A DNA stretch of 57,055 bases from a virus. Location: the IMG/VR virus record IMGVR_UViG_3300049216_000159, positions 1 through 57,055 of that record; one strand, 5' to 3'. Below the pieces are notes generated by a model that worked only from the letters and a program-made list of their open reading frames with translations, was not told the DNA's origin and made no database searches. How positions within the stretch are numbered: the first letter of the stretch is position 1; each line of letters starts with the position of its first letter. Both the position numbers and the translations under genes were made by a program. This document shows, in pieces, positions 1-57,055 of the stretch.

Positions 1-127
1 GCTGGCCTTCGATTGGCCGCCGTTCATCCAAACGCTCGCCATATGCTGAGCCGCTTTCGCCGCAGACTCCTTGCTCCCTCGTCGCCGGCTGTCGATGAAT
101 CGTCCCGCTTTGTAAAACTCCACGTGC
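1..127. repeat. Terminal direct repeat, left copy (circular-assembly overlap)
   Basis: These 127 bases are identical to the last 127 bases of the window (56929-57055). The length equals a common maximum assembler k-mer, and one open reading frame runs through the join without interruption. This is best read as the overlap left when a circular or circularly permuted genome is assembled, giving a unit length of 56,928 bp. A biological direct terminal repeat is less likely. Confidence 0.95.
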
Positions 128-216
128 CAGGTCTTGCCGGAAAGCGAACTGTAGATTTGCGCGTGTGAGCCAGAGAACTCGATGCGCTGAGCGTTGGTGT
201 AAACGTGGACGCTCAT
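1..216 (-). CDS. Small conserved-type phage protein, crosses the circle junction
   Basis: The start codon at 216 overlaps the stop of the upstream gene in an ATGA arrangement. The frame is open to base 1 and, once the circle is closed, continues from 56928 to a TGA at 56887-56889, giving 85 residues. The protein is polar and basic in the middle (a Gly-Arg-Phe-Ile-Asp-Ser-Arg-Arg run), with one short beta-rich N-terminal part and a charged tail. I do not recognise the family. Its neighbours overlap by four bases on both sides, so it is a coupled member of the leftward early operon. Confidence 0.75.
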   Translation of the reverse strand, partial: MSVHVYTNAQRIEFSGSHAQIYSSLSGKTWHVEFYKAGRFIDSRRRGSKESAAKAAQHMASVWMNGGQSKAS

Positions 217-482
217 CGGATGCCCTGCAACGAAGTTCCGTCCGGGCCAGACGTGTTGATCACAACATCAGAGGTCGTTGCGCCGCTGTCCCATTGCACC
301 GAGCGGTGCGCGCTCGCTGGGACAGATGATTCTTTTCGCTCGGCATGCCAGCGCGCGCTGACTGCAGACACTTCGGCCGCGCATGCATCGCACAGGACGG
401 CGACGTAATACTGGCCCGTCGCGGGTTTACCGCAGCCATCGCAAGCAGCGCCGCGCCGGGCGGGAGTGGGCGCGGCGATCAC
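213..482 (-). CDS. Small CxxC protein, possible zinc ribbon
   Basis: An 89-residue protein in the leftward early operon, with 4-base overlaps to the gene on each side. Two cysteine pairs (CDGC at about residue 14 and CDAC at about residue 31), separated by a short hydrophobic strand, look like a zinc-ribbon knuckle. The remainder is Ser/Thr-rich and gives no family hint. A small nucleic-acid-binding or host-takeover role would fit this position just downstream of PL, but that is inference from location only. Confidence 0.6.
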   Translation of the reverse strand: MIAAPTPARRGAACDGCGKPATGQYYVAVLCDACAAEVSAVSARWHAERKESSVPASAHRSVQWDSGATTSDVVINTSGPDGTSLQGIR

Positions 483-691
483 AGGTCGCTCCCATGGGTG
501 TCGCGCATGGAAGGATCGAGCGAGCAGCAGTAGCTATCGGCCTGGGCGTCGACCTCGAACTCGTAGCCGTCTTCCCAAGCCTGATAGAGCTCCGGATCGC
601 GCTCTTCGATGAAAGGGTTGTCGTCGCGGTTGTCGACCGCGGCGCGGCCGGCGCGATAGGCGGCGCGAACCGTTGAGGGCACGGCGCTCAT
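479..691 (-). CDS. Small acidic early-operon protein
   Basis: Seventy residues, acidic in the second half (a stretch rich in Glu/Asp and Tyr around residues 30-50), with two adjacent cysteines near the C terminus. It is linked to both neighbours by 4-base stop/start overlaps, which is the main support that it is real. The family is not recognised. Anti-host or DNA-mimic functions are common for small acidic proteins at this position, but nothing in the sequence demonstrates one here. Confidence 0.6.
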   Translation of the reverse strand: MSAVPSTVRAAYRAGRAAVDNRDDNPFIEERDPELYQAWEDGYEFEVDAQADSYCCSLDPSMRDTHGSDL

Positions 692-963
692 ATCGGATCA
701 CCGTGTGCATCGCACAAGCTGAAGCCGTCACGGTTAGTGTCCATCCAGTGTTGGGGCTTCGGCCGGCCGTCCAAGCAGACAGCGAGGCCATGCCGGTACC
801 CGGTCTCAGACTCAAAGCATGTCGAGCAACGGTAACGGTAGATCCCTGGGATTTTGAACAGGAGCGCGTAGCTCCAGGTGCCGGTGGCGTGATGCTCGGC
901 TCGGCAGGCATCGCCGCAGCAGATTCCGACGCGGGTTTGCGGTTCGGCCGGTTTGGTGTGCAT
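688..963 (-). CDS. First gene of the PL operon, cysteine-rich small protein
   Basis: The frame is open from an ATG at 981, but that ATG lies about where PL transcription should begin. The ATG at 963 is preceded by GGGAGG at a good distance, so I chose 963 (91 residues). The protein has seven cysteines, among them a CC pair near residue 15 and a CSTC near residue 46, in an arrangement consistent with metal binding. It is the first gene after PL, the slot occupied by anti-host and regulatory genes in lambdoid phages. Function is unknown. Confidence 0.65.
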   Translation of the reverse strand: MHTKPAEPQTRVGICCGDACRAEHHATGTWSYALLFKIPGIYRYRCSTCFESETGYRHGLAVCLDGRPKPQHWMDTNRDGFSLCDAHGDPI

Positions 964-989
964 TTCGCCTCCCTGATCCATGGGAGGCG

Positions 990-1031
990 AAGATACACAA
1001 CCGCCGTTGTGCTGTCAACAACGCCGGTTGT
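990..1031 (-). promoter_or_regulatory. Early leftward promoter PL with two repressor operators (OL)
   Basis: Reading leftward, TTGACA (1013-1018) and TATCTT (990-995) are separated by exactly 17 bp. Two 14-bp operators of the form ACAAC-N4-GTTGT lie at 997-1010 and 1018-1031, 21 bp apart start to start, i.e. on the same DNA face. The first fills the -35/-10 spacer and the second abuts the -35, so a bound dimer would block polymerase. The same operator is found three times between cI and cro, which ties PL to the phage repressor. Confidence 0.85.
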
Positions 1032-1048
1032 TCCGGCTTCGGCCGTAC

Positions 1049-1600
1049 TTAGAGCTGCTTACCTTTCGGCGGAGCAGGGTGTTCCGCGGCGTCTTTTTTT
1101 CGTTTTTCCCGCCATTCATAGGCTAGAGGCAGATCGATTCGTACGAAGCCGTCTTTTTCCCGGTCGAGATTTGCGCTGTTGAACGATATCTTGATATCGG
1201 GAAGATCCCATGTCGCGTAGACGGCCACCATGCGAACACCCCAGTCCGTCAAAATGACTCGATTGTTGATGGCAGTCGGTTGCCCATACTTTTTTTGCAG
1301 CGCATCGAGGACGGCTGCCTGATTCTCAACTCCGCGTGTCGCGAACTCGACTCCCATTAGTTTATGGTCGAGCTCCAAAGGATAAATATCGCAATGTGCG
1401 ATTTCTGGGCAATCCTTTTCTGAGAATTTTATGATCCTGTCGTCCGAGTATTTCGATCGTGCTACGCAGGTCTTGACGTGGTAGTACTCAGACGTGCATA
1501 CGGGCAATGTAAGTGGTTCGCCAAGCGTGAAGCCGAATACAGTGAGGTCGCTTGCCGCAACTGGAGTCGTGAGTAAAGCAGCGAAAAATATAATTTTCAT
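1049..1600 (-). CDS. Secreted periplasmic protein in the rex position
   Basis: A 183-residue protein starting with a short Lys, a hydrophobic core and a Pro-Val-Ala-Ala cleavage site near residue 16, a typical Sec signal peptide. The mature part has four cysteines between about residues 34 and 72, suggesting two disulfides, and ends in a Lys/Pro-rich tail. It lies downstream of the repressor gene and upstream of OL, so it should be made with CI in the lysogen. By position it is a lysogenic-conversion or superinfection-exclusion candidate. No homology to RexA or RexB is apparent, and the family is unknown. Confidence 0.8.
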   Translation of the reverse strand: MKIIFFAALLTTPVAASDLTVFGFTLGEPLTLPVCTSEYYHVKTCVARSKYSDDRIIKFSEKDCPEIAHCDIYPLELDHKLMGVEFATRGVENQAAVLDALQKKYGQPTAINNRVILTDWGVRMVAVYATWDLPDIKISFNSANLDREKDGFVRIDLPLAYEWREKRKKDAAEHPAPPKGKQL

Positions 1601-1638
1601 TTGCGATCCCTGCTGCTTCCTGTGTTCGTCCGAGATTG

Positions 1639-2049
1639 TTACAGGCGCGCCTTTCTAGTTTTTTTTGGGGGTGGCAAAAGACCCATTTCCGCTTCGAATT
1701 CTTCGATCATGGTCAATACGGCGCGCTCAATAAATTTCTTTTTCTGAGGGGACAGCCTGAGATATCGCGCTTCGGTAAACGCGAAAGGCCAATTGCTATT
1801 TTCATCCTCCCTTTGGATGACCATATCCCCGATTTCGTTTTCGAGCCATTCATAACTGACGCCGCAAGCCCTGGCGTACCACGAGGTATATCGACTGCCT
1901 TTGCTTTTGAGCGACTTCGAAACCGTTTGTTGATTTATTCGGCTTTCGATCTTTTCCAACAACAGCATATCAAAAACTTCTTTTGCGAGGCGCGGCTGGT
2001 CAAGTCTCGCGTAATCCATAGCCATTTGCAGTCTTTCGCCATATGTCAT
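1639..2049 (-). CDS. CI-like phage repressor, HTH only
   Basis: A 136-residue protein whose first about 75 residues look like an XRE helix-turn-helix repressor: a GERLQMAMDYA-type opening, then TVSKSLKSK in the recognition region and a Trp-Tyr-Ala-Arg motif. It lacks the S24/LexA self-cleavage domain of classical CI proteins (about 220-240 residues). The C-terminal half is helical and could dimerise. It is transcribed leftward, divergent from the Cro-like gene, across three operators. The ATG at 2049 has almost no leader if the TAAATT at about 2051-2056 is the -10, as with lambda cI from PRM. Loss of RecA-dependent induction, or induction by an antirepressor, would follow from the missing domain. 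Confidence 0.8.
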   Translation of the reverse strand: MTYGERLQMAMDYARLDQPRLAKEVFDMLLLEKIESRINQQTVSKSLKSKGSRYTSWYARACGVSYEWLENEIGDMVIQREDENSNWPFAFTEARYLRLSPQKKKFIERAVLTMIEEFEAEMGLLPPPKKTRKARL

Positions 2050-2133
2050 AACGCAAATTTACAACTTTGGTTGTTGGCCGCCTAACAATGGCGGTTGTTG
2101 CGAACACAACCCCGGTTGTGTATCTTGCGGCCT
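2050..2133. promoter_or_regulatory. Immunity region OR with PR and three operators
   Basis: Three operators lie at 2061-2074, 2085-2098 and 2106-2119. Two match ACAAC-N4-GTTGT exactly; the middle one has ACAAT in the left half. Rightward PR has TATCTT at 2121-2126 and a weak TTGCGA at 2098-2103 with 17-bp spacing. The operator at 2106-2119 fills the spacer exactly as at PL. Leftward, TAAATT (about 2051-2056) is a plausible -10 for repressor maintenance with no good -35, as expected of an activated PRM. Transcription from PR would begin at or next to the cro ATG. Confidence 0.85.
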
Positions 2134-2370
2134 ATGGCGAAACCCAACGCGATCGAACGAGCAGTTAAGGCTGCAGGCGGTCAAGCTGAGCTGGCTCGGC
2201 GCTTGACTACCATCATGGCAAAGCCTGTGAAACAACAGCATGTCTGGAACTGGCTGTTCCGGGACTCTCTCGTACCGGCTGAGTATGTGATTCCGATTGA
2301 GAAAGCTGTCGACAACCAAGTTTCGCGACACGACATCCGCCCCGACATCTATCCACGCGAAGCCGCTTAA
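2134..2370 (+). CDS. Cro/YdaS-like antirepressor
   Basis: A 78-residue helix-turn-helix protein: AIERAVKAAGGQAELARRL then QQHVWNWLFRD is the typical YdaS/Cro pattern of phages lacking a lambda-type Cro. The ATG at 2134 was chosen over an upstream frame extension because the extension reads through the operators. No Shine-Dalgarno is visible, and the predicted PR start point is at the ATG, so the mRNA is probably leaderless. It should compete with the repressor for the shared operators and commit the phage to lytic growth. Confidence 0.85.
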   Translation: MAKPNAIERAVKAAGGQAELARRLTTIMAKPVKQQHVWNWLFRDSLVPAEYVIPIEKAVDNQVSRHDIRPDIYPREAA

Positions 2371-2528
2371 CCAATATGACGGCCCGTTTTTTTTTCTCGC
2401 GTGCGGTTTCACTTAACCCATCCCAAATATATCTGTCGGGATTGAGTGTCGCTGCAACGCATCAAGCGTGGCGTGCAACTGAACTTAATCAGCCGCTATT
2501 TGTTCGCTACCGAACATAGGCGCGCACC

Positions 2529-2780
2529 ATGAACGCCTTTTTGAAATCTTTACAAACGCCATGGCCGTATTTCCCTAGTGAACACATAGCAGCGAACAAA
2601 ATCGGGCGTCTGTGCGATATCGAACACAACCAGCGTAGGAGTGCGCTCTCAGCGAGAAGCATCGAAGCGATGATTCGACGGTGCGGGCTGCGCATGATCG
2701 AGGCGATCACCGTCGACTACGAGCTCTCGCTGCACTGGTATTACCGCGTTCGGCACTACGCGGAGCTTGCTGGGCGATGA
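2529..2780 (+). CDS. Small early rightward protein
   Basis: Eighty-three residues, first gene after the 158-bp gap behind the Cro-like gene. It has a basic, mostly helical C-terminal half (ARSIEAMIRRCGLRMIEA). The stop overlaps the next start by four bases, supporting translation. In many temperate phages a CII-like activator occupies this slot. The length is suitable and the middle could hold a helix-turn-helix, but I see no clear CII motif, so no function is assigned. Confidence 0.6.
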   Translation: MNAFLKSLQTPWPYFPSEHIAANKIGRLCDIEHNQRRSALSARSIEAMIRRCGLRMIEAITVDYELSLHWYYRVRHYAELAGR

Positions 2781-2956
2781 TCGATTGGGAGCAGATCGCA
2801 GGGAAACTTTATACATCGCTCAATGCGATGCCGTGCCGGTGCTTGCGCGGCGGATGGACGAAGCAGCCTGACGGCACGACGGATCGGCCCATCGTGTTTC
2901 TGTGTTCGCGATGCCTTGCGCTGAAGACATACAACGAGGCGATCGCGCATGCGTGA
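2777..2956 (+). CDS. Small four-cysteine protein, possible zinc ribbon
   Basis: A 59-residue protein with CRC near residue 20 and CSRC near residue 43, a spacing compatible with a zinc ribbon. The ATG at 2777 overlaps the preceding stop (ATGA), and its own end overlaps the replication gene start by eight bases. It is part of the rightward early operon just ahead of the replication genes. The family is not recognised. Confidence 0.6.
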   Translation: MIDWEQIAGKLYTSLNAMPCRCLRGGWTKQPDGTTDRPIVFLCSRCLALKTYNEAIAHA

Positions 2957-3929
2957 CTACTCGAAGGTATCACCACGTTTCTGGACGGGCGATACCGGCA
3001 AGCTGATCCGCGGTCTTGGTCGCGACTGCCAGGTCATCGCTTTCTACCTGTTCACCTGCCCGAGCGCAAACATGTTGGGGTTGTATTACCTTGCGATGCC
3101 GACGCTGTGTCACGAGACAGGAAGCCCCTTGAAAGGGGCTCTTAAGGCCCTTCGAAGCCTCCAAGAGGTCAAATTTGCCTTCTACGACCTGCCTTCTGAG
3201 CAGGTTTACGTGCCCAACATGGCTCGCGAACAAATCGGTGATCGCTTGGAGCGTCGAGATAACCGCCACAAGGCGGTCTTGAAAGAGCTCCAACAGCTTA
3301 GAAAGACGCCGTTTTATAACGATTTCGTCCTTCGTTACCGCGAGCCATTCGAACTGCATGAGGTCCAGATAGAACCCATTTCTACAAGCCCCTCGGAAGG
3401 GCCTTCCAAGCCCCTTCGAAGCCAGGAGCAGGAGCAGGAGCAGGAGCAAGAACAGAAACAGGATCAGGATTCAGAGAGAAATCCGTCGAGCGAAAAACCG
3501 CTCGACCGGGTTCGGGTTGTGTTCGATCACTGGCGGGAGGTCTGGAAGCATCCCAGATCGCAATTGGACAGCAAACGCAATCGCGTGATCAGAGCTGCGT
3601 TGCAGTCCTACTCGGTCGATGACCTGAAACTCTGCATCAGCGGCTACCTGAACTCGCCGCACCACACCGGCCAGAACGATCGACAAACCGTTTACGACGA
3701 CATCGAGTTATTCCTGCGCGACGCGGCGCACATCGATGCCGGGATCAGGAATTCCGAAAAGACGCAATCGCTCACCAGCGATCTTGCGAATCACAACGTT
3801 CGCGTTTTGAGCGAATGGACACCACCGGAGATACGCGCCGATGCGACTTCACGACATGCAGAAATTTCAAGCAACGATGGCAGCGCTGGCGGAGGTATTC
3901 GGAAAGCAATTGTCGGGTCCATTGGCTGA
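2949..3929 (+). CDS. Phage replication initiation protein (O-like)
   Basis: A 326-residue protein. Residues 1-110 match the winged-helix start of phage replication initiators: FWTGDTGKLIRGLG, CPSANMLGLYYL, a Leu-rich linker and VYVPNMAREQIGD. A hydrophilic linker follows with an imperfect Gln-Glu repeat (residues about 158-173, encoded by repeated GAGCAG hexamers). The C-terminal part (about 190-270) contains a VFDHWREVW opening and an Asp-rich helical region like primosomal DnaD/O tails. By analogy it binds the phage origin and recruits the helicase loader encoded next. The Gln-Glu linker is a slippage-prone microsatellite. Confidence 0.75.
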   Translation: MRDYSKVSPRFWTGDTGKLIRGLGRDCQVIAFYLFTCPSANMLGLYYLAMPTLCHETGSPLKGALKALRSLQEVKFAFYDLPSEQVYVPNMAREQIGDRLERRDNRHKAVLKELQQLRKTPFYNDFVLRYREPFELHEVQIEPISTSPSEGPSKPLRSQEQEQEQEQEQKQDQDSERNPSSEKPLDRVRVVFDHWREVWKHPRSQLDSKRNRVIRAALQSYSVDDLKLCISGYLNSPHHTGQNDRQTVYDDIELFLRDAAHIDAGIRNSEKTQSLTSDLANHNVRVLSEWTPPEIRADATSRHAEISSNDGSAGGGIRKAIVGSIG

Positions 3930-4338
3930 CCTGTACTGGGATGCGCTGAAGGATCTGGCCATCGAGCAGTTCGAGGCCGGCGCCAAGTCTTGGATCCGCA
4001 ACGGCAAGCACTTTCCGAAGCCGGCGGAGATCCTCGAACGATTTCAAGAAATGACGATGACTCAGTCGAAGCCTCTTCCGGAACTGCCGCCGCGGGATGG
4101 CAAGTGGTTAGGCCTGGTGAACGGATTGTTCTTGCGCTACCTGATGCGCCGGCGGGCCGAAGAAGGTTTTACGGGAAACATAAACCTGTTCACGCGACGC
4201 GCCACCTGTCTTGATCTGGTGAAGTTCTTCGAAGCCATTGAGGCAGAAGGCGACGCAGAAGCAACCGAGCCGCAGCTGAAGATTCGATTCGAACGCGCGA
4301 TGGCGCGAATTCCGGATCTTGTTGCGAGGGCCGCGTGA
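3841..4338 (+). CDS. Helicase-loader-like replication protein (P/G39P-like)
   Basis: A 165-residue helical protein that overlaps the 3' end of the initiator gene by 89 bp. The pattern of a Tyr-Trp helix (LADLYWDALKDL), an alternating amphipathic helix and HFPKPAEILERF near residue 60 is typical of phage proteins that load or regulate the replicative helicase. GGAG lies about ten bases before the ATG at 3841; an internal Met at 3856 is an alternative start. Its order directly after an O-like gene supports the assignment, but it is a pattern call, not a demonstrated loader. Confidence 0.6.
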   Translation: MRLHDMQKFQATMAALAEVFGKQLSGPLADLYWDALKDLAIEQFEAGAKSWIRNGKHFPKPAEILERFQEMTMTQSKPLPELPPRDGKWLGLVNGLFLRYLMRRRAEEGFTGNINLFTRRATCLDLVKFFEAIEAEGDAEATEPQLKIRFERAMARIPDLVARAA

Positions 4339-4598
4339 TCCGCGCTACTACCGCCAACGGCTACGACGCCGAATCTTTCCTGATCCGCAGGCTCGCCGAC
4401 CATGGCGTCACGGTTTACGCGGTCAGCACCTGCAGCGAAACGACCATGCAGCGAATCCGAGATGCCATCAATCGCGGCGGCCTCGACGCGGTCATAGTCG
4501 GCCGCAATCTACACGGCAAAGCGGAAACCTACGAACAGCTCTTTCATCGCATCTACGGCGAACCATTGATACCAAGAACACGTAAGGGGAAACCATGA
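4335..4598 (+). CDS. Small hypothetical protein of the replication module
   Basis: Eighty-seven residues starting with GTG in a GTGA overlap with the preceding stop. An alpha/beta arrangement is suggested by VTVYAVSTC and LDAVIVGRN strands between helices. It contains one His-rich C-terminal helix. I do not recognise it. The position between a loader-like gene and a DNA-metabolism-type gene suggests a replication accessory, by context only. Confidence 0.6.
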   Translation: MIRATTANGYDAESFLIRRLADHGVTVYAVSTCSETTMQRIRDAINRGGLDAVIVGRNLHGKAETYEQLFHRIYGEPLIPRTRKGKP

Positions 4599-5206
4599 TC
4601 ACGATCAGCAAACGACTCTGCGTCCTCGCGAACAAAGCCAAGGCCGACGGCAAGGAAGGTGACAACGGCGAGGACTTCACGCAACTGACCTTCGAGCTCG
4701 AAGCGATCAGCCTGTCGGCAAACGAACTCAACATGATCTTGAGTGAGCCGCACGCGCACCAGGTGCTGTTCAACACGGGGAAGGAACCCATCGAGCCGTA
4801 CCTCAAGTCCCTGAAAGCGATCGAGCTCAAAGAGCCGATGGTCGGTGCATACGTCTGCATTGAGTTGGGCCTTGAGGGTCACGCGAAATTCGAATTCACC
4901 GACTGTAAGATTTCCAAGATCAAGTTGGCGCCGGCGCTGGGCGGCGACACGCTGATGTCGTGCAAGGTCGTGGTTAAACCAGCGCTCAACGAAACGCTCG
5001 CCGAGCTGCTCGACCGCTTGGGTCACACCATCAGCGTGGAGATCCGCGGCGAAGCGCCTGGCGCGCAGCAGGACTTGCCGCTCAACACCTTCACCGATGG
5101 AGGCGAGCAGGCGACGATGAGCAACACCGGCCGGCAGATCCAGGCTGCGGCGGGCAAGGCTGAGCGCAAGCGCCGTCGGCAGGAAGCGGCGGATAAATTC
5201 AACTAA
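4595..5206 (+). CDS. Hypothetical early phage protein, about 200 residues
   Basis: A 203-residue soluble protein with a good AGGGGA ribosome site before ATG 4595. The first about 150 residues alternate beta strands (VGAYVCIELG, LMSCKVVVKPA) as in a compact beta-sandwich. The C-terminal 50 residues are a basic helix ending KAERKRRRQEAA. Such a body with a positively charged tail resembles single-strand-binding or annealing accessory proteins, but I cannot place it in a named family. Confidence 0.65.
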   Translation: MITISKRLCVLANKAKADGKEGDNGEDFTQLTFELEAISLSANELNMILSEPHAHQVLFNTGKEPIEPYLKSLKAIELKEPMVGAYVCIELGLEGHAKFEFTDCKISKIKLAPALGGDTLMSCKVVVKPALNETLAELLDRLGHTISVEIRGEAPGAQQDLPLNTFTDGGEQATMSNTGRQIQAAAGKAERKRRRQEAADKFN

Positions 5207-5226
5207 CTACTCTCAAGGAAAAAACC

Positions 5227-5376
5227 GTGAATCTCATTACGCTTCTGTTGATCGTGTTGGTGGTCTTGGCCTTCACCGGCGGTCATGTCGGCTGGTACGG
5301 ACAACGGGTTGGATATGGCGGCGGTGGATTGCTGCTGATTATCCTAATCGTGCTGCTGCTCGCCGGGCGCATTTAG
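5227..5376 (+). CDS. DUF3309-like small membrane protein
   Basis: A 49-residue protein starting with GTG behind an AAGGAA ribosome site. It has two hydrophobic segments (residues about 2-17 and 33-48) flanking a Gly/Tyr/Trp loop (GGHVGWYGQRVGYGGGG). The layout matches the DUF3309 small integral membrane proteins, common in proteobacterial genomes and stress-linked by annotation. It is an inner-membrane accessory gene here, of unknown role in the phage. Confidence 0.65.
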   Translation: MNLITLLLIVLVVLAFTGGHVGWYGQRVGYGGGGLLLIILIVLLLAGRI

Positions 5377-5386
5377 GACACCTGAC

Positions 5387-5770
5387 GTGGCTTTCATGCT
5401 CGCACCATCGCCTTCGAAGCCGCGCATGAATCGCGGCGAGACGACCTTCGCGTTTCAGTGCGAGGTGCGAAAGCTACCGAAGGTCGAGCCGCAATATCAG
5501 TTCGCCAAATCCATGGGGCGCCGGTTCACGGCGGACTTCGCCTTCGTCGAGTACGAACTGCTGATCGAGATCAACGGCGGGATCTGGCGCGGCGGCGGCG
5601 GGGCGCATTCGCATCCGACGAATCTCGCTCGAGATGTCGAGAAGCACCAGTACGCCGCACGCTTAGGGTGGCTGGTGCTGCCCTTCACCCCCGAACAGGT
5701 GAAGTCGGGACATGCGATTGACTGGACGATGCAGACGCTTTGGAAGCTGGGCTGGCGGCCGCCGGCGTAA
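5387..5770 (+). CDS. PD-(D/E)XK/DUF559-like endonuclease
   Basis: A 127-residue protein with the Vsr/DUF559 nuclease pattern: FTADFAF (Asp), then LLIEINGGIW (Glu-x-Asn in place of the usual Glu-x-Asp/Lys), a Trp plus His loop, a DVEKHQYAARLGWLVL helix-strand and a terminal Pro-Phe. It fits the small phage nucleases that replace RusA-type Holliday-junction resolvases just before the late regulator. GTG at 5387 is preceded by AGGA; in-frame ATGs at 5396 and 5426 are alternatives. Substrate is not shown by sequence. Confidence 0.65.
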   Translation: MAFMLAPSPSKPRMNRGETTFAFQCEVRKLPKVEPQYQFAKSMGRRFTADFAFVEYELLIEINGGIWRGGGGAHSHPTNLARDVEKHQYAARLGWLVLPFTPEQVKSGHAIDWTMQTLWKLGWRPPA

Positions 5771-5805
5771 CTTTCAAACGGATAGGGAAACAGGGAGATC
5801 GTGTT

Positions 5806-5940
5806 ATGAAGATCATTCGGGATTTGCCTTTCGACTTGGATGATCGGTTCGAGCGCTACCGAACCGCGGGGATTGTCGCGGCGTATTGCTTGATCGCCGC
5901 GGGGTTGATGGTGGCTTATTTCATTTCGCAGACTCACTGA
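5806..5940 (+). CDS. Single-span membrane microprotein
   Basis: Forty-four residues with AGGGAG upstream of the ATG. A charged N-terminal segment (residues 1-20) is followed by one transmembrane helix (about residues 21-40, AGIVAAYCLIAAGLMVAYF). Probably an inner-membrane protein with the N terminus in the cytoplasm. It is located between a nuclease and the late regulator, and its function is unknown. Confidence 0.6.
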   Translation: MKIIRDLPFDLDDRFERYRTAGIVAAYCLIAAGLMVAYFISQTH

Positions 5941-5948
5941 ACGGCACC

Positions 5949-6389
5949 ATGGCAGTCAGGCTCGACTATCTCGAAAACTCGAATGACGTGGAAATCACTT
6001 TTCTCGATAAGGTTCTCGAGGGCTGGGCCAATTGGACGAAAGAGGGGCGGCCTGGGCCGCAGCGCGAACAGCAGACTGGCGTGCTACTGGCAATCCCCTC
6101 GATCCTTGAAGGTGAGTACTACATCCGTTTGTCGGATGATGATTTTGTTCATTTGGAGCAGTGCATCAAGGCTTTGCCTGATCGGTTTTACGAAATCGTC
6201 GAACTGGAATACCGATGTTACTGGGACGGAATCATCCGGCCCGGTCTGTCGCAGGAGCAAAAATGGCGATTCTTGGGTGGCAAGCGATCGCCGTATCGCG
6301 ACCGATTGCGTGCTGCTCAGTCGATGCTTTATGGTCTGATGATGCCGGAGATCGAGCATTGGCGAGAGCGTCTGTTTAGAAAAACGTGA
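5949..6389 (+). CDS. Probable late-gene regulator (RinA/Q-like antiterminator or activator)
   Basis: A 146-residue protein at the exact boundary between early and late genes. Its C-terminal half, with YEIVELEYRCYWDG, QEQKWRFLGGKRS and a terminal helix RLRAAQSMLYGLM, resembles the sigma region-4-like helix-turn-helix of RinA and ArpU-type late regulators. The long control region that follows, with several inverted repeats and then the structural genes, fits such a role. A lambda Q homologue is not obvious, so the mechanism (activation versus antitermination) is open. Confidence 0.6.
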   Translation: MAVRLDYLENSNDVEITFLDKVLEGWANWTKEGRPGPQREQQTGVLLAIPSILEGEYYIRLSDDDFVHLEQCIKALPDRFYEIVELEYRCYWDGIIRPGLSQEQKWRFLGGKRSPYRDRLRAAQSMLYGLMMPEIEHWRERLFRKT

Positions 6390-6734
6390 GTCGCCTCACG
6401 TTGTAAAATTTGCAAACTGTCGACAGTCCCTGTAGAAATCTCCCTCAGATTTGTCTTACAGACCCCGAAATGACCGCCTATCAGGCGGTGTTTGCGTTTC
6501 TGGGTTGCGCAAATCTCCCAAACATCGGCCCTAAACCCGCCGGCGTATTCCCCTGACCTCCCTGGGGGAATTTCTTCACGATGAGTCATCCCCTTATCGG
6601 AAGTCCATTCGGCCGCGCCTGAAAAACGCGGCCTTTTTCGTTTCACGCAGCGCTGACTTCGGTCGGCCCTGCCGCCGGGTGAAATTCCCGGCCGCGAATT
6701 TTAAACACCCCCTTGATCCCCGAAGGACGGCCTC
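6390..6734 (+). promoter_or_regulatory. Late control region between early and structural genes
   Basis: A 345-bp stretch without a convincing gene. It holds a 7-bp hairpin overlapping the end of the upstream gene (6384-6401), a perfect 12-bp palindrome ACTGTCGACAGT (6416-6427), a hairpin with GC-rich arms and a T-rich tail (6473-6489), another hairpin (6548-6570) and a strong intrinsic-terminator shape (6611-6638). The stacking of palindrome and terminators just upstream of the virion genes is what a late promoter with an antitermination target would look like. No clear -35/-10 pair was identified. Confidence 0.55.
6611..6638 (+). terminator. Intrinsic terminator before the structural operon
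   Basis: A 7-bp GC stem (GGCCGCG with CGCGGCC) and a loop of nine bases, followed by TTTTT at 6634-6638. It would stop early transcription unless modified polymerase reads through. Confidence 0.75.
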
Positions 6735-7634
6735 ATGAACCTGTCGAATTACGTGACGAATCGTCTGATTGATGGCCAGTATCGCGGCGGCGCGCTGACC
6801 TCGGCCGGCGCGGCCGGCTCCTCTGCGGTTGTGGCTGGTGTTTGGGCCGCGACCACCGCCTATACGCTGGGCCAAGTGGTCGTGCCGCCTTCGACCTTCA
6901 CGGCAGGCGGCGGAAAATTTCTTCGCTGCACCACCGCCGGCACCAGCGGTAGTACAACCACGCTGGCCGTGCCGAATCCCGGCAGCACACTGACCGATGG
7001 CTCCGTGACTTGGACCGCGGTTTCCGGCATCCCGTGTGATCTTGCGCATTACGTGTCGCTGCTCACCATCAACAAAGGCCTTCGCGCGAACTCGACCGCG
7101 TATGCGTCCGGCGATTGCATGTCGCTCACTCCTACCGGCGGCGCCGGCGGGGACACGAACCAGCATCTGTACCGCTGCACCACGGCGGGCACCAGCGCCT
7201 CATCGCAGCCGACGACCTATCTCGGCGTCGACGGTGAAGCCATCACGGATGGCACGGCCGTGTTCACCGAGCTCTCGCCAGTACTCAAGACAGGCACGGG
7301 TTTTCCGTCGGGACTTGCGGAGGTCTCCGGATCCGCGTACGCACGGGTCAAGATCGAAGCGGGAAGCTATCCGGCACTCACCGACTTCGCGGCGACCCAG
7401 GGCGGCAGCTCGGCGAGCACCGGCACCACCGCGACCACCAGCAACAGCAACTCGATCACATTTCCGACCTCGACCGGCGCGTGGGGCATCGTCGGCGCCT
7501 ACGAACTGCGCGATCAGCTTACGGGCGGTAATTCGTTGGGCTTCGGAATTCTGTCGACGCCGCAGAACATTTCTGCGACCGGCAATACGCCGTCGTTTGC
7601 GGGCAATCAGCTGACGATCAAGCAAGATAATTAA
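6735..7634 (+). CDS. Virion fibre/decoration-type protein with repeated carbohydrate-binding-like modules
   Basis: A 299-residue Ala/Gly/Ser/Thr-rich protein, first of the structural genes. Two copies of a motif common in phage tail fibres and decoration proteins, roughly W-x-x-x-T-x-Y-x-x-G followed by RCTTAGTS and a TDG-x-x-x-W/F end, lie at about residues 35-95 and 115-178. A Ser/Thr/Asn-rich linker (about 220-245) leads to a C-terminal beta-rich segment. The same motif recurs once in the gene at 10089. Probably a surface-exposed virion protein; no fold-specific catalytic residues are seen. Confidence 0.6.
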   Translation: MNLSNYVTNRLIDGQYRGGALTSAGAAGSSAVVAGVWAATTAYTLGQVVVPPSTFTAGGGKFLRCTTAGTSGSTTTLAVPNPGSTLTDGSVTWTAVSGIPCDLAHYVSLLTINKGLRANSTAYASGDCMSLTPTGGAGGDTNQHLYRCTTAGTSASSQPTTYLGVDGEAITDGTAVFTELSPVLKTGTGFPSGLAEVSGSAYARVKIEAGSYPALTDFAATQGGSSASTGTTATTSNSNSITFPTSTGAWGIVGAYELRDQLTGGNSLGFGILSTPQNISATGNTPSFAGNQLTIKQDN

Positions 7635-8081
7635 ATGCCATTCCCGGCCGCGAACGGCGCGACGTTACCTTTAACGCCTGCTGAGGCTTGGTTAGCGGCG
7701 CGTAATACTGCCGCTCAAATTAAAGCGACGGCAACGAATTTGCAGGCGCAAATTAGTGCGGGAACTTTAAATGCGCAAGCGCTTATCAACACGTTCGCAA
7801 ATTTCGCGGCGCTCAATACGCAACTGACGTCTTATGCCGCCGTTCCCGGCATCGTGACGTATGCCCAAGCCCAAATGAACAACTCAAACGAAAACGTTGC
7901 AAACGATTTTTCGACCATGCAAGCCGCGCTAGTAGCAGTCGGCACATGGATTATGAACAATTTTCCTTCAGCTACCGCTGTCACGTTATCAAGCAACGGG
8001 GTTGCGTGGCAGGTCTACACGTCGAATCAAACTGCCCCGCTTGCCACACTGCTTACGACGCTGCTCGCGACCATAAGCTAG
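7635..8081 (+). CDS. Structural-module hypothetical protein
   Basis: A 148-residue protein with an ATG directly after the preceding TAA. The N-terminal 100 residues are Ala-rich and helical (AAQIKATATNLQAQISAG, an amphipathic pattern), and the C terminus is beta-rich and Thr-rich. It contains no cysteine. Its place between two fibre-like proteins suggests a small virion or assembly component. I do not recognise the family. Confidence 0.55.
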   Translation: MPFPAANGATLPLTPAEAWLAARNTAAQIKATATNLQAQISAGTLNAQALINTFANFAALNTQLTSYAAVPGIVTYAQAQMNNSNENVANDFSTMQAALVAVGTWIMNNFPSATAVTLSSNGVAWQVYTSNQTAPLATLLTTLLATIS

Positions 8082-8091
8082 GCGCGGCGTA

Positions 8092-10092
8092 ATGGCCGCA
8101 TTAGGTGCGCACGGTCAGATAAACGGACGATTCGTTAGTTCAACGACGTGTACGGTCAATACTTCGGTTTCTGGTAGCACGTTTAATGTAGCGATACTTT
8201 CTTATTCGTCCGGCACCTTTACTGTCACTGACAGTTTAGGTAATACGTACACTCAATATCAGTCGGCTGTTGATACTGGTAATCTTTGGGTCTACGGCTT
8301 TAAGTGTGAAAATGCAATAGGTGGAACCGGAATGGTTGTCACCGTTGCGGTAGCTGGAGGCGCTACTTATTTCGGTGGATTCTTTGATGAAGTTACAGGC
8401 GTCGCAACGTCATCTGTTACCGACGTAAGCAATTCATATTGCGTTAGTAGCGGGGCTACTTTCAACGGCCCATCGCTCACGACCACAAATGCGAACGATA
8501 TTATTTTGTCGTTCTTTGGCTCCTACGCGAATAGTGGCTCCGGCTTCACATTCACTAGTACCTCGCCGTTTACAGCCTTAGATTCAATCACCGGCTCTGG
8601 CGATAATATCTACGCAGAGTCTTATGCCATTGTATCGTCTACCGGGACGTATGCAGATTCTTATACCTTAAGCCAAAACCCTAGCGTTATCGGCGCGGTT
8701 GCAATTGCTTTCAAATCGTCCGGCGGCGGCTCTGCAGTTCTCGCCGGTTCATCGCTGGCCGTAGCAACCGATTCGGCTTCGCTTAATGTTGCGAAGGCCT
8801 TGAGCGGCACGATCGGTGCAGTTTCAAAAAATGCGAGCCCGATGAGCGTCGCGAACGCTGTCGCGGGCATCTTAGGCGCGGCCGCCAACAACGCATCTGC
8901 CATCAGCATCGCAAATGCGCTGGCGGGATCGGTCGCAGCCAAAGCCAGCAATACGGGCATGGCCGCCAACGCCGTCGGATTGAACGGCAATCTGACGGCC
9001 TCTGCGACCGACTCAGGCGCGTTGTCGTTGTCGCTTTCACTGAGCGGCAGTTCTTTCGCTGTTGGCGCACTGTCAGGATCGCTGGCGAGCGGCGTGGCCT
9101 CTGCACTGGCAGGCACCTCAAGCGCAGCGGCGAGTTTCGGCGGTGCACTGAGCAATGCCGCCGCTCTGGGTGGCGCAGTCAATGCAAAAGCCAGCAACGG
9201 CGGAAATCTCGGCAATGCGCTGACGTTGACGGGCGTCACATCGGCGCTCGCAACCAACACGGGCAACCTGTCGATCGCCGCGAGCTTGGTGGGTGGCGCA
9301 TTTGCCGTCGGCGCATTGACTGGATCGCTGACGACCGGAAGCGCATCGGCTTTCTCCGGCGTATCGAGCGCTACTGCCAGCTTTGGCGGAAATTTAAGCA
9401 CTGCCGTTTCTCTTGGCGGAACAATCGGCGCGGTCAGCCTATCGAGCGGCGCGCTATCCGATTCGATTGCGCTGAATGGATCGACTTTTGTCGTCGCGAC
9501 CGCAGGCGGCGTGCTGTCGAGCAGCTCGGCCGCGGCGTTTTCGGGTTTGATCGGCGCTCGAGCGGCATTTGGCGGATCCCTCGTTAACGCGGTAGCCATC
9601 GCAGGTTCCATCGCCGCAACGACGTCGAGCGGCGGCGCACTGTCGAATGCATTGACGCTGTCGGGCCTATCGGCAGGCGTAAATGCAAATTCGGGCGCGC
9701 TGTCGATCAGCATTTCGTTGTCGGGAAGCGAAAACGCGGCTGCAACGTTCTCCGGATCGCTAAACGCGCAGCAAGGTTCGGTGTTGTCGGGATCTGCAGG
9801 CGCGGTCGCAAGATTCTCAGGAACGCTGGCCAATAATGTCGCGTTGGCTGGCATTACAGGCGCCATTGCAGCCGATACCGGCGCCATGTCGCTGCAGGTA
9901 TCGTTGATCGGAATTTCGGGCGCCACCGCGGGCTTTGGTGGTTTCTTGGAAGGATCGGCAGGCAGCCTGGTCGGTCAGCGAATCTTGTTGATGCCGAGCG
10001 ATCGGTCGGTGCGTCTCATTCAAACCACCGCGAGTCGAATTTCTGTGACGACCGACGGCGGTCGAAGCATTCTGTTGCGAGAGGACGAATGA
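8092..10092 (+). CDS. Large fibre-like protein with about nineteen 20-residue repeats
   Basis: A 666-residue protein. Residues 1-210 form a beta-rich head with a Gly/Ser linker. Residues about 215-630 consist of a degenerate repeat of 20 (sometimes 22) residues with the pattern [L/F/I]-x-G-x-x-x-A-x-A-x-x-G-x-L-S-x-A-x-x, giving a strand-turn-strand periodicity like a solenoid fibre. The last 35 residues are charged (GQRILLMPSDRSVRL), probably a folded cap. Nearly all Ala, Gly, Ser and Leu, without cysteine. The long open frame on the opposite strand is a shadow of this biased composition. Likely a filamentous virion appendage; repeat number could vary by recombination. Confidence 0.65.
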   Translation: MAALGAHGQINGRFVSSTTCTVNTSVSGSTFNVAILSYSSGTFTVTDSLGNTYTQYQSAVDTGNLWVYGFKCENAIGGTGMVVTVAVAGGATYFGGFFDEVTGVATSSVTDVSNSYCVSSGATFNGPSLTTTNANDIILSFFGSYANSGSGFTFTSTSPFTALDSITGSGDNIYAESYAIVSSTGTYADSYTLSQNPSVIGAVAIAFKSSGGGSAVLAGSSLAVATDSASLNVAKALSGTIGAVSKNASPMSVANAVAGILGAAANNASAISIANALAGSVAAKASNTGMAANAVGLNGNLTASATDSGALSLSLSLSGSSFAVGALSGSLASGVASALAGTSSAAASFGGALSNAAALGGAVNAKASNGGNLGNALTLTGVTSALATNTGNLSIAASLVGGAFAVGALTGSLTTGSASAFSGVSSATASFGGNLSTAVSLGGTIGAVSLSSGALSDSIALNGSTFVVATAGGVLSSSSAAAFSGLIGARAAFGGSLVNAVAIAGSIAATTSSGGALSNALTLSGLSAGVNANSGALSISISLSGSENAAATFSGSLNAQQGSVLSGSAGAVARFSGTLANNVALAGITGAIAADTGAMSLQVSLIGISGATAGFGGFLEGSAGSLVGQRILLMPSDRSVRLIQTTASRISVTTDGGRSILLREDE

Positions 10093-10583
10093 CCGACATC
10101 TCCGTCAATGAATCGACGCCGGTCAACCTGTCGCAGTTTGCTGGCGCAGCGTTGCCCTATGTCATTGATGTGGGTTCGGTGGCAATCAGTCCCTGGACCG
10201 CTAACGCATCCATTGCAGCCAATGCGGTTGTGCGACCCTCTAATGGCAACGAATCAGGTTTTGCGTATCAATCTTCAGCGGCTGGTCAAACGGGACCGAT
10301 AGAGCCGGCTTGGGCTAAAACCGGAACGGTTTCAGACGGATCGCTGACCTGGACGCCGCTCGTTCCGCCAGTCGCAGGCGAAGACTCGATCAGCAGCGTG
10401 ACATGGACGCAGCAGAATCCGCCGGACGCTACGCTGACAATCTCGTCGCAATCGAACACCGCTTTGACCGCAACGGCAAAGATTGGCGGCGGAACGTATG
10501 GCAACGTCTATACGATCATCGTGAAATTGACGATGGCCTCGAGCGCCATTTACCCGGTTGAGATCAATTTGGCGATTGTATGA
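10089..10583 (+). CDS. Small virion protein with one fibre motif plus a beta domain
   Basis: A 164-residue protein overlapping both neighbours by four bases. Residues about 30-95 hold one copy of the WxAxxxYxxG...DGSLTW motif seen twice in the first structural gene. Residues about 100-164 are a compact beta-sandwich (VTWTQQNPPDATLTISS ... YGNVYTIIVKLTMAS), similar to the Ig-like folds of phage neck and tail proteins. Role inferred as decoration or neck component. Confidence 0.55.
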   Translation: MTDISVNESTPVNLSQFAGAALPYVIDVGSVAISPWTANASIAANAVVRPSNGNESGFAYQSSAAGQTGPIEPAWAKTGTVSDGSLTWTPLVPPVAGEDSISSVTWTQQNPPDATLTISSQSNTALTATAKIGGGTYGNVYTIIVKLTMASSAIYPVEINLAIV

Positions 10584-10885
10584 ACAGCGTTCGTTATTAC
10601 GATTCGCCGCATTGGAAGTCGCTGCGGCTGCTGTGCCTGGCTCGAGATGGACATCGCTGCACGGTCGCTGGTTGCGGTAGGCGCGGTCAGGTAGCTGATC
10701 ACATCAAAACGCGGCCGGACGTTCCTAATCCGACAGATTTGGATGTGTTGGATAACCTGCGCACGCTGTGCTTGAGCCACGATGCGCAGGTGAAAGAGCA
10801 CAAAGGCGCGCGCTATCAGGGTGGTCAATTTAAAGTGAAAGGGTGCGATGTAAATGGGTGGCCTCTGGATCCCAATCGTGGGTAG
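10580..10885 (+). CDS. HNH endonuclease next to terminase
   Basis: A 101-residue HNH protein: a CTVAGC pair, VADHI (the catalytic His), then LDNLRTLCLSHD with a terminal Lys. Free-standing HNH proteins beside terminase, portal and capsid genes are common in HK97-type phages, where they stimulate terminase cleavage of packaged DNA; that is family knowledge. It overlaps the previous gene by 4 bp. Confidence 0.85.
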   Translation: MNSVRYYDSPHWKSLRLLCLARDGHRCTVAGCGRRGQVADHIKTRPDVPNPTDLDVLDNLRTLCLSHDAQVKEHKGARYQGGQFKVKGCDVNGWPLDPNRG

Positions 10886-11080
10886 CTCGCTGAGGTAAGG
10901 CTGTGCGGTGGCCCCTATGCCATATGAGTGCAACGTAGTGTGGCGAAGCGGATATGGTATTTCTAATCCATATGGATCAAACGTGTGGCCAAGGGGGTTT
11001 TCGCCCAACCGGCCTGCCGGCTGTGCAACCGTGTGGTGCCGCCGCATGCATTTTCCCGAATTAAAAAATAGCGGTTTTCA

Positions 11081-11512
11081 ATGGCCATCAGAGGGCGCAA
11101 GCCGACTCCAAATCTCAGGCTGGTAACAGGAAGCCACATCAAGGACCGTCCGCTACCGAAAACGCGCGAAACGGAATTGCCAATCCTTGGCGGACCGCCT
11201 GAGAAGCCAAAAAAGCTCAAAGGCGCAGCTGGGAAACTCTGGGATAGCTTTATTGCCCGCAGTCACTGGCTGACCTGGGCGGATGGTCCGAAGGCCTCGA
11301 TGTGGTGCCATTTGCAGGCCGAATATGACGACGATCCATCGGGAATGATTGCTTCGCGGATCGCGCAACTGCGTGCACTCGGATCGGAGCTCGGTTTCGA
11401 CATGTCGTCCCGCGATCGCATGGGCGTAACGATTCCGAGCGGTAACCCGCAGCAGGCCAAAACGTCCGATGGCGAAACGAAACAACAAGACCCGGCCTCC
11501 AAGTATTTCTGA
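11081..11512 (+). CDS. terS: Terminase small subunit, P27 family
   Basis: A 143-residue protein opening with RGRKPTPNLRLVTGSH, the signature start of P27-family small terminases (Gly-Arg-Lys-Pro-x-Pro, then Leu-x-x-Gly). An AGKLWDSF helix and an oligomerisation helix follow. It recognises the packaging site and hands DNA to the large subunit, whose gene overlaps it by 44 bp. Upstream, 10886-11080 is a 195-bp gap with two CATATG palindromes and no supported gene, a plausible cos/pac location. Confidence 0.85.
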   Translation: MAIRGRKPTPNLRLVTGSHIKDRPLPKTRETELPILGGPPEKPKKLKGAAGKLWDSFIARSHWLTWADGPKASMWCHLQAEYDDDPSGMIASRIAQLRALGSELGFDMSSRDRMGVTIPSGNPQQAKTSDGETKQQDPASKYF

Positions 11513-13349
11513 TCCCAAAGACCCGGTCACCGCCTACGCGAAAGCGGTCGTAAAAGGAAAAATCGTCGCGGGACCGCATGTGCGCAATGCCTGCCGACGC
11601 CACCTTAAAGACCTGGTCGACGGCAAACAGCGAGGCCTGCGCTGGGATCTGTCCGCGGCTCAGCGCGCGATCGGCTTCTTTCCCGACGTGCTGCGCTTAA
11701 ACGGCGGCAAGTTCGAGGGCGTGCCGTTCAAACTGGATGCCTCGCAGGCCTTTCGGGTCGGATCGCTGTTCGGCTGGAAGCGGGCCAACGGGACGCGGCG
11801 CTTCCGCCGCATGTACGACGAGGAAGGGAAGGGCAATGGAAAATCGCCGCTCTTGGCCGGCATTGGCCTTTACTGCATGCTTGCTGATGGCGAGTCAAGA
11901 GCCGAGATCTACGCTGCGGGCTCAAAGAAAGATCAGGCCATGGTCCTATTTCGAGACGCGGTCGCGATGGTCGACCAGTCACCAGCCCTCGCTACTCGAC
12001 TTAAAAAATCAGGTGGTAACCCGGTCTGGAACCTAGCGGATTTCAAGACCGGCTCGTTCTTTCGACCAATATCAAGCGACGATGGTCAGTCGGGCCCGCG
12101 GCCGAGCTGCGCGCTGTGCGATGAGGTGCACGAGCACAAGAACAGCACCACGATTGAACTGCTGGAACGCGGATTCAAATCGCGCGAGCAACCGCTGCTG
12201 GTGATGGCGACCAATTCCGGTTCGGACCGGAACTCCGTTTGCTGGGAAGAACACCAGCACGGCATCCGCGTCGCGGCGGGCACCATGACGCCGGATGAGG
12301 ATGCAACGTTTGTCGGCGATCCGGTCGATGACGAGGCCTTCAGCTACGTCTGCTCGCTCGACAAGAACGACGACCCGCTGAACGATCCCAGTTGCTGGGC
12401 AAAGGCCAACCCGCTGCTCGGTGTGACGATCAAAAAGGATTACCTCGCCGGCGTCGTGCGCCAAGCCAAAGCGATCCCTGGCAAGCTGAACGGCATCCTG
12501 CGGTTGCATTTCTGTGTATGGACGGATGCCGCCGAGACGTGGATGAGCCGCGCGGCGTTGGAGGAGGTGCTCGCCGACTTTGAGCCAACCGAGCACGTTG
12601 GCAAGCCGACCTACGTCGGTGCCGACTTGTCAGGATCGCAGGACTTGACTGCGCTCGCCTTTGTCGTCGAGACCGGAACGAAAGAAGTCCGCCGAACCGA
12701 TGCGGACGGCGAGAAGGTACTACAGCTGCCAACTTACGACGCTTGGGTCGAGGCCTGGACGCCAAAGGACACGCTCGACGAGCGATCGCTGCGCGATCAA
12801 GCTTCTTACGATGTATGGGCGCGCGAAGGCTGGTTGAACGCGGTCGAAGGCCGCAACATCCGCCTTGATTTTGTCGCCGCTCGAATCGCCGAAGCGACCG
12901 CGGAGTATCAAATTGCGATGCTGGCCTACGACCGATATGCCTACCGGAAGCTTGAGGACGAGCTCGACGCGCAAGGCGTGACAGTCTTTCAGGTCGAGCA
13001 TCCACAAGGCGGGGTCCGCCGCGCCAAGGCGACGCCCGAACAAGTCGAAGCTGCAAAGATAAATGGCCAAGAGGCGCCGCAGGGTCTATGGATGCCCGGC
13101 TCAGTGCTGATGCTTGAAACTCTGATTCTCGAAAAACGGATCCGGTTGCGGCGGTCGCCCGTGTTGATCTCCGCCATGATGTCGGCGGCCGTCGAGCATG
13201 ACCCGTTTGATAATCGATGGTTTTCCAAACGTCGTGCGGTGAATCGAATCGACGCGCTGGTCGCGTTGGCGATGGCGGTCGGCGCAGCGACTCAGGCGGC
13301 ACCTGTGGGCAAGTCGGTCTACGAATCACGCGGCCTGATGATCGTTTGA
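11469..13349 (+). CDS. terL: Terminase large subunit
   Basis: A 626-residue packaging motor. A Walker A-like EEGKGNGKS lies near residues 117-125 and the Walker B hydrophobic run with CDEVHEH near 216-222. The C-terminal RNase H-like nuclease is marked by GADLSGSQDL near 384, a Tyr-Asp region near 480 (AYDRYAYRKLEDEL) and NRIDALVALAMA near 592. Length and motif spacing fit Terminase_1-type (HK97-like) large subunits. It acts at the portal, cutting and pumping DNA into the prohead. Confidence 0.95.
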   Translation: MAKRNNKTRPPSISDPKDPVTAYAKAVVKGKIVAGPHVRNACRRHLKDLVDGKQRGLRWDLSAAQRAIGFFPDVLRLNGGKFEGVPFKLDASQAFRVGSLFGWKRANGTRRFRRMYDEEGKGNGKSPLLAGIGLYCMLADGESRAEIYAAGSKKDQAMVLFRDAVAMVDQSPALATRLKKSGGNPVWNLADFKTGSFFRPISSDDGQSGPRPSCALCDEVHEHKNSTTIELLERGFKSREQPLLVMATNSGSDRNSVCWEEHQHGIRVAAGTMTPDEDATFVGDPVDDEAFSYVCSLDKNDDPLNDPSCWAKANPLLGVTIKKDYLAGVVRQAKAIPGKLNGILRLHFCVWTDAAETWMSRAALEEVLADFEPTEHVGKPTYVGADLSGSQDLTALAFVVETGTKEVRRTDADGEKVLQLPTYDAWVEAWTPKDTLDERSLRDQASYDVWAREGWLNAVEGRNIRLDFVAARIAEATAEYQIAMLAYDRYAYRKLEDELDAQGVTVFQVEHPQGGVRRAKATPEQVEAAKINGQEAPQGLWMPGSVLMLETLILEKRIRLRRSPVLISAMMSAAVEHDPFDNRWFSKRRAVNRIDALVALAMAVGAATQAAPVGKSVYESRGLMIV

Positions 13350-13369
13350 ATTCTTAGGAGACGGCCGGC

Positions 13370-13525
13370 GTGAAACTTGATTCGATTCTTGAAACGGCCG
13401 CGCTGCTCGCCGGCGCCGCCCTGCTGGCGTATGGCTCCTGGCGCATCTACCAGCCGGCCGGTTTCATCGTGGGCGGCCTGCTGCTCATCGCCGGAACAAT
13501 CCTGCGGGCTCGCGGTAACGGCTGA
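13370..13525 (+). CDS. Small membrane protein between terminase and portal
   Basis: Fifty-one residues starting GTG behind TTAGGAG, ending in a TGATG overlap with the portal start. It has two hydrophobic stretches (residues about 7-20 and 29-44) around a short polar loop containing Trp-Arg. Similar tiny membrane proteins occur between terL and portal in several HK97-type phages; the function is unknown. Confidence 0.65.
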   Translation: MKLDSILETAALLAGAALLAYGSWRIYQPAGFIVGGLLLIAGTILRARGNG

Positions 13526-14907
13526 TGGGACTCGCCGGCAGCATCGCGAAAGGCATGGGCGCCAGGCTCGCGCGCACCAACGACACGACCTCGGACGCCC
13601 TCAACTGGTCTGATTGGGGCTGGTCAACGCCGACGGCCGCCGGCGTTGCGGTCAACCAGGCCTCCGCGATGCAGGTGTCGGCCGTATTCGCCTGCGTATC
13701 GATCATCAGCTATGACCTGGCCAAACTCGGTGCCTCGATCTTCCGCGGCGACCGGATGGGCAAGCGGACGAAGGCGAAGGATCACTACCTTTATTCGCTG
13801 ATGCAGAAGCCCGCGCCATGGCTCACGTGGTTCGAGTTTTGCGGGATGTTGCAGTGTAGTGTCTTGCTGCGCGGCAACGGCTACGCGGTGATCATTCGCG
13901 ATTACCGTGGCCAGCCGACGATGCTGGTGCCGATCAATCCGGATCGGGTCGCGCTGTGGGAAGCGCCGGATGGCAGTCTGTTTTACATGGTCACCCGCTC
14001 GGGCCTGCATGAGATGGCGGTGCTTGCCAACGAGCCGTTACTGATTCAGTCGGAAGATATCTTCCATCTGAAGGCCTTGACCATGAACGGGTTGCTGGGT
14101 CTGTCACCGATTGGCATGGCGCGCGAATCCATTGGTCTGGCCATTGCGCAGGAGCAGCTCGCCTCGCGCTGGTCGGGCAACAGTGCGAAGCCGAGCGGGA
14201 TCCTGACGACCGATCAGAAGCTCTCGCCGGAAGCCGCGACGCGCCTCGCAAACGATTGGAAGACGCTCAACAGCGGGCTGTTCAATGCGGGTAAGACCGC
14301 GATTCTGGAGCAGGGTCTTAAATGGCAGCCGCTGTCGATGACCATGCAAGACATGGAGTTCATCGCCTCGAGGCAATTTCAGCTGGCGGAGATCGGACGC
14401 ATCTACCGCATGCCGCCGCACATGCTGGGCGAGATGACCCGCACGGCCGGCAACAGCATCACGCAGCTCGCGCAGGAGTATCTGAACTACACGCTCTCGA
14501 CCTGGATCGAGATGTGGGAGCAGCGCGCGCAGTTCACTTTTGATATCGACCCGGATGAGATGTTCATCGAGTTCGATGTGGGTCGGTTGCTGCGCGCGGA
14601 CATCGCCACCCGTTACGCGGCGAACCGGGTGGCCCTGGGCGGCACCGGCTGGATGACCATCAACGAGGTGCGCTCGAACGAGGGTCAAGACGGCGTCGAG
14701 GGCGGCGATACGGTGTTCCGTCCGGTCAACACGGCGCCGGTCGATTCGGATCTGTTCGAGGCGCAGCCGGATCCGGCGGACCCGACCGTGCCGAATGACA
14801 AAAACACGAATCCCAACCCGAACGCGCCTGCCGTGGGCAGCGATCAGACCGGGCAGAAAGGCGAGGGCGGTGGGCGGCCGCCGAAGAAAGGATTGGCCAA
14901 GGTATGA
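13525..14907 (+). CDS. Portal protein, HK97 family
   Basis: A 460-residue protein with HK97 portal hallmarks: AVFACVSIISYDLAKL near residue 52, HYLYSLMQKPAPWLTWFEF, a GNGYAVI strand, a GLLGLSPIGMARESIG helix, and FIASRQFQLAEIGRIYRMPPHMLGE in the core. The C-terminal 60 residues are Pro/Asn/Asp-rich and probably disordered. It forms the dodecameric DNA gateway of the capsid. The ATG overlaps the previous stop by one base. Confidence 0.95.
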   Translation: MGLAGSIAKGMGARLARTNDTTSDALNWSDWGWSTPTAAGVAVNQASAMQVSAVFACVSIISYDLAKLGASIFRGDRMGKRTKAKDHYLYSLMQKPAPWLTWFEFCGMLQCSVLLRGNGYAVIIRDYRGQPTMLVPINPDRVALWEAPDGSLFYMVTRSGLHEMAVLANEPLLIQSEDIFHLKALTMNGLLGLSPIGMARESIGLAIAQEQLASRWSGNSAKPSGILTTDQKLSPEAATRLANDWKTLNSGLFNAGKTAILEQGLKWQPLSMTMQDMEFIASRQFQLAEIGRIYRMPPHMLGEMTRTAGNSITQLAQEYLNYTLSTWIEMWEQRAQFTFDIDPDEMFIEFDVGRLLRADIATRYAANRVALGGTGWMTINEVRSNEGQDGVEGGDTVFRPVNTAPVDSDLFEAQPDPADPTVPNDKNTNPNPNAPAVGSDQTGQKGEGGGRPPKKGLAKV

Positions 14908-15359
14908 GCGAGCTTGGCGAGCAATTGCTCGAATTGAGCGGCGATGTCTCGGAATCGCTCAAACGCCTGCAGGGCCTCATCGACAATCGCAGCGCCTGGT
15001 CGGACGGCATATCCGGATGTCGCGAGGCTTTGGCCATGCTGACCGACGCTGCCACGAAGCTGACAGCGATTCGCGAACACGCAACTCAACTGGAGTCGGA
15101 CCTTGCAATCACTCGTGCTGCAAACGCGACCTGGAGCAAAAACCACGCCGAGCTGAGCACGGTCGAACAAGATTTGCGAGCCGAGATTGCCAGCCGTCGT
15201 GCGGAACTCTCGTCGCTGCGTGAAAAAGGATGGTGCCCCTCGGAAGTCGAGCAAGAATTGCGCGAAACCTGTGAGCAGCAACGCTTGGCGATCAGTCAGC
15301 AGCGTGACTGCATCGAGAAATTCAAATCGCTGGCAAAGCAGTTGAGTGAGATCGCATGA
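14904..15359 (+). CDS. Coiled-coil protein between portal and protease
   Basis: A 151-residue, almost wholly helical protein with heptad-like Leu spacing (residues 5-30 and 60-110) and Glu/Gln-rich helices at the end, overlapping both neighbours by 4 bp. Its position and coiled-coil nature suggest an assembly or scaffolding factor for the prohead, although the protease downstream already carries a long helical extension. No family recognised. Confidence 0.6.
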   Translation: MSELGEQLLELSGDVSESLKRLQGLIDNRSAWSDGISGCREALAMLTDAATKLTAIREHATQLESDLAITRAANATWSKNHAELSTVEQDLRAEIASRRAELSSLREKGWCPSEVEQELRETCEQQRLAISQQRDCIEKFKSLAKQLSEIA

Positions 15360-16930
15360 CATTCGACAAACCGATCCGTCGCTTGGCGCCCACAGTGGAA
15401 GCGTGGCCGGCGCAGACCGAAACCGATGAGAACACGTTTCGTTTCGTGTTTAGCAACGAGAAGGTCGGCCGCGATGGCTTTATCGTGCAGAACCGCGCGA
15501 TCAATCATGAAAACTACGACCGCAATCCGGTGGTGCTGTTCGCGCACGACGACACCCAGCCGCCCATCGGGCGCGGCACGAACATCGACACCAGCAGCGC
15601 CGATTGCACCATCGACATCACCTTCGCGCCGCGGGACATATTGCCCTTCGCCGGCACGATCCGCGATCTGGTCGCGGGCAAGTGGTTGCGGGCGGTCAGC
15701 CTGTCCTGGCAGCCGCTGGATTACAAGCGATCGTCGGATCCCGACGTCGCCGCGATCTTCACGTCCGTCGACATGCTCGAGGTCAGCATCGTTCCGCTGC
15801 CGGCGCTTCCTTCCGCGCTGCTCGATGCCCGCTCGCATGGCGTCGACACCGCGCCGCTGTACGAGTGGGCCGAGCGGCTGCTCGACAAGGGCGATATGAC
15901 GCTCGTCGCCCGCGGCGAACTCGAACAACTGCGCAGAGCCGCAAAAATGCCTACCAAGGCACCCGTTCACACCCAGGAGAAACAGGCTATGGCCAAAGAG
16001 ACTACCGACCGCGCCATCGTGGCGAAGCATCGCCGCGCGATTGATCGGGCCCCGAAGGTTCCGACGTTCCGCCGCGGACTGTGCGAACTGGCGAATCTCG
16101 CGTACATCCTGCACCAGCTGGGCTATGCGCACGAAGCGTCCGAATACGAGGCCGAAGTCGAGGGCGATGACTCGCAACTGCCGGCGATGATCGGCGAGTC
16201 GCTTGCAACCTTGGGTGCCGCGGTCAAAGCCATGGCCGCCGAAGAGGTCGACGAGCTCATCGCCAATACGGTCGGCGATGATGAGGAAGATGACGATGAG
16301 GATTTCGGCGACGCCGATCGCGCCTTCGTCCGCGCCGGTAAGACCGCCGGCGTACGCGCGTGGCGCCGCGGCATCGCGCTTGCCCGCGCCGGCAAAGCAC
16401 TGTCGAAGTCGAACGGAGAAAAGCTCGAGGAGGCCCAGGACCACCACGTGCGGGCCTGGAAACATCACCAGCACCTGGGCGAACACCATGAGGCGGTGGG
16501 CGATCATGTGGACAAGGCCATGGACCACCACGAGCGCGCGACCAAGACCCTATCGGCGTTCGGCGACCATTTGCGCACCATTCAAAATGCCAGCTCACCG
16601 CAGTTGTCGTCTGACGCGCTGGACAAGGCCGTGCAATACCACCGTGCTGCGTCTGCAGACATGGAAAAGATCGGCGACGAGCACCATCGGATCAAGGACT
16701 GCAATGGGGATGTCGGCGATGCCCATAGCTCTCTTGGCCGCTCGCTCAAAGCCGCGCAGCGCTGTGTTCGCGCGGTGCTCACTGGCGCCGTGACCTCGGA
16801 GTCGGATGAGTCCGACGCCGACGATGTCAAAGACAGCGAAGCGGCGAAGGAAGAAAAAGCCCGCAAGGCTCGCGCGGCGCGCGCGGCCGAGCTCGCGCGC
16901 AAAGAGCCGATCACCCTCGACCTCGATTGA
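15356..16930 (+). CDS. Prohead protease (S78-like) fused to a His-rich helical region
   Basis: A 524-residue protein. Residues 1-180 have the pattern of HK97-type prohead proteases: RFVFSNEKVGRDGFIV, NPVVLFAHDD with the His, a hydrophobic core, and AVSLSWQP and MLEVSIVPLPALP near the catalytic Ser region. Residues about 200-520 are helical: an Asp/Glu block near 303-320, then heptad-like histidines (HHVRAWKHHQHLGEHH, MDHHERATK) and a Lys/Ala/Glu tail. Ordinary prohead proteases are about 200-230 residues. The extension is probably an internal scaffold, as in fused protease-scaffold proteins, and would be removed on maturation. The histidine density is unusual. Confidence 0.75.
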   Translation: MTFDKPIRRLAPTVEAWPAQTETDENTFRFVFSNEKVGRDGFIVQNRAINHENYDRNPVVLFAHDDTQPPIGRGTNIDTSSADCTIDITFAPRDILPFAGTIRDLVAGKWLRAVSLSWQPLDYKRSSDPDVAAIFTSVDMLEVSIVPLPALPSALLDARSHGVDTAPLYEWAERLLDKGDMTLVARGELEQLRRAAKMPTKAPVHTQEKQAMAKETTDRAIVAKHRRAIDRAPKVPTFRRGLCELANLAYILHQLGYAHEASEYEAEVEGDDSQLPAMIGESLATLGAAVKAMAAEEVDELIANTVGDDEEDDDEDFGDADRAFVRAGKTAGVRAWRRGIALARAGKALSKSNGEKLEEAQDHHVRAWKHHQHLGEHHEAVGDHVDKAMDHHERATKTLSAFGDHLRTIQNASSPQLSSDALDKAVQYHRAASADMEKIGDEHHRIKDCNGDVGDAHSSLGRSLKAAQRCVRAVLTGAVTSESDESDADDVKDSEAAKEEKARKARAARAAELARKEPITLDLD

Positions 16931-17022
16931 TTTTGTTTCCGCCCCTGTTATTCGCCGCTTGGGCAACGGCCGACCCCTAAAGGCGCTACTTCGGCGCTTT
17001 TTCACTTTATGGAGTTCTCAAT

Positions 17023-18384
17023 ATGAAGATCAGCGAGCTCCGCCAGAGTCGTGCCGAACTGGCGGTCAAAATTGCAACCCTCATCGACAATCCCGAGGAA
17101 TTCGGCAAGACCGAACGGCAGATCACGGAACTGGATGCGCTGATCGAGCGGGCGCAAAAGGCCACCGACTTCGCGCGCGGCGCTGCACGGCCGGTTGGCG
17201 AAGCCGCGGGCTCCGCGGCCAACGACAACCTGATCGCCCCGAACCAGCTGCTGCGTTTTGGCGTCGACCGCGAATTGCGGTCGCGCACGTGGGGCGCCCA
17301 AGATTACGTCGCTCACGCCCGCGGCGTCATTGGTTTCCAGGTCGACCCGCAGAAACACTTCCGCAGTTTCGGGGAGCAACTCTCCGCGATCGCGCAGCAT
17401 TACTCGGGCGGTGCGTCCGATTCGCGTCTGGTACGCGCGCCGTTCGGTGCCGGCGAATCCGACGCGTCCGCCGGCGGCTTCCTGGTGCAATCGGACTTCG
17501 CCTCTGCGGTGTGGACTCGCGCCTACGACATGGGCGATATCCTGGGTCGCGTATTCAAGCTGCCGATCTCCGCGAACGCCAACGGCATCAAACTGCCGGC
17601 CGTCGATGAAACGAGCCGCGCAACCGGCAGCCGCTGGGGCGGTGTGCAGTCCTACTGGCTCGCGGAAGGCGATCAGCCGACGGCGACAAAGCCTAAGTTC
17701 CGTTTGATTGAGCTGGATTTGAAGAAGCTGTTCTCGGTCATGAGTGTCACGGATGAGCTCCTGCAGGACCAGAGCGCGCTCGAGGCGATCGCGACGCAGG
17801 CCTTCTCCGAGGAAATCATGTTTATGACGGAGGACGGCATTTTCGAAGGCGACGGTGTCGGCAAGCCGTTCGGTATCTTGAATGCGCCCTGTCTCGTGAC
17901 GGTGCCGAAGGACAACGGCCAGGCCAGTGCTACGCTGTCCATCAACAACATCGTCAACATGTGGTCGCGCATGTGGATCCGCTCGCGCAAGAACGCGGTC
18001 TGGTACATCAACCAGGACGTCGAGCCGCAGCTCTACCAGCTGAGTCAGACGGTCGGTACCGGCGGCTTGCCCATGTTCATGCCCGCGGGCGGCATCAACA
18101 ACGCGCCGTATTCCTCGCTGTTCGGTCGGCCGATCATCCCGATCGAGTATGCGGCCACTCTGGGCGCGCCCGGCGACATCACGCTCGCCGACTTCAGCCA
18201 GTACGTGCTGGCCGACAAGCGCGGTATGCAGGCGGCCACGTCCATGCACGTGCGCTTCCTCACGGATGAGATGGTGTTTCGTTTCACGTACAGAGTCGAC
18301 GGAAATCCGCTCTGGCACACCACGCTGACTCCGTTCAAAGGCAGCAACACGAAGTCCCCGTTCGTCGTCTTGGCTCAGCGGTAA
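17023..18384 (+). CDS. Major capsid protein, HK97 fold
   Basis: A 453-residue protein. The first about 65 residues form the delta-domain coiled coil (SELRQSRAELAVKIATLI ... ITELDALIERAQ). The capsid core then shows SDASAGGFLVQSDF, WLAEGDQPTATKPKF, DELLQDQSALEAI, EDGIFEGDGVGKPFGIL and the P-domain to C-terminal VRFLTDEMVFRFTYRVDG. It is expected to be cleaved by the upstream protease after the delta domain. A GC-rich hairpin (18411-18436) follows the gene. Confidence 0.95.
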   Translation: MKISELRQSRAELAVKIATLIDNPEEFGKTERQITELDALIERAQKATDFARGAARPVGEAAGSAANDNLIAPNQLLRFGVDRELRSRTWGAQDYVAHARGVIGFQVDPQKHFRSFGEQLSAIAQHYSGGASDSRLVRAPFGAGESDASAGGFLVQSDFASAVWTRAYDMGDILGRVFKLPISANANGIKLPAVDETSRATGSRWGGVQSYWLAEGDQPTATKPKFRLIELDLKKLFSVMSVTDELLQDQSALEAIATQAFSEEIMFMTEDGIFEGDGVGKPFGILNAPCLVTVPKDNGQASATLSINNIVNMWSRMWIRSRKNAVWYINQDVEPQLYQLSQTVGTGGLPMFMPAGGINNAPYSSLFGRPIIPIEYAATLGAPGDITLADFSQYVLADKRGMQAATSMHVRFLTDEMVFRFTYRVDGNPLWHTTLTPFKGSNTKSPFVVLAQR

Positions 18385-18410
18385 TTCGATTCGATCTGAT
18401 CTGAGCTTCA

Positions 18411-18436
18411 AGGGCGCGGTTCCCCAGCCGCGCCCT
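18411..18436 (+). terminator. GC hairpin after the capsid gene
   Basis: A 9-bp stem (18411-18419 with 18428-18436) and an 8-base loop. No uninterrupted T-run follows (CACCCTTT), so it may attenuate or stabilise the capsid mRNA 3' end rather than terminate fully. Confidence 0.5.
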
Positions 18437-18483
18437 CACCCTTTCGAATTCGCCGCAATGGGGGGCGGCAGGAGCATCCGTTC

Positions 18484-18978
18484 ATGTCCAAGCAATTCAA
18501 TTTTGTCTATCAAGCGCCGCCGATCGGCTTGATTCCTCCGCAGGCCAACGGCGGCTCGATCACCGGGCCCTACAAATCGCTGCGCAATTCTTCGGGCAAG
18601 GTGGCGATCGTCGTTCACGTGAACCAAGGCAATGCCGCGCCGGTGACCATCACGCCGCTGCAGGCGCAGAGCAGTTCCGGCACCGGTTCGAAGGCCGTGG
18701 GAACTCAGGCGAGTCCGCCGATCTTTTACAACGCGGCCACCACCGTCTCGGATACCTTGGTCGCGCAAACCGCAGCCAACAGTTTCACGACGGATGCGTC
18801 GATTGCAGACAAGATCGTGGTGTTCGAATTCGATCCGGCCGATGCGCTGGACCTTGCGAACGGGTTCAATCATATCGCCGTGCAGATCAGCGCGTCGAAC
18901 GCCGCGAACATCGTCGAGGCGCACATGGAATACCTGGGTCGCTTCCAGCAGGCGGTTCCGCCGGCTTCCGAGGTCTAA
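18484..18978 (+). CDS. Head-associated protein after capsid
   Basis: A 164-residue beta-rich protein (FNFVYQAPPIGLIPP start, VAIVVHVNQGNAAPVTITPLQ, FNHIAVQISASNAANIVEA) without cysteine. It follows the major capsid gene. The composition and two-sheet alternation resemble capsid decoration or small head proteins. A terminator-like GC stem with a T-rich tail follows at 18997-19025. Specific family not identified. Confidence 0.6.
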   Translation: MSKQFNFVYQAPPIGLIPPQANGGSITGPYKSLRNSSGKVAIVVHVNQGNAAPVTITPLQAQSSSGTGSKAVGTQASPPIFYNAATTVSDTLVAQTAANSFTTDASIADKIVVFEFDPADALDLANGFNHIAVQISASNAANIVEAHMEYLGRFQQAVPPASEV

Positions 18979-18996
18979 GGCTTCACGCCAACTTGC

Positions 18997-19025
18997 GGCC
19001 CTGCGTGAGCGGGGCCTTCTCTTTT
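18997..19025 (+). terminator. Weak intrinsic terminator shape
   Basis: GGCCC (18997-19001) pairs with GGGCC (19012-19016), followed by a T-rich stretch ending in TTTTT. The short stem makes it uncertain. Confidence 0.45.
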
Positions 19026-19047
19026 TCCCAGCACGAGGATCAATCCC

Positions 19048-19809
19048 ATGGGCAGCCTTCTTTCTTTGCGGTCGCGCAACGCCGCGAGCGGCGACGCGCA
19101 GTCCGAGTACGACGCACTGACCAGCGAAACGGTCACGCGATTGACGACCGTCATTCTTGATGAAGATTTTTGCGGCCCTGGCCACACGACGATCCCGACT
19201 CAAGGGTCGCCCTCGTCGGGTTACCCCTGGGTGCAACGGGTCGTGGGTTCGGCGCCGCCGACCTGCTCCGTCGTTTCCAATTACCCCGGCGGCCTGATTC
19301 GCCTGGCGCTTACGAGCACGTCCGAAGCGGAAGAGGCCGACCTCTACGCGAACGACATGCTCAATTGGGACATGACCAAGTCCGCGGTGTGGGAAGCGCG
19401 CGTGTCGAATCATGTGCTGCCAAGTTTGGCGGCGGTTGAATTCGTGTTCGGACTGCAGAGCGCCTGGGTCTCAGGTCCCGACAACGTCGCCTATTACGCG
19501 CAGTTCCAGCAAAGCGGCTCGGGTGCCGTCAACATGCGCACCAAAGACGGCGTCAGCACGCTCTCGGGCTCGAGCGGCGTCACGATGGCCGTCGACACGT
19601 TTCACATCTTTCGCATCGATACCACGGATCCCACCAACGTGCGCTTCTTCATCGACGGCGTCGAGACCAGCACCAAGGGTCAATTCACGTTTGCCGCAAC
19701 GGGTGCGAACGCGATCCTGCAACCTTACTTCTCGGTCTACAAGGCGTCCGGCGTCGGCGTCGGCACCATGGACATCGACATGGTTCAGATCGGGATGAAC
19801 CGCTCGTAA
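19048..19809 (+). CDS. Concanavalin/LamG-like virion protein
   Basis: A 253-residue protein whose residues about 45-250 read like a jelly-roll lectin-type sandwich: an ILDEDFCG opening, VWEARVSNHVLPSLAAVEFVFGLQS, NVAYYAQFQQSGSG, VDTFHIFRIDTTD, NVRFFIDGVET and a final MDIDMVQIG strand. Such single domains decorate phage heads or tails. It follows capsid genes, so head decoration is the simplest reading. The leftward accessory cassette begins only three bases after its stop. Confidence 0.6.
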   Translation: MGSLLSLRSRNAASGDAQSEYDALTSETVTRLTTVILDEDFCGPGHTTIPTQGSPSSGYPWVQRVVGSAPPTCSVVSNYPGGLIRLALTSTSEAEEADLYANDMLNWDMTKSAVWEARVSNHVLPSLAAVEFVFGLQSAWVSGPDNVAYYAQFQQSGSGAVNMRTKDGVSTLSGSSGVTMAVDTFHIFRIDTTDPTNVRFFIDGVETSTKGQFTFAATGANAILQPYFSVYKASGVGVGTMDIDMVQIGMNRS

Positions 19810-19812
19810 GCG

Positions 19813-19989
19813 CTAAGGCTTTTCGATTCCGTGTAGGATCTTAAAGAGACGTGCCATCGGCTCCGGAATCGGCTTCTTGCTGGCTTCCCAACGCTGCCAA
19901 GTGCGCGCGCTGACGGAAATCGACGCCGCCGCGGCGGTCGGTGTCAGTTTCAGCTTCTCTCGGAGTTTCTTGAGTTCTGTGCCAGTCAT
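19813..19989 (-). CDS. Tiny XRE-type regulator of the inverted cassette
   Basis: A 58-residue helix-turn-helix protein: TELKKLREKLKLTPTAAAAS, then ISVSARTWQRWEAS and PIPEPMARLFKIL, a NadS/XRE-like single domain. A near-consensus leftward promoter (TTGACC at 20022-20027, TATACA at 19999-20004, 17-bp spacing) would start transcription about three bases before the ATG, so the mRNA is probably leaderless. An ATAC-C-GTAT inverted repeat overlaps the -10 and may be its own operator. Likely regulates the cassette upstream of it. Confidence 0.75.
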   Translation of the reverse strand: MTGTELKKLREKLKLTPTAAAASISVSARTWQRWEASKKPIPEPMARLFKILHGIEKP

Positions 19990-19998
19990 CGGAGGGCA

Positions 19999-20027
19999 TG
20001 TATACCGTATGGAATCCTGGCGGTCAA
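19999..20027 (-). promoter_or_regulatory. Near-consensus leftward promoter for the XRE gene
   Basis: TTGACC and TATACA are separated by 17 bp, leading to an ATG about ten bases beyond the -10. A 9-bp inverted repeat (20002-20010) lies over the -10, suited to autoregulation. Confidence 0.7.
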
Positions 20028-20040
20028 ATTGACGGCCATC

Positions 20041-20134
20041 CTGTGCTGTGCTGTGCTGCGCTTTGCCTGGCCAGGCTGCGCTTTGCTTTGCTGCGCGGCG
20101 CTTCGCTTCGCTTTGCGTTGATGAGCGATGCTAG
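20041..20134 (-). repeat. AGC-rich pentamer tract 3
   Basis: Read leftward, about 18 consecutive 5-base units fit NNGCN (CAGCA, AAGCG, AAGCA, TGGCC, AGGCA), ending in three CAGCA copies and CAGGA. T is rare on this strand. It lies between the ParB-like gene and the XRE gene. Similar tracts precede the other two cassette genes. Confidence 0.8.
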
Positions 20135-20142
20135 GAAAAATA

Positions 20143-20808
20143 TCAAGCCGCTTTTGTTCTGCAAACCGACTGAAGCAGCCGCTCAAGTTTCTCAAGCGTC
20201 TGCATCAGTTCAACGTTCGATAGGTCAAGAAGGTCATTCTCGATCAGAGTAATGATCTGGTTGGCATAAAACATCTGATTCATGCCGCTCAATTTGTCAT
20301 TGGCGGCGGACTGATTGCTGGTGAGTTCCTTGCCGGCCATGTGTCGGATCGTCTGTTTGAGGGCGATGGGGCGACCGGAGATGGTTCCGATGCGACTGGA
20401 GCGTAGTTCGCCCATGCGCTCCGATGTCAGATTCAGCGCTTGCGAGACGGCGACAGCATCGATGGCCAGCTTTTCGGCCAGCAGCAGGCAATGCGCCTTG
20501 TCGTGCTGCGATAGGGCGCGGCCATGTGAGGCGTTGTAGCGCATGGCGTCTAGGAATAGGTCGGCGTCCGTCTTGTACGTTTTTTCGATGCATTCGACCT
20601 CGTAGTCCTCGCCGTAGATGCGAATGAGAGCTTTGCTTCGATGGAACCCGTCTGCAACACGCTTGGATGATTTGTCGATCACAAGCGGAGGCATGGAAGA
20701 ACCAGCACGGATCGCCGACTCGATCTCGCCGACGTGATGGGAATCGATGCTGCCGCGCGGGAAAAGAGTGAAGTCGAAAACGAGAGCAGAAAGGGGATGC
20801 TTTTTCAC
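20143..20808 (-). CDS. ParB/Srx-like nuclease-fold protein of the inverted cassette
   Basis: A 221-residue protein starting GTG six bases after an AGGAG site that is the tail of pentamer tract 2. Residues 1-90 carry the ParB N-terminal pattern: a hydrophobic opening, HHVGEIESAIRAG, PLVIDKSSKRVADGFHRSKAL and a Tyr-Glu-Val-Glu strand. A helix-turn-helix follows (DAVAVSQALNLTSERMGEL, about 120-140). The C-terminal 50 residues are helical and end with Lys/Ala. It resembles small phage ParB-like DNA-binding proteins, unrelated in sequence to the ParB gene at 47500 apart from the fold. Partner and target unknown. Confidence 0.75.
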   Translation of the reverse strand: MKKHPLSALVFDFTLFPRGSIDSHHVGEIESAIRAGSSMPPLVIDKSSKRVADGFHRSKALIRIYGEDYEVECIEKTYKTDADLFLDAMRYNASHGRALSQHDKAHCLLLAEKLAIDAVAVSQALNLTSERMGELRSSRIGTISGRPIALKQTIRHMAGKELTSNQSAANDKLSGMNQMFYANQIITLIENDLLDLSNVELMQTLEKLERLLQSVCRTKAA

Positions 20809-20819
20809 TGGTAACTCCT

Positions 20820-20880
20820 GTGCTGTGCTGTGCTGTGCTGCGCGCCGCGACGCTGAGCTAGGCCCTGCTTGGGGATGCCG
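20820..20880 (-). repeat. AGC-rich pentamer tract 2, merging into a ribosome site
   Basis: Read leftward, units of five bases (AAGCA, TAGCT, CAGCG, TCGCG, then four CAGCA) run directly into CAGGAG, the Shine-Dalgarno of the ParB-like gene. About 12 units; T-poor. Confidence 0.8.
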
Positions 20881-20888
20881 TGGATAGA

Positions 20889-21194
20889 CTATTTCATTTC
20901 GACGCTATCTTCAGCGGTGAACAGCGTCGCCTGAAACATTTTTCGTGGTCCCGTTTTTGTTCCAGCAAACTTTTGGCCGCTGCATCCGTCGAGCAGCGAT
21001 GTGCGAAGCGCGCCAGAGGGGATGTAGAGCGTTCCGTCGGGCTCGCGGTAGGTGAGTGCCTCGGCGATCCTTTCGATATCGCCTTTGTTAGGCGTTGTAC
21101 CCAATTTTAGTTGCGGCAATTTTCCGTTCACGCTCTCGATGTTGCACATCAGAAGCGGAGTAAGACCTGTGAATTTAAACACTCGTATTTCCAC
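20889..21194 (-). CDS. Short phage protein, possible truncated member of a larger family
   Basis: A protein of 101 residues if the GTG at 21194 is the start. That GTG lies six bases after AAGGAG, whereas the ATG at 21200 touches it. It begins EIRVFKFTGLTPLLMCN and has GTLYIPSGALRTSLLDGCSG in the middle, a pattern I associate with roughly 200-residue phage proteins (a TPLLMHN start, then an IPADAFRASLL-like helix). Here it stops soon after LFTAEDSVEM, so it may be a shortened version. First gene of the inverted cassette. Confidence 0.6.
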   Translation of the reverse strand: MEIRVFKFTGLTPLLMCNIESVNGKLPQLKLGTTPNKGDIERIAEALTYREPDGTLYIPSGALRTSLLDGCSGQKFAGTKTGPRKMFQATLFTAEDSVEMK

Positions 21195-21234
21195 TGACAT
21201 CTCCTTGCCGCGACACAATGCCGCGACTTCAAAA

Positions 21235-21329
21235 CTGTGCGTTGCTGTGCTAGGCGCGGCTGTGCCACGCGAGGCCTCGCTAAGCTGTGCCACGCTGTGC
21301 TTTGCTGCGCTTGGCATTGCCACGCTGGG
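21235..21329 (-). repeat. AGC-rich pentamer tract 1 (5' leader)
   Basis: Eighteen consecutive 5-base units with GC at positions 3-4 (CAGCG, TGGCA, ATGCC, AAGCG, CAGCA and so on), read leftward. The promoter just upstream predicts a start at about 21329, exactly where the tract begins, so the tract is the 5' leader of the cassette mRNA. Confidence 0.8.
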
Positions 21330-21335
21330 AAGAGG

Positions 21336-21364
21336 ATAGTATGGTGCGTCAATATGGCTGTCAA
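21336..21364 (-). promoter_or_regulatory. Strong leftward promoter of the inverted cassette
   Basis: TTGACA (21359-21364) and TACTAT (21336-21341) are separated by 17 bp. Near-consensus and independent of the late rightward transcription, so the cassette can be expressed on its own, possibly in the lysogen. Confidence 0.8.
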
Positions 21365-21384
21365 GTTGGCGCAAGGAGAATTTC

Positions 21385-21729
21385 ATGGAAATAGACATTG
21401 TCACGACGACCATTGCGGCCGGACAGACCACGTCGCCGCAAGTAGACATCGGAAACAAGGTTTTAGTGGGGATTCAGGTTCCCGCCAACTGGTCGGCGGC
21501 CACAATTTCCTTTCTGGCCTCGATTGATGGCGGCGCCACCTTCGGGCCAGTCGTGACGTTCGCGGGCGGGACTGGTGCGGCCTATGTGAGCGCCAGTATT
21601 GGCGCTGGGCAAGCATACCTGGCACTCGATCCCACAATCCTCCGTGGGATCAGTTCATTCAAAATCGTCGCCGGCACTTCGCAAACAAATCTGGTCACGC
21701 TGTCGTTGGTGACGCGGCTCGTACACTGA
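21385..21729 (+). CDS. Head-module hypothetical protein
   Basis: A 114-residue beta-rich protein with a clear AAGGAG site seven bases before the ATG. Alternating hydrophobic strands (VLVGIQVPANW, TISFLASIDGGATFG, FKIVAGTS) and a C-terminal TLSLVTRLVH suggest a small beta-barrel. It resumes the rightward structural operon after the inverted cassette and precedes the connector gene. Family not recognised. Confidence 0.6.
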   Translation: MEIDIVTTTIAAGQTTSPQVDIGNKVLVGIQVPANWSAATISFLASIDGGATFGPVVTFAGGTGAAYVSASIGAGQAYLALDPTILRGISSFKIVAGTSQTNLVTLSLVTRLVH

Positions 21730-21730
21730 C

Positions 21731-22711
21731 ATGCAAGGCCAGACCGCCAGCTACGTTCTCAAGACGCTGCTGAGTGCCCCTGCGTCCGCGGGATTGACGA
21801 CGTTGGCGAACGTCAAGGACGAGCTCAACATCACCGATGATTCGAACGATACGAGCCTGACGCGCTTTATCGCGGAGGAATCAGCGGCGATCTCGCGCTA
21901 CTGCAATCGGATCTTCGGGCTGGCCACCTGGCAGGATGAATTCCGGCCGCAGCGCGGCGTGCGTGGCGAGGGCGTGCGTGGCGCGTCGAATCCGCTAAAG
22001 CTGTCCAGATGGCCATTGGCGACGAACGCGATGTCATTCGTCGGCAACACCACGCAGAACAATCTGGTGATCAGCGGGATTGTGTCAACCGCTGGTCTTT
22101 ACGCCGGAATGCCGGTGTTTGGATCCGGCGTTCAGGATGTTCAGGCGACCTCGGCCCAAACGTCCACGCTGGCGTCCGGAGTGCCGAGCGGCGCGACGAT
22201 CTCAACGGTCAACCCGACGAGCGTGGTGCTGTCGGCACCGGTCACCGTGAGCCAGACGCAGGCGACTTTTACCGCAGGCCTGTCGGTTCAGGAAACGGTC
22301 GCGGGGCAAACCTCCCAGCTCGTCGTCGGCAACGATTTCGAAGTCGATTCGGGATCGCTACTGCCGGGCGATGAAGGCAACGCCATGCTGTACCGGCTGA
22401 ATGAATTTGGACGCCCGCGCACCTGGCCACCGGGGCGAATCGTCGTGGTCTACCAGGCCGGGTATGCGCTGCCGAACGATGATTACGGCTCCAACGTCGC
22501 GACCCTGCCGTCGGACTTGGAGACGGCCTGCATCCGGCTGGTCGTGGGACGGTTCCGCGCACGCGGCCGCGATCCCATGCTGCGCTCAAAGAATCAACCG
22601 ACGATCGGCGGCGAGCAGTACTGGGTCGGGGCGACGCCTGGGCAGACGGGTCCTTATCCCAACGACATCATGGCCATCTTGAACGCCTACCGAACGCCGG
22701 TGACCGCATGA
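21731..22711 (+). CDS. Head-tail connector (gp6-like) with an inserted beta domain
   Basis: A 326-residue protein. Residues 1-65 (LTTLANVKDELNI, LTRFIAEESAAISRYCNR) and about 235-320 (VYQAGYALPND, LPSDLETACIRLVVGRFR) form the helical gp6/connector fold. Between them, about residues 100-195, sits an insert with LVISGIVSTAGLYAGMPVFG and STVNPTSVVLSAPVT. The insert resembles one in the tail terminator gene at 23194. It links portal to tail in the HK97 head-completion pathway. Confidence 0.8.
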   Translation: MQGQTASYVLKTLLSAPASAGLTTLANVKDELNITDDSNDTSLTRFIAEESAAISRYCNRIFGLATWQDEFRPQRGVRGEGVRGASNPLKLSRWPLATNAMSFVGNTTQNNLVISGIVSTAGLYAGMPVFGSGVQDVQATSAQTSTLASGVPSGATISTVNPTSVVLSAPVTVSQTQATFTAGLSVQETVAGQTSQLVVGNDFEVDSGSLLPGDEGNAMLYRLNEFGRPRTWPPGRIVVVYQAGYALPNDDYGSNVATLPSDLETACIRLVVGRFRARGRDPMLRSKNQPTIGGEQYWVGATPGQTGPYPNDIMAILNAYRTPVTA

Positions 22712-23193
22712 CCGTCGTCACGCGCGGCGAGCGCGAGGTCTCAGCGCGGTTCGAGACTTTTCCGACCCGAGCCCGCGCCAAGCTGGAAGAACGCATTGCG
22801 GCACTGACCCAGCAGCTGCAGGTGCGCGTCCAGGCCGCAGCGCCGTTTCGCACGGGCAAGCTGCGCAGTGAAATCACCAAACGCGACTACGCCGACAACC
22901 CTGATCGTGTCGCCGGCTACGTGTCAGTGTACGCCGACGGTGACTCGAACGAATACGCCAAGGCGGCAACGCTCGAGTACGGGACCAACAAGCCGCGCCG
23001 CGCCTTTGAGCGCACCGGCGCCGGCGTTATCGCGCGTTTGGGCCGCAGCAAGCGGCGCATCGTCGCCAAATTGAGCAAGCCGGTGCGGATTGAAGCCTTT
23101 AAGTACTTGCGCGAGCCACTGGCAGACATGAAGCCGGAAATCGAGCTCGCGTTGAACGAAGCGGTGGCCCAGGCCGCCGCGGAGCAGCCGTAA
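22708..23193 (+). CDS. HK97 gp10-like tail-completion protein
   Basis: A 161-residue protein with the gp10 pattern: a helical start with ARAKLEERIAALTQQLQ, AAPFRTGKLRSEI, VSVYADGDSNEYAKAATLEYGT (strand with the Tyr-Gly) and a helical end. It binds at the head-tail joining surface. Overlaps both gene order and spacing typical of the connector block. Confidence 0.8.
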   Translation: MTVVTRGEREVSARFETFPTRARAKLEERIAALTQQLQVRVQAAAPFRTGKLRSEITKRDYADNPDRVAGYVSVYADGDSNEYAKAATLEYGTNKPRRAFERTGAGVIARLGRSKRRIVAKLSKPVRIEAFKYLREPLADMKPEIELALNEAVAQAAAEQP

Positions 23194-23814
23194 GTGGGAA
23201 GGCCTTCCCGCGAGTCCGTCATGACGGCGCTGTTCAACCAGCTCGTCTCGTCGGTTCAGACGAGTTTTGCCGCGGACACGCAAGCGAACAACGTGACGCT
23301 GGCCAATCCGAGCACCACAACGGGCCTTTTCGTGGGACTGCCGGTGTTCGGCGCCGGCGTCCCTCGAGGCGCGATCATCACGGCGCTCTCGCCGCTGACG
23401 TTGTCACTGCCGGCCACCGCCAACGCGCTGCAGGTCTCGCTGACGACCGGATTCTTGACGTTCTCTCGGCGCCTCAAACACTGGAGCGATGTCGCGGCGC
23501 AGCCGGCGCTTTTTTTGCGCGACGCCGACGAGCAGATCGAGTACGTCAATACCGTCATGCAGCGCCAAGCGATCATGGCCGAGGTGTGGATCTACAGCAG
23601 CGCGGGACAGAATCCCGACGCGATCCCGGCGACCGGTTTGAACAACTTGCTCGATGCTATACAAGCCGCGTTCGCGCCGGATAGTCCGACCGGCCAGTTC
23701 ACCTTGGGCGGCCTGGTCAGTTGGTGCCGCATGTCCGGCAAGATCGAGAAAGAACCCGGCGACATCGGCGGCCAGGCCATCGCCGTTGCTGACGTCGAAA
23801 TCATAGTCCCTTAA
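23194..23814 (+). CDS. Tail terminator-like protein with the same inserted domain
   Basis: A 206-residue protein if the GTG at 23194, immediately after the preceding TAA, is used; ATG 23221 is an alternative. ALFNQLVSSVQ at the start, the RLKHWSDVAAQPALFLRDADEQ turn, AEVWIYSSAG and a C-terminal VADVEIIVP strand are typical of tail terminators of the gpU/gp11 type. Residues about 27-90 insert TLANPSTTTGLFVGLPVFGA and LSPLTLSLPAT, similar to the insert in the connector at 21731. It caps the tail tube at the head end. Confidence 0.7.
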   Translation: MGRPSRESVMTALFNQLVSSVQTSFAADTQANNVTLANPSTTTGLFVGLPVFGAGVPRGAIITALSPLTLSLPATANALQVSLTTGFLTFSRRLKHWSDVAAQPALFLRDADEQIEYVNTVMQRQAIMAEVWIYSSAGQNPDAIPATGLNNLLDAIQAAFAPDSPTGQFTLGGLVSWCRMSGKIEKEPGDIGGQAIAVADVEIIVP

Positions 23815-23845
23815 CCCTTTACCCCAAGCCTTATCGACGAATCGA

Positions 23846-23870
23846 AGCCGCTCACATGAGCGGCTTTTTT
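23846..23870 (+). terminator. Strong intrinsic terminator before the major tail gene
   Basis: A 9-bp perfect stem (AGCCGCTCA with TGAGCGGCT), a 2-base formal loop and TTTTT immediately after. Partial termination or processing here would set the ratio of head-joining to tail-tube mRNA. Confidence 0.8.
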
Positions 23871-23908
23871 CGTTGCGGGCGTCTTTTCAACTTTGAGGAG
23901 CTTGGAAA

Positions 23909-24688
23909 ATGTCCAATACGAACTCGGTCCCGCAGGCGCTCTTCGGCCCCGGCATTCTTTATTTGACGCGAACGGATGTCACGCCGTCGACGCCGTTCAA
24001 CGTCGGCTTTGTGAACGAGTTCTCGATCGATATTTCGTTCGACACCAAGCAGCTGTTCGGTCAGAACCAGTATCCGTTGCTCGCCGCTCGCGGCACCGCG
24101 AAAGCGACCGGCAAGATCAAGGCCGCGACGTTGTCCGGCCAGGCGCTCAATTCACTGCTGATAGGCGGCTCATGGACCACGGGCACGCAGTACGAAATGA
24201 ACACCACGGCCGCGACTGCGATTCCGGCGACCCCGTTCCAAATTACGCCGACCGTACCCAATACCGGCACGTGGAATGCCGACTTGGGCGTCGTCAACGC
24301 CGCCAACAACGAGCCGCTGCTCAAAGTGACAAGCTCTCCCACGGCGGGACAATATTCCGTCTCGGCGGGCCTTTACACCTTCTCATCGGCTGATCAAGTG
24401 GCGGGCATTTCCGTGATCATCACTTTTGCCTACACGTACACGACCGGTGCGACCGGTCAGAACCAGATCCTGAACAACAACCTGATCGGCACCACGCCGA
24501 CCTTCCAGCTGGATTACAAGTCCACGCTGTACGGCGCGACCTACTACCTGCGCTTGTTCCAGGCGATCGGCGGCAAGTTCGCACTCGCGCACAAGATCAC
24601 CGATTTCGTCATGCCCGAATATGACTTCGATTTCTTCGCGAACTCCGCGCAACAGATCGGCCTGATGAGTCTCGCGACGCAGGCGTAA
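23909..24688 (+). CDS. Major tail (tube) protein, copy 1
   Basis: A 259-residue protein with GAGGAG-type ribosome site upstream. Two long beta-hairpins (NVGFVNEFSIDISFD, PTFQLDYKSTLYG) and a final MPEYDFDFFANS are the tube-forming fold of siphovirus tails. Within the window it has a paralogue at 39525 that matches almost without gaps. It stands in the canonical place, ahead of the chaperone and tape measure. Confidence 0.85.
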   Translation: MSNTNSVPQALFGPGILYLTRTDVTPSTPFNVGFVNEFSIDISFDTKQLFGQNQYPLLAARGTAKATGKIKAATLSGQALNSLLIGGSWTTGTQYEMNTTAATAIPATPFQITPTVPNTGTWNADLGVVNAANNEPLLKVTSSPTAGQYSVSAGLYTFSSADQVAGISVIITFAYTYTTGATGQNQILNNNLIGTTPTFQLDYKSTLYGATYYLRLFQAIGGKFALAHKITDFVMPEYDFDFFANSAQQIGLMSLATQA

Positions 24689-24830
24689 CTGTTTTCGATG
24701 TTGATCCCGGCCCGGCAGGCCGGCTTCGCACCTCACAGGTCCTTTACGGGGCATCGGCGGGAAACCGTCGATGGGCGAGCGGTTTCTGCCGGTATCGCTC
24801 GCTTACCCCACCCTTTGAGGTTTTCTGGAT

Positions 24831-25181
24831 ATGGATTCGATCACGATCATTCTTGCCGGCACCGAGTACAAGGTGCGCAAGCTCACGCTGCGCCAGGCGC
24901 GCGCGCTCGGCATCGGCGTCGTCAAGGAACTGGACAAAACGCCCGACGGCCTGTTTGCGGGCTCCGTGGATCAAGCGATCGCCGTCGTGGCCTGCGCCCT
25001 TGAACGCGATTATCCGACCGTGACGCCAAGCGCGCTGCTCGACATGGAAATGGGCGTGCGCGAGCTGCGCAAGGCGTCCGATGACATCCTGATCTTCGCA
25101 GGCTATCTCACGGCGCCGCCCGTTGCGGCGGATGGAGAGAAGCCCGCGGGGGAAGCGCAAGCCGCCCCGGAAGCGGCATAG
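24831..25181 (+). CDS. Tail assembly chaperone, upstream frame
   Basis: A 116-residue protein between major tail and tape measure. SITIILAGTEYKVRKLTLRQAR and the helical middle fit the GP13/gpG-like chaperone. Its Pro/Ala/Glu-rich tail ends at TAG 25181. The -1 frame is open across the end of this gene and continues into the next, so a frameshifted longer product is expected. Confidence 0.8.
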   Translation: MDSITIILAGTEYKVRKLTLRQARALGIGVVKELDKTPDGLFAGSVDQAIAVVACALERDYPTVTPSALLDMEMGVRELRKASDDILIFAGYLTAPPVAADGEKPAGEAQAAPEAA

Positions 25182-25246
25182 ATTGGCCGTTTATCTTCTC
25201 GCGCCTGTGCACGGCGCTGAAAAAGCTGCCCTCCGAGGTCGGCGAG

Positions 25247-25561
25247 ATGACGCTTCCGGAAGCCCTCGATCTATTCGACTACTGGGATGAGTGTCCGCCT
25301 GAAAACGAAATGCTGGCGATGCTTGCGCGCGTTTACACGACCTGGCAACCAAAGAGCGCCAAGACCAAGACGGCCGAGCAAATTCAGGACGAGCATCGCA
25401 AGTCCCTCGAGGCCCGTTGGAAAGGCGGAGCGATGAACCCGAAGCAAATGTTTGAAGCCATGGGCGGCGCGCTGTCATTGAATGGCGTGCCGGGCCAGCG
25501 AATGACCGGCGCGAATATGCCGGGGATTGGGCCGTTCCCAGGAGCACCGCGAAATGGCTGA
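25247..25561 (+). CDS. Tail assembly chaperone, downstream frame (-1 frameshift product)
   Basis: The ATG-initiated part encodes 104 residues, but the same frame is open upstream and reads IDWPFIFSRLCTALKKLP before it. That is the usual second half of gpGT-like chaperones (then LPEALDLFDYWDE and EMLAMLARVY). The first frame is at position 0 and this one at -1, so a ribosomal slip near 25130-25165 would fuse them; a GGGGGAA run at about 25148 and a CCCCGG run are candidate sites. No strong internal ribosome site supports the ATG at 25247. Confidence 0.75.
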   Translation: MTLPEALDLFDYWDECPPENEMLAMLARVYTTWQPKSAKTKTAEQIQDEHRKSLEARWKGGAMNPKQMFEAMGGALSLNGVPGQRMTGANMPGIGPFPGAPRNG

Positions 25562-28367
25562 TTCAAATTTAAGCGTCAAAATAACGGCCGACATCGTCGA
25601 CCTGCAGACGAAGTTCGCCGTTGCCAAAGCCGAAGTGAACGGCCTGACTTCGGAGATGAACAAGCTCGCGAAGGCCTCCGCCTCCGGCATCATCGACAGT
25701 GCAGGCAGCGCGAGACTGCAACAGGTCGCGGGCGATCTGCTCGCTGCGCGACAGCAGGCGTCGAGCTATGCCGGCGAGCTCGAAAAGGCCGGCTTCGCCA
25801 CCAGCACTTTCAGCCGTGCGATGGAAGGCGGTCACGGTTCGATCGCAACTGCGACCCGTGAATTCCGCGCGTTATTCGATGAACTGTCGAGCGGACGCAC
25901 CCGCCAAACTCCCGGCACCCTCGCGATCATCGCACAACGCGTGATCGGTCTTGGACCCGCCGCGCTCGGCGCCGTCGCCGGCGTCGGCGCACTTGCCGGA
26001 GGCTTGGCGTACCTCGGCATCCGCGCCATGCAGGCCGGCAGAGAGCTCGACCAGGCTTTCTTGGGCGCGCAGTTCGCCGGCAACCTCGAAATATCCCGCG
26101 CCGCGCTCGAACAGTACTCCACTGAGATGGCCAAGGCCGGCAACATTTCCGCTACCGAATCCCGCGCAGTCGTAGCGTCTTTATCCTCGATTCCTGGCAT
26201 CACTACGCCGATCTTCCGCGCATTGACGACCGAGGTTTCTGACTTTGCGCGCCTGACGGGCAAGGATGCGCCGGCCGCCGCCGCTGAATTGGCAAAGGCT
26301 TTTAACGCCAAGACAAGCGCCGCGGATTTCGCGCGCGAGATCGGCGGCGTCACCCAGGCGCAGATCAACATGGCCGAGCAGGCGGACCGTTCCGGCAATG
26401 CGGTCAAAGAGCAGGAAGCCAAACTGTCGATTTTGCTGACCACGATCGGCCGCTCGACCGGCACGATCGATGAAAACAACAACAAGGTCACCTCGAGCTG
26501 GCGCAATTGGCTGGGATACGCCGGCGCGCTGGCCTCTGGCACGTCGATCGAGGAAGTCAACACCGACATCTTGACCCGATCAAACCAGGAACGCGCCAAG
26601 CAGGCCGAACTGTTGCGCCAGACCGCCTCGGAGCTCAACGCGACGAAGCAATCGCCGGAACAGACCTTGAAAACCGGCGTGGCCACGGCCGAAAAAGAAA
26701 ATCCGATGGAGATGCAGGCGCAGGCAGCCAAGTCAAAGATTGATGAGATGTCTGCGGCTTTGGCAATCGCGGTAGAACGGGGCGAAAAGCTCGGCAACAC
26801 CAACTTTGACAAGTTGACTGCCGGCTTAGCGAAAGCGCGAGAGGATTTGTCAAACCTGCAATTCGGACCCGTACTCGAGCGAATGCGCGAGCAGATATCT
26901 CAGGTCGCGGCGACCTGGGACGGTACGCAGTCCGGCATGCTCGCCAAACAGGCGCAGATCGCCGCCTCGATGCTGTCGCAGGTGCAGAAGAACTCCAAGG
27001 AAGAGCTCGCGATCCGCACCGAGGAGGCGCGGCTGGAGATCGAGGGCCGCCGTGCGGTGGGCGCCGAAGCGATCGCCGCTGCGCGCGAACAAGCGACTGC
27101 GCTGTCAGGCGATACCAGCACCGGGCCCATTCAGCGGCTGCAGGCCGAGCGTCAGGTGTGGTCCGAACTGCTCGCCGGAGACAAATTGAATGCTCAACAG
27201 CGCGTGGAGGTTCAGCGCACGGTTGCGCAGGAAACTGCCGAAATCGCCAAGCAGGCTGCGGCCGAGCAGTCGGCGATCGCTAAATCCGACGCTGATACCG
27301 ATATCGCAATTGCCAAGATCAACATCGAGGCGAAACGCGGCGCGCTCGAGGCCGAAGTCACGGCCACCCAAGTCAGCGCGGCTCAAAAACTTCAGATCCT
27401 ACGCACGCTGTCGTCTCAAGAACTGGCGCTGGACCTGCAATCCCTGCAGAACGAAATCGCCACGATGAGCCAAGGCACCGCAGAATATGAGCGGGTACTG
27501 AATCAAGAACGCGAGCTCAAAGCCAAGCAGGTGCTGCAACTGGAGCAGTACGACAAGCAGTACGCGGCGGAGGTCGCCAGGCAGCAGCGCGAGCAGGTCA
27601 CGGCCTGGCGCGCCACGGTCAGCGAAATAGAAAACGCCGAAAATCAACTGATCAATGACGTGCTCGGCAAACGCAAAAGCTTAGGTCAGTCGCTGGTTCA
27701 AATCGGCCAGCAATTTGCGCTGAAAGAAATCGAGAATGACATCAAGGCGTACACGACCCGGATGTTGCTCGCCAATACCGAGGAAACTCGAAAAAAGGCG
27801 CTGGAGCAGGGCGGTCTGCTGTATCACACGCTGACCGAGAATCAGAAAACGGCAGCGACCGTCACCAGCGAGACGGCGCAGACCAGCGCCGAGGTCGCCG
27901 GCGATTCGGCGCGCTTGGCCTCGCAGACCTCTGCAGTCGCGGCATCGAAAGCGGTCTCCGCCACGGCGGGTGCGTCCCAGGTCATGGCCGACGCCGCAAA
28001 GGCCGCCTCGGGAGCCTATGCGGCCGTCGCCGGCGTCCCATACATTGGTCCAATCTTGGCGCCCATCGCTGCCGGCGTCGCGTACGCGGCGGTTGCGGGA
28101 TATGAGTCGATGGCCTCGCTAGACACCGGTACCAACTACGTACCGCGCGACATGGTGGCGCAGATCCACCAGGGCGAAGCGGTGGTGCCCAGGCAGTACA
28201 ACCCGGCGGCGGGTGGTGTGGCTCTGAGTGGGGGCGGTGGAAAAGCTTCCACGGTGAATATGAACATCAAGGCCATTGACTCGCGCAGCTTTTCCAAGAC
28301 GATGAAGCGCGGCGGAGCACTTCCAAAGGCCATCAAGGAGGCGCACCGCAGGAATATCCGCGGGTGA
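25554..28367 (+). CDS. Tape measure protein
   Basis: A 937-residue protein; ATG 25554 follows AGGAG and overlaps the chaperone end by 8 bp. Long helices rich in Ala, Glu and Gln (residues 20-110 and about 380-760), a hydrophobic Gly/Ala segment near 140-160 (LGPAALGAVAGVGALAGGLAYLG) and a second near 810-860 before GTNYVPRDMVAQIHQGEAVVP. That last motif is typical of the C-terminal end of tape measures. It sets tail length and may insert into the host membrane during ejection. Confidence 0.9.
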   Translation: MADSNLSVKITADIVDLQTKFAVAKAEVNGLTSEMNKLAKASASGIIDSAGSARLQQVAGDLLAARQQASSYAGELEKAGFATSTFSRAMEGGHGSIATATREFRALFDELSSGRTRQTPGTLAIIAQRVIGLGPAALGAVAGVGALAGGLAYLGIRAMQAGRELDQAFLGAQFAGNLEISRAALEQYSTEMAKAGNISATESRAVVASLSSIPGITTPIFRALTTEVSDFARLTGKDAPAAAAELAKAFNAKTSAADFAREIGGVTQAQINMAEQADRSGNAVKEQEAKLSILLTTIGRSTGTIDENNNKVTSSWRNWLGYAGALASGTSIEEVNTDILTRSNQERAKQAELLRQTASELNATKQSPEQTLKTGVATAEKENPMEMQAQAAKSKIDEMSAALAIAVERGEKLGNTNFDKLTAGLAKAREDLSNLQFGPVLERMREQISQVAATWDGTQSGMLAKQAQIAASMLSQVQKNSKEELAIRTEEARLEIEGRRAVGAEAIAAAREQATALSGDTSTGPIQRLQAERQVWSELLAGDKLNAQQRVEVQRTVAQETAEIAKQAAAEQSAIAKSDADTDIAIAKINIEAKRGALEAEVTATQVSAAQKLQILRTLSSQELALDLQSLQNEIATMSQGTAEYERVLNQERELKAKQVLQLEQYDKQYAAEVARQQREQVTAWRATVSEIENAENQLINDVLGKRKSLGQSLVQIGQQFALKEIENDIKAYTTRMLLANTEETRKKALEQGGLLYHTLTENQKTAATVTSETAQTSAEVAGDSARLASQTSAVAASKAVSATAGASQVMADAAKAASGAYAAVAGVPYIGPILAPIAAGVAYAAVAGYESMASLDTGTNYVPRDMVAQIHQGEAVVPRQYNPAAGGVALSGGGGKASTVNMNIKAIDSRSFSKTMKRGGALPKAIKEAHRRNIRG

Positions 28368-29623
28368 GCAATAACGTCTATCCCGGCAGTCTGCCCGGCC
28401 TTACCTACGACAGCATCCGCTCGCCGAACTTCAATACCGGAGTCCAGCAGGCGATGTCCGGCAAAGAGTCACGCATCGCCTATCAGGCGTATTGCCTGAT
28501 GTCCTGGGAGCTCACGTATGAGGTGCTCCGCGACAATCTGACCATCAGCGAACTGAAATCGCTGTTTGGCTTGATGATGAACGCGGCGGGCAAATACGAC
28601 AGTTTTCTGTACCTCGATCCGCAGTTCAATTCGGTCACGCATATGCCGTTTGCCGTGACGGACGGATCGACGACCGCTTTTCAACTGACCGCAACCTATG
28701 AAAATTCAGCCGGTCCCGGCGGCGCCGAGCTGATCCAGAACTGCAATCCCTACACGATGGAGATCATGCGTTACGGAACGCTGATCGAATACGTATCCGG
28801 GATTTCGCGCACCCAGTACGCGCTGCACAGTCAAGACTTCACGAATGCCAGTTGGACCAAATCCAACGTAACAGCCGCCGTTGCCGCGCAGGCAGCGCCC
28901 GACGGGACACTGACCGCCAACGCCATCGACGACTCGACGAGCTCATCCGTCACGCACGAGATTTCCCAGACGGTCGCCAGTGCTACGGCGGCGGGAACCT
29001 ATACCTGGTCGGTGTTTTCCGACGCGGCGCCCTGCGAAGCGAACTACATCTCGATGGGGATTCAGGATGTCACGTCGGGATCCGTCGTGCTGGTCGTTTT
29101 CAACCGCACGAATGGCGTCTACGTCAGTAGTTCCACCTCGGGAACCGTTTTCTCCGGGCTGACCTATTCAACGGAAGCCGCCGGCGGGAACTGGTCGCGT
29201 TTTTCCGTCACGGTTACCACGACGGGCGGCGCCGGCGGTTTGATCGCGTTCTTGGTGCCGCAGCAGGTGGCAGGAACCAACGCCTATGCAGGTACCAACG
29301 GCACCGCGGCCATGGTGATCTGGGGCGCGCAACTGGAAAATGCCGCCATCGTGTCCCCGCTGGGAAGCATCGGAACCACGTTTCCGACGATGTACTTGCC
29401 AACCACGACGGCCGCCATCACGCAGCAAGATTGGACCGGCATCGGCGCGACCGGAATCATGAACTTCAACACGGCGAACCTCGCATCCATCGCCGGGATT
29501 CAACTGCTCTGGTCGGGGACGTTTTTCTACCGTGTGCGGTTCGATGATGACGCGATCGAGTTCAAACAGATCATGAATCAGTTGTGGTCTGTCGAGATCA
29601 AACTTCGCCAGGTCAAGTTGTAG
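28364..29623 (+). CDS. Distal tail protein (DUF2460-like) with inserted carbohydrate-binding-like domain
   Basis: A 419-residue protein. The N-terminal (residues 1-140: LPGLTYDSIRSPNFNTG, ELKSLFGLMMNAAGKYDSFLYLDP) and C-terminal (about 365-419: FNTANLASIAGIQLLWSGTFFYRVRFDDD) parts are one DUF2460 domain. Between them (about 145-345) is a sandwich with DFTNASWTKSNVTAAV, APDGTLTANAI, GTYTWSVFSDA and WGAQLENA, the pattern of a fibre carbohydrate-binding module. It forms the tail tip ring; the insert would face outward and bind the cell surface. Confidence 0.8.
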   Translation: MSNNVYPGSLPGLTYDSIRSPNFNTGVQQAMSGKESRIAYQAYCLMSWELTYEVLRDNLTISELKSLFGLMMNAAGKYDSFLYLDPQFNSVTHMPFAVTDGSTTAFQLTATYENSAGPGGAELIQNCNPYTMEIMRYGTLIEYVSGISRTQYALHSQDFTNASWTKSNVTAAVAAQAAPDGTLTANAIDDSTSSSVTHEISQTVASATAAGTYTWSVFSDAAPCEANYISMGIQDVTSGSVVLVVFNRTNGVYVSSSTSGTVFSGLTYSTEAAGGNWSRFSVTVTTTGGAGGLIAFLVPQQVAGTNAYAGTNGTAAMVIWGAQLENAAIVSPLGSIGTTFPTMYLPTTTAAITQQDWTGIGATGIMNFNTANLASIAGIQLLWSGTFFYRVRFDDDAIEFKQIMNQLWSVEIKLRQVKL

Positions 29624-29926
29624 ATGAGACTCACCGATCTGCAGCCGCGCTGGCTCAGCGAGGACGTGTTCAGCTTCAAGTGTCCGTGCTGCCAAGACGT
29701 CACGCTCTTGTGCAAAAAAAAGCCGCTGTCGTTTAGAGATCAGGTCCATCTGGTCAATGCCATGCCCGAGGATGACTGGGACTGGCCCATCGACTTCATA
29801 CCGATGAAGGACAGCGCTTGCTGGACCATGACGGGCGACTTTGCGTCGATGACCGTCACACCGTCGATCGATGCGAGCTCGAGCGGCCACTGGCACGGCT
29901 CCATCCGCAATGGCGAGATCGTATGA
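29624..29926 (+). CDS. DUF6527-like small zinc-binding tail protein
   Basis: A 100-residue protein: FKCPCC near residue 20, then TMTGDFASMTVTPSID and GHWHGSIRNGEIV at the end. The Cys pairs and HWHG end suggest zinc binding. The ATG abuts the previous stop. A distant relative lies at 36357. Such proteins occur repeatedly in siphovirus tail modules with unknown role. Confidence 0.7.
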   Translation: MRLTDLQPRWLSEDVFSFKCPCCQDVTLLCKKKPLSFRDQVHLVNAMPEDDWDWPIDFIPMKDSACWTMTGDFASMTVTPSIDASSSGHWHGSIRNGEIV

Positions 29927-30939
29927 AAACCGCCAGCGCGGCCACGCTCGCGATTCTCGCGGCGGGCGAGTATCTCAAAATTGAGTTTTGGCGAATCCAG
30001 CTGACCAGCGGCCAGACGTATTACTTCACGGATAGCGATGCGGCGCCGATCACGGTTGGCGGTAATACGTATGTCGGTGGCCTGATCTTCGTGCGCGACG
30101 AAATCACGCAAAAGTGCGGCACCGAAGTCAATTCGCTCGACATGACGATTTCGCCCCAATTCGATTATCCGGGCGGTCAGCCGCTGATCGGTGGCGGCAC
30201 GTTCCTATCGCAGTTGCGCGCGGGCGCATTCGATAACGCCGTCTGGACGATGTACAAGGGCTTTTTCAACCGGCCGACGCCGGGCAACCAGCTCAACGTC
30301 TCGCCCGGCATCGTTCCCTGGTGGCAGGGGATTACGAGCACGGCGGTGGTCGGACGGCAAACCGCAGACGTCACGCTCGATGACACGCTGTCGGTGCTGG
30401 CGAATCAGCAGATGCCGCGCAACATGGTGCAGCAGAGCTGCATCCATCGCTTAGGCGACGTCGGATGCACCGTGCCGCTGGCGAACAATACGTATAGCGG
30501 CGCGATCACCAGTGTCCTTGCCGGCAACATCGTCAATACGAATTTGACGCCGAGCAGTTTCGCGAACGGTTTTTTCAGCTTGGGCGTGATCACGTTCACC
30601 TCGGGCGTGCTCAACGGGTCGAAATTCACGGTGAGCCTCTCGCAGAGTTCGAGCGGGCAACTGACGACCATCATGCCGTTTCCGTCGGCGCCGTCCGTCG
30701 GCGACACCTTTACGATCATTCCCGGTTGCGACAAGACATTTGCGACCTGCGGCAGCGGCAAGTTCAAAAACAGTTCTAACGTGAGCGCGTCCTTCACGCT
30801 GCATTACCGCGGCTACCCTTTCGTGCCGCAACCCGAAACGCTGTATGACGGAGGAACCGGCTCGCAAACCCTTCAGACGCAGGGCAGCCAGGGCACACCG
30901 GGCATGGGCTCGCCGTTCACAGGGCTTAAATCCATTTGA
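29923..30939 (+). CDS. DUF2163/BR0599-type tail protein
   Basis: A 338-residue protein (ATG 29923 in an ATGA overlap). Residues 1-170 fit DUF2163 (EYLKIEFWRIQLTSGQTYYFTDSD, TVGGNTYVGGLIF, EVNSLDMTISPQ). The C-terminal half has QQSCIHRLGDVGCTV, GCDKTFATCG and the NSSNVSASFTLHYRGYPFVP end of phage BR0599 domains. It belongs to the tail-tip set (distal tail, this, NlpC/P60, tip) of gene-transfer-agent-like and lambda-like tails. Confidence 0.85.
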   Translation: MKTASAATLAILAAGEYLKIEFWRIQLTSGQTYYFTDSDAAPITVGGNTYVGGLIFVRDEITQKCGTEVNSLDMTISPQFDYPGGQPLIGGGTFLSQLRAGAFDNAVWTMYKGFFNRPTPGNQLNVSPGIVPWWQGITSTAVVGRQTADVTLDDTLSVLANQQMPRNMVQQSCIHRLGDVGCTVPLANNTYSGAITSVLAGNIVNTNLTPSSFANGFFSLGVITFTSGVLNGSKFTVSLSQSSSGQLTTIMPFPSAPSVGDTFTIIPGCDKTFATCGSGKFKNSSNVSASFTLHYRGYPFVPQPETLYDGGTGSQTLQTQGSQGTPGMGSPFTGLKSI

Positions 30940-31373
30940 GCGCCGCCGACTTGAGAGCCGCTGTCGTGGCGGAGGCCTTGTCGTGGGCGGGGACTCCGTA
31001 CCATCACAACGCGCGGCTCAAAGGCATCGGGGTCGACTGCGTCTGGCTTTTGCTGGAGACATACATGTCGGTCGGCATCGTGCCGCAGGAGTTCAGCCCA
31101 GGGAATTACTCGCGCGAGTGGTACTTCCATCGCGATGAGGAAATGTACCTCGCCGGCGTTGAGAAGTACTCGCGAAAAATCGCACCTGAGCAAGTCGGGC
31201 CCGGCGATGTCGCCGTCTACAAGATCGGCCGCTGTGTCAGTCACGGCGCCATCATCGTCGATGACCTTTACCTGGTCCACGCCAACCGCAAGGCGCGCCA
31301 GGTTGAGATCACGCTGCGGCACAGTCCGGAGCTAGACGCCCATTTTCACAGTTATTGGACGCCTTTCCCATGA
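30936..31373 (+). CDS. NlpC/P60 cell-wall peptidase of the tail tip
   Basis: A 145-residue protein starting TTG in a TTGA overlap. EALSWAGTPYHHNARLKGIGVDCVWLL contains the catalytic Cys (about 33), and CVSHGAIIVDD the His (about 104). This is the gpK-like peptidase that locally cuts peptidoglycan during DNA entry. Standard length. Confidence 0.9.
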   Translation: MSAADLRAAVVAEALSWAGTPYHHNARLKGIGVDCVWLLLETYMSVGIVPQEFSPGNYSREWYFHRDEEMYLAGVEKYSRKIAPEQVGPGDVAVYKIGRCVSHGAIIVDDLYLVHANRKARQVEITLRHSPELDAHFHSYWTPFP

Positions 31374-34300
31374 GCGGCATCTTAGGCTCCAAGCAGCCGG
31401 CCGCCGCGGTCCCGACGCAGCTCAATTCGATCAACGTCGATCAGTCCAAGTACGGCCTGGCGGTCTCGCTGATCTACGGCGTGCAGCGCGTGCCGCTGAA
31501 TCTTGCCTGGTACGGCGCTTTTTTCGCGCAGGCCGTGAGCTCCGGCGGTTCGGGCAAGGGCGGCCACAGCGCGCCCTCGAGCTACAATTACGAGGCGAGC
31601 TGGCTCGCGATCTTGGGCGAAGGCCCGATCACGGGCATCTTGGAGGTCTGGAAAGACAAAGACCTGACCAACATGACGACCGAGGGGCTGACGCTGTTCA
31701 CCGGCGCCGGCGGTCAAGCCCCTTGGTCCTACCTCACGTCTAGCTTCCCGACGCAGGCGGTTCCCTACGATCACACCTGCTATGTCGCAGTCGCAAACTT
31801 TCCGCTGGGCGGATCCGCGGCGCTGCCGAACTATACGTTCGAGGTGCAGGGCTTCCTGGCGCAGCCAGGCACGTCCATTACGTTCACCGGCGGCTTCTCG
31901 CCTGGGGCGACCTCGGGAACGCTGACATCGGCCATCTTGGCGAACGGCGTGTGGGACATTACGTTCTCATCGCACGAATCCCGCACCTGCACCGTATCTG
32001 GCACATCAGTGACCTGGGACTCAACGCTGGGACTGACGCTGGCCGCGACCAGCGCGGCGATCGCCGGCGGCTTGGACGGCGACCCGAGCGCGATCTTGCT
32101 CGACTATTGCACGGATGCGAATCACGGCGCGAATTTCAACGCCATCAGTTCGACCATCCAGGGCACCGGTCCCACGACCTGGCAGACCTACTGCAAAGCC
32201 AATTACCTGATGGTCTCCCCGCTCGAGGACACGCAGCGCGCGGGGACGGATTTTCTCAAAGACCTGCTGGAAATCACCAATTCGAACGGCGTCATGTCGG
32301 CGGGCACGTACTACATCACGCCGTACGGGGATTCCGCGGTGTCGGCCAATGGCGCGAGCTTCTCGCCCAATCTAACGCCGCTGTTCGCCTTTACGGACGA
32401 TGACTTCATGCCCAACAGCGAGGGCACGAACGATGATCCGGTTGTGATGACGCGAAAGCCGCTCACCGAGACCTACAACGTCGTTCGGATTGAATACCTG
32501 GACCGCGGAAACTCGTACAACACCGCGATCGCCGAGTGGACCGATCCCTTGGACCAGGCGCTGAACGGCATTCGCGTGATGTCGAACAAAACGTTTCACC
32601 AGATCTGCGATACCAGGGTCGCGGCCAATGTCGCAGCGCTGATCGGGCAGCGGCAACTTTATATCCGCAATACCTACACCTTCACGGTGCGCGCGGACTA
32701 CTCGCTGCTGGAGCCGATGGACTTGGTGTCGATCACAGACGCAAATCTCGGCATCACCAACAAGCTGGTACGCATCACCGAGACGCAGGACGACGAAAAC
32801 GACCTGTTCACGATACACGCCGAAGAAATGTTTGTCGGCACCGCCTCGGCGCCCAAGTACAACTTTCAGCCGGCGCAAGGATATGCGGCAAATTTTGCGG
32901 CCACGCCGGTGCCCATCGATACGCCGGTCGTGTTTACCGCGCCTCCGGCGCTGGTCGCGGCCGCCGGCGGCTACGAGCTATGGATCGCCGCGGGCCCGTC
33001 GACCGGCGGTCAATACGGCGGCTGTTCGGTGTTTGCATCGATGGATGGCACCACCTACGGCTTCTTAGGGTCGATCACGGGCCAAGCGCGCTATGGAACG
33101 GCCTCGGCGGTCACGGCCACGGCGACCTCGATTACCCTGACGTTGGCTGCTGGCGCCGTGGCAAACGGCCTGCAGTTGACGAATGCGAGCGCGGCGGACT
33201 ACGCGGCGAATCGCGCGCTGATCTGGCTGGACGGGGAAATCATCGGATTCGAGAACGTCACGCTGGTGAGCTCCGGCGTCTACACGCTCTCGCCGATCAG
33301 TCGAGGCCTTTTCGGTACGGGTCCATCCCAAGGCATCGGGGACGCCCACTCGGCCGGCGCATCCTGGGCGCGGCTGGATGAAACGATATTTAAGTTCGCG
33401 TTCGACCCCGGCATGATCGGGCAGACCATTGATCTGAAGCTGCCGACCTTCAACACGGTCCAGCGGAGCGTTCAGTCGCTGTCCGCCGCCACGGCTTACG
33501 CGCACCTGATCACGGCGACGAGCGGCGCCGCGCTGATCGGCTTGCCGCTGAAGCTGATCGGCCGCGGCGTGACCATCAACGGTACCAACGCGTTCAAGTC
33601 CGCGTCGACGACCGCCTGGGACAGCGACGTGTATTCGCTGCAAGGCTATACCAACGGCGCTTTCGTCAGTTTTCAGCCGGCGCAGGCGAATCAGGACGTT
33701 GTTGTCGGATTGAATTCAGATCCCACGACCGACAGCAATTATACGTCCATTGACTGGGGCATGAATTGCAACTCGGGCGGGGATCTGATTGCCTACGCAA
33801 GCGGCGCCGCGCTTGCCTTGATCGGCACCTACGCGGTCGGCGATGTCCTGACTGTGTCTTATGACGGCGCATTTATTCGGTGGCTGCAAAACGGCGTCGT
33901 CCTGCATCAGGTGGCGACCACGTCGAATCAGACACTGTACCTCGATTCCTCGTTCAACGAGCCCGGCACCGCGGTCAACGGCCTGACCTTCGGCCCCTAC
34001 GGCACGGCAACGCCGGTGCTTTGGGTGCCGGTCGGCAATTGCCTGGTCAGCGATGAGAACGTCACGAAGCAGGGCGGCTCGGCCGCGTGGGATTCGGGCT
34101 GCTACAGCATCTCAGGCTACGGCACGTGCCACGTCATTTTTAAAGCGAACGACCTGACCCACGCTTTCATGGTCGGCCTTGCGCAGAATCCGATTTTGCC
34201 TGCGGCCAACAATTACACGGGCATTGACTTCGCGCTGTATTGCGACGCCGGAAGTCTGAAGATTTACGAGGCCGGGACTTTGGTGACGACGGTCGGCGCC

Positions 34301-34927
34301 TACGCGATCACGGACCTGCTCGCGATCACCTACGACGGCGCGACGATCACCTACTGGCAAAACAGCGTATCGCTACGCACGGTGTCGATATCGGGCAAGA
34401 CCTATTACTCCACGGTTGCCATGAACACCACCGGCTCTGCCTTGAATTCGCTGGAGTTCGGGCCTGGCTCGGTGATTCCGCTCGCTGATACGGCCGAGAT
34501 TAATTTGAACGCGGCAACTTCGACGCTGACCGGCACCTTGTCTGGATCACCGGCGAGCTTCACGTCGCCCAACACCAACGGCAGCGTCACGGTGGGGCCT
34601 TTCCCGGTTGCGACGACGGTCATCTTGACGGTAACCGGGCAGTGGCAGTTCACGTACAGCGACGTGTCACCGCAGGGCATGTCGATCCAGTACGGCATCA
34701 GCACGACCACGGAAACCTTCAGCGGCGCGCTCGTCACCGTGACGCAAAGCACGACCGCCAGCGGTTCGGCCGCCGGATCCGGGCCATTGTCGCAAGAGAT
34801 TTCCGTATCGCTCGCAGCCAACACGACGACGACCTACAACATGCTGTCCGGTCAAAGTCCGACCGGCATCGTCGGGACCGCCATCACTATTTCGGGAATT
34901 ATCAAGGTCGAGGTCATCAAACGATGA
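31370..34927 (+). CDS. Tail tip/host-specificity protein with tandem C-terminal domains
   Basis: A 1185-residue protein starting ATG 31370 (ATGA overlap). Residues about 1-260 form the tip base (SKYGLAVSLIYGVQRVPLNLAWYG, EGPITGILEVWKDKD), about 280-510 the phage-tail_3-like hub with ETYNVVRIEYLDRGNSY, then fibronectin-like modules. Two similar sandwich domains of about 150 residues follow at about 728-880 and 885-1035; each contains WDS(D/G)xYSxxGY, YTxIDxxxxCxxG and an ITYDGAxIxxxQN-like core. The end (about 1040-1185) is another beta domain. Likely the main receptor-contact fibre base. Confidence 0.85.
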   Translation: MSGILGSKQPAAAVPTQLNSINVDQSKYGLAVSLIYGVQRVPLNLAWYGAFFAQAVSSGGSGKGGHSAPSSYNYEASWLAILGEGPITGILEVWKDKDLTNMTTEGLTLFTGAGGQAPWSYLTSSFPTQAVPYDHTCYVAVANFPLGGSAALPNYTFEVQGFLAQPGTSITFTGGFSPGATSGTLTSAILANGVWDITFSSHESRTCTVSGTSVTWDSTLGLTLAATSAAIAGGLDGDPSAILLDYCTDANHGANFNAISSTIQGTGPTTWQTYCKANYLMVSPLEDTQRAGTDFLKDLLEITNSNGVMSAGTYYITPYGDSAVSANGASFSPNLTPLFAFTDDDFMPNSEGTNDDPVVMTRKPLTETYNVVRIEYLDRGNSYNTAIAEWTDPLDQALNGIRVMSNKTFHQICDTRVAANVAALIGQRQLYIRNTYTFTVRADYSLLEPMDLVSITDANLGITNKLVRITETQDDENDLFTIHAEEMFVGTASAPKYNFQPAQGYAANFAATPVPIDTPVVFTAPPALVAAAGGYELWIAAGPSTGGQYGGCSVFASMDGTTYGFLGSITGQARYGTASAVTATATSITLTLAAGAVANGLQLTNASAADYAANRALIWLDGEIIGFENVTLVSSGVYTLSPISRGLFGTGPSQGIGDAHSAGASWARLDETIFKFAFDPGMIGQTIDLKLPTFNTVQRSVQSLSAATAYAHLITATSGAALIGLPLKLIGRGVTINGTNAFKSASTTAWDSDVYSLQGYTNGAFVSFQPAQANQDVVVGLNSDPTTDSNYTSIDWGMNCNSGGDLIAYASGAALALIGTYAVGDVLTVSYDGAFIRWLQNGVVLHQVATTSNQTLYLDSSFNEPGTAVNGLTFGPYGTATPVLWVPVGNCLVSDENVTKQGGSAAWDSGCYSISGYGTCHVIFKANDLTHAFMVGLAQNPILPAANNYTGIDFALYCDAGSLKIYEAGTLVTTVGAYAITDLLAITYDGATITYWQNSVSLRTVSISGKTYYSTVAMNTTGSALNSLEFGPGSVIPLADTAEINLNAATSTLTGTLSGSPASFTSPNTNGSVTVGPFPVATTVILTVTGQWQFTYSDVSPQGMSIQYGISTTTETFSGALVTVTQSTTASGSAAGSGPLSQEISVSLAANTTTTYNMLSGQSPTGIVGTAITISGIIKVEVIKR

Positions 34928-35346
34928 AGCTCTACAGTTTCTTCCACCGCGAAACCGGCCTGATTCATCCCAACAAATTTGCGACGGACGATGATAGTCA
35001 GCTTCCGGGCAACACGCCGAAAGACCACGTCGCGTTCGAAGGACATCATGATCACTTGAGCAAGCGTGTGGATCTTGCGACGGCGACGCTGGTCGAGTAC
35101 ATCCCGCCCATCCCCTCGCCCGATCACGTGTGGAATCCCGAGATCAAGCGCTGGCAGTTGAGTGCGGCCGTGGCGGACCGGCAGGCAAAGCGGCTCAAAG
35201 CGCTGGGGCGCATCCGCGAATTGGAATTCTTGTCGCTACGGCCGCTGCGCGAGCACGCGCTTGGGCTTGAGGGCGCGGCGGCGCGACTGGCTGCCATCGA
35301 TGCCGAGATCATCGAACTTCGAAAAGTCTTTGTGAGCGGCCAATGA
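34924..35346 (+). CDS. Tail-fibre accessory protein
   Basis: A 140-residue protein directly after the tip gene. KLYSFFHRETGLIHPNKFATD opens a small beta domain, VWNPEIKRWQL is the Trp motif found in tail-fibre assembly proteins, and the last 55 residues are a Leu/Arg/Glu helix. Fits a fibre chaperone or small tip attachment; it overlaps the transglycosylase gene by 4 bp. Confidence 0.6.
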   Translation: MKLYSFFHRETGLIHPNKFATDDDSQLPGNTPKDHVAFEGHHDHLSKRVDLATATLVEYIPPIPSPDHVWNPEIKRWQLSAAVADRQAKRLKALGRIRELEFLSLRPLREHALGLEGAAARLAAIDAEIIELRKVFVSGQ

Positions 35347-36290
35347 CCAACGCGTGGAAGTCGGGCGCCAACGCCGAAAAATGGTTGCCGGTGCTGTCGG
35401 CCGCGGAGGTGAAATATGGAATTCCCGAAGGACTCCTCGCTCGTCAGTGTTATCAAGAATCAAGATTTGACCCTCGAGCTCGAAATCCCTCTGGAGCCGT
35501 CGGGCTCATGCAGCTCCTCCCTGAATATTTCCATGGGGCCGGTGAAGATCCCGCTCGGGACATCGACACAGGCGGGGCCTATCTGCGGAGTCTTTACAAG
35601 AGATTCAATCGAGACTGGCAATGCGCTCTCGCAGGATACGACTGGGGACCCAGCGCCTTAAGCGCCTATTTGAAAGCGCATGGACCGCAGTTAGACGGCT
35701 TGCCGCCAGAAACCCGCAACTACGTTGTTCAAATCGTCACGGATGTTCCCGTGCCAGGAGTGCTATGCAAAACCCAGAGCCCGATCCGCCCAGCAGTCCC
35801 AAAACCGGCTGGACTCCCACAACCTCAACCGTTGGCGGCGCCATCCTCGGTACCGCCGTCGCCCAGCTTATTACAGCGGGTCTTGAGACCTATCTTAAGC
35901 ACCCGCTCGGTTCCGTCACGGCCGGTGCCATCAGCACCGTCTGTATTTTCATCATTGGCTACTTCTTCCCCGACGGTGGAAGAAAGTAAACCGGCAACAG
36001 CAACGATAGGAGACATTGAGATGAATTCATTGGGCAAGGTTATTCTCGCGGTACTCGAAAGCGACGCGCTGACGATCGAGGGTCCTCCTGTGATCGCCTT
36101 CTTGACGGACGTCGGCAACGCCGCCGGCGATACCTTGAAGCTCGCGGCCGCCGTCGTGAAGCTGCAGGGGGCTGTCGTCGGCACGCTGCCGCAACTGGAG
36201 GCGACGCTGTCGCAGCAGCTCGCGGCCGCGCTGACGACGAAGATCTCGGCGCTGATTGCTTCGGCTCAGGCCGCCGTCAAGCCCGCTTAA
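35343..36290 (+). CDS. Lytic transglycosylase whose frame runs on through the holin and the next gene
   Basis: A 315-residue frame. Residues 1-140 are an SLT transglycosylase: LLARQCYQESRFDPRA with the catalytic Glu near 39, SGAVGLMQLLPEYF and CALAGYDWGP. Residues about 141-226 are Pro/Ser-rich and correspond to the holin gene read in a different frame. Residues 227-315 are the small protein that has its own ribosome site at 36021. The Pro/Ser stretch is thus a by-product of overlapping coding, and the true enzyme domain is the first 140 residues. It degrades murein for lysis. Confidence 0.8.
   Translation: MTNAWKSGANAEKWLPVLSAAEVKYGIPEGLLARQCYQESRFDPRARNPSGAVGLMQLLPEYFHGAGEDPARDIDTGGAYLRSLYKRFNRDWQCALAGYDWGPSALSAYLKAHGPQLDGLPPETRNYVVQIVTDVPVPGVLCKTQSPIRPAVPKPAGLPQPQPLAAPSSVPPSPSLLQRVLRPILSTRSVPSRPVPSAPSVFSSLATSSPTVEESKPATATIGDIEMNSLGKVILAVLESDALTIEGPPVIAFLTDVGNAAGDTLKLAAAVVKLQGAVVGTLPQLEATLSQQLAAALTTKISALIASAQAAVKPA
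35765..35989 (+). CDS. Holin, nested in the transglycosylase frame
   Basis: Seventy-four residues from ATG 35765. A short Pro-rich N terminus is followed by two hydrophobic segments (about residues 23-41, VGGAILGTAVAQLITAGL, and 49-67, VTAGAISTVCIFIIGYFF) and a charged end, the class II holin layout. It lies in a frame different from the transglycosylase frame covering the same DNA. Position next to a murein hydrolase supports the call. Confidence 0.75.
   Translation: MQNPEPDPPSSPKTGWTPTTSTVGGAILGTAVAQLITAGLETYLKHPLGSVTAGAISTVCIFIIGYFFPDGGRK
36021..36290 (+). CDS. Small helical protein from an internal start in the transglycosylase frame
   Basis: From ATG 36021, preceded by AGGAG at a suitable distance, the frame gives 89 residues. 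They form helices rich in Ala, Leu and Val (TLKLAAAVVKLQGAVVGTL, LSQQLAAALTTKI) without a convincing transmembrane run. It is in the same frame as the upstream enzyme. Either an independent gene whose upstream stop was lost, or a C-terminal part of a fusion; the ribosome site favours independent translation. Confidence 0.6.
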   Translation: MNSLGKVILAVLESDALTIEGPPVIAFLTDVGNAAGDTLKLAAAVVKLQGAVVGTLPQLEATLSQQLAAALTTKISALIASAQAAVKPA

Positions 36291-36356
36291 GAGTTTCGCA
36301 ATGAGAAATCCCGAACCGGTTGCTCACGGACGAGTGAGCCGGGGAGGGTGCGCGTG

Positions 36357-36716
36357 ATGGGCGCGCGCGGGGTACTGCGCACCATTCAAGGCGACCGCTT
36401 AGGCTGGTGGTGTCCAGGGTGCAAAGAACTTCACATGGTGAACACCGGCCCCAGCGGTTGGACCTTCAACGGCGATTACGACAAACCCACTTTTGCTCCC
36501 AGTGTTTTGGTGACCGGCGGCCATTACATGGACGGTTGGATGGGTCCCGGTTGTTGGTGCACGTTCGACCGCGATCACCCTGAATTCCCGCCTACGCGCT
36601 TCGAGTGCGTGCGCTGCCACACGTTTATTCGCGACGGGCAAATCCAGTTCTTACCCGATTGTTCGCATTCGCTGGCTGGTCAAACAGTCGCGATGGAGGC
36701 CATGCATGATGAGTAA
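36357..36716 (+). CDS. DUF6527-type zinc-binding protein
   Basis: A 119-residue protein; ATG 36357 lies eight bases after GGGAGGG. WWCPGCKELHMVN, GWTFNGDYDKPTFAPSVLV, CHTFIRDGQIQFLPDCSHSLAGQTV match the DUF6527 pattern closely, with conserved cysteines and histidines for a metal. These genes occur in phage lysis or tail-end modules; function unknown. Confidence 0.8.
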   Translation: MGARGVLRTIQGDRLGWWCPGCKELHMVNTGPSGWTFNGDYDKPTFAPSVLVTGGHYMDGWMGPGCWCTFDRDHPEFPPTRFECVRCHTFIRDGQIQFLPDCSHSLAGQTVAMEAMHDE

Positions 36717-37191
36717 ATACGCGATTCAGTTGCAATTCGTGCGCGGCCGCGGCTTGTCGTCCGCCGCAATCGCTTGGTTCGGGGCTGGCGTTTATAGCCA
36801 CGTGGACGCGATTGTCCCCGGCGGCGAGCTGCTCGGCGCTCGGTCCGATCGCATTGGCTACATCGACCCCGGCGTTCAGGTGCGGCCGGCTTATTACGAA
36901 AACTGGAAAATGCGCGACGTGTGGTCGCTCTTGGTATCGGAATCCGTCTATCAGCGCTTTCATACTTTCCTGCGCGAGCAGCTCTACAAGCCATACGACT
37001 CGACCGCCATCTGGGGATTCGTCGCGGGGCGCGACTGGCGCGATGACAAGGCCTGGTTCTGTTCGGAACTGCAGGCGGCCGCGCTCGAGTACTCGGAAGC
37101 GATTCCGAGGTTGTCCACGAAGTCCAACAAGGTCATGCCCGGCACGCTGGCGACCATCATGAGCGCCGTGGGTGCCCTAAAGTTGGTTTGA
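36706..37191 (+). CDS. YiiX/NlpC-like permuted papain-fold protein
   Basis: A 161-residue protein with GAGVYSHVDAIVPGGELLGA (candidate catalytic His near residue 32) and AWFCSELQAAAL (candidate Cys near 118), the reversed order seen in circularly permuted papain-fold YiiX-type hydrolases. It stands among the lysis genes, so a murein-peptidase or amidase role is plausible but unproved. It overlaps the preceding gene by 11 bp. Confidence 0.65.
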   Translation: MMSKYAIQLQFVRGRGLSSAAIAWFGAGVYSHVDAIVPGGELLGARSDRIGYIDPGVQVRPAYYENWKMRDVWSLLVSESVYQRFHTFLREQLYKPYDSTAIWGFVAGRDWRDDKAWFCSELQAAALEYSEAIPRLSTKSNKVMPGTLATIMSAVGALKLV

Positions 37192-37192
37192 C

Positions 37193-37555
37193 ATGGATGA
37201 AGAGTTTCGCCTGTCGAGCGACGAAACGATGCGCCGTCTGCGCACCATCGCTCAATCGCCGGGCGAACTGCAGTGGCGCATGGAATTGCTGTCCACGCTC
37301 GAACGCATGCGCATTCAGCAGGAAGTTTCGATCAACAGCGTCGTCTCTGCGATCAACAAGATGCGCAAAGACATTTCGCACATTACGCCGACCAAGCTCG
37401 CCGAACTCGTCAACGCGCAGATCGAGGAGAAGCTAAAACCCAGGGATAAAGACGTCAACCGACTTTGGAAGGCGGCGATGTGGCTTTTGGAAAAAGGCGC
37501 AACCATCGCCATCGGGGTTATCTGCACGCTGATTGGACTAAAGGCAATTCACTGA
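37193..37555 (+). CDS. Helical protein with C-terminal membrane anchor
   Basis: A 120-residue protein: about 95 helical residues followed by one transmembrane segment (about 98-117, KGATIAIGVICTLIGLKAI). This topology is like XhlA/hemolysin-type accessory lysis proteins. It lies between a hydrolase and a second membrane protein. Function inferred from topology only. Confidence 0.6.
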   Translation: MDEEFRLSSDETMRRLRTIAQSPGELQWRMELLSTLERMRIQQEVSINSVVSAINKMRKDISHITPTKLAELVNAQIEEKLKPRDKDVNRLWKAAMWLLEKGATIAIGVICTLIGLKAIH

Positions 37556-37556
37556 C

Positions 37557-37871
37557 ATGAGCATGCGCCGATACATTTTGGAATTCTCGGTATTGACATT
37601 CATCGGCTTGCTCATCGTCATCGCGTTGTGCGTGTGGCTCGTGCGACTGGTGCACCGGCGCCACGATAAAACCGACTCCGAGGTCAAAAGCGTCGGCGAC
37701 CAGGTCGCGACGCTGGCCGAAAACACCCATCTCGATCACCGCGCCACGGATCGAAAGATCGACACCAATTCCGGCCGGCTGCAATTTTTGACCGCGCGGA
37801 CGATTGCGGAAGAGCTGGAGCAAGAGAAAAAACGGCAACAGCCGGGCTCCAAAGGCTCGGAGGAATCTTGA
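37557..37871 (+). CDS. N-anchored coiled-coil membrane protein (possible spanin)
   Basis: A 104-residue protein with a transmembrane segment at about residues 9-32 and a long charged helix behind it (Lys/Asp/Glu/His-rich) reaching the C terminus, as in inner-membrane spanins. No nested lipoprotein partner is evident, so a Rz/Rz1 pair is not established. ATG 37557 follows the previous stop by one base. Confidence 0.55.
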   Translation: MSMRRYILEFSVLTFIGLLIVIALCVWLVRLVHRRHDKTDSEVKSVGDQVATLAENTHLDHRATDRKIDTNSGRLQFLTARTIAEELEQEKKRQQPGSKGSEES

Positions 37872-39460
37872 TGGAACAGCATATCGTTACAACGCCTGGA
37901 TCCGCGACGACCGCGCCGGTCGCGGGTGCGATCATTAATTCTAATTTTGACGAACTGTATGGCTACATCGCAGCGGCATTGCCGCTGTTTATCAAGGCGT
38001 CGGGAGACACCACCGGCGTCACCGATACGGCTGCCATCCAAGCCGCCTTCAATACGATCGGCGCGAGCAACACGCCGACGAGTCACTATTTGGTATTCGC
38101 TAACGGCGATTACTACGTCAATGCCAAATGCATCTTGACTTACAGCGCGGTCGGTTCGGCTAACGCGCGATTTTGGGGAATGTACGGTAATCACTGCCGC
38201 ATCACTCAAGTCAACTCTAACACCGGCATCTTTGAGTTACAGGTTCCGCCATCCGCCTCCAACACGGTCTATGGTCCCTTTGTACAAGACTTCGAATTCA
38301 CGTGGTCAGCAACTCCCTTAGCGACTGACACTAATTCCGTGGCGTTTGGATATCGTTCGACGAATTCCAGCGGCTCAATCGACAGTATCATTTTCAATCT
38401 TGAATTTCGGCACATCAAAGTATCGAACTGTTACAGCGCGATTGCCTGCACTCAGCCGGCCGGGATCATGGCGTGCCAGACAGTTCACATCGAGTATGTG
38501 AACGTCAATGTGTATTCAGGCATCGTCGCGCAATTGGCATCACCGACCAGCGTAGGCACGCCGAATATTCACATCGAGCGCTTGACCACGGGGCAGCCCA
38601 TATCTGGACTCACGGCCGGCGCCGTTCCGATTGTGAACATTTCAGCGTGCGACAATGTATCGATTACGAACTGCGAATTTTTGCAAGTCGTCAATCAACC
38701 GCTGATTAAATTAAATTCGGTGGCCACGTTCACCATCTCCGCGAGCAAGTCAGAAGCTGGCACGTGGGACGCGTCTGTGTCGACGGGCACGAATTACATT
38801 CTAGAGTTTCAAAACAGTTACGGAACTATCACCGGCTTTTGCTTAAACGGCATGACGGTGAACGGTGGCTCATATATCCCGCCGGTCGTCTTAGGAGTGC
38901 TCGCAGGCAACTCTAGTCAAAATGTCGTGTGCAACAACTTTACGATTAACATCGCCGCCGGAACCGGAACTCTGACTTTCTTCCAAGATTCCGGCTCGTC
39001 GATGGCATTGGATATGCCTGCAGACCCTAATGTAACAAGTCTGGGAACGGGTCCGGCTGTGCTTCGCATGACAAATTCCGGTAGTGGAAGCGCCGCCGCG
39101 CAATTGTTTTTTTCGCGCAATCCCGGCGGCAAGATGCCGGCGGCAGATCAGGGCGATACCAGTTTCGTACTGTCGACTTTAGGCCCCTTAGTTATGACGG
39201 AGGTCATGATTTGGAACACCCCATTGACGGCGAATCGCACCATCAACATGGCGAGCAGTCATGGCAGCGTAACCGCCGATAATCTTTGGAATGGCGCGAA
39301 ACTAAAAGTAATCCGAACCGCGAACGCCACCGGCGCATACACACTCACCATCACGGGTATCGCCATTCCGACAAGTCTCGCGGTGCCAATCGGCGGCTGG
39401 GCTGAAGTCGCATATTCCTATGCGCTGGGATGGATTGAAGTGGGCGCGGGATCTCTGTGA
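37871..39460 (+). CDS. Tail spike with pectate-lyase-like beta-helix
   Basis: A 529-residue protein beginning behind GAGGAA. After a short virion-binding N terminus, residues about 40-330 show right-handed beta-helix signatures: DTTGVTDTAAIQAAFNTIG, then rungs such as VTIxN/FxVxN with Asn ladders (VSNCYSAIACTQ, NVSITNCEF). A C-terminal beta domain (about 360-529) ends in GWIEVGAG. It probably binds or depolymerises a surface polysaccharide. The catalytic residues cannot be named from sequence alone. Confidence 0.75.
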   Translation: MEQHIVTTPGSATTAPVAGAIINSNFDELYGYIAAALPLFIKASGDTTGVTDTAAIQAAFNTIGASNTPTSHYLVFANGDYYVNAKCILTYSAVGSANARFWGMYGNHCRITQVNSNTGIFELQVPPSASNTVYGPFVQDFEFTWSATPLATDTNSVAFGYRSTNSSGSIDSIIFNLEFRHIKVSNCYSAIACTQPAGIMACQTVHIEYVNVNVYSGIVAQLASPTSVGTPNIHIERLTTGQPISGLTAGAVPIVNISACDNVSITNCEFLQVVNQPLIKLNSVATFTISASKSEAGTWDASVSTGTNYILEFQNSYGTITGFCLNGMTVNGGSYIPPVVLGVLAGNSSQNVVCNNFTINIAAGTGTLTFFQDSGSSMALDMPADPNVTSLGTGPAVLRMTNSGSGSAAAQLFFSRNPGGKMPAADQGDTSFVLSTLGPLVMTEVMIWNTPLTANRTINMASSHGSVTADNLWNGAKLKVIRTANATGAYTLTITGIAIPTSLAVPIGGWAEVAYSYALGWIEVGAGSL

Positions 39461-39524
39461 AAAACAACTTAAAAACGCGACCCTCAATCGAGCTGCATAT
39501 TGAATATGTCACAATGAGGCTCTA

Positions 39525-40391
39525 ATGGCCGCTGTAGCCCCGTGGGATTTCTCAGACAGCGGTGCGACCTTCGACAATCCCGGCTACACGTTCGATGGCG
39601 GCGTGCCGGCCACGGCCAGCGGCGGCGTATCGCCTCAAGCCTTGTTCGGCCCCGGCATCCTGTGGGTGACTCGCACCGACGTCGCCAATGCCACGCCGAT
39701 CAATATCGGGTTCGTCAACGAATTCAGCGTCGATATTTCGTTTGACGTGAAATCCTTCTACGGCCAAAGCCAGTACCCGATTCTGATGGCTCGAGGCCAG
39801 GCCAAATCGACGGGCAAGGTGATTGCTGGGACGGCATCAGGTCGGGCACTGGATTCCATGCTGATGAACGGGGCTTGGACCACCGGTCAGCAGTACGACC
39901 TGACGACCACGGTCGCGACCGCCATACCCGCCTCGCCTTTCCAAATCACACCGACGGTTCCGTTTTCGGGCACGTTTGACACGGACCTAGGCGTGTTCAA
40001 TTCCGCGACCGGCCAACCCATGACGAAGGTGACTTCAACGCCGACGGCCGGTCAATACGCGGTCTCCGGCGGCGTATACACCTTCTCATCGGCCGACCAG
40101 TTATCGGGATACTCGGTCATCATCACGTTCGCCTATCGGTACACCAGTGGCGCGAGCGGGCAGAACCAGATTTTCACGAACCAGCTGCAGGGCGTGACGC
40201 CGACGTTGCAGGTCGACTACAAATCGACGCTGTTCGGAATGACGTACTACTTGCGGCTGTTCGCGGCCACGGGCAGCAAGACGGCGATCCAGCACAAAGT
40301 GTCCGACTTCGCGATGCCGGAATACGACTTCGACTTTTTTGCCAATGCCTTGAGCCAAGTCGGGCTGATCAGCCTGGCGACGCAGGCCTAG
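39525..40391 (+). CDS. Second major tail (tube) protein, copy 2
   Basis: A 288-residue protein whose residues 38-288 align without visible gaps to the major tail protein at 23909 (shared QALFGPGIL, GFVNEFS(I/V)DISFD, PFQITPTVP, MPEYDFDFFAN). By eye about two thirds of positions are identical. It has a 37-residue Asp/Gly/Pro-rich N-terminal extension absent in copy 1. GAGG precedes the ATG. Its stop overlaps by four bases the end of the convergent XRE gene. The distance from the tail operon and the extension suggest a specialised tube or decoration role. Confidence 0.8.
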   Translation: MAAVAPWDFSDSGATFDNPGYTFDGGVPATASGGVSPQALFGPGILWVTRTDVANATPINIGFVNEFSVDISFDVKSFYGQSQYPILMARGQAKSTGKVIAGTASGRALDSMLMNGAWTTGQQYDLTTTVATAIPASPFQITPTVPFSGTFDTDLGVFNSATGQPMTKVTSTPTAGQYAVSGGVYTFSSADQLSGYSVIITFAYRYTSGASGQNQIFTNQLQGVTPTLQVDYKSTLFGMTYYLRLFAATGSKTAIQHKVSDFAMPEYDFDFFANALSQVGLISLATQA

Positions 40392-40621
40392 CCGATCTGG
40401 CGCTTCAGATCGACCAGGCGCTCCATCGCCAACATGACGACGCGTGGCACCTTATCGCCGGCGCAATAACCCCGCATTGTTCGCTCGTTGATGTCGAGCT
40501 CTCGAGCAGCTCCGCGCTGAGTCAAGCCTGCGCGTTCAATCAAGCTCCGCATTTGGTCGGCGTCTGACGGCGCGGAATAATCCACGGCCGGACGCACGAC
40601 AACTTTGTCGATCGCATTCAT
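40388..40621 (-). CDS. XRE-type regulator next to RadC
   Basis: A 77-residue protein: a short N-terminal arm and a helix-turn-helix (MRSLIERAGLTQRGAARELDINERTMRGYCAGD). Downstream of radC and likely co-transcribed; a long GC hairpin lies between them (40661-40690). An inverted repeat AGGGC-CTTAT-GCCCT fills the spacer of the radC promoter and could be its operator. Confidence 0.75.
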   Translation of the reverse strand: MNAIDKVVVRPAVDYSAPSDADQMRSLIERAGLTQRGAARELDINERTMRGYCAGDKVPRVVMLAMERLVDLKRQIG

Positions 40622-40660
40622 GTAGTCTCCTTTTCAAAATCATCAGTCTCGCCAAAATCA

Positions 40661-40690
40661 GGGCGCATCTCTCGTTTGAGAAATGCGCCC
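40661..40690 (-). terminator. Hairpin between radC and the XRE gene
   Basis: GGGCGCAT pairs with ATGCGCCC, with an additional TCTC/GAGA inside, giving a long stable stem. On the leftward strand a short T-containing stretch follows, so partial termination of radC transcripts is possible. Confidence 0.5.
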
Positions 40691-40697
40691 GTCCTGC

Positions 40698-41183
40698 CTA
40701 CATATCTCCCCTCTCTGCCAACGAGCAGTAATTGCCCGTGCTTCCGATGATCAGGTGATCAATTACGCGCACGTCGATCAACGCGAGCGCCGCTTTGATG
40801 GCCGCCGTGATCGCGATATCCGCGCTGCTCGGCTCCGCAATTCCACTCGGATGATTGTGGGCCAGCACCACGGAGGCCGCGCCCCGCCACAACACTTCCT
40901 TCGCAACTTCGCGAGGATGTACCGCAGCGCCGGCCACCGTGCCACGAAACATTTCCACGGCCTCGATCAACTGAAATCGTGTGTCGAGGAAAATCACCGT
41001 GAAGGTTTCGTGGTCCAAACCCTGATAGATGTTTTGCAGGTAACTCACGGCGGCGCGCGGACTGGAAAGCATCGGCCGCGCCTTGTTCATTGCTTCGCGG
41101 GCATAAAAGCCGGCGACTTCGGAGATTTCGGCGGGAGTGGCTTTGCGGTACCGGGAACCGGACTTGATCATCAGTGTTTGCAT
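40698..41183 (-). CDS. radC: RadC-like JAMM protein
   Basis: A 161-residue protein with the JAB/MPN motif VVLAHNHPSGIAEPSSADI and the preceding HPREVAKEVLWRGA, typical of phage and island RadC. GAGG precedes the ATG. Phage and genomic-island copies are anti-restriction or recombination-linked by association; the biochemical role of RadC is unsettled. It has its own promoter at 41241-41269. Confidence 0.9.
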   Translation of the reverse strand: MQTLMIKSGSRYRKATPAEISEVAGFYAREAMNKARPMLSSPRAAVSYLQNIYQGLDHETFTVIFLDTRFQLIEAVEMFRGTVAGAAVHPREVAKEVLWRGAASVVLAHNHPSGIAEPSSADIAITAAIKAALALIDVRVIDHLIIGSTGNYCSLAERGDM

Positions 41184-41240
41184 AAAACCTCGCTTTTCTG
41201 CTGGTAGCGCCTCGCCGACGATTCGGCTGGCATGGGTGAT

Positions 41241-41269
41241 ACTATAGGGCCTTATGCCCTACATTGCAA
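41241..41269 (-). promoter_or_regulatory. radC promoter with an operator-like palindrome in the spacer
   Basis: TTGCAA (41264-41269) and TATAGT (41241-41246), 17 bp apart. A 15-bp inverted repeat (41246-41260) fills the spacer, an ideal place for repression by the neighbouring XRE protein. Confidence 0.65.
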
Positions 41270-41288
41270 CAGTTATTTGTATCGGAAT

Positions 41289-41528
41289 GTGTGGAATATT
41301 GAAACGTGCATACTCAATCATTCAATGGCTTAGGTGCCTATAGCTCGAAAATATATTCCACACCGGACCAGATGGTTATGCGATAAGTATCAGATAGTTA
41401 CGGCCCAGAGAGCGTCGGTCTACGAACCAGGAGGTCGGGAGTTCGAATCTCTCCGGGCGCACCATTATCAATGACTTACGCGCGCTAAATTTCAGCACGT
41501 GTGGAACAATTTTTGAGTGTGGAATATT
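41289..41528. other. attP region with tRNA-Arg 3' end and integrase arm-type sites
   Basis: Bases about 41419-41464 are the 3' part of a tRNA-Arg(ACG): anticodon loop CTACGAA, T-loop GTTCGAATC and an acceptor strand ending GCGCACCA. The 5' half does not fold as a tRNA, so this is the crossover core, not a working tRNA. The repeated motif GTGTGGAATATT occurs at 41289-41300 and 41517-41528, with relatives at 41354-41363 (inverted) and 41499-41510, as expected for arm-type integrase sites flanking the core. Integration would restore the host tRNA. The 301-bp gap 41184-41484 otherwise holds only the radC promoter. Confidence 0.85.
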
Positions 41529-42012
41529 TTCTGAGGTATCCAGCCGCGATTTTCGCGAAAACCTCATGTCCCCATTCGTTCATGGCCAAATTGATAGCGA
41601 CCACGACCAGGCGGCAATTCGACGCCGAGTAACCCGTTGCACTGTCAATTCGGTCAATACTCGGCGCGAAAGGTCGGCGACGGTATTCGTTTCGTTTGAA
41701 TAGGTCGAATTTCAGTCCGGTCAACTCACACCTGCCGCCGCTGCGCTCCCAGATTATGGCGAGATCCGCTCTTGTCAGTTTGAATTCCATGGCGCGAACC
41801 TTGGCATTTTTGCGGGCATGCCAGAACGCTTGGCTGAGGTGTCCGACGTCAACGGCCGCAGCAGTAACGCCGATCTGCCGCAGGACATTCATTGATTCAT
41901 CGAGAGATCGGCCAAGCCGGATGCGTCTGCCTTTCAGTCGATGGTAAAAAGCGCCATGCTCAAAATAGACGCGCTCAGGAAGTTCTAGACGGGTGAGACG
42001 TTTTCTTCCCAT
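41485..42012 (-). CDS. HNH endonuclease carrying an integrase-type N-terminal domain
   Basis: A 175-residue protein from ATG 42012 (AGGG eight bases before). Residues 1-45 (GRKRLTRLELPERVYFEHG, YHRLKGRRIRLGRSL) closely match the first 45 residues of the integrase at 43405. The C-terminal part is a His-Me finger nuclease: GGRCELTGLKFD, PSIDRIDSATGYSASNCRLV and a final Asn-x-x-Asn-Glu-Trp-Gly. It lies next to attP. Possible roles are an excision or integration accessory, or an arm-site-targeted homing nuclease. Confidence 0.75.
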   Translation of the reverse strand: MGRKRLTRLELPERVYFEHGAFYHRLKGRRIRLGRSLDESMNVLRQIGVTAAAVDVGHLSQAFWHARKNAKVRAMEFKLTRADLAIIWERSGGRCELTGLKFDLFKRNEYRRRPFAPSIDRIDSATGYSASNCRLVVVAINLAMNEWGHEVFAKIAAGYLRKYSTLKNCSTRAEI

Positions 42013-42047
42013 ATTCACCACCCTGGAATATTTTTTCTCACCGTTGG

Positions 42048-42254
42048 TCAACCACGGACAGGTCCGAACCGGTGTACGGGAATCCCTGGAGCATCCCAGT
42101 GCACCTCAGCTCGATGGCCGTCCCACCAAGAGTCTCCCATTGCTGCCGCTCCTTCCCTGTACAACACGACCGTCGTGTAGGCATGGTCGTCCCTCCGAAA
42201 CCTGCCTGCATAGGATCTGATCTCGTCGTCCGTTGAAGTAACGCTGAGAGTCAT
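42048..42254 (-). CDS. Small early-operon protein
   Basis: Sixty-eight residues, linked upstream by a 4-bp overlap. Contains DDHAYTTVVLYREG and a Trp-Trp-Asp-Gly-His stretch. No family identified; supported by overlap and codon usage only. Confidence 0.5.
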   Translation of the reverse strand: MTLSVTSTDDEIRSYAGRFRRDDHAYTTVVLYREGAAAMGDSWWDGHRAEVHWDAPGIPVHRFGPVRG

Positions 42255-42463
42255 GATTGTTGCGGAACGTTTTCTGGATCCAAACCCAAGGCGCAGCGCG
42301 CCGGGATTGTCATCTCAAGATGAAAACCGGCCGCGTCGAGCAAGCCTGAAACGTGTTCCGCTCCGATCTTTCCTTGCTCGATCAGATCCGCAGCCCTGCG
42401 TAGAATTGCCGCCAGTTCGCGTTGCGCCACGTCGTCCCATCGGGTGATTTCCAAGAGCGTCAC
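42251..42463 (-). CDS. Small helical early-operon protein
   Basis: Seventy residues from GTG 42463, which overlaps the upstream stop by four bases; an ATG at 42502 would overlap by 43 bases and is less likely. Helical (REELAAILRRAADLIEQ-like), ending in a beta-rich DPENVPQ tail. Family not recognised. Confidence 0.5.
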   Translation of the reverse strand: MTLLEITRWDDVAQRELAAILRRAADLIEQGKIGAEHVSGLLDAAGFHLEMTIPARCALGLDPENVPQQS

Positions 42464-42684
42464 CCCTTCTTTTTCGAAGGCGGCTCCGGCAGCGGCATCC
42501 AATGCGTCGCCTTGTCTTCTCCAGGGCTATGATTATCGTCGGTGAACAGGCTCACCGTGATTAGGCCCTGATCGTACGGCGACGCGAGCTGCCAGTGCAC
42601 CAAAATCGACTGATTCTTTGGCGCGGTCTCGATCGGCTGCCATTGAAAGGCATGTAGCGGTTCATCGGAATATTCCTTGCTCAT
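42460..42684 (-). CDS. DUF551-like small protein
   Basis: Seventy-four residues with WQPIETAPKNQSILVHW and ATHWMPLPEPP, the signature of DUF551-type phage proteins (a Trp-x-Pro-Ile-x-Thr-Ala-Pro start and His-Trp-Met-Pro-Leu-Pro end). Common in early regions of temperate phages; function unknown. Overlaps both neighbours by about four bases. Confidence 0.8.
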   Translation of the reverse strand: MSKEYSDEPLHAFQWQPIETAPKNQSILVHWQLASPYDQGLITVSLFTDDNHSPGEDKATHWMPLPEPPSKKKG

Positions 42685-43403
42685 GCGGTCGCGGATTGCG
42701 CGTCACTGGTCTCATCGCCTACCCGCAGCCCAAGCCGATATTCAACAACGAGATGCGCGCAATAAACGATATACGCCGGGTCTATCCCGGTCAGCGCAGC
42801 TTGGGACTTCCCGTAAACCTGCGAGAAAACGGAATCGTAAGCCGGCATGGAACGCCATTTTTCCCGTGCCGCATCTTTCGCGAGCTTCCTGATGCGCTTT
42901 GGGCTTAAGGCCCGGGAGGCTGCGTTTTCTAATTCTCGGGCCCTTTGCCTATCGCGCTCGCGATTTCTGGCTTCATTGAGCATTAGACGAGATTCCAGAG
43001 GCGTCATAACCCTGAACACGCCGGTTTCGTCGTTCAATACAAGCACGCGTTGCTGCCACCAACCAAAAACCGCGTCGTAGTCGCTGCACCAAAACTCATA
43101 CCCAGCCTCATAAAGCGCGAGGAAAATCCTTTCGCCGATTTTTACGAGGTCGGAAAATAAGACGGGGTATGGCCTGTTGGTCGCGCACCACCGGCGTAGC
43201 TGGTAGCCGCCGCATTCATTCGTCAATTGTTGAACGCAAATTTCAATGCCGGTAAGCGATTGCGCGTAGATTCCGTCTTCGCGAAAGATCAGCTGCTCGT
43301 TGGATGACGGGACGGAAAACCAGTGCCGTTCCTCGCCGTCTTTCATCCACGCTAACCTGCCAACAACGCGCAATTCCGATGGTTCAAACTCTGTTCGTTT
43401 CAT
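42681..43403 (-). CDS. Early-operon hypothetical protein
   Basis: A 240-residue protein with a beta-rich N-terminal half (HWFSVPSSNEQLIFREDGIYA) containing three cysteines, a Trp-Trp-Gln motif near 114, and a strongly basic helical C-terminal half (NEARNRERDRQRARELE, KRIRKLAKDAAREKW). It sits directly downstream of the integrase gene. Its basic helices would suit nucleic-acid binding, but no family is recognised. Confidence 0.6.
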   Translation of the reverse strand: MKRTEFEPSELRVVGRLAWMKDGEERHWFSVPSSNEQLIFREDGIYAQSLTGIEICVQQLTNECGGYQLRRWCATNRPYPVLFSDLVKIGERIFLALYEAGYEFWCSDYDAVFGWWQQRVLVLNDETGVFRVMTPLESRLMLNEARNRERDRQRARELENAASRALSPKRIRKLAKDAAREKWRSMPAYDSVFSQVYGKSQAALTGIDPAYIVYCAHLVVEYRLGLRVGDETSDAQSATA

Positions 43404-43404
43404 A

Positions 43405-44385
43405 TCACTCCCTCGGCTTCGCCTTCACGGCGCCCCTCAAGTAATACCGCTTCGTCGTCGAGACATCGGCATGCCCGAGCCGATCTCGAGCTTCCTCGGC
43501 CGTCGCCGCCCCATCCGCCGACACGCTGCGCAGATCATGAAACGTGAACCTCGTCGCGCCCGTCTTCGCATACTTCACCATCAGCCGCTGCCAGATCGCC
43601 GAAAAGCCGTCCTGCGTGTACGGCTTTCCATTGCGCTGCCGGATCAGGTATTGGTTCGGAATATCCGGTTTGAACGCCTTCAGCCGGGCGACGATCGCGT
43701 CCATGGCCGCGCTGCGCGTCATGTCGATCTTCGCGCCCGTCTTGCTTTGCTGGATGTGCAGCTCGTCGGTCAGGTCGCTGTGCCTCAACGTCAGAAGGTC
43801 GCCGCGGCGCTGCCCGATGTTCACGGCTAGGTCGATCGCCGCGGCCATGCGTGGGTTCGCCAAGGCCTTCAGGGCTTCGACCTGGGCCATGGTGACTTGC
43901 TGACGCTTCGGGCTGCGGTCGAGTTCGATGCCGCGCACCGGGTTGCCTGTCGCGATTCCCCATTTGATCGCTTTCCCGAACACATGGCCCAAAAGCGAAA
44001 TCTCGTGCCGCGCGGCGATCGGCACGCGCTTGCCGTCCTTCGACCGCCTGGCGTCGGCATATTTGTAGCAGTGCTGCGCGGTCACGTTGTCGGGCAGGAA
44101 ATGACCAAAAGCGATTTTCAGCCGGTCGAGCTGCTTGGCTTGGTCATCGCGAGTCTGTTCGCTGCGTTTGAGCGGCAGGACCTCGGCGCGGTAACGGTCA
44201 ATCACGTCACCCAGCGTGCGGCCGCTCCAGTTGGCGCCGATCAGGCTGGCGTATTTGGTCAGCGCTATACCCAAATCGCGACCAAGATTGGCTCGAGGAC
44301 GTCTAGGGGCGCGAAAGTAGTATGAGCCGTGCTCAAGGTACATCCGAGCCGGCAGATGCCTTTGAGTTTTCCTTGTTCTGCCCAT
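43405..44385 (-). CDS. int: Tyrosine integrase
   Basis: A 326-residue recombinase; ATG 44385 overlaps the upstream stop (TGATG), and a TTG at 44400 is the alternative. N-terminal arm-binding domain (LPARMYLEHGSYYFR), a SAM-like core-binding region (about 60-150), and the catalytic part with NIGQRRGDLLTLRHSDL (Arg), FTFHDLRSVSADG (His-x-x-Arg) and LGHADVSTTKRYY (His, Tyr nucleophile). It should recombine the tRNA-Arg core at about 41419-41464 with the host. Unusually it is at the distal end of the PL operon. Confidence 0.92.
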   Translation of the reverse strand: MGRTRKTQRHLPARMYLEHGSYYFRAPRRPRANLGRDLGIALTKYASLIGANWSGRTLGDVIDRYRAEVLPLKRSEQTRDDQAKQLDRLKIAFGHFLPDNVTAQHCYKYADARRSKDGKRVPIAARHEISLLGHVFGKAIKWGIATGNPVRGIELDRSPKRQQVTMAQVEALKALANPRMAAAIDLAVNIGQRRGDLLTLRHSDLTDELHIQQSKTGAKIDMTRSAAMDAIVARLKAFKPDIPNQYLIRQRNGKPYTQDGFSAIWQRLMVKYAKTGATRFTFHDLRSVSADGAATAEEARDRLGHADVSTTKRYYLRGAVKAKPRE

Positions 44386-44726
44386 CAATAAAAATCCCAA
44401 AAATTCCAGACAAGCTCTGGCTTTCCAAAGAGCAATGTCGAACTGATCCCAATGCGCAAAATGACTCTGCCGACGGATGGCGTGACCTTCTGCTCATGCC
44501 GAATCAACTTAATCGTGACCTTCCGGTAGTCAAGAAGACTTGACGGAAGATTGTCGGGTAAATTTTCAATAACGAACTCGATCAAGTCTCGATTCTTCCC
44601 CGCAACCTTGATAGGAGGCTCGCTTTCCGACGCACGCCAAATGAGCGAACCGGGAGCCTTGTCAATCCAGGTTGGATCCCCATTCGTTATTGCCGTGCAC
44701 TGATCATCTTCAATCGTGCTACCCAT
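44385..44726 (-). CDS. Hypothetical protein upstream of integrase
   Basis: A 113-residue protein with no cysteine outside the N terminus, a Trp-rich middle and a hydrophobic C-terminal end (VGRVILRIGISSTLLFG). Its stop overlaps the integrase start by one base, suggesting coupled translation. Role unknown; an excisionase would be expected smaller and more basic. Confidence 0.5.
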   Translation of the reverse strand: MGSTIEDDQCTAITNGDPTWIDKAPGSLIWRASESEPPIKVAGKNRDLIEFVIENLPDNLPSSLLDYRKVTIKLIRHEQKVTPSVGRVILRIGISSTLLFGKPELVWNFWDFY

Positions 44727-44925
44727 TGATCCCTTCGAGATTTACTTCTTGGTTCTGCGCAGCGCGGCCGCCGACCAGGCGTCGATTGAACTCCGCCTGG
44801 GCGACAATAGGCGCGCCGAGAGCGTTCACCGTAAACCGCCAGCCGTGCTTGTGCAACCAGCGGATCTGCGCAGAGGGCCGTGTGTAGCCGGTAAGTTCTT
44901 GAATTTGCGAGGCTGGGAGGATCAC
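44719..44925 (-). CDS. DUF4224-family small DNA-binding-like protein
   Basis: Sixty-eight residues from GTG 44925. ILPASQIQELTGYTRPSAQIRWLHKHGW and FTVNALGAPIVAQAEFNRRL match DUF4224, a phage family usually next to integrase and probably an excisionase-like winged helix. The frame extends further upstream without a better start, overlapping another gene. Confidence 0.75.
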   Translation of the reverse strand: MILPASQIQELTGYTRPSAQIRWLHKHGWRFTVNALGAPIVAQAEFNRRLVGGRAAQNQEVNLEGING

Positions 44926-44932
44926 GGGCGCA

Positions 44933-45148
44933 TCACGGCTTGACCGGCGGCGGACTGACTGGATGCTCGTCGGCACCGCAATCCTGCTGATAAACAAATG
45001 GCGCTTTTCGCCTATCGGCTTTCCGCCGATCCCGCAAATACCATCGATATCGCGAACGTAGCCATCGCTTATGCCCAAGCTCGTACCCCGACCGCCACGA
45101 GACCAAGGCGTCGAAGATCAGCGACAGCGGCCAGAGAACTTCGATCAT
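44933..45148 (-). CDS. Small basic protein with one hydrophobic segment
   Basis: Seventy-one residues from ATG 45148 (a TTG at 45178 overlapping the upstream stop is the alternative). N-terminal hydrophobic run IEVLWPLSLIFDALVSW followed by an Arg/Lys-rich region (HKRWLRSRYRWYLRDRRK). Possibly a membrane-associated microprotein. Not recognised. Confidence 0.45.
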   Translation of the reverse strand: MIEVLWPLSLIFDALVSWRSGYELGHKRWLRSRYRWYLRDRRKADRRKAPFVYQQDCGADEHPVSPPPVKP

Positions 45149-45174
45149 GGTTTTAAATGACTTACCTGCACAAT

Positions 45175-45600
45175 TCAAAAGAGTGGCGGAATTGGATCTG
45201 GCTTGTGATGCCCATCAATCAATTCCTCCCCACATTTCGCACAAATAGTGCCCAGAGTATTCGGCAAACTCCCTCTGGGCGTAGGAGCCCGGTCACCAGC
45301 GTCCGAAGGCGCTGTGGCTGCCTGATTTCCTTTCGTTTCCGATGTGTATCCGATAACACCCATTACGTCGGTCTTAGACGCAACAAGGCTTCTCCACTTG
45401 CCAACCATGTCAGGTGGATACTCACTGTCGAGAGTTACGTATTCAACGGCCTCTAGCAGCGCCGCCTTCAACTGCTCCACGCGCTCTTTTAGTTCATCGT
45501 AGTCGAATGCCTTTACATACTCGTCATTGTCATTTCCGGGCTCGCGGTCTTTGCTAAAACCCATCAGAGAGTTGCGACCCGGTACGTATCGGTAAATCAT
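45175..45600 (-). CDS. Early-operon protein with C-terminal CxxC motif
   Basis: A 141-residue protein: a helical coiled stretch (LKERVEQLKAALLEAVEYV) and a C-terminal knuckle TICAKCGEELIDGHHK that may bind a metal. ATG 45600 is in an ATGA overlap. Function unknown. Confidence 0.55.
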   Translation of the reverse strand: MIYRYVPGRNSLMGFSKDREPGNDNDEYVKAFDYDELKERVEQLKAALLEAVEYVTLDSEYPPDMVGKWRSLVASKTDVMGVIGYTSETKGNQAATAPSDAGDRAPTPRGSLPNTLGTICAKCGEELIDGHHKPDPIPPLF

Positions 45601-45812
45601 GGCTCACCTTGCTCGTTTAGCGCGGCTCGTGCAGCACGACACGGGCAAAGCGGCGCATTGCGGTCAGAGTAGATGCAGTCGCACTCAGCAAGGAGCGGCA
45701 TAACATTCCGCAGCGCCGTGGCGAGGGCGTCGTAGTCGGAGGCCAATACAAACTCGCCGCAAAGGATTATTCCTTGGCGAGCCAAATCATCTGTGTCATA
45801 ACGCTCAACCAT
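45597..45812 (-). CDS. Small cysteine-containing early protein
   Basis: Seventy-one residues from ATG 45812, overlapping the preceding gene by eight bases. Contains LAECDCIYSD and LCPCRAARAAL near the C terminus (two Cys pairs), typical of the many small metal-knuckle phage proteins of this operon. Not recognised. Confidence 0.5.
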   Translation of the reverse strand: MVERYDTDDLARQGIILCGEFVLASDYDALATALRNVMPLLAECDCIYSDRNAPLCPCRAARAALNEQGEP

Positions 45813-46140
45813 ACTCCCCCTCCCGTTCTCCAGCGAAACACGTGCAACTCTCGCAATGCGGCGCTTGGCGCGCTGTTTCGCGCAGGCCTTCGAGCAGCGC
45901 GACTTGGGCTTCGAGTTCGCGGATGCGCTTTTCCAGATCAACGCGAGTAGGCAGTACCTCTGGATACTTCGCATCCAAAAAAGCCTGGTGCCATCGTCGA
46001 TAACCGTCTAGCGCTTCGTCGCGCTCTTTTTCAAGTTCGGCAATGCGGGCCTTGAGTGCGCGCTGGGCGTCAAAAGCCATAGGGCCAATCGTCGGCGGCG
46101 ATCCGCACGTCGGGCATTCGGTTAATCTCGGCATGCTCAT
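45805..46140 (-). CDS. Coiled-coil protein flanked by cysteine knuckles
   Basis: A 111-residue protein: LTECPTCGSPP at the N terminus, a long coiled coil (about residues 25-90, KARIAELEKERDEALDGY) and HCESCTCFAG at the end. It resembles Lar-like or Ead/Ea22-type small phage early proteins in layout, but no motif is decisive. Confidence 0.55.
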   Translation of the reverse strand: MSMPRLTECPTCGSPPTIGPMAFDAQRALKARIAELEKERDEALDGYRRWHQAFLDAKYPEVLPTRVDLEKRIRELEAQVALLEGLRETARQAPHCESCTCFAGEREGEYG

Positions 46141-46517
46141 TTCGGCTCCGCGCTGGTGATCGGAGGAAAGGCTGCGTCAAGCGCACGGTCTAACTGATCT
46201 TCCAAGTTCATCGGACCGTCCTCTTCGTATTGGTCCATTTCATCCTCAATGCAGTAGACGCAATGACAGCCACGGCATCGATACGTGCCGTGCTTATCAC
46301 AGCGGTACATCCATTCCACGTCGAAGCCAGCACAGTCGCAGCAAATCATGTCTTTCGGCTGTCCCATGGCTACGGTGTTTTTTCCTTCGATGAGCCGTCG
46401 TACAAACACCGGCAACCTGCCCGGCGCCGCGGTAATCGTCCCATCGACCGGCATCGACTTGCCGGTGTTGGTCACCAGCCAGGTGATCGTCGCGCCGCAG
46501 GAGGAACAGGTGCTCAT
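46137..46517 (-). CDS. Cysteine/histidine-rich zinc-binding protein
   Basis: A 126-residue protein from ATG 46517. It has at least four metal knuckles: [38 protein letters not shown]. The N-terminal domain (about 1-60) reads like a small zinc-ribbon/thioredoxin-like unit (TNTGKSMPVDG). Probably a DNA- or RNA-binding accessory. Overlaps both neighbours by 4 bp. Confidence 0.55.
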   Translation of the reverse strand: MSTCSSCGATITWLVTNTGKSMPVDGTITAAPGRLPVFVRRLIEGKNTVAMGQPKDMICCDCAGFDVEWMYRCDKHGTYRCRGCHCVYCIEDEMDQYEEDGPMNLEDQLDRALDAAFPPITSAEPK

Positions 46518-46738
46518 GCTGCGATAGCCTCTTCGATCTGAACCGCCGGCCGCTCGCCGTCGATCTTCTTCAGTGCCAGTTCTGCAAAGCATCCCGCCAA
46601 GCCGATAATCCGGTAGTACGGATGCTCGAAAACGTCCACCAGCAGACACCGGCACGCGTTTCTAATGGGGCCGACCGAACCGAAGTTGGGCGCGGCCGGA
46701 TCAATGACCATGACGATGTCGCCGGGTGAGAACTTCAT
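46514..46738 (-). CDS. Small beta-barrel-like early protein
   Basis: Seventy-four residues: [21 protein letters not shown] at the start, as in KOW/SH3-like barrel proteins, and a helical end. Encoded just upstream (in transcription order) of the next coupled genes and directly downstream of CsrA. Possibly an RNA-interaction accessory; not recognised. Confidence 0.5.
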
Positions 46739-46923
46739 AAACGCTCCTGCGGGACTAAAGCGTCCCGGTCTTTGGCTTCGCGGATCTCCGGCCGGTCGAC
46801 GCGCACGTCGGGCGGTGCCTTGATGCCGATCCGGACTTGGTTGCCGTTGACGGCGAGGACGGTGACGAGAACGTCTTCGCCAATGCAGACCGTTTCACCG
46901 ACGCGACGCGTGAGGATCAGCAT
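46735..46923 (-). CDS. csrA: Phage-encoded CsrA carbon-storage regulator
   Basis: A 62-residue protein: [43 protein letters not shown] is a textbook CsrA, including Arg-Arg-Val-Gly-Glu and the Gly-Ile-x-Ala-Pro core that bind GGA RNA motifs. Chosen start 46923; the longer frame merely overlaps the upstream gene. It could bind phage or host mRNAs post-transcriptionally, for example repressing host translation early in infection. Overlap of seven bases with the preceding gene. Confidence 0.93.
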
Positions 46924-47282
46924 GTGATCGCCGCCCATTTCCCAAAAGTGGCAAAGAGGGCGCGCAACTCTGAACGAGACAGACAAACCTTGTCGTCCTT
47001 GCCGGTCTCGCCGTCGTGCTGCGCAACGATCAGGTAGTCTTCGTCGACTGTCGCCGTCAAACCGTATCCTCGCTCGATGACGAGATCACTGAATTGTGGC
47101 GTGGCGGAGACCTCGACCGACTTTTTCGCGGCGGTCTTGGGTTTGGTCTTCACTGCGTTACCCCCCCCCGCGGCTCTTGCGACGCGGTATGCGGCGTTCG
47201 CAGCCTTCTTGCACGGCCTGCAGTTACCGCTCGGCGTGAAATCGCTCGCGCCGCATTTTCCGCATTTCTCGTTGTCGGTCAT
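46917..47282 (-). CDS. Small zinc-knuckle protein with a homopolymer tract
   Basis: A 121-residue protein from ATG 47282 (GGAGG upstream). [21 protein letters not shown] is a four-Cys knuckle at the N terminus, followed by a Lys-rich linker and a beta-rich domain ([25 protein letters not shown]). Codons for Ala-Gly-Gly-Gly near residue 38 contain nine consecutive G's, a slippage-prone site. Not recognised otherwise. Confidence 0.6.
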
Positions 47283-47284
47283 GG

Positions 47285-47503
47285 TTACCTCCGTGGTTTT
47301 TTGGTGGGCACGAGTTCTTCGGCGACCGCTCGGACGACCGCTTTTGGAAAGGCAAAGTGTTGCGCGCAGCGCGAGCACATCCCGCGGCCGCCAACGGGTG
47401 AGACTGTCCAGCCACACGGGCCGGACGGCGTTTCGCAGGGCGTAAACTCGGTGCAGCCACAGGCGACGCAATAGGGCATTTCGATGAGGATCACGGCGCT
47501 CAT
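47285..47503 (-). CDS. Small zinc-ribbon-like protein
   Basis: Seventy-two residues with YCVACGCTEFTPCETP and MCSRCAQHF, two paired-cysteine knuckles and one more Cys (CGWT). Its ATG overlaps the stop of the ParB-like gene by four bases. Likely metal-stabilised; role unknown. Confidence 0.55.
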   Translation of the reverse strand: MSAVILIEMPYCVACGCTEFTPCETPSGPCGWTVSPVGGRGMCSRCAQHFAFPKAVVRAVAEELVPTKKPRR

Positions 47504-49116
47504 TTCTTGGACTTGGCTTTCTTTGCGACTTTCGCCGGTGCAGTGACCTTCGGCACATCCGCCTTGACCTTCTTGACGTCGACGCCGAGCGTTTTCGCAG
47601 CCTTGGTCAGCTGCGCGACCTCCGCATCCAGATCAGACGGCAAATCCTCGATCAGCTCCAGTTCGAATATCAGCTGACGCAGCTGGCTGTCGGTAAGCTT
47701 CGGGACCTTATCGAAACTGTCGGCGTCCCAACCCCAGGCCGTGAAGAACCCCTGCGGCACGTTGTAGGCATTGTCGATCTGACGCTCGACGAGTTTCAGG
47801 AGCGTCGCGCGCTCGATCTGCGTCGGCGCATTCTTGTGGATCGCGATCAGCAGCCGGTCGCGAAAAGCGGTCTGCTCGGCCTCCTTCGCGGGATCAACCT
47901 TCTTTCTCGGCAACGCGCTGCCGTAGGGTGAACTGCCCTTGGCGTGTTCCTCAAGCGTGCCGAGCTTCCGTGCGGCTTTTACGGCCTCGTCCATCTTGAC
48001 GACTTCGACAATCTCGCCGGTCTTCGGCATCTGCAGGAGTTGGATGACGTCGGACTTCTTGCCGAGCAGCTGCTTGAACGTGCGACCCTTGGCGTCTTGG
48101 GTGCAGAACCGATCCAGCGTCGCGAAACCATTGGTTACCCAGCCGCCGGGCGCTACCTTCTTAGCCTCTGGTCCCACGATCACCGCGCGGCCGGATTGTT
48201 TGGCCTCGGCGATCTGCAGCTTTGACCAGACTTCGCGCTTGAGTTTGAAGCAGGCGGGATCTGTGCAGACGTCTCCACTTTTGATGTCGGCGAACAATTC
48301 AGGATGATTCCCGGTGCGTTTCGGGCAGGGACCGCAGGCGCCGGCCTTCGGCAGCAGATCGGCATCACCCGTCGGAAAGCTCGCATCAGCCAGGCGCAGC
48401 ATGTACTCGCGCTCGATGAAGTCGCGCGCTTGGCGATACGACATCGGCTCACCGTCATACCCCTGCGTGATTTTGCCGGCCGCCTCGCGCTGGCTGGCCG
48501 GATCCGCCATGCGAGACAGCAGCAACGCCGTGGAGGCGGTGAGCTTGCCGCGATAGAACATTTCGCGCGCCGCGGGTCCGAGCGCCGAGAGTTTCATCCG
48601 GCCGTAGACGTAGGATTTGGACTTGCCGACCTTGTCCGCAATTTCCTCGGCGGTATGCCCGAGCCGCTGCAGCTGCTCGTACCCTTCAGCCTCCGCCAGC
48701 TCGTGCAGGCCTTCGCGCTGCAGGTTCTCGACCAGCTGGATCTCCAGGACCTGCTCGTCGGTCAGCTCGCGCACGTCCACCGCGATCGCCTCGAGGCCTG
48801 CGGACTTCGCCGCCATGAAGCGCCGCTCGCCGGCGACGATCTCGAATGTATTCTTCGCGGCCTCCTTGGCCTCATCAGGCGAGAAGTAAGTCTTGCCGCC
48901 AACACGAATGCCATTCAACCCTGGGGTGCTTACCATCGGCACGTTGCGCGCAATGATCGGCGACAGCAGCCCCAGCGTCTTGATGCTCTCGCCGAGTTCC
49001 TTGATGGCCGCTTTGTCGAAATGGGCCCGGCGCTCGGCCTGGGAGCCGGTTTGCGAAAGCGTAAGGGCGTCGAGCGGAATATGCCGCACGCTGCCGAGTT
49101 CGACGTTGACACTCAT
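47500..49116 (-). CDS. Large ParB/KorB-like protein of the DGR operon
   Basis: A 538-residue protein starting in an ATGA overlap with the reverse transcriptase stop. Residues 1-110 are a ParBc domain (HIPLDALTLSQTG, GLLSPIIARNV, IVAGERRFMAAKSAGLEAI). Residues about 125-215 form a helix-turn-helix block (LQREGLHELAEAEGYEQL, AEEIADKVGKSKSYVYGRMKL). A four-Cys motif (ACGPCPKRTG ... CTDPACFKLK) lies near 275-305, and the end is Lys-rich. Long phage ParB-like proteins of this type are regulators or plasmid-like partition proteins; translational coupling to the RT is notable. Confidence 0.85.
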   Translation of the reverse strand: MSVNVELGSVRHIPLDALTLSQTGSQAERRAHFDKAAIKELGESIKTLGLLSPIIARNVPMVSTPGLNGIRVGGKTYFSPDEAKEAAKNTFEIVAGERRFMAAKSAGLEAIAVDVRELTDEQVLEIQLVENLQREGLHELAEAEGYEQLQRLGHTAEEIADKVGKSKSYVYGRMKLSALGPAAREMFYRGKLTASTALLLSRMADPASQREAAGKITQGYDGEPMSYRQARDFIEREYMLRLADASFPTGDADLLPKAGACGPCPKRTGNHPELFADIKSGDVCTDPACFKLKREVWSKLQIAEAKQSGRAVIVGPEAKKVAPGGWVTNGFATLDRFCTQDAKGRTFKQLLGKKSDVIQLLQMPKTGEIVEVVKMDEAVKAARKLGTLEEHAKGSSPYGSALPRKKVDPAKEAEQTAFRDRLLIAIHKNAPTQIERATLLKLVERQIDNAYNVPQGFFTAWGWDADSFDKVPKLTDSQLRQLIFELELIEDLPSDLDAEVAQLTKAAKTLGVDVKKVKADVPKVTAPAKVAKKAKSKK

Positions 49117-50381
49117 GGGTTCCCCTTTCGTAAGAATTGCCGCAGCCACGGAAATTCGAGGCCGATCCGCCTTCGGACTTTCCAGGTGCTGGCGTGACTG
49201 AAATGACCGGCGTAGCTTGCGATGACCGATCGCAGCTTCTCTTGCGCCGCCGGCCGCGATTGATTGCGCATCGGCCAGGTTCGAAGCTTCTGGCGCAGAT
49301 GTCCGATGACGCGCCGGCGCACCACTCGATGGCTTGGGTAAATGACGTAGCCCAAGAAATCGCAGCCAGCGGATAGCGGCTTGAGCTTGACGTCAGCTTT
49401 GAGCTCTAGCCGCAGGCGAGATCGCAGGAATTGCGTGATCCCCGTGTGCCAGGCCTGCAGCTGCTCCCGGTCCCGATGGACCATCACAAGGTCATCGACG
49501 TACCGAAGGTACCGCTGCGCTTTCAGCTCATGCTTGACGAATTGATCCAGCGCATCGAGGTAGACGTTGGCAAAGAACTGACTGGACAGGTTGCCGATCG
49601 CCAGCCCGCATCCCGGTGCCGCATTCTCCAGGCGTTTGTGCGCAGGAACCTTGGCGCGCTCGGCCTCTGTCCCGATAAACGTGACGCCGCCGGCGACCGG
49701 TGACTGCTTGAGCAGCGCGTGCGTTGCGCGGCGCGCCTCGATCGGCAGGCCTTGTATCCGCGCCTTGAGCATCGCATACAGCGTCGGCCGATGAATGGAG
49801 TTGAAGAAATTGCGGATGTCCAGCTGCAGGTACCAGCCGCCGCCTTGGCCGGAGTGCACCTGGCGCATGAAGTCGGTCAGGCGGTCAACGGCGGCGTGAG
49901 TGCCTTTGCCTTGGCGGTTTGAGTAGCTGTCGAAAATGAACTTGGGCTCGTAGATCGCCTCGAGCTGCGGCACCAGCCAGTGATGCACGACGCGATCGCG
50001 AAACGGGGGCGCGTGGATTTCGCGCGCTTTTGGCGCCGTCGCGATGAAGCAGGTCGGCTTGCCCGGAGTCCAGCTGCCTGCCACGAGATCCCGCTGCAGC
50101 TCGATCAGCCCATCGATCCAGTAGGCATCGAAGCTCAGCTGATCAGGGCTCGGTTTCTTGCCGCGGCGGGCCCGCGCCCAAGCAGAGTGGAGGCTTCGGA
50201 AAGAAACCGCGTCGCGACACTCACCGGCGCGAACCGCGCGAACGTGGTTGTGATTCGTCTGGTTGTTCCTGTTGACGTTGCCATTGTGCAGGTTGACGTT
50301 CCACGCGTAGTCCGAGGGAAACGCTAACTCAGGCACTTTCGACCCTGATGCACATCCGTGTGGGTAGCGCATCCTCGTCAT
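49113..50381 (-). CDS. Diversity-generating retroelement reverse transcriptase, with TR in its 5' coding region
   Basis: A 422-residue RT: motif A LQLDIRNFF (Asp 188), the DGR-typical IGNLSSQ (262-268), YVDD (294-297) and CDFLGYVI (340-347). ATG 50381 overlaps the Avd stop (ATGA). Residues 22-53 are encoded by the 96-bp TR itself. No ATG, GTG or TTG occurs in frame between the TR and the RT domain, so translation must pass through the TR, giving an N-terminal tail that mirrors the variable lectin end. It copies TR RNA with adenine errors; cDNA replaces the variable repeats. Confidence 0.95.
   Translation of the reverse strand: MTRMRYPHGCASGSKVPELAFPSDYAWNVNLHNGNVNRNNQTNHNHVRAVRAGECRDAVSFRSLHSAWARARRGKKPSPDQLSFDAYWIDGLIELQRDLVAGSWTPGKPTCFIATAPKAREIHAPPFRDRVVHHWLVPQLEAIYEPKFIFDSYSNRQGKGTHAAVDRLTDFMRQVHSGQGGGWYLQLDIRNFFNSIHRPTLYAMLKARIQGLPIEARRATHALLKQSPVAGGVTFIGTEAERAKVPAHKRLENAAPGCGLAIGNLSSQFFANVYLDALDQFVKHELKAQRYLRYVDDLVMVHRDREQLQAWHTGITQFLRSRLRLELKADVKLKPLSAGCDFLGYVIYPSHRVVRRRVIGHLRQKLRTWPMRNQSRPAAQEKLRSVIASYAGHFSHASTWKVRRRIGLEFPWLRQFLRKGNP
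50223..50318 (-). repeat. DGR template repeat (TR), 96 bp
   Basis: Sense orientation contains 26 adenines, mostly in nine AAC/AAT codons plus CAC, TAC, ACG, AGG. It aligns base by base with VR1 (50834-50929) and VR2 (51431-51526). The 3' 22 bases (GTTCGCGCGGTTCGCGCCGG) contain no adenine and are the GC-rich initiation segment; right after it TR reads GTGAG where both VRs read GTCAG. The whole repeat is in frame with the RT, codons 22-53. Confidence 0.97.
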
Positions 50382-50806
50382 GTGGTTGCCTCATGGGCGA
50401 CCTGAGTACTCAGTGTTTGGGCACGCTGCGAGGGATCGCGATCCTTCGCATTCTGGCCACTCGACTGCAATTTCTTCAGCCAGCCTCCACTCTGCTGCCC
50501 TAACTCATTGACCATCTTGGCGAGCGCCTCAAACTCGGCGAAGCTGCCGAACGCCTTGACCGCTTTGCCCAGCTGCATCGATATCTTCAGATCATCGACG
50601 GCGCTGCAGAGCTCCTCGACCCGCGCCAGGCGCTGATTGGGATCGCGCCAAGCCTTGTGCACGCACCGGGCGACTTGCATCGCATAGGCGCGAAGATCCG
50701 CACCGATGCTGTACTTGTGATACCGCGGAAACCGCCGCACGGCGTTCTCCACATCGGTCAAGATGCGGTGAGACAGCCGTGCTATGGGCGGTGCGCGGTT
50801 AAACAC
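50378..50806 (-). CDS. avd: Avd-like accessory variability determinant
   Basis: A 142-residue basic, helical protein from GTG 50806. ENAVRRFPRYHKYSIGADLRAYA, AVDDLKISMQLGKAVKAFGSFAEFEAL and LGQQSGGW are the conserved helices of DGR Avd four-helix-bundle proteins, which form a positively charged pentamer that binds the RT and TR RNA. The C-terminal 30 residues are hydrophilic and variable. It lies between the two targets and the RT, in order. Confidence 0.93.
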   Translation of the reverse strand: MFNRAPPIARLSHRILTDVENAVRRFPRYHKYSIGADLRAYAMQVARCVHKAWRDPNQRLARVEELCSAVDDLKISMQLGKAVKAFGSFAEFEALAKMVNELGQQSGGWLKKLQSSGQNAKDRDPSQRAQTLSTQVAHEATT

Positions 50807-50809
50807 AGG

Positions 50810-51391
50810 TCAGAGTCCAAGGTCCAAGGGCTGACCGGCGCGAACCGCGCGAACGTGGCCGCGACCCGGCTGGCCGTTCCTGTTGACGAGGCCAAAGTGC
50901 AGGTCGACGAGCCACGCGCAGTCCGAGGGACTTTCCGCATCGACCGTCGAAGTCCATTCCCATGACGAACCGCCGGCATCAAATTCCGAATACAGCGCGG
51001 GGCCGACCTTCGAATAATCGACGATGGACACCCGTTCTTTGACCGTCGGCGCGCGCCAGCCGTCCTTGCCAAAAAGGCGATACTCGGCGCAGGCCTTGAG
51101 CGCATCTTTCCAAGCGAGTGAGCCGCATTCGAGCGGCGCGATGGTCCAGGTGAGATTCGTCTGCGCGTCGTAGACCGCGACGCCACCGGTCGTCACGACA
51201 TTGCCGTGAAGGTCGTAGCGGGTGAAGCGCGGCGGTTCCGCGGCCGTGGCTGCCTCTACGGGCTTGCCGGGCGTCGGCGGCGCCTCATCGTTGGCGCAGA
51301 TCGAGGCGGCGATCGCGAACAGGTCCGCCGCGCTGGCCATCTGGATTCGATCAGCGAGCAGCTTGCGGATATCGCGGGCGAGTGCATTCAT
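50810..51391 (-). CDS. DGR target 1, DUF1566/C-type-lectin variable protein
   Basis: A 193-residue protein. Residues 1-55 are a helical then Pro/Ala-rich N-terminal part of unknown role, not a signal peptide. The lectin-like DUF1566 domain follows: LTWTIAPLECGSLAWKDAL, DGWRAPTVKER, SSWEWTST, ending in HVRAVRAG. Residues 155-186 are the VR; positions 4, 7, 9, 12, 14, 16, 18, 19, 21-25 of it can vary. AGGAA precedes the ATG by nine bases. Encoded away from the tail genes. Confidence 0.92.
   Translation of the reverse strand: MNALARDIRKLLADRIQMASAADLFAIAASICANDEAPPTPGKPVEAATAAEPPRFTRYDLHGNVVTTGGVAVYDAQTNLTWTIAPLECGSLAWKDALKACAEYRLFGKDGWRAPTVKERVSIVDYSKVGPALYSEFDAGGSSWEWTSTVDAESPSDCAWLVDLHFGLVNRNGQPGRGHVRAVRAGQPLDLGL
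50834..50929 (-). repeat. Variable repeat VR1
   Basis: Differs from TR at 16 of 96 positions, every one at a TR adenine (sense strand). The other 10 adenines and all 70 non-adenine positions are unchanged. A 6-bp inverted repeat (50808-50813 with 50831-50836) lies immediately 3' of it. Confidence 0.97.
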
Positions 51392-51421
51392 GGTTGTGGT
51401 TCCTGTCGCAATGCCAAAGGT

Positions 51422-51850
51422 CTAGTACTGACCGGCGCGAACCGCGCGAACGCGGCCGTGAAACGCCTGGTAGCGCCTGCCGACGTAGCCAAGGTGCAGG
51501 CCGACGACCCACGCGCAGTCCGAGGGAGCTTCAGCATCCGGAGTGGAAGTCCAGATCCACTCGTAGTCCTCGAAGTCGGGAAAGAAGCTTTTGTCCACCG
51601 CCGGATACTTGGAGCGATCCGGAATGAACATTGCTTCCTCGACGGTCGGCAGTCGCCAAGACCAGCCATAGATGTCGAGGGATTCGGCCCATTCCTTGGC
51701 TTTCTTCCAGGTCAGTTGGTTCGGCGCATGCAGCGCAGTGACGATGAACGGCGTTGCGAGCATCGGATGGCTGATGCGCACGGCTTGGTGGTCGGTGGCA
51801 TCTGCGGGTAGATCGGTGCCGTCGGCGGCGAGTTTGGTGTAGGTGGTCAT
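51422..51850 (-). CDS. DGR target 2, DUF1566/C-type-lectin variable protein
   Basis: A 142-residue protein from ATG 51850, with AAGGGA upstream. After about 45 residues a DUF1566 lectin-like domain appears: NQLTWKKAKEWAESLDIYG, WRLPTVEEA, EWIWTST, ending HGRVRAVRAG. Residues 109-140 are the VR. Shorter N-terminal region than target 1 and no similarity there, so the two targets present the same variable end on different bodies. Confidence 0.93.
   Translation of the reverse strand: MTTYTKLAADGTDLPADATDHQAVRISHPMLATPFIVTALHAPNQLTWKKAKEWAESLDIYGWSWRLPTVEEAMFIPDRSKYPAVDKSFFPDFEDYEWIWTSTPDAEAPSDCAWVVGLHLGYVGRRYQAFHGRVRAVRAGQY
51431..51526 (-). repeat. Variable repeat VR2
   Basis: Differs from TR at 19 of 96 positions, all of them TR adenines; no other base differs. 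A 4-bp inverted repeat (GGTC at 51419-51422 with GACC at 51430-51433) lies at its 3' edge. Confidence 0.97.
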
Positions 51851-51879
51851 CGGTATCCCTTCGTTGTTTTCGAACTTGT

Positions 51880-52992
51880 CTACGATGCTTCGGCTTGCGC
51901 CTCGAGCGAGGCCATGCGGTCGTGGTAGAACGCCTCGACGTTGAGCGGAACCATCGCCAGCGAGTTCTGGATCGCTTCCCAGGCGTTGCGCAGCTGCTCG
52001 ACATCGGTCGGCGCCCTCAGTGCGGCGACCAGAGTGTCCGCGTCGACCGGTGCGAGCCGTCGCGCCGCGCCTTCCGAAGCCTCTTTCAAGCGAGCCTTGT
52101 CGGGCGCCTTGGCGGACTTCCACAGTTCGCCCCGGCGCTTCTCCAGCGGGGCGAGCTCATCGCTCGATACACATTTGGCGTAATCGGCCACGAGCTCGTC
52201 GATCCCCGATGCGCTCTTGTCGCCGCCGGCGGCCCAGCGCGCCAGGCGCTCGCCGATCTCCTCGGAGAATTGCACGGGATTCGTCCGATCAAAGATTGGG
52301 GCGAACTGTGTCGGCAGCTTCATGACCGCGCGTTCGCTGTCCATGGATGATTGCCAAACCGGCTTGCCGTCGGAGCCTGGTAGCAGCAAGGCCTGCAGCA
52401 CCATCTCGTACATAAACTCATCGCCGCAGATCGGCTGCCAGCCGAGCGGCACCGGATCCTTGCCGGGCACAATCTTGATTTTCTCTTTCGCGCGGAAGGT
52501 CATGATCAGGTTGACGTTCAGCTGCAGCAGTTCGTTGATGAGACGCCGGCGCGCGGTTTTGGGCGGTCCCCACGCGGCCATCTGCGCTTTTTCGGGCGAC
52601 GTCTTCCAGCGCTTGGCGAGCGCATCGGTCTCGGTTTTGTGCCATTCCAGCACGCCTCCCGGACCTTCGTGCTCGTGACTCATTGAGTCGATGATCACGG
52701 TCTTCGATCCGCGGCGCGCGCAGAAACGGACCGCCTCAAGGTAATCGTCGGGCGAGAAAGGCGCGCCGAATCGCAGATGGTTGAACTTGAACCTGTCTGC
52801 GTAATACAGCGCGCGACCGTTTTCGGTGTCGATGAAATCGATGTCACCACCGCACACTCGCTGGATGCCGGTGGCCAGGCGCAGCGCGGAGTAGGTCTTA
52901 CCGCTCGAGGACGGACCGACCAAGCCGATGAGCAGGCCGACCGTCTTGCGCACGGCCGGTGCGATTTCAAATTGTCGTACGGATGCATTCAT
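51880..52992 (-). CDS. RecA/Sak4-like AAA ATPase
   Basis: A 370-residue protein. Walker A is GPSSSGKTYSALRLA (about 25-39), the Walker B/Ser region KTVIIDSMSHEHEG (about 96-109), and RFGAPFSP, LINELLQLNVNLIMTFRAKEK are typical of the Sak4-type single-strand annealing and recombination ATPases. The C-terminal 120 residues are helical. With the exonuclease encoded next upstream in transcription, it forms the phage homologous-recombination pair. Confidence 0.88.
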   Translation of the reverse strand: MNASVRQFEIAPAVRKTVGLLIGLVGPSSSGKTYSALRLATGIQRVCGGDIDFIDTENGRALYYADRFKFNHLRFGAPFSPDDYLEAVRFCARRGSKTVIIDSMSHEHEGPGGVLEWHKTETDALAKRWKTSPEKAQMAAWGPPKTARRRLINELLQLNVNLIMTFRAKEKIKIVPGKDPVPLGWQPICGDEFMYEMVLQALLLPGSDGKPVWQSSMDSERAVMKLPTQFAPIFDRTNPVQFSEEIGERLARWAAGGDKSASGIDELVADYAKCVSSDELAPLEKRRGELWKSAKAPDKARLKEASEGAARRLAPVDADTLVAALRAPTDVEQLRNAWEAIQNSLAMVPLNVEAFYHDRMASLEAQAEAS

Positions 52993-53855
52993 GCAGCTTC
53001 ATCTCCAATTTCTTGATTGATGACGTATTGCGGCGGAATCAGGGTGATCGCGCCGTCGGTGTAGCCGGGCCAGGGATAACTGCCCTCGGTCAGCAATTTG
53101 TCCCAGAGAGTCAGGGCTCGATTCCAGCGCCGCTGGCCGATCTCATGGTGATAGCCGTCGAGACGCGCGGGCACGACTTCGTAGGGCGGCTCGGTCTCGC
53201 AAAAAAGAAAAACGAAATCGGTGCGGCCGACCGCGTCCGGAAACAGTTGCTCGTAAGCGCGCGTGTAGGCCACGCGCTGGATGTCGTAGCCGTATTCGAC
53301 GATCTTGCGCGCGATGTCCTTCGGGTTCGCGGACGCCACCTTCTTGATGTCGTAAATGGTGTGATCGTCGCGAAACTGATCGATGCGACAGCGGCAGAGT
53401 ACTTCGCGATCGCGTTTCCACTGGTCGGCGTAGTCGGTGAATTCGATGGCGACTTCCGAGTGACCGCCGAACGGGAATCCCTGATCCTTGGCGTTCTTGA
53501 AAATGCGCTCGGCCGCGAAGGCAAGCTTTTCGAATTTGTGCGCCAGAATGGCGATCTTGCCGCCGGCCTGAATGATCTCGCGCGCATCTTTGGCCGCCTT
53601 GGTGCGCCAATCGTCGGCGACCACCATCTCAAATTGCGCGCCGGCGCCGAGCAGCAGCTTATGCAGGATTGCGCCTTCATCCATGGCGTTGGTCGCGACG
53701 CGGTCCACGTTACCACCCAAGCGCGGATGCTCGAGCCAGGCATGCCGGGGCGATTCGGTCACCAGCGTGTGGGCGATGGACTGCGTCAGGGACGGCCGCA
53801 CGCAAGGATCCGCGAAGTACTGCGCCTCGGTGACGTTGAGGATTTGAGCGCTCAT
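52989..53855 (-). CDS. PD-(D/E)XK exonuclease of the recombination module
   Basis: A 288-residue protein from ATG 53855. SPRHAWLEHPRLGG at the start, AILHKLLLGAGAQFEMV, AEVAIEFTDYADQWKRDREVLCRCRIDQFRDDHTIYDIKKV with the Asp...Asp-x-Lys triad is the YqaJ/RecE/DUF3799-type alkaline exonuclease (the segment quoted spans about residues 143-183). It produces 3' single strands for the annealing ATPase encoded after it. ATGA overlaps on both sides. Confidence 0.9.
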   Translation of the reverse strand: MSAQILNVTEAQYFADPCVRPSLTQSIAHTLVTESPRHAWLEHPRLGGNVDRVATNAMDEGAILHKLLLGAGAQFEMVVADDWRTKAAKDAREIIQAGGKIAILAHKFEKLAFAAERIFKNAKDQGFPFGGHSEVAIEFTDYADQWKRDREVLCRCRIDQFRDDHTIYDIKKVASANPKDIARKIVEYGYDIQRVAYTRAYEQLFPDAVGRTDFVFLFCETEPPYEVVPARLDGYHHEIGQRRWNRALTLWDKLLTEGSYPWPGYTDGAITLIPPQYVINQEIGDEAA

Positions 53856-54715
53856 GCAGCGTGCTTCATCCCAAGTTTGGCCTCGTGATAGGGCAGAGAC
53901 ACAGGCAATCCTTCTAACGTGCGCCACTTCGTGTACAAATCAATCAAGAACATCTTGACCATGTAGCGCATCGCCATATTGTGGCGCCGGCCCTTGCTTT
54001 TTTCGGCGTGGCCGGGATGTTGCTCAAGCCTATGTTTGTAGCCGTCGTAAATGTCTCGGTACTTGTTGGGCGTCGCTTTTAGAAAACTCGATGCGAGGAC
54101 ACCAACCAATTTGGTTTTGAGAAACGGATTGAACGTGATCCCGTTGCGCTTCGCCGCTTCGCCGTCCTTGTTGATGTAGTAGCGCTCGACAAGATGTTCT
54201 GTCCTGCGGCTTCGTCCTTTGCCATCGCCCGCGACGTCCAGACCGGCGTACTTCCAAAGACTGGATGGATGTCGCGCTTTCGCAATGTCGATTTCACTGA
54301 TGATGACGCCAGCCATCGCAGGGCCAATGCCTTTGATCGGCTCTAGGAATTCATTGAAGATGGGGAAATCCTCAAGAACCGCGGTTAGCCGCCGAAAATG
54401 TTTTTTCTCCTGGTCATCGAGTTCAACGTATTCCGCGATCAAGCAGAGTTCGGTGTATGAATCGATGACGCCGTCTGCCTTGAACTTGGCGCGCACCGGA
54501 AACTTTGCCACGCCATCGGTCAGCAGTTTGTAATGCTTGCGCAGGCGATCAAGAATTTCGCGACCCTCGGCGTCGATGGAATATTCGTCAGCGCCAGGCG
54601 CTTGGCCTAGTTTCACCTTAAATGTTCCCACGATCCGATTGCCCATTTGGATTCGCAATTTCTGGATGTCGTAAGCACCGCGCACCATCGTCTTCAAATT
54701 GTCTCGATTGTTCAT
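53852..54715 (-). CDS. Stand-alone IS110-type transposase C-terminal domain protein
   Basis: A 287-residue protein from ATG 54715. Residues about 130-235 match the Transposase_20 end of IS110-family enzymes: FLEPIKGIGPAMAGVIISE, SSLWKYAGLDVAGDGKGRS (Ser-containing loop), NPFLKTKLVGVLASSF and a basic terminal region. The RuvC-like DEDD N-terminal half of IS110 transposases is absent; residues 1-130 are helical and different. It is preceded by the 54718-55267 repeat array. The last array unit (AGCGAGACA) abuts the ATG. I infer an RNA- or DNA-binding role. Confidence 0.75.
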   Translation of the reverse strand: MNNRDNLKTMVRGAYDIQKLRIQMGNRIVGTFKVKLGQAPGADEYSIDAEGREILDRLRKHYKLLTDGVAKFPVRAKFKADGVIDSYTELCLIAEYVELDDQEKKHFRRLTAVLEDFPIFNEFLEPIKGIGPAMAGVIISEIDIAKARHPSSLWKYAGLDVAGDGKGRSRRTEHLVERYYINKDGEAAKRNGITFNPFLKTKLVGVLASSFLKATPNKYRDIYDGYKHRLEQHPGHAEKSKGRRHNMAMRYMVKMFLIDLYTKWRTLEGLPVSLPYHEAKLGMKHAA

Positions 54716-54717
54716 GT

Positions 54718-55267
54718 TGTCTCGCTTAGTGTCATTGGGTTGCTGAAGTTTCTTGGCGCGCTTGTTCACTGCGGGTTACTGCAGTCCAACGGCACGCTAA
54801 GTGTTTTTGGGCTTCTGTGGTTCTCTGGCACGCTTCGCGTTGATTGGGTTACTGGTATCTCATGGCACGCTAGGCATTGATGGGCTTCTGACGCGAGATG
54901 GCTCGCTTGATCATACTGGGTTACTGCAATCGACTGGCCCGCTCGATGATCTTGGGTTGCTTGAACCGCATGGCTCGCTGACACTGCGTGGGTTGCTTTA
55001 GACTGCTGGCTCGCTGAGATTACGTGGGTTACTACTGACTTCCGGCTCGCTCGTATACCTTGGGTTGCTTCTCCATCGTGGCTCGCTAAATGCGAGTGGG
55101 TTGCTGTGCTTTCTTGGCTCGCTTCACCAGAATGGGTTGCTGGAACGCCGTGGCGCGCTTCTAGATACTGGGTTGCTGTACACGGTAGGCTCGCTGTGTG
55201 CCCCTGGGTTGCTCGGTAAGGATGGCTCGCTGAGAGGCGTTGGATTGCTACTTCATGCTGACTCGCT
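54718..55267 (-). repeat. Regular 9-base repeat / 9-base spacer array
   Basis: Read leftward, 31 nine-base units alternate between AGCGAGCCA-like and AGCAACCCA-like forms, separated by spacers of exactly nine bases (one of ten); every spacer is different. Conserved units are strict at the A/B alternation and lack T; variants such as AGCGTGCCA, AGTAACCCA, AGAAGCCCA concentrate near the gene end. The period of 18 does not match helical phasing. The array is not CRISPR-like. It occupies most of the 54716-55307 gap, immediately 5' of the transposase-domain gene. Confidence 0.95.
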
Positions 55268-55305
55268 TCGCTACTTTGGTTTTCTTGCGCTCTGTGGCAA
55301 ATCAT
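54766..55305 (-). CDS. Possible hexapeptide-repeat ORF encoded by the array
   Basis: One frame is open through 24 of the array units (179 residues) and repeats A-S-(H/Q)-x-x-x-A-T-(H/Q)-x-x-x. It starts two bases after the preceding stop without a Shine-Dalgarno, and the single 10-base spacer shifts the frame near its end. Both other frames contain stops. The strict GCG/GCA alternation at wobble positions argues for a nucleic-acid function rather than protein; the open frame argues the other way. Undecided. Confidence 0.35.
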   Translation of the reverse strand: MICHRAQENQSSEASQHEVAIQRLSASHPYRATQGHTASLPCTATQYLEARHGVPATHSGEASQESTATHSHLASHDGEATQGIRASRKSVVTHVISASQQSKATHAVSASHAVQATQDHRAGQSIAVTQYDQASHLASEAHQCLACHEIPVTQSTRSVPENHRSPKTLSVPLDCSNPQ

Positions 55306-55307
55306 TT

Positions 55308-55475
55308 TCAGCCCGCCTGCTTGCGAATCAACGCCGGCGTCTGATCGGCCTTGCGTGCCACGTACACATCGCGCTGATAAGTCGTCGGATCAATGATGAT
55401 CCCCGCGCGCGCCAAGGCCTCCGCGATGTCTTCAATCGGAATGTTCGGGTCAAACAACACGCTGATCGCATTCAT
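55308..55475 (-). CDS. Small early-operon protein
   Basis: Fifty-five residues from ATG 55475 (ATGA overlap). A PNIPIEDIAEALARAGIIID helix and TYQRDVYVARKA strand suggest a compact alpha/beta protein. It precedes the repeat array. Not recognised. Confidence 0.5.
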   Translation of the reverse strand: MNAISVLFDPNIPIEDIAEALARAGIIIDPTTYQRDVYVARKADQTPALIRKQAG

Positions 55476-55759
55476 AGCCTGGTCACCCCTTTCTTGTCGG
55501 TCATGGAATAAGGCGTTCTGAATTGCCCGTTGCGGTATGCCCGGTCGATCTCGCCGCGGCGGATTTCTCGCAAACGTCGCTCCGCCCAGCGCCTGGCGGC
55601 TTGGCGATCGCGTCGGCGAATGGCGCGATATTCCGCGCCTCGAATCCACCAGTCGACAAACAAGATCAGCACACAGATCACGACGACGACGCAGCAGCTG
55701 AAGATGAGCGCCGGCGCCCAGGTGAGAGAGTCGAGCCATGCGACGAAGCGGTCGATCAT
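55472..55759 (-). CDS. Small membrane protein with cytoplasmic tail
   Basis: A 95-residue protein from ATG 55759: a hydrophobic segment at about residues 14-36 (WAPALIFSCCVVVVICVLILF) then an Arg-rich tail (AIRRRDRQAARRWAERRLREIRR). Inner-membrane protein with the basic tail inside; the role is unknown. ATGA overlap upstream. Confidence 0.6.
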   Translation of the reverse strand: MIDRFVAWLDSLTWAPALIFSCCVVVVICVLILFVDWWIRGAEYRAIRRRDRQAARRWAERRLREIRRGEIDRAYRNGQFRTPYSMTDKKGVTRL

Positions 55760-55974
55760 GGCAGCGCGATCGGATCGCAACCGATGACGCCGTCTTCCGT
55801 TTTGCACGGCCCGTAAGTCGGGCGGCGGCGGTCATGCTCGCTGTAGTGATAAGCCGTCGCGGCAATCGAGCCGGCGACAACGGTTGCGGCCACCGTGCAG
55901 GCGATCGGGTGATTGCGGCAGGTTGCGCAGCCGCCCGTGAGCAACAAGATCGACAAGGTTAATATCGTTTTCAC
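55756..55974 (-). CDS. Small secreted or lipoprotein-like protein
   Basis: Seventy-two residues from GTG 55974. A short basic start, a hydrophobic run and LLTGGC near residue 16 resemble a lipobox (although -3 is Thr), followed by a second hydrophobic stretch (VAATVVAGSIAATAY) and a hydrophilic C terminus with two cysteines. It could be an outer-membrane lipoprotein or a two-span protein. In the early operon, so not a late spanin. Confidence 0.5.
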   Translation of the reverse strand: MKTILTLSILLLTGGCATCRNHPIACTVAATVVAGSIAATAYHYSEHDRRRPTYGPCKTEDGVIGCDPIALP

Positions 55975-56600
55975 GATTTACTTCCGTGTTGAGTGGAGAG
56001 TGCAGAATAGGTTTCGCCGCGCAAAAGTCGTCCAATGGCAGTCTTGGATCGATGAAACTGCGTTGCTATCTGGGCGCGCGATAGGCCGTCGCTCGCCGCA
56101 GCGCGAATGCGACAAATTTCGTCAGATGAAAAATAAGTCCGTCCGCCTCCGGTCAGCGGCGTTTTGCAAGCACGCTCGGCTGACCAGCCATTTTTCAGTC
56201 TGGCTGAAATAGTTCCGCGCTTGAGACCGAGTTCTTCCTCGATTTCGATAGTGCGTCGAATTTTGCCGTCGACGAACACGGTTTTGTTGCAACGTGTGTT
56301 GCGAAGTTGCTCCGCAGGCGTCGCCCATCGGCAATTGCCAGGTTCATAGGGGCCGTCGTTATTTGTGCGATCAAGGCTGGTGCCGGGAGGACGCGGTCCC
56401 ATGTCCTCGAAGAATGCTTTGAAATCGTTCCAGCGCTCGCATACGGTAATGCCGCGACCGCCATAGTTGGCGTAATTGTCGCTATTGCGGTCCATGCAAC
56501 GAGAGCGCATTTTTCTCCATGAGTGCCATTCGCGTGACCGACTCGTCGCGCGACAATGGCCGTGACGAAAATTAGCGAGCGTTGCCGCCTCAGTGCTCAC
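55971..56600 (-). CDS. His-Me finger (HNH-like) nuclease with C-terminal HTH
   Basis: A 209-residue protein. WHSWRKMRSRCMDRNSDNYANYGGRG and CERWNDFKAFFEDMG, then SLDRTNNDGPYEPGNCRW and QLRNTR are the conserved parts of phage homing-type HNH/AP2 nucleases. Residues about 110-200 hold helix-turn-helix-like segments (EELGLKRGTISARLKNG and GLSRAQIATQF). Free-standing homing-like endonuclease, perhaps a recent insertion in the early operon, although both ends overlap neighbours by 4 bp. Confidence 0.8.
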   Translation of the reverse strand: MSTEAATLANFRHGHCRATSRSREWHSWRKMRSRCMDRNSDNYANYGGRGITVCERWNDFKAFFEDMGPRPPGTSLDRTNNDGPYEPGNCRWATPAEQLRNTRCNKTVFVDGKIRRTIEIEEELGLKRGTISARLKNGWSAERACKTPLTGGGRTYFSSDEICRIRAAASDGLSRAQIATQFHRSKTAIGRLLRGETYSALSTQHGSKS

Positions 56601-56890
56601 GACGCCACACCGGCCTTGAGGGAGATTGCGACCTCTTGCTTGATGGTATTTATTGTCCGCTCGGCAATCTGCGCCATTTCAGTATGAGGGCTTCTTGATT
56701 CAGAGTCGGCGATGGCGAGAATCCGCTTAAACGCGTCCATCATTTGATCGAGTCGCGGGTCCGACTGAGTCAGGAATCCGAAGTACGCATCTGCGCGCGA
56801 CAAAACAACTGTAGTCGATTCTTGAGGGACGCTGCTTCGTATAGCGAAGTCGAGCGCGGCTTGGCGTAGACGTTCGTTGGTGAGGGTCAT
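56597..56890 (-). CDS. Helical early-operon protein
   Basis: A 97-residue, almost all-helical protein (ERLRQAALDFAIRSS, MMDAFKRILAIADSE, ERTINTIKQEVAISLK) with no cysteine. Its ATG overlaps the stop of the junction-spanning gene (ATGA). Not recognised; layout like small anti-restriction or chaperone-type early proteins. Confidence 0.6.
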   Translation of the reverse strand: MTLTNERLRQAALDFAIRSSVPQESTTVVLSRADAYFGFLTQSDPRLDQMMDAFKRILAIADSESRSPHTEMAQIAERTINTIKQEVAISLKAGVAS

Positions 56891-57055
56891 GGTTGCTTTC
56901 CTTTACCAAAGTCTGTGCCGGGTTTATCGCTGGCCTTCGATTGGCCGCCGTTCATCCAAACGCTCGCCATATGCTGAGCCGCTTTCGCCGCAGACTCCTT
57001 GCTCCCTCGTCGCCGGCTGTCGATGAATCGTCCCGCTTTGTAAAACTCCACGTGC
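56887..57055 (-). CDS. 3' part of the junction-spanning small gene (second copy)
   Basis: This is the same gene as at 1-216: the terminal repeat duplicates part of it, and here the frame runs from the window end to TGA at 56887-56889. The last 14 residues (from about Asp 73) exist only in this copy. Closing the circle gives the full 85-residue protein. Confidence 0.75.
   Translation of the reverse strand, partial: HVEFYKAGRFIDSRRRGSKESAAKAAQHMASVWMNGGQSKASDKPGTDFGKGKQP
56929..57055. repeat. Terminal direct repeat, right copy
   Basis: Exact copy of bases 1-127; see the left copy. It should be removed to obtain the circular genome. Confidence 0.95.

What the first reader, a model, noticed from the sequence alone, without database searches (positions are those of the whole stretch)
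20041..21329. Three AGC-rich pentamer tracts, one before each gene of the inverted cassette
Tracts at 21235-21329, 20820-20880 and 20041-20134 are made of consecutive 5-base units NNGCN, T-poor on the leftward strand, 12-18 units each, and non-identical, so they are not simple slippage products. The promoter at 21336-21364 predicts transcription starting at the first base of tract 1, and tract 2 runs straight into the AGGAG of its gene. They look like designed unstructured leaders or protein-binding ladders.
Basis: partly seen in the sequence, partly recalled or inferred. Interest (0 to 1): 0.78.

Follow-up and report, generated by a model that had tools for sequence, protein, structure and literature searches.

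The report
RNA-guide repeats of a VIPR system
The three five-base repeat tracts are best read as guide-RNA genes of VIPR, a newly described phage-carried relative of CRISPR in which only two of every five guide bases pair with target DNA; here the guides look intact, but the protein gene that would use them is cut in half.

Summary
GC dinucleotides recur every 5 nt for 18, 10 and 15 units; nothing comparable exists elsewhere in the window. The tracts are not ordinary leaders. They match the vrRNA guides of VIPR (Viral Interference Programmable Repeat; preprint PMC13142463). IMG/VR loci picked by the DNA pattern alone carry a homolog of cassette gene 1 in 89 of 120 cases. Loci picked by gene 2 alone carry both tracts and that homolog (43 of 76) or neither (24). 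An HMM of this family finds exactly one protein in phage SUSP1, beside tracts (E 2.6e-48). A predicted relative folds like Cas7/Csm3 RAMPs (Z 11.9). The variable dinucleotides behave like codon positions 1-2, as the published 1-nt-skip (wobble) rule predicts. Two features stand out. The motif is a relaxed AGC/NN instead of GGY/NN. The window's Vipr is only the N-terminal 103 residues and lacks the RNA-binding G-loop, so this copy is probably disabled, unless the assembly dropped about 300 bp or another Vipr acts in trans. New, suggestive: one G-loop residue covaries with the first motif base (D/E with G, A with relaxed). No target was found for the window's guides.

The parts
21235..21329 (-). 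vrRNA-like guide tract 1: 18 NNGCN units, motif RGC/AGC with variable NN; decoded NN with 1-nt skip GTnAAnCAnGCnAAnACnGTnACnTTnGAnCTnGTnACnCGnCTnACnAAnAC
   Evidence: codon-position test P 0.036 alone
21336..21364 (-). sigma-70-like promoter TTGACA-17-TACTAT, start predicted at first base of tract 1
   Evidence: a TTGACA at the same place in L125
20889..21200 (-). gene 1: truncated Vipr (RAMP) gene, N-terminal 103 aa only, ends at TAG; lacks the C-terminal half with the G-loop
20818..20871 (-). vrRNA-like guide tract 2: 10-11 units, ends in constant CAGCACAGCACAG, runs into AGGAG of gene 2
20143..20808 (-). gene 2: ParB-like (DGFHR) protein, 221 aa, candidate VIPR accessory protein (Vap)
   Evidence: phrog_1033 E 5.9e-9; 76 relatives, 43 next to tract plus Vipr
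20041..20134 (-). vrRNA-like guide tract 3: 15 exact units (about 18 with one break), constant CAGCACAGCACAG end
   Evidence: codon-position test P 0.004 alone
20018..20038 (.). near-perfect palindrome TGGCCGTCAATTTGACCGCCA, candidate operator for gene 3
   Evidence: sequence; inference
19813..19989 (-). gene 3: 58-aa Aca2/YdiL-like helix-turn-helix regulator
   Evidence: Pfam PF08965 E 2.7e-8; relative in the syntenic locus L125

Best explanation
The cassette is a VIPR locus carried on the minus strand within the phage's structural-gene region. Each tract is the DNA of a guide RNA (vrRNA). In every five bases, three ([A/N]GC) form the scaffold gripped by one subunit of the RAMP protein Vipr, and the other two (NN) pair with target DNA while one target base, usually the codon wobble, is skipped. 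Gene 1 is the remnant of the Vipr gene, gene 2 a ParB-like accessory DNA-binding protein, and gene 3 probably the regulator of the operon. In intact relatives the Vipr-vrRNA complex would bind rival phages' or prophages' genes and silence them. In this phage the Vipr gene has lost its C-terminal half, including the G-loop, so the locus as assembled is most likely a recently disabled one with intact guides. Shown here: tract structure, gene families, synteny, RAMP fold of a relative (predicted), codon-position signature of NN, truncation. Published for SUSP1 and inferred here: RNA-guided DNA binding, 1-nt skip, silencing. Inferred only: loss of function in this copy, and the operon role of gene 3.
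For: Tracts. Of 120 IMG/VR stretches picked only by (GCNNN)x10, 78 carry a homolog by a profile grown from gene 1 and 89 by the full-length profile; tracts mostly lie within about 1 kb of it, and oriented by that gene the columns read N-G-G-C-N (GGC/NN). Independent selection by gene 2: tract plus Vipr 43, neither 24, discordant 9 of 76. L125 has the same order with a full-length Vipr and gene 3. The HMM hits one ORF in SUSP1 (KT454805, 28477-29079 minus, E 2.6e-48) flanked by period-5 tracts, consistent with the locus of PMC13142463. AlphaFold model of L118 Vipr, pLDDT 94.4; the listed top matches are Cas7/Csm3-type CRISPR subunits, Z up to 11.9. NN of 363 tracts fit codon positions 1-2 (weights 0.42 sense, 0.19 antisense, 0 for the other registers; shuffles about 0.01); window tracts alone P 0.0008. 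Truncation: the match covers 2-109 of 192 positions and ends at a TAG, with no other Vipr in the record.
Against: No target was found for tracts 1 and 3 in IMG/VR or GTDB genomes; a local search with all guides was also negative. The window's motif is AGC-rich, not GGY. No structured 3' tail like that described for SUSP1 is evident, only a constant CAGCACAG end. The N-terminal half of Vipr still looks constrained (68-72% identity to L125, no excess change against L127), so inactivation must be recent, or the half has some use.
Confidence: 0.9

Rival explanations
1. The locus is fully functional in nature; the Vipr truncation is an assembly or sequencing error in this metagenomic contig (about 300 bp lost between the middle of Vipr and tract 2).
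For: All Viprs found in the gene-2 loci are full length; the N-half is as conserved as in intact relatives; repeats are hard to assemble.
Against: The stop codon and about 18 nt of unique sequence precede the tract, so no simple repeat collapse is visible.
Confidence: 0.2
2. Guide-only strategy: the phage keeps the guides and they are loaded by a Vipr of a co-resident prophage or co-infecting phage, or the N-half acts together with one.
For: Tracts are long and undegraded although Vipr is broken; 14 of 15 tested records with tracts but no nearby Vipr have none in the whole record.
Against: Many of those records are fragments; no trans-acting Vipr is known; the N-half alone is predicted without the central strands.
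Confidence: 0.12
3. Translational leaders or spacers that keep the mRNA open upstream of each ribosome-binding site.
For: Position before each gene here; promoter at the tract 1 start.
Against: Folding energies are no weaker than shuffles; relatives have tracts downstream and in arrays; NN carry a codon-phase signal.
Confidence: 0.03
4. Ordinary microsatellite expansion by slippage.
For: Some pattern hits in IMG/VR are simple repeats (for example L047, L086, L092).
Against: Window units are mostly non-identical with two fixed letters and variable neighbours; strong link to one gene family.
Confidence: 0.01

Closest known systems
VIPR of Escherichia phage SUSP1 (type II; PMC13142463)
   Same: Homologous Vipr RAMP (HMM E 2.6e-48), pentamer tracts up- and downstream, small adjacent accessory gene, phage-borne
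   Different: Motif AGC/NN (relaxed first base) instead of GGY/NN; ParB-like accessory gene; no evident structured tail; window Vipr truncated; target unknown
Cas7/Csm3 RAMP subunits of class 1 CRISPR-Cas (types III, VII)
   Same: Predicted fold of the Vipr family (VIA-align Z 11.9, rmsd 4.2, 156 residues aligned) and a G-loop
   Different: Sequence identity about 10%; no CRISPR array or cas genes seen at the locus; guide variable only at 2 of 5 positions

Membership tests
VIPR system | Vipr protein: RAMP family with G-loop | tested here: inconclusive
   Gene 1 belongs to the family whose member L118 has a predicted RAMP fold, but the window copy lacks the C-terminal half and G-loop; intact in syntenic L125
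VIPR system | vrRNA of 9-16 tandem pentamers, GGY/NN or a related consensus | tested here: met
   18, 10 and 15 units, [A/N]GC + NN; family columns NGGCN. The preprint allows 'a related consensus'; its figure S17 was not readable here
VIPR system | Minimal locus: vipr plus one vap gene flanked by long non-coding guide regions | tested here: met
   Gene 1, gene 2 and tracts; tracts plus Vipr beside gene 2 in 43 loci. Whether ParB-like gene 2 is one of the published vap1-6 could not be checked
VIPR system | Target recognition by NN with a 1-nt (wobble) skip | tested here: inconclusive
   NN fit codon positions 1-2, but no target was found
VIPR system | vrRNA expressed, about 100 nt, with structured 3' tail | not testable with these tools
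   Promoter at tract 1; constant CAGCACAG end only
VIPR system | Vipr-vrRNA complex silences DNA | not testable with these tools
   Published for SUSP1 and P. fulva systems only
CRISPR-Cas class 1 | CRISPR array with identical repeats and unique spacers next to cas genes | tested here: not met
   Tandem-repeat scan and family searches of the cassette genes show none

The most novel reading that the evidence does not exclude
One residue of the Vipr G-loop (X in G-x-G-X-x-R) reads the first base of the guide motif: acidic (D/E) selects G (GGC), arginine tends to C (CGC), alanine leaves it relaxed and A-rich. VIPR systems would then come in mutually insulated guide dialects, the window belonging to the relaxed Ala dialect.
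Probability: 0.5. Interest if true: 0.78.

Novelty: new variant of a known kind. Interest (0 to 1): 0.72.

Why it matters
VIPR is so far described in one preprint, with experiments centred on two clades. This window adds an uncultivated clade with a relaxed AGC/NN guide motif and a ParB-like accessory gene that has no match in 50,697 GenBank phage records. The codon-phase statistic supports the wobble-skip reading without any target database. The G-loop/motif covariation gives a single-residue hypothesis for how a RAMP recognises its guide scaffold, which bears on how CRISPR effectors arose. A locus with good guides and half a Vipr raises the question whether guides are shared between phages.

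Tried and rejected
Targets: exact 1-nt-skip patterns of tract 1 (IMG/VR: 0, 2 and 33 hits; GTDB genomes: 0) and tract 3 (36 and 10 viral, 3 genomic hits) gave no hit above 27 of 36 NN letters, about what chance plus the seed gives. Local all-against-all of 377 guides with skips 0-3 gave nothing convincing; the skip-3 hits are taken to be other copies of unmasked tracts. Rfam, at gathering thresholds, on the window and four relatives: none, so no hammerhead ribozyme was seen. Pfam and PADLOC do not know the Vipr family; PHROGs has no match for the window copy. Direct search with the window's gene 1 alone found no relatives; it needed the tract-selected loci. Unstructured-leader idea rejected. 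Search of the window for a separate C-terminal Vipr half: none.

Full report
What is there. The leftward strand of 19.8-21.4 kb carries three tracts in which GC recurs exactly every five bases: 18 units at 21239-21328, 10 at 20822-20871 and 15 at 20045-20119. No other dinucleotide in the window has a period-5 run above five units. A TTGACA-17-TACTAT promoter would start RNA at the first base of tract 1. All three tracts end in CACAG, tracts 2 and 3 in CAGCACAGCACAG.

What it belongs to. A literature search led to the VIPR preprint (PMC13142463): phage-borne RAMP proteins (Vipr) with guide RNAs built from GGY/NN pentamers, whose NN pair with DNA while one target base is skipped. This was tested in four ways. 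(a) IMG/VR was scanned with (GCNNN)x10 only; a profile started from window gene 1 then found a homolog in 78 of the 120 stretches, and 89 with the full-length profile. Oriented by that gene, 2,885 units read N-G-G-C-N. (b) Loci picked by gene 2 alone: 43 have tract and Vipr, 24 neither, 9 discordant. (c) The profile finds exactly one ORF in SUSP1, E 2.6e-48, beside period-5 tracts. (d) A relative (L118) is predicted at pLDDT 94.4 and the listed matches are Cas7/Csm3-type CRISPR subunits.

How the variable bases behave. If NN are codon positions 1 and 2, as the 1-nt skip over the wobble base implies, their dinucleotide frequencies should match those positions and no others. In a mixture model over 363 tracts, codon register 1-2 takes 0.42 (sense) plus 0.19 (antisense), registers 2-3 and 3-1 take zero, and the rest is background; letter shuffles give about 0.01. 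Coding DNA sampled at period 5 also gives weight to a wrong register, so the tract result is not what plain coding DNA would give. The window's three tracts alone give P 0.0008. Decoded, tract 1 reads V[KN][HQ]A[KN]TVT[FL][DE]LVTRLT[KN]T. This supports the published code without knowing targets. No target was found.

What is odd in this copy. Gene 1 ends after 103 residues. Its closest relative found, L125 (68% identical over the shared part), continues for about another 95 residues with the G-loop GAGAWRP and the same gene order Vipr-tracts-gene 2-tract-gene 3. The window holds no other Vipr. The half-protein is predicted without the central strands. The N-half shows no excess change, so the loss is recent or an assembly error. 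The locus as assembled is therefore probably inactive; guides acting with another Vipr are not excluded, since 14 of 15 tested tract-bearing records lack any Vipr, though many are fragments.

Motif dialect. The window's motif base 1 is A in 28 of 43 units, otherwise G, C or T (counted by eye). Across 81 Viprs, residue X of G-x-G-X-x-R goes with this base: D/E with G in 55 of 58, A with relaxed in 5 of 5, R mostly with C. Of 177 alignment columns this one is the best predictor. On the tree the change to A with loosening occurs at least twice. Against labels evolved on the tree, P is 0.0016 for this column alone and 0.07 for the best of all columns, so the claim is suggestive. The column was singled out after seeing the data, although the G-loop is the published RNA-binding loop. 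Exceptions: L009, L024, L109 (acidic, relaxed), L011, L084 (R with G) and a Thr clade that keeps G.

Verdict. A VIPR guide locus, new variant: relaxed AGC/NN motif, ParB-like accessory gene with no match in GenBank phages, and a truncated Vipr. The function of VIPR itself is published; its operation here is inferred.

Noticed in passing
window 19813-20038: Aca2/YdiL-like HTH gene (anti-CRISPR-associated regulator family) after tract 3, with a 21-bp near-perfect palindrome before it; also present in syntenic L125.
   Followed up: partly
window 49113-50381 (minus): Reverse transcriptase (phrog_1423, E 1.6e-101); may be a diversity-generating retroelement or retron.
   Followed up: no
window 54953-55051: 36-nt tandem repeats, about 2.2 copies, two overlapping registers.
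   Followed up: no
L022, L051, L054, L065, L103, L117, L119: GGC/NN-like or GCC tracts in records with no Vipr anywhere: possible orphan guides or another Vipr type.
   Followed up: partly
L195 1644-3484: Array of at least seven guides separated by a repeated linker (ATCGCCCAACAGAAGGAAACA-like), possibly a processing unit.
   Followed up: no
L038, L015, L081, L114, L067: Vipr clade with R in the G-loop and CGC/NN guides instead of GGC/NN.
   Followed up: partly

Follow-up and report, generated by a model that had tools for sequence, protein, structure and literature searches.

A phage DGR with its template repeat inside the reverse transcriptase reading frame and a putative RNA scaffold around it

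In the DGR described here, the template repeat (TR) lies within the coding sequence of the reverse transcriptase (RT), and comparison with relatives indicates that the path from the RT start codon through the TR is kept open and that the RNA around the TR is kept paired. The phage record that carries the DGR is 57,055 bases long, and the whole of it is referred to as the window. We assign a probability of about 80% to the reading that this is an adenine-mutating DGR with its TR in the RT coding sequence and that one transcript is both translated and folded as a template scaffold. Ribosomes finishing avd would restart at the overlapping ATG of the RT gene, and leader, TR and RT would be translated as one protein with a disordered tail of ~55 residues. 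The same transcript would fold by pairing between the avd end and RT codons 54-56 (P1), between the avd end and codons 16-18 (P2) and within codons 3-12 (P4), leaving the TR as a loop with fixed ends; Avd-RT would copy this loop into mutagenised cDNA destined for the VRs of the lectins, and a given RNA would be either translated or used as template. In a DGR lineage whose template RNA and RT mRNA have codons in common, and whose scaffold ends coincide with TR ends, it would become possible to test what sets the boundaries of the template and how RT synthesis and hypermutation are kept in balance.

The locus and the position of its template

The gene set, encoded on the minus strand like all DGR features below, consists of two Lcl_C (DUF1566) target genes, avd, the RT gene and a ParB-like gene. 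Target protein 1 (50810-51391; PF07603, E 1e-19) and target protein 2 (51422-51850; PF07603, E 1.2e-14) each have an Lcl_C domain and carry VR1 and VR2, respectively, at their C termini; the likely start of target protein 2 is the ATG at 51850, as read from the sequence, and the mechanical ORF begins at 52123. The avd gene (50378-50806) is in the expected position and matches NF033474 (E 7.7e-11) and bAvd PF22296 (E 7e-7), each match falling short of the curated cut-off. The RT ORF (49113-50381, 422 codons; PF00078) has the DGR-type motifs IGNLSSQ and YVDD and an RT fold from about residue 56, with the BPP-1 DGR RT (8ub7) as its best match in both sequence and fold (fold E 1.8e-24, TM 0.88). 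The RT stop overlaps the likely ParB-like start as ATGA (49113-49116), so that stop-start overlaps link avd, RT and ParB in series.

The TR (50223-50318) differs from its VRs at adenines only: over a 97-nt core, there are 16 mismatches to VR1, all at TR adenines and none elsewhere, and the differences to the VR2 core are likewise confined to TR adenines. Repeat comparison places the copies of family D1 that contain VR1 and VR2 at 50817-50956 and 51414-51553, the former in register with the TR copy at 50206-50345. Such A-only TR/VR pairs are found in the window and in 60 of 63 loci. The locus thus combines an A-only TR/VR pair, an RT of the DGR clade, Avd and a VR at the C-terminal end of a C-type-lectin-like target. 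The presence of two divergent VRs suggests mutagenic retrohoming activity, and past activity only.

The earlier note on this DNA had placed the TR at RT codons 22-53, and the coordinates bear this out. It is preceded by a translated leader (50319-50381, codons 1-21) and followed by a linker without a start codon (50202-50222, codons 54-60), and its reading frame is the lectin frame of VR1 and VR2. The in-frame starts ATG1, ATG4 and GTG16 all lie upstream of the TR, and the next, GTG100, falls within the RT domain; as had been claimed, therefore, no in-frame ATG, GTG or TTG occurs between TR and RT domain, nor indeed anywhere between codons 17 and 99. The ATG at 50381 was likewise correctly described as part of an ATGA overlap with the avd stop (50378-50381). 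We infer that the RT N terminus is Met1, upstream of the TR.

Selection on the open reading frame

Relatives were collected by scanning viral contigs with the whole RT, which gave 579, of which 80 were kept; the comparison set comprises 83 non-redundant loci with RTs at least about 57% identical. As a guard against bias to full-length matches, bacterial genomes were additionally scanned with the RT core alone, which is blind to the tail, and the TR lies within an open RT frame in all 26 RTs at an identity of at least 57%, mainly from Lysobacterales.

All 83 loci can be read without interruption from the ATG across the TR into the RT. In-frame stops in relatives, which the earlier note had named as evidence that would speak against its proposal, were looked for in this clade, and none was found among the 4765 codons between the ATG and the RT core in 76 loci, the window included. 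All 76 loci with an ATG-overlap start, again including the window, have it as ATGA with the upstream stop; outside this count stand four loci that are truncated at a contig end or have no ATG, and one with a different overlap. In L007, the leader starts with GTG instead of ATG.

It is important to point out that the lectin frame of the TR stays open for the sake of the lectin itself, and therefore only the leader, the linker, length variation and frameshifts bear on translation of the RT. The leader alone has no stops in frame (0/1060), compared with 19/1101 and 4/1076 in the other two frames, and from the TR end to the core there are 0/346 stops in frame versus 0/286 and 12/303 in the others. 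The distance from the ATG to the core takes 22 values across the 83 loci, all multiples of three, with about 45 length changes on the tree. Four loci (L044, L047, L054 and L087) read the TR in a frame other than that of the lectin and regain the RT frame downstream of it, so that a different, Thr-rich tail is encoded; L087 is placed on the tree at a long distance from L044, L047 and L054, which means that this arose at least twice. Eight further loci had been flagged as frame-shifted by regex anchors and were rejected when their translations proved to be in the lectin frame.

These observations weigh on the possibility that the RT starts downstream of the TR, or at its 3′ end, from a non-canonical codon, and that the open frame is a by-product of lectin frame and GC content. 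In its favour, the TR is necessarily open, similarity to other DGR RTs sets in no earlier than about residue 56-61, distant relatives begin their RTs inside the TR or directly after it, and several relatives, the window excluded, have a GTG in the TR 3′ end as a possible start. However, leader and linker are outside the lectin constraint and free of stops, while both other leader frames and one other linker frame contain them; the length changes in multiples of three and the restored frameshifts require translation, and the ATGA overlap is found throughout. We consider a downstream start very unlikely.

What is selected does not seem to be the peptide. According to the earlier note, the RT carries an invariant, Asn-rich version of the lectin end; translation through the TR is supported, but the sequence of the tail is not what is conserved. 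With four exceptions among the 83 loci, the tail reproduces the C-terminal end of the lectin, frame included, as would be expected if it were a functional part of the protein, binding, for example, the TR RNA or the lectin. Against this stand the loss of this frame in those four loci and the pN/pS of the tail (0.65-0.69 compared with 0.47 for the RT), values that have to be read with the TR codons also templating the lectin in the frame they share. Moreover, no fold is predicted for the tail (AlphaFold models RT residues 1-55 as disordered, pLDDT<50), and outgroup RTs are without it; a functional tail is the least probable of the readings weighed here. The restored frameshifts argue that the tail peptide is not the selected trait, and raised pN/pS and predicted disorder fit with this. 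The leader's pN/pS is just moderately below 1, and its third-position periodicity is weak. The dN/dS test across the TR that the earlier note had proposed was computed and set aside as unusable for deciding, the TR codons being lectin codons too. As judged from these comparisons, selection maintains an uninterrupted translatable path and not the Asn-rich peptide.

Covarying RNA pairs and a putative scaffold for the template

Third codon positions are constrained over RT codons 1-55, which include the leader, and return to background level after codon 57. This constraint is likely explained by RNA structure, since the same region contains a set of covarying pairings. P1 joins the 3′ end of avd (50412-50417, AACACT; consensus GANACT) to RT codons 54-56 directly after the TR (50216-50221, AGTGTC; consensus AGTNTC, contained in GAGTGTC, the first bases of the linker). 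Its variable pair is paired in 79 of 83 loci compared with 38 in shuffles (80/82 after correction), occurs in the states A-U, C-G, U-A, U-G and G-C, and has undergone 19 pair-state changes on the tree; the window itself has one A-C mismatch in P1. P2 pairs CTCAGGT in avd (50400-50406) with GCCTGAG in RT codons 16-18, directly before the TR (50328-50334); two-sided changes are seen in 7/7 pairs, and 97.6% are paired. P3 is a covarying hairpin at the avd/RT junction (50388-50398), of which the 3′ arm contains a Shine-Dalgarno-like GAGG, and P4 is a covarying hairpin within RT codons 3-12 (50347-50373).

For P2 to P4 taken together, there are 187 double-change cells compared with 29 in shuffles, and pairing stands at 96%, dropping to 22-51% when partners are slid. 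A tree-controlled test of independent pairs gave p 0.008 for one P2 pair, the remaining ones offering too few independent pairs for power. In the window, P2 and P4 form with sequences that differ from the consensus. The folding energy of the window RNA as a single sequence is not unusual (z 0.39), and its minimum-energy fold departs in places from the covarying structure. RNA duplex energy was dropped as evidence, GC-rich pairing being found everywhere, and covariation was used in its place. A 26-nt inverted repeat (81%) between 50181-50206 and 50471-50496 places avd opposite RT codons on either side of the TR and may be an extension of P1 pairing in the window.

Because the 3′ arm of P2 lies just before the TR and that of P1 directly after it, the TR would form the loop between these two arms; because P1 covaries and joins avd to RT codons beyond the TR, the RNA used as template must extend from avd through the TR into RT codons. 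One RNA therefore appears to serve both as mRNA and as template scaffold. That one RNA would serve as mRNA and mutagenesis template had been proposed in the earlier note, and the avd/RT-codon pairs covarying across the TR lend it support. These pairs probably act in template recognition.

Alternatively, translation of leader and TR could serve just for coupling between avd and RT, or the tail could be removed by cleavage, leaving the tail without a role and the template to come from a separate or processed transcript. This would agree with a tail that is weakly constrained and predicted to be disordered, and with two relatives (L105 and L106) in which the TR occupies a separate ORF that ends beside the RT start. 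The covarying P1, which pairs avd with RT codons past the TR, counts against it, yet a processed or separately started RNA is still compatible with P1; overall, we regard this alternative as unlikely, if less so than a downstream start. Returning to the single translated and folded transcript, a more specific version holds that the mRNA of the RT itself provides the mutagenesis template, that the scaffold includes the ribosome-binding hairpin and start of the RT, and that translation and templating may be mutually exclusive, with cis preference and self-limited hypermutation as the outcome. We put this forward tentatively.

Neither the window nor any of seven fused-clade loci examined was matched by an Rfam family; covariance-model searches included RF03018 (RT-15) for all of these and RF03022 (Phage_DGR) for the window. 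A CsrA site in the P4 loop was considered and dropped, as GGA occurs in just about half of the relatives. A gene for a CsrA-family regulator (PF02599, E 7e-21) lies at 46735-46923 (minus strand), a few kilobases downstream of the DGR, and a protein with a weak match to Transposase_20 (IS110-type; E 1.4e-4) is encoded at 53852-54769 (minus strand).

Relation to known systems and origin of the fusion

The DGR of the Bordetella phage BPP-1 (avd-TR-brt) resembles the window in the order of avd, TR and RT, in adenine mutagenesis and in RT fold, and there the 3′ end of avd and the spacer following the TR belong to the RNA (PMC12875486). Unlike in the window, its TR occupies a non-coding interval (1187-1320 of L162; brt starts at 1465), and its RNA family, RF03022, gave no match in the window. 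Beside the BPP-1 TR there is a P1-like complement, GCCATGC/GCATGGC (L162 1025-1031 and 1320-1326), and another at the TR end of L126; both are perfect complements of 7-9 nt between post-TR bases and upstream sequence, and they are a lead and not a test.

The TR has been described as intergenic 'in most cases' (Roux 2021, PMC8144416), and the earlier note had set the present layout against a usual non-coding one. The layout is real, but it had been listed already in 2012: overlap of the TR with the RT ORF end defines structural group 3 of DiGReF (PMC3521204), and the window locus, where the TR overlaps the RT ORF 5′ end as in that group, is a fused variant of it. In the accessible part of that account, group 3 rests on annotated positions, without tests of conservation, start site or RNA pairing, and separate transcription was inferred by its authors (PMC3521204); the lineage described here argues against TR and RT RNAs being generally transcribed separately. 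A literature search, largely of open-access papers, returned no account in which the TR is an obligatory part of the RT coding sequence. Coding conserved across the TR, restored frameshifts and an RNA scaffold of avd and RT codons appear to be new as far as the open literature shows.

DGRs with RT-15 RNA (RF03018) in Pseudomonas, Burkholderiales and phage Magia are like the window in having a structured RNA upstream of the TR and RT coding sequence that overlaps the TR. They differ in the RNA family and in that the RT reads the TR in a non-lectin frame, usually from an ATG inside the TR. Several Pseudomonas loci (among them L126, L129 and L139) apparently begin the RT from ATGATG inside the TR, in a non-lectin frame that gives a Thr-rich N terminus, with RT-15 RNA just upstream.

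A model of the leader RNA (R1) also matches five loci (L105 to L109) with RTs 46-51% identical (E 6e-13 for L105, 2e-7 for L106), in which TR and RT are unfused. L105 and L106, from a Tepidiphilus MAG and a Chromatiales MAG, share with the window the RNA element and an open leader-TR frame; unlike in the window, the ORF containing the TR terminates where the RT begins. The leader-TR frame of L105 is closed by a TGA overlapping the RT GTG (GTGA), and the leader-TR ORF of L106 begins at the end of avd and runs to a TAA immediately upstream of the RT ATG. On the tree, a single branch (SH-aLRT 99) separates the 83 fused loci from the rest. The simplest history, and in our judgement the most likely, is that an RNA element and a separate leader-TR ORF coupled to the RT, as in L105 and L106, would have come first, and that this ORF would later have lost its stop and become fused to the RT once, in phages and prophages mainly of Lysobacterales. 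In more distant DGRs, the stop of the TR ORF overlaps or abuts the RT start (GTGA, TAATG or TAATATG), as seen at 2940-2960 in L105, 2740-2996 in L106, 2734-2996 in L117 and 2690-2996 in L119; such overlaps suggest translational coupling across the TR.

What the first reader, a model, noticed from the sequence alone, without database searches (positions are those of the whole stretch)
54718..55267. A 31-unit array of 9-base repeats with unique 9-base spacers
Conserved units alternate strictly between AGCGAGCCA and AGCAACCCA for about 550 bp, with 29 spacers of exactly nine bases, one of ten, and all spacer sequences distinct. Units drift toward AGCGTGCCA/AGTAACCCA at the end near the gene, so the array has grown or decayed directionally. 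It is too short in unit length for CRISPR, not phased for DNA bending, and transcribed in the direction of the gene it precedes. I know of no described element with this layout.
Basis: partly seen in the sequence, partly recalled or inferred. Interest (0 to 1): 0.92.

Follow-up and report, generated by a model that had tools for sequence, protein, structure and literature searches.

The report
TIGR-TasA guide array in a phage
The strange array of nine-base repeats and nine-base spacers is a guide-RNA array of the TIGR-Tas type, an RNA-guided DNA-binding system of phages described in 2025, so it is a new example of a known kind rather than a new kind of element.

Summary
The layout is not new: it matches TIGR-Tas (Faure et al. 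2025, PMC12045711). The adjacent gene (53852-54715, minus) passes the curated NCBIfam cut-off for TIGR-Tas and matches the solved TasR and TasH proteins by sequence and by predicted fold. It has no HNH or RuvC domain, so it is TasA, the nuclease-free form. Sixty-two related loci, nearly all viral, carry such an array beside tas. Across 60 arrays, edge-repeat bases covary between neighbouring edges and not within one edge, as expected if the two ends of one 36-nt guide pair. In sister arrays, spacers A and B of one guide are inherited together (123 of 146) far more often than neighbours across an edge (64 of 163), and whole guides come and go in the interior. No target was found above chance. 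Most likely it makes guides with which TasA binds and bends matching DNA without cutting it, probably against rival mobile elements; that role is inferred.

The parts
54718..55298 (-). TIGR dual-repeat array: 16 units of edge repeat (AGCGAGCCA type), spacer A, loop repeat (AGCAACCCA type), spacer B; read from 55298 down to 54718
   Evidence: Unit parse; layout as defined in PMC12045711
55295..55298 (-).
   Evidence: [quoted passage not shown]
55277..55285 (-). first loop repeat AGAAAACCA, of the form commonest in related arrays
54718..54726 (-). last edge repeat AGCGAGACA, ending 2 nt before the tasA start codon; possibly also part of its ribosome-binding region (inference)
53852..54715 (-). 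tasA: Nop-domain TIGR-associated protein without nuclease domain, 287 aa
   Evidence: NCBIfam NF052498.1 126.6 bits, cut-off 100; PDB 9mty TasR E=1.5e-14 and 21kl TasH E=3.1e-5; fold search; no HNH or RuvC family

Best explanation
It is a dual-repeat TIGR array with its effector TasA. The array and tasA are probably transcribed together on the minus strand. The transcript is cut in the middle of each edge repeat into about 16 tigRNAs of 36 nt (half edge, spacer A, loop, spacer B, half edge) whose two ends pair. Each tigRNA sits on a TasA dimer and directs it to an 18-bp DNA site that reads spacer A followed by the reverse complement of spacer B, one spacer pairing to each strand. Lacking a nuclease, TasA would bind, unwind and bend the target without cutting it, and so hinder transcription, replication or maintenance of the target, most likely a rival phage or plasmid. 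Shown here: array anatomy, Tas membership, absence of a recognisable nuclease domain, covariation at the tigRNA ends, co-inheritance of spacer pairs. Inferred from published TasR, TasH and TasA work: expression, processing, DNA binding. Inferred only: the biological role (about 0.45 for action against rival mobile elements). The confidence given is for the RNA-guided TIGR-TasA identity and mode of action.
For: Array layout identical to the published definition. NCBIfam TIGR_Tas_endo 126.6 bits over a cut-off of 100; all 8 aligned relatives also match it. Sequence matches to solved TasR and TasH. AlphaFold2 model, mean pLDDT 77.6; its 11 best PDB matches are TasH and TasR, then IS110 recombinases, then weakly box C/D Nop5. 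No nuclease family in the protein. 62 related loci with dual-repeat arrays beside tas. Edge position 6 pairs with position 3 of the NEXT edge in 949/960 cases against 917 +/- 2.5 in shuffles, with no excess within one edge or two edges away. A-B spacers of one unit co-inherited 123/146 against 64/163 across edges.
Against: No RNA or binding data for this locus. No target above chance. The array does not end in a terminator, as published arrays typically do, but runs into tasA. The NCBIfam model is named for an endonuclease, which this protein does not appear to be.
Confidence: 0.9

Rival explanations
1. Same TIGR-TasA machine, but aimed at the phage's own or its host's DNA as a regulator or architectural factor (for example helping integration, partition or gene control) rather than at rivals.
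For: TasA lacks a nuclease; the phage is temperate-looking, with an integrase at 43405-44400 and a ParB at 47500-49149; Faure et al. suggest help to integrases and note TasA-ParB operons.
Against: No guide matches the own genome better than shuffled pairings. ParB lies about 5 kb away with other genes between, and is found beside tas in only one relative. Large guide turnover among sister phages fits changing targets better than fixed self-regulation.
Confidence: 0.3
2. An IS110-type RNA-guided transposon whose bridge RNA region has become repetitive.
For: Weak matches to Transposase_20 and IS110 models; IS110 recombinases are the next best folds.
Against: IS110 score 24 bits against a cut-off of 140; only the profile stretch behind the catalytic domain is matched; TasR and TasH match far better by sequence and fold. 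The array units are those of TIGR.
Confidence: 0.02
3. A repetitive protein-coding stretch: 18 nt is six codons and an open frame runs through most of the array (54766-55305).
For: ORF of 179 aa listed.
Against: The ORF has no family match; 10-nt spacers break the frame here and in relatives; covariation acts between neighbouring edge repeats as in an RNA.
Confidence: 0.01

Closest known systems
TIGR-TasA with dual-repeat array, e.g. Flavonifractor plautii FpTIGR (Faure et al. 2025, PMC12045711)
   Same: Alternating edge and loop repeats of 8-12 nt, 9-nt spacers, 36-nt period, truncated 5' edge, neighbouring Nop-domain protein without nuclease, phage setting
   Different: 16 guides (published arrays most often 5 to 15); array runs straight into the tasA start codon, without a terminator between; no biochemical data
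TIGR-TasR (PDB 9mty) and TIGR-TasH (PDB 21kl, 9w04)
   Same: Same Nop and coiled-coil architecture by sequence and fold; box C-like CCA end in both repeats
   Different: No RuvC or HNH nuclease; repeats start AG rather than the UG published for TasR
IS110 RNA-guided recombinases (IS621, ISCro4)
   Same: Distant homology of the RNA-binding part
   Different: No DEDD catalytic domain match; array of guides instead of one bridge RNA
Box C/D snoRNP protein Nop5
   Same: Nop-type fold, guide with two spacers between paired box motifs
   Different: Very weak fold match (E about 0.3); no fibrillarin or L7Ae partner looked for
CRISPR arrays
   Same: Direct repeats with unique spacers next to an RNA-binding effector gene
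   Different: Two alternating 9-nt repeats, 9-nt spacers; effector is Nop-type, not Cas

Membership tests
TIGR-Tas | Two distinct alternating repeats of 8-12 nt | tested here: met
   AGCGAGCCA and AGCAACCCA types, strictly alternating
TIGR-Tas | Spacers of about 9 nt, giving a 36-nt unit | tested here: met
   30 of 31 spacers between units are 9 nt, one is 10 nt
TIGR-Tas | Array adjacent to a gene for a Nop-domain Tas protein | tested here: met
   tasA starts 2 nt after the last edge repeat; NCBIfam NF052498.1 above cut-off; fold matches TasH and TasR
[quoted passage not shown]
   GCCA at 55298-55295
TIGR-Tas | Array typically ends with a 3' truncated edge and a rho-independent terminator | tested here: not met
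   No terminator-like site on the minus strand after the array; array runs into tasA. Published as typical, not defining; 28 of 62 relatives have the array upstream of tas
TIGR-Tas | The two half edges at the ends of one 36-nt tigRNA base-pair, with covariation | tested here: met
   Covariation between neighbouring edges only, in 60 arrays; within the window itself these positions hardly vary
TIGR-Tas | Processing to 36-nt tigRNAs bound by Tas | not testable with these tools
   Needs RNA sequencing
TIGR-Tas | Tandem-spacer targeting of both DNA strands | tested here: inconclusive
   No target above chance; spacer pairs are inherited together
TasA subtype | Solo Nop domain, no HNH or RuvC | tested here: met
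   287 aa, no nuclease family; model starts directly with the long helix
IS110 transposon | DEDD catalytic domain and full-length IS110 profile match | tested here: not met
   24 bits against a cut-off of 140, profile positions 122-267 only
CRISPR-Cas | One repeat of about 25-36 nt with spacers of similar size, and cas genes | tested here: not met
   Repeats and spacers are 9 nt and alternate; neighbour gene is Tas

The most novel reading that the evidence does not exclude
TIGR arrays of this clade renew their guides by gain, loss or exchange of whole tigRNA units (spacers A and B together) at interior positions, through recombination between edge repeats, and not by adding units at one end as CRISPR does. 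Where the array lies upstream of tasA, the last edge repeat overlaps the start region of tasA, so that processing of the array may feed back on TasA level.
Probability: 0.4. Interest if true: 0.55.

Novelty: new member of a known kind. Interest (0 to 1): 0.33.

Why it matters
It removes a claim of a new type of element and adds a complete-looking phage genome with a TasA system and 16 readable guides. The comparison of about 60 arrays bears on a question the discovery paper leaves open: how TIGR arrays arise and change. Co-inheritance of A-B spacer pairs and covariation between neighbouring edge repeats are independent evolutionary evidence that the 36-nt edge-to-edge unit is the working guide in these mostly nuclease-free systems.

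Tried and rejected
Self-targeting: best matches of the 16 guides to the own genome are no better than shuffled pairings. Cross-targeting among about 660 kb of related loci with 1066 distinct guides: 45 hits with at most 2 mismatches in the expected order, 44-62 in wrong orders, 38-59 in shuffles with A-B pairings dealt anew within loci (counts of 0-2 mismatches). Exact target patterns in viral contigs: 1, 4, 0 and 2 stretches for four guides, against 6 for a wrong-order control; the four stretches for one guide fall into two unrelated genes. All at chance level. Plasmid collection: no Tas relative. Rfam: nothing in the window. Array as protein-coding repeat and locus as IS110 element: rejected (see rivals). 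A conserved partner gene of tasA: none of nine neighbouring proteins recurs in more than two related loci.

Full report
Observation. The array exists as described. On the minus strand 31 nine-base units run from 55267 to 54718, alternating AGCGAGCCA-type and AGCAACCCA-type, with 29 nine-base spacers, one of ten, all distinct. The array therefore spells 16 units of 36 nt. Self-identity at offset 36 is 0.60 in the array and at most 0.35 elsewhere in the window.

What it is. The layout is that of a dual-repeat TIGR array as defined by Faure et al. 2025 (PMC12045711; [quoted passage not shown] The gene at 53852-54715 (minus, 287 aa) begins 2 nt after the last edge repeat. It scores 126.6 bits against the curated NCBIfam model TIGR_Tas_endo (cut-off 100) and only 24 against IS110 (cut-off 140). 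It matches the solved TasR chain 9mty (E=1.5e-14) and TasH 21kl (E=3e-5) by sequence. Its predicted structure (mean pLDDT 77.6) has TasH and TasR as the 11 best matches in the PDB, followed by IS110-family recombinases and, weakly, box C/D Nop5. No nuclease domain is found, and the model begins directly with a long helix, so this is TasA, the nuclease-free form.

Relatives. The scans returned 79 distinct viral loci and three loci in metagenome-assembled bacterial genomes. Of the loci examined, 62 have a dual-repeat array beside tas, 28 upstream and 34 downstream; a few of these are near-identical to each other. The unit parse was run on the tas strand only; the period-36 signal itself does not depend on strand. 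Edge consensus is AGCGAGCCA, AACGAGTCA or AGCGAGTCA in most loci, loop consensus AGAAAACCA or AGAAACCCA. Among 50,697 deposited phage records only one distant relative was found (Microcystis phage Mvi-JY20, 34% identity); none in plasmids.

Evidence that the 36-nt unit is the guide. If processing cuts in the middle of each edge repeat, the 3' half of edge k and the 5' half of edge k+1 become the two ends of one tigRNA and can pair. In 60 arrays, position 6 of edge k can pair with position 3 of edge k+1 in 949 of 960 cases, against 917 +/- 2.5 in shuffles within each locus (maximum of 500 shuffles: 925). Within one edge (968/1020 against 964 +/- 2.7) or two edges apart (860/900 against 857 +/- 2.4) there is no such excess. 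Positions 7 and 2 show the same more weakly (943/960 against 936 +/- 2, maximum 942). Related arrays are not fully independent, although near-identical loci were left out.

Array change. In sister arrays that share spacers (at most one mismatch), the next spacer is also shared in 123 of 146 cases when the two belong to one unit (A to B), but in 64 of 163 when they lie across an edge (B to next A). The pairs of loci overlap, so this is a strong trend rather than a clean test. L003 and L006 (tas 832 of 855 bases identical) differ by two internal 72-nt indels, each of two whole units, with both ends of the array the same. Other sister pairs show shared units in conserved order with whole units gained, lost or replaced inside the array. 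This does not fit growth at one end only. No other array shares four or more spacers with the window's.

Mechanism. By analogy with TasR, TasH and FpTasA (PMC12045711), the transcript would be processed to 36-nt tigRNAs bound by a TasA dimer and guided to DNA that reads spacer A followed by the reverse complement of spacer B. I derived that order from the published 8-nt 3' overhangs and the C-5 cleavage rule. TasA would bind and bend the site without cutting it. All steps from transcription onwards are inferred. The last edge repeat abuts the tasA start codon and no terminator-like site lies between array and gene, so array and gene are probably one transcript.

Targets. None was found above chance in the own genome, in about 660 kb of related loci with 1066 guides, or in the viral collection for four guides, where a wrong-order control gave more matches than any of them. 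With 18 informative bases, some exact matches are expected by chance in a collection of that size.

Verdict. A new member of a known kind. The added value lies in the comparative evidence on guide units and array turnover.

Noticed in passing
window 1-127 and 56929-57055: The two ends of the window are an identical 127-bp direct repeat, so the record is probably a complete phage genome (terminal redundancy or circular assembly), although the record carries no completeness estimate.
   Followed up: partly
window 49113-52123: A diversity-generating retroelement: reverse transcriptase (49113-50381) and Avd (50378-50806), a template-like repeat at 50219-50319 and two variable-repeat copies at 50831-50930 and 51427-51527. 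Nearly all mismatches fall at template T on the plus strand, i.e. A on the minus strand, as in adenine mutagenesis. The variable copies lie at the C-terminal ends of two ORFs (50810-51391 and 51422-52123).
   Followed up: partly
window 50219-50319: The DGR template repeat lies inside the 5' part of the ORF called for the reverse transcriptase (49113-50381), so the true start of that gene is probably further downstream.
   Followed up: no
window 47500-49149: A ParB/PRTRC-like protein (549 aa) in the same leftward gene block, about 5 kb from tasA. Faure et al. report TasA-ParB operons; here the two are not adjacent, but one relative (L007) has a ParB match about 3.4 kb from its tas gene.
   Followed up: partly
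window 23930-24716 and 39633-40419: A 787-nt stretch present twice at 68% identity, on the same strand, probably a duplicated gene.
   Followed up: no
window 43405-44400, 51880-52992, 52989-53927: Integrase, a RecA/AAA_24-type ATPase and a PDDEXK exonuclease (DUF3799, exonuclease VIII-like) lie in the same leftward block, tasA being next to the recombination genes.
   Followed up: no
L004, tas gene 5992-7053: This relative carries an insertion of some 60 residues in TasA between the GLDV and GRS motifs, perhaps an added loop or domain.
   Followed up: no
L002:6931-7857: An array of 26 guides in which spacer B GCAATGGCA occurs three times and spacer A GAAAATGCG twice with different partners, and spacers are rich in purines on the RNA strand.
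   Followed up: no
L055:4909-6645: A very long array of 97 units (about 48 guides) beside a tas gene.
   Followed up: no
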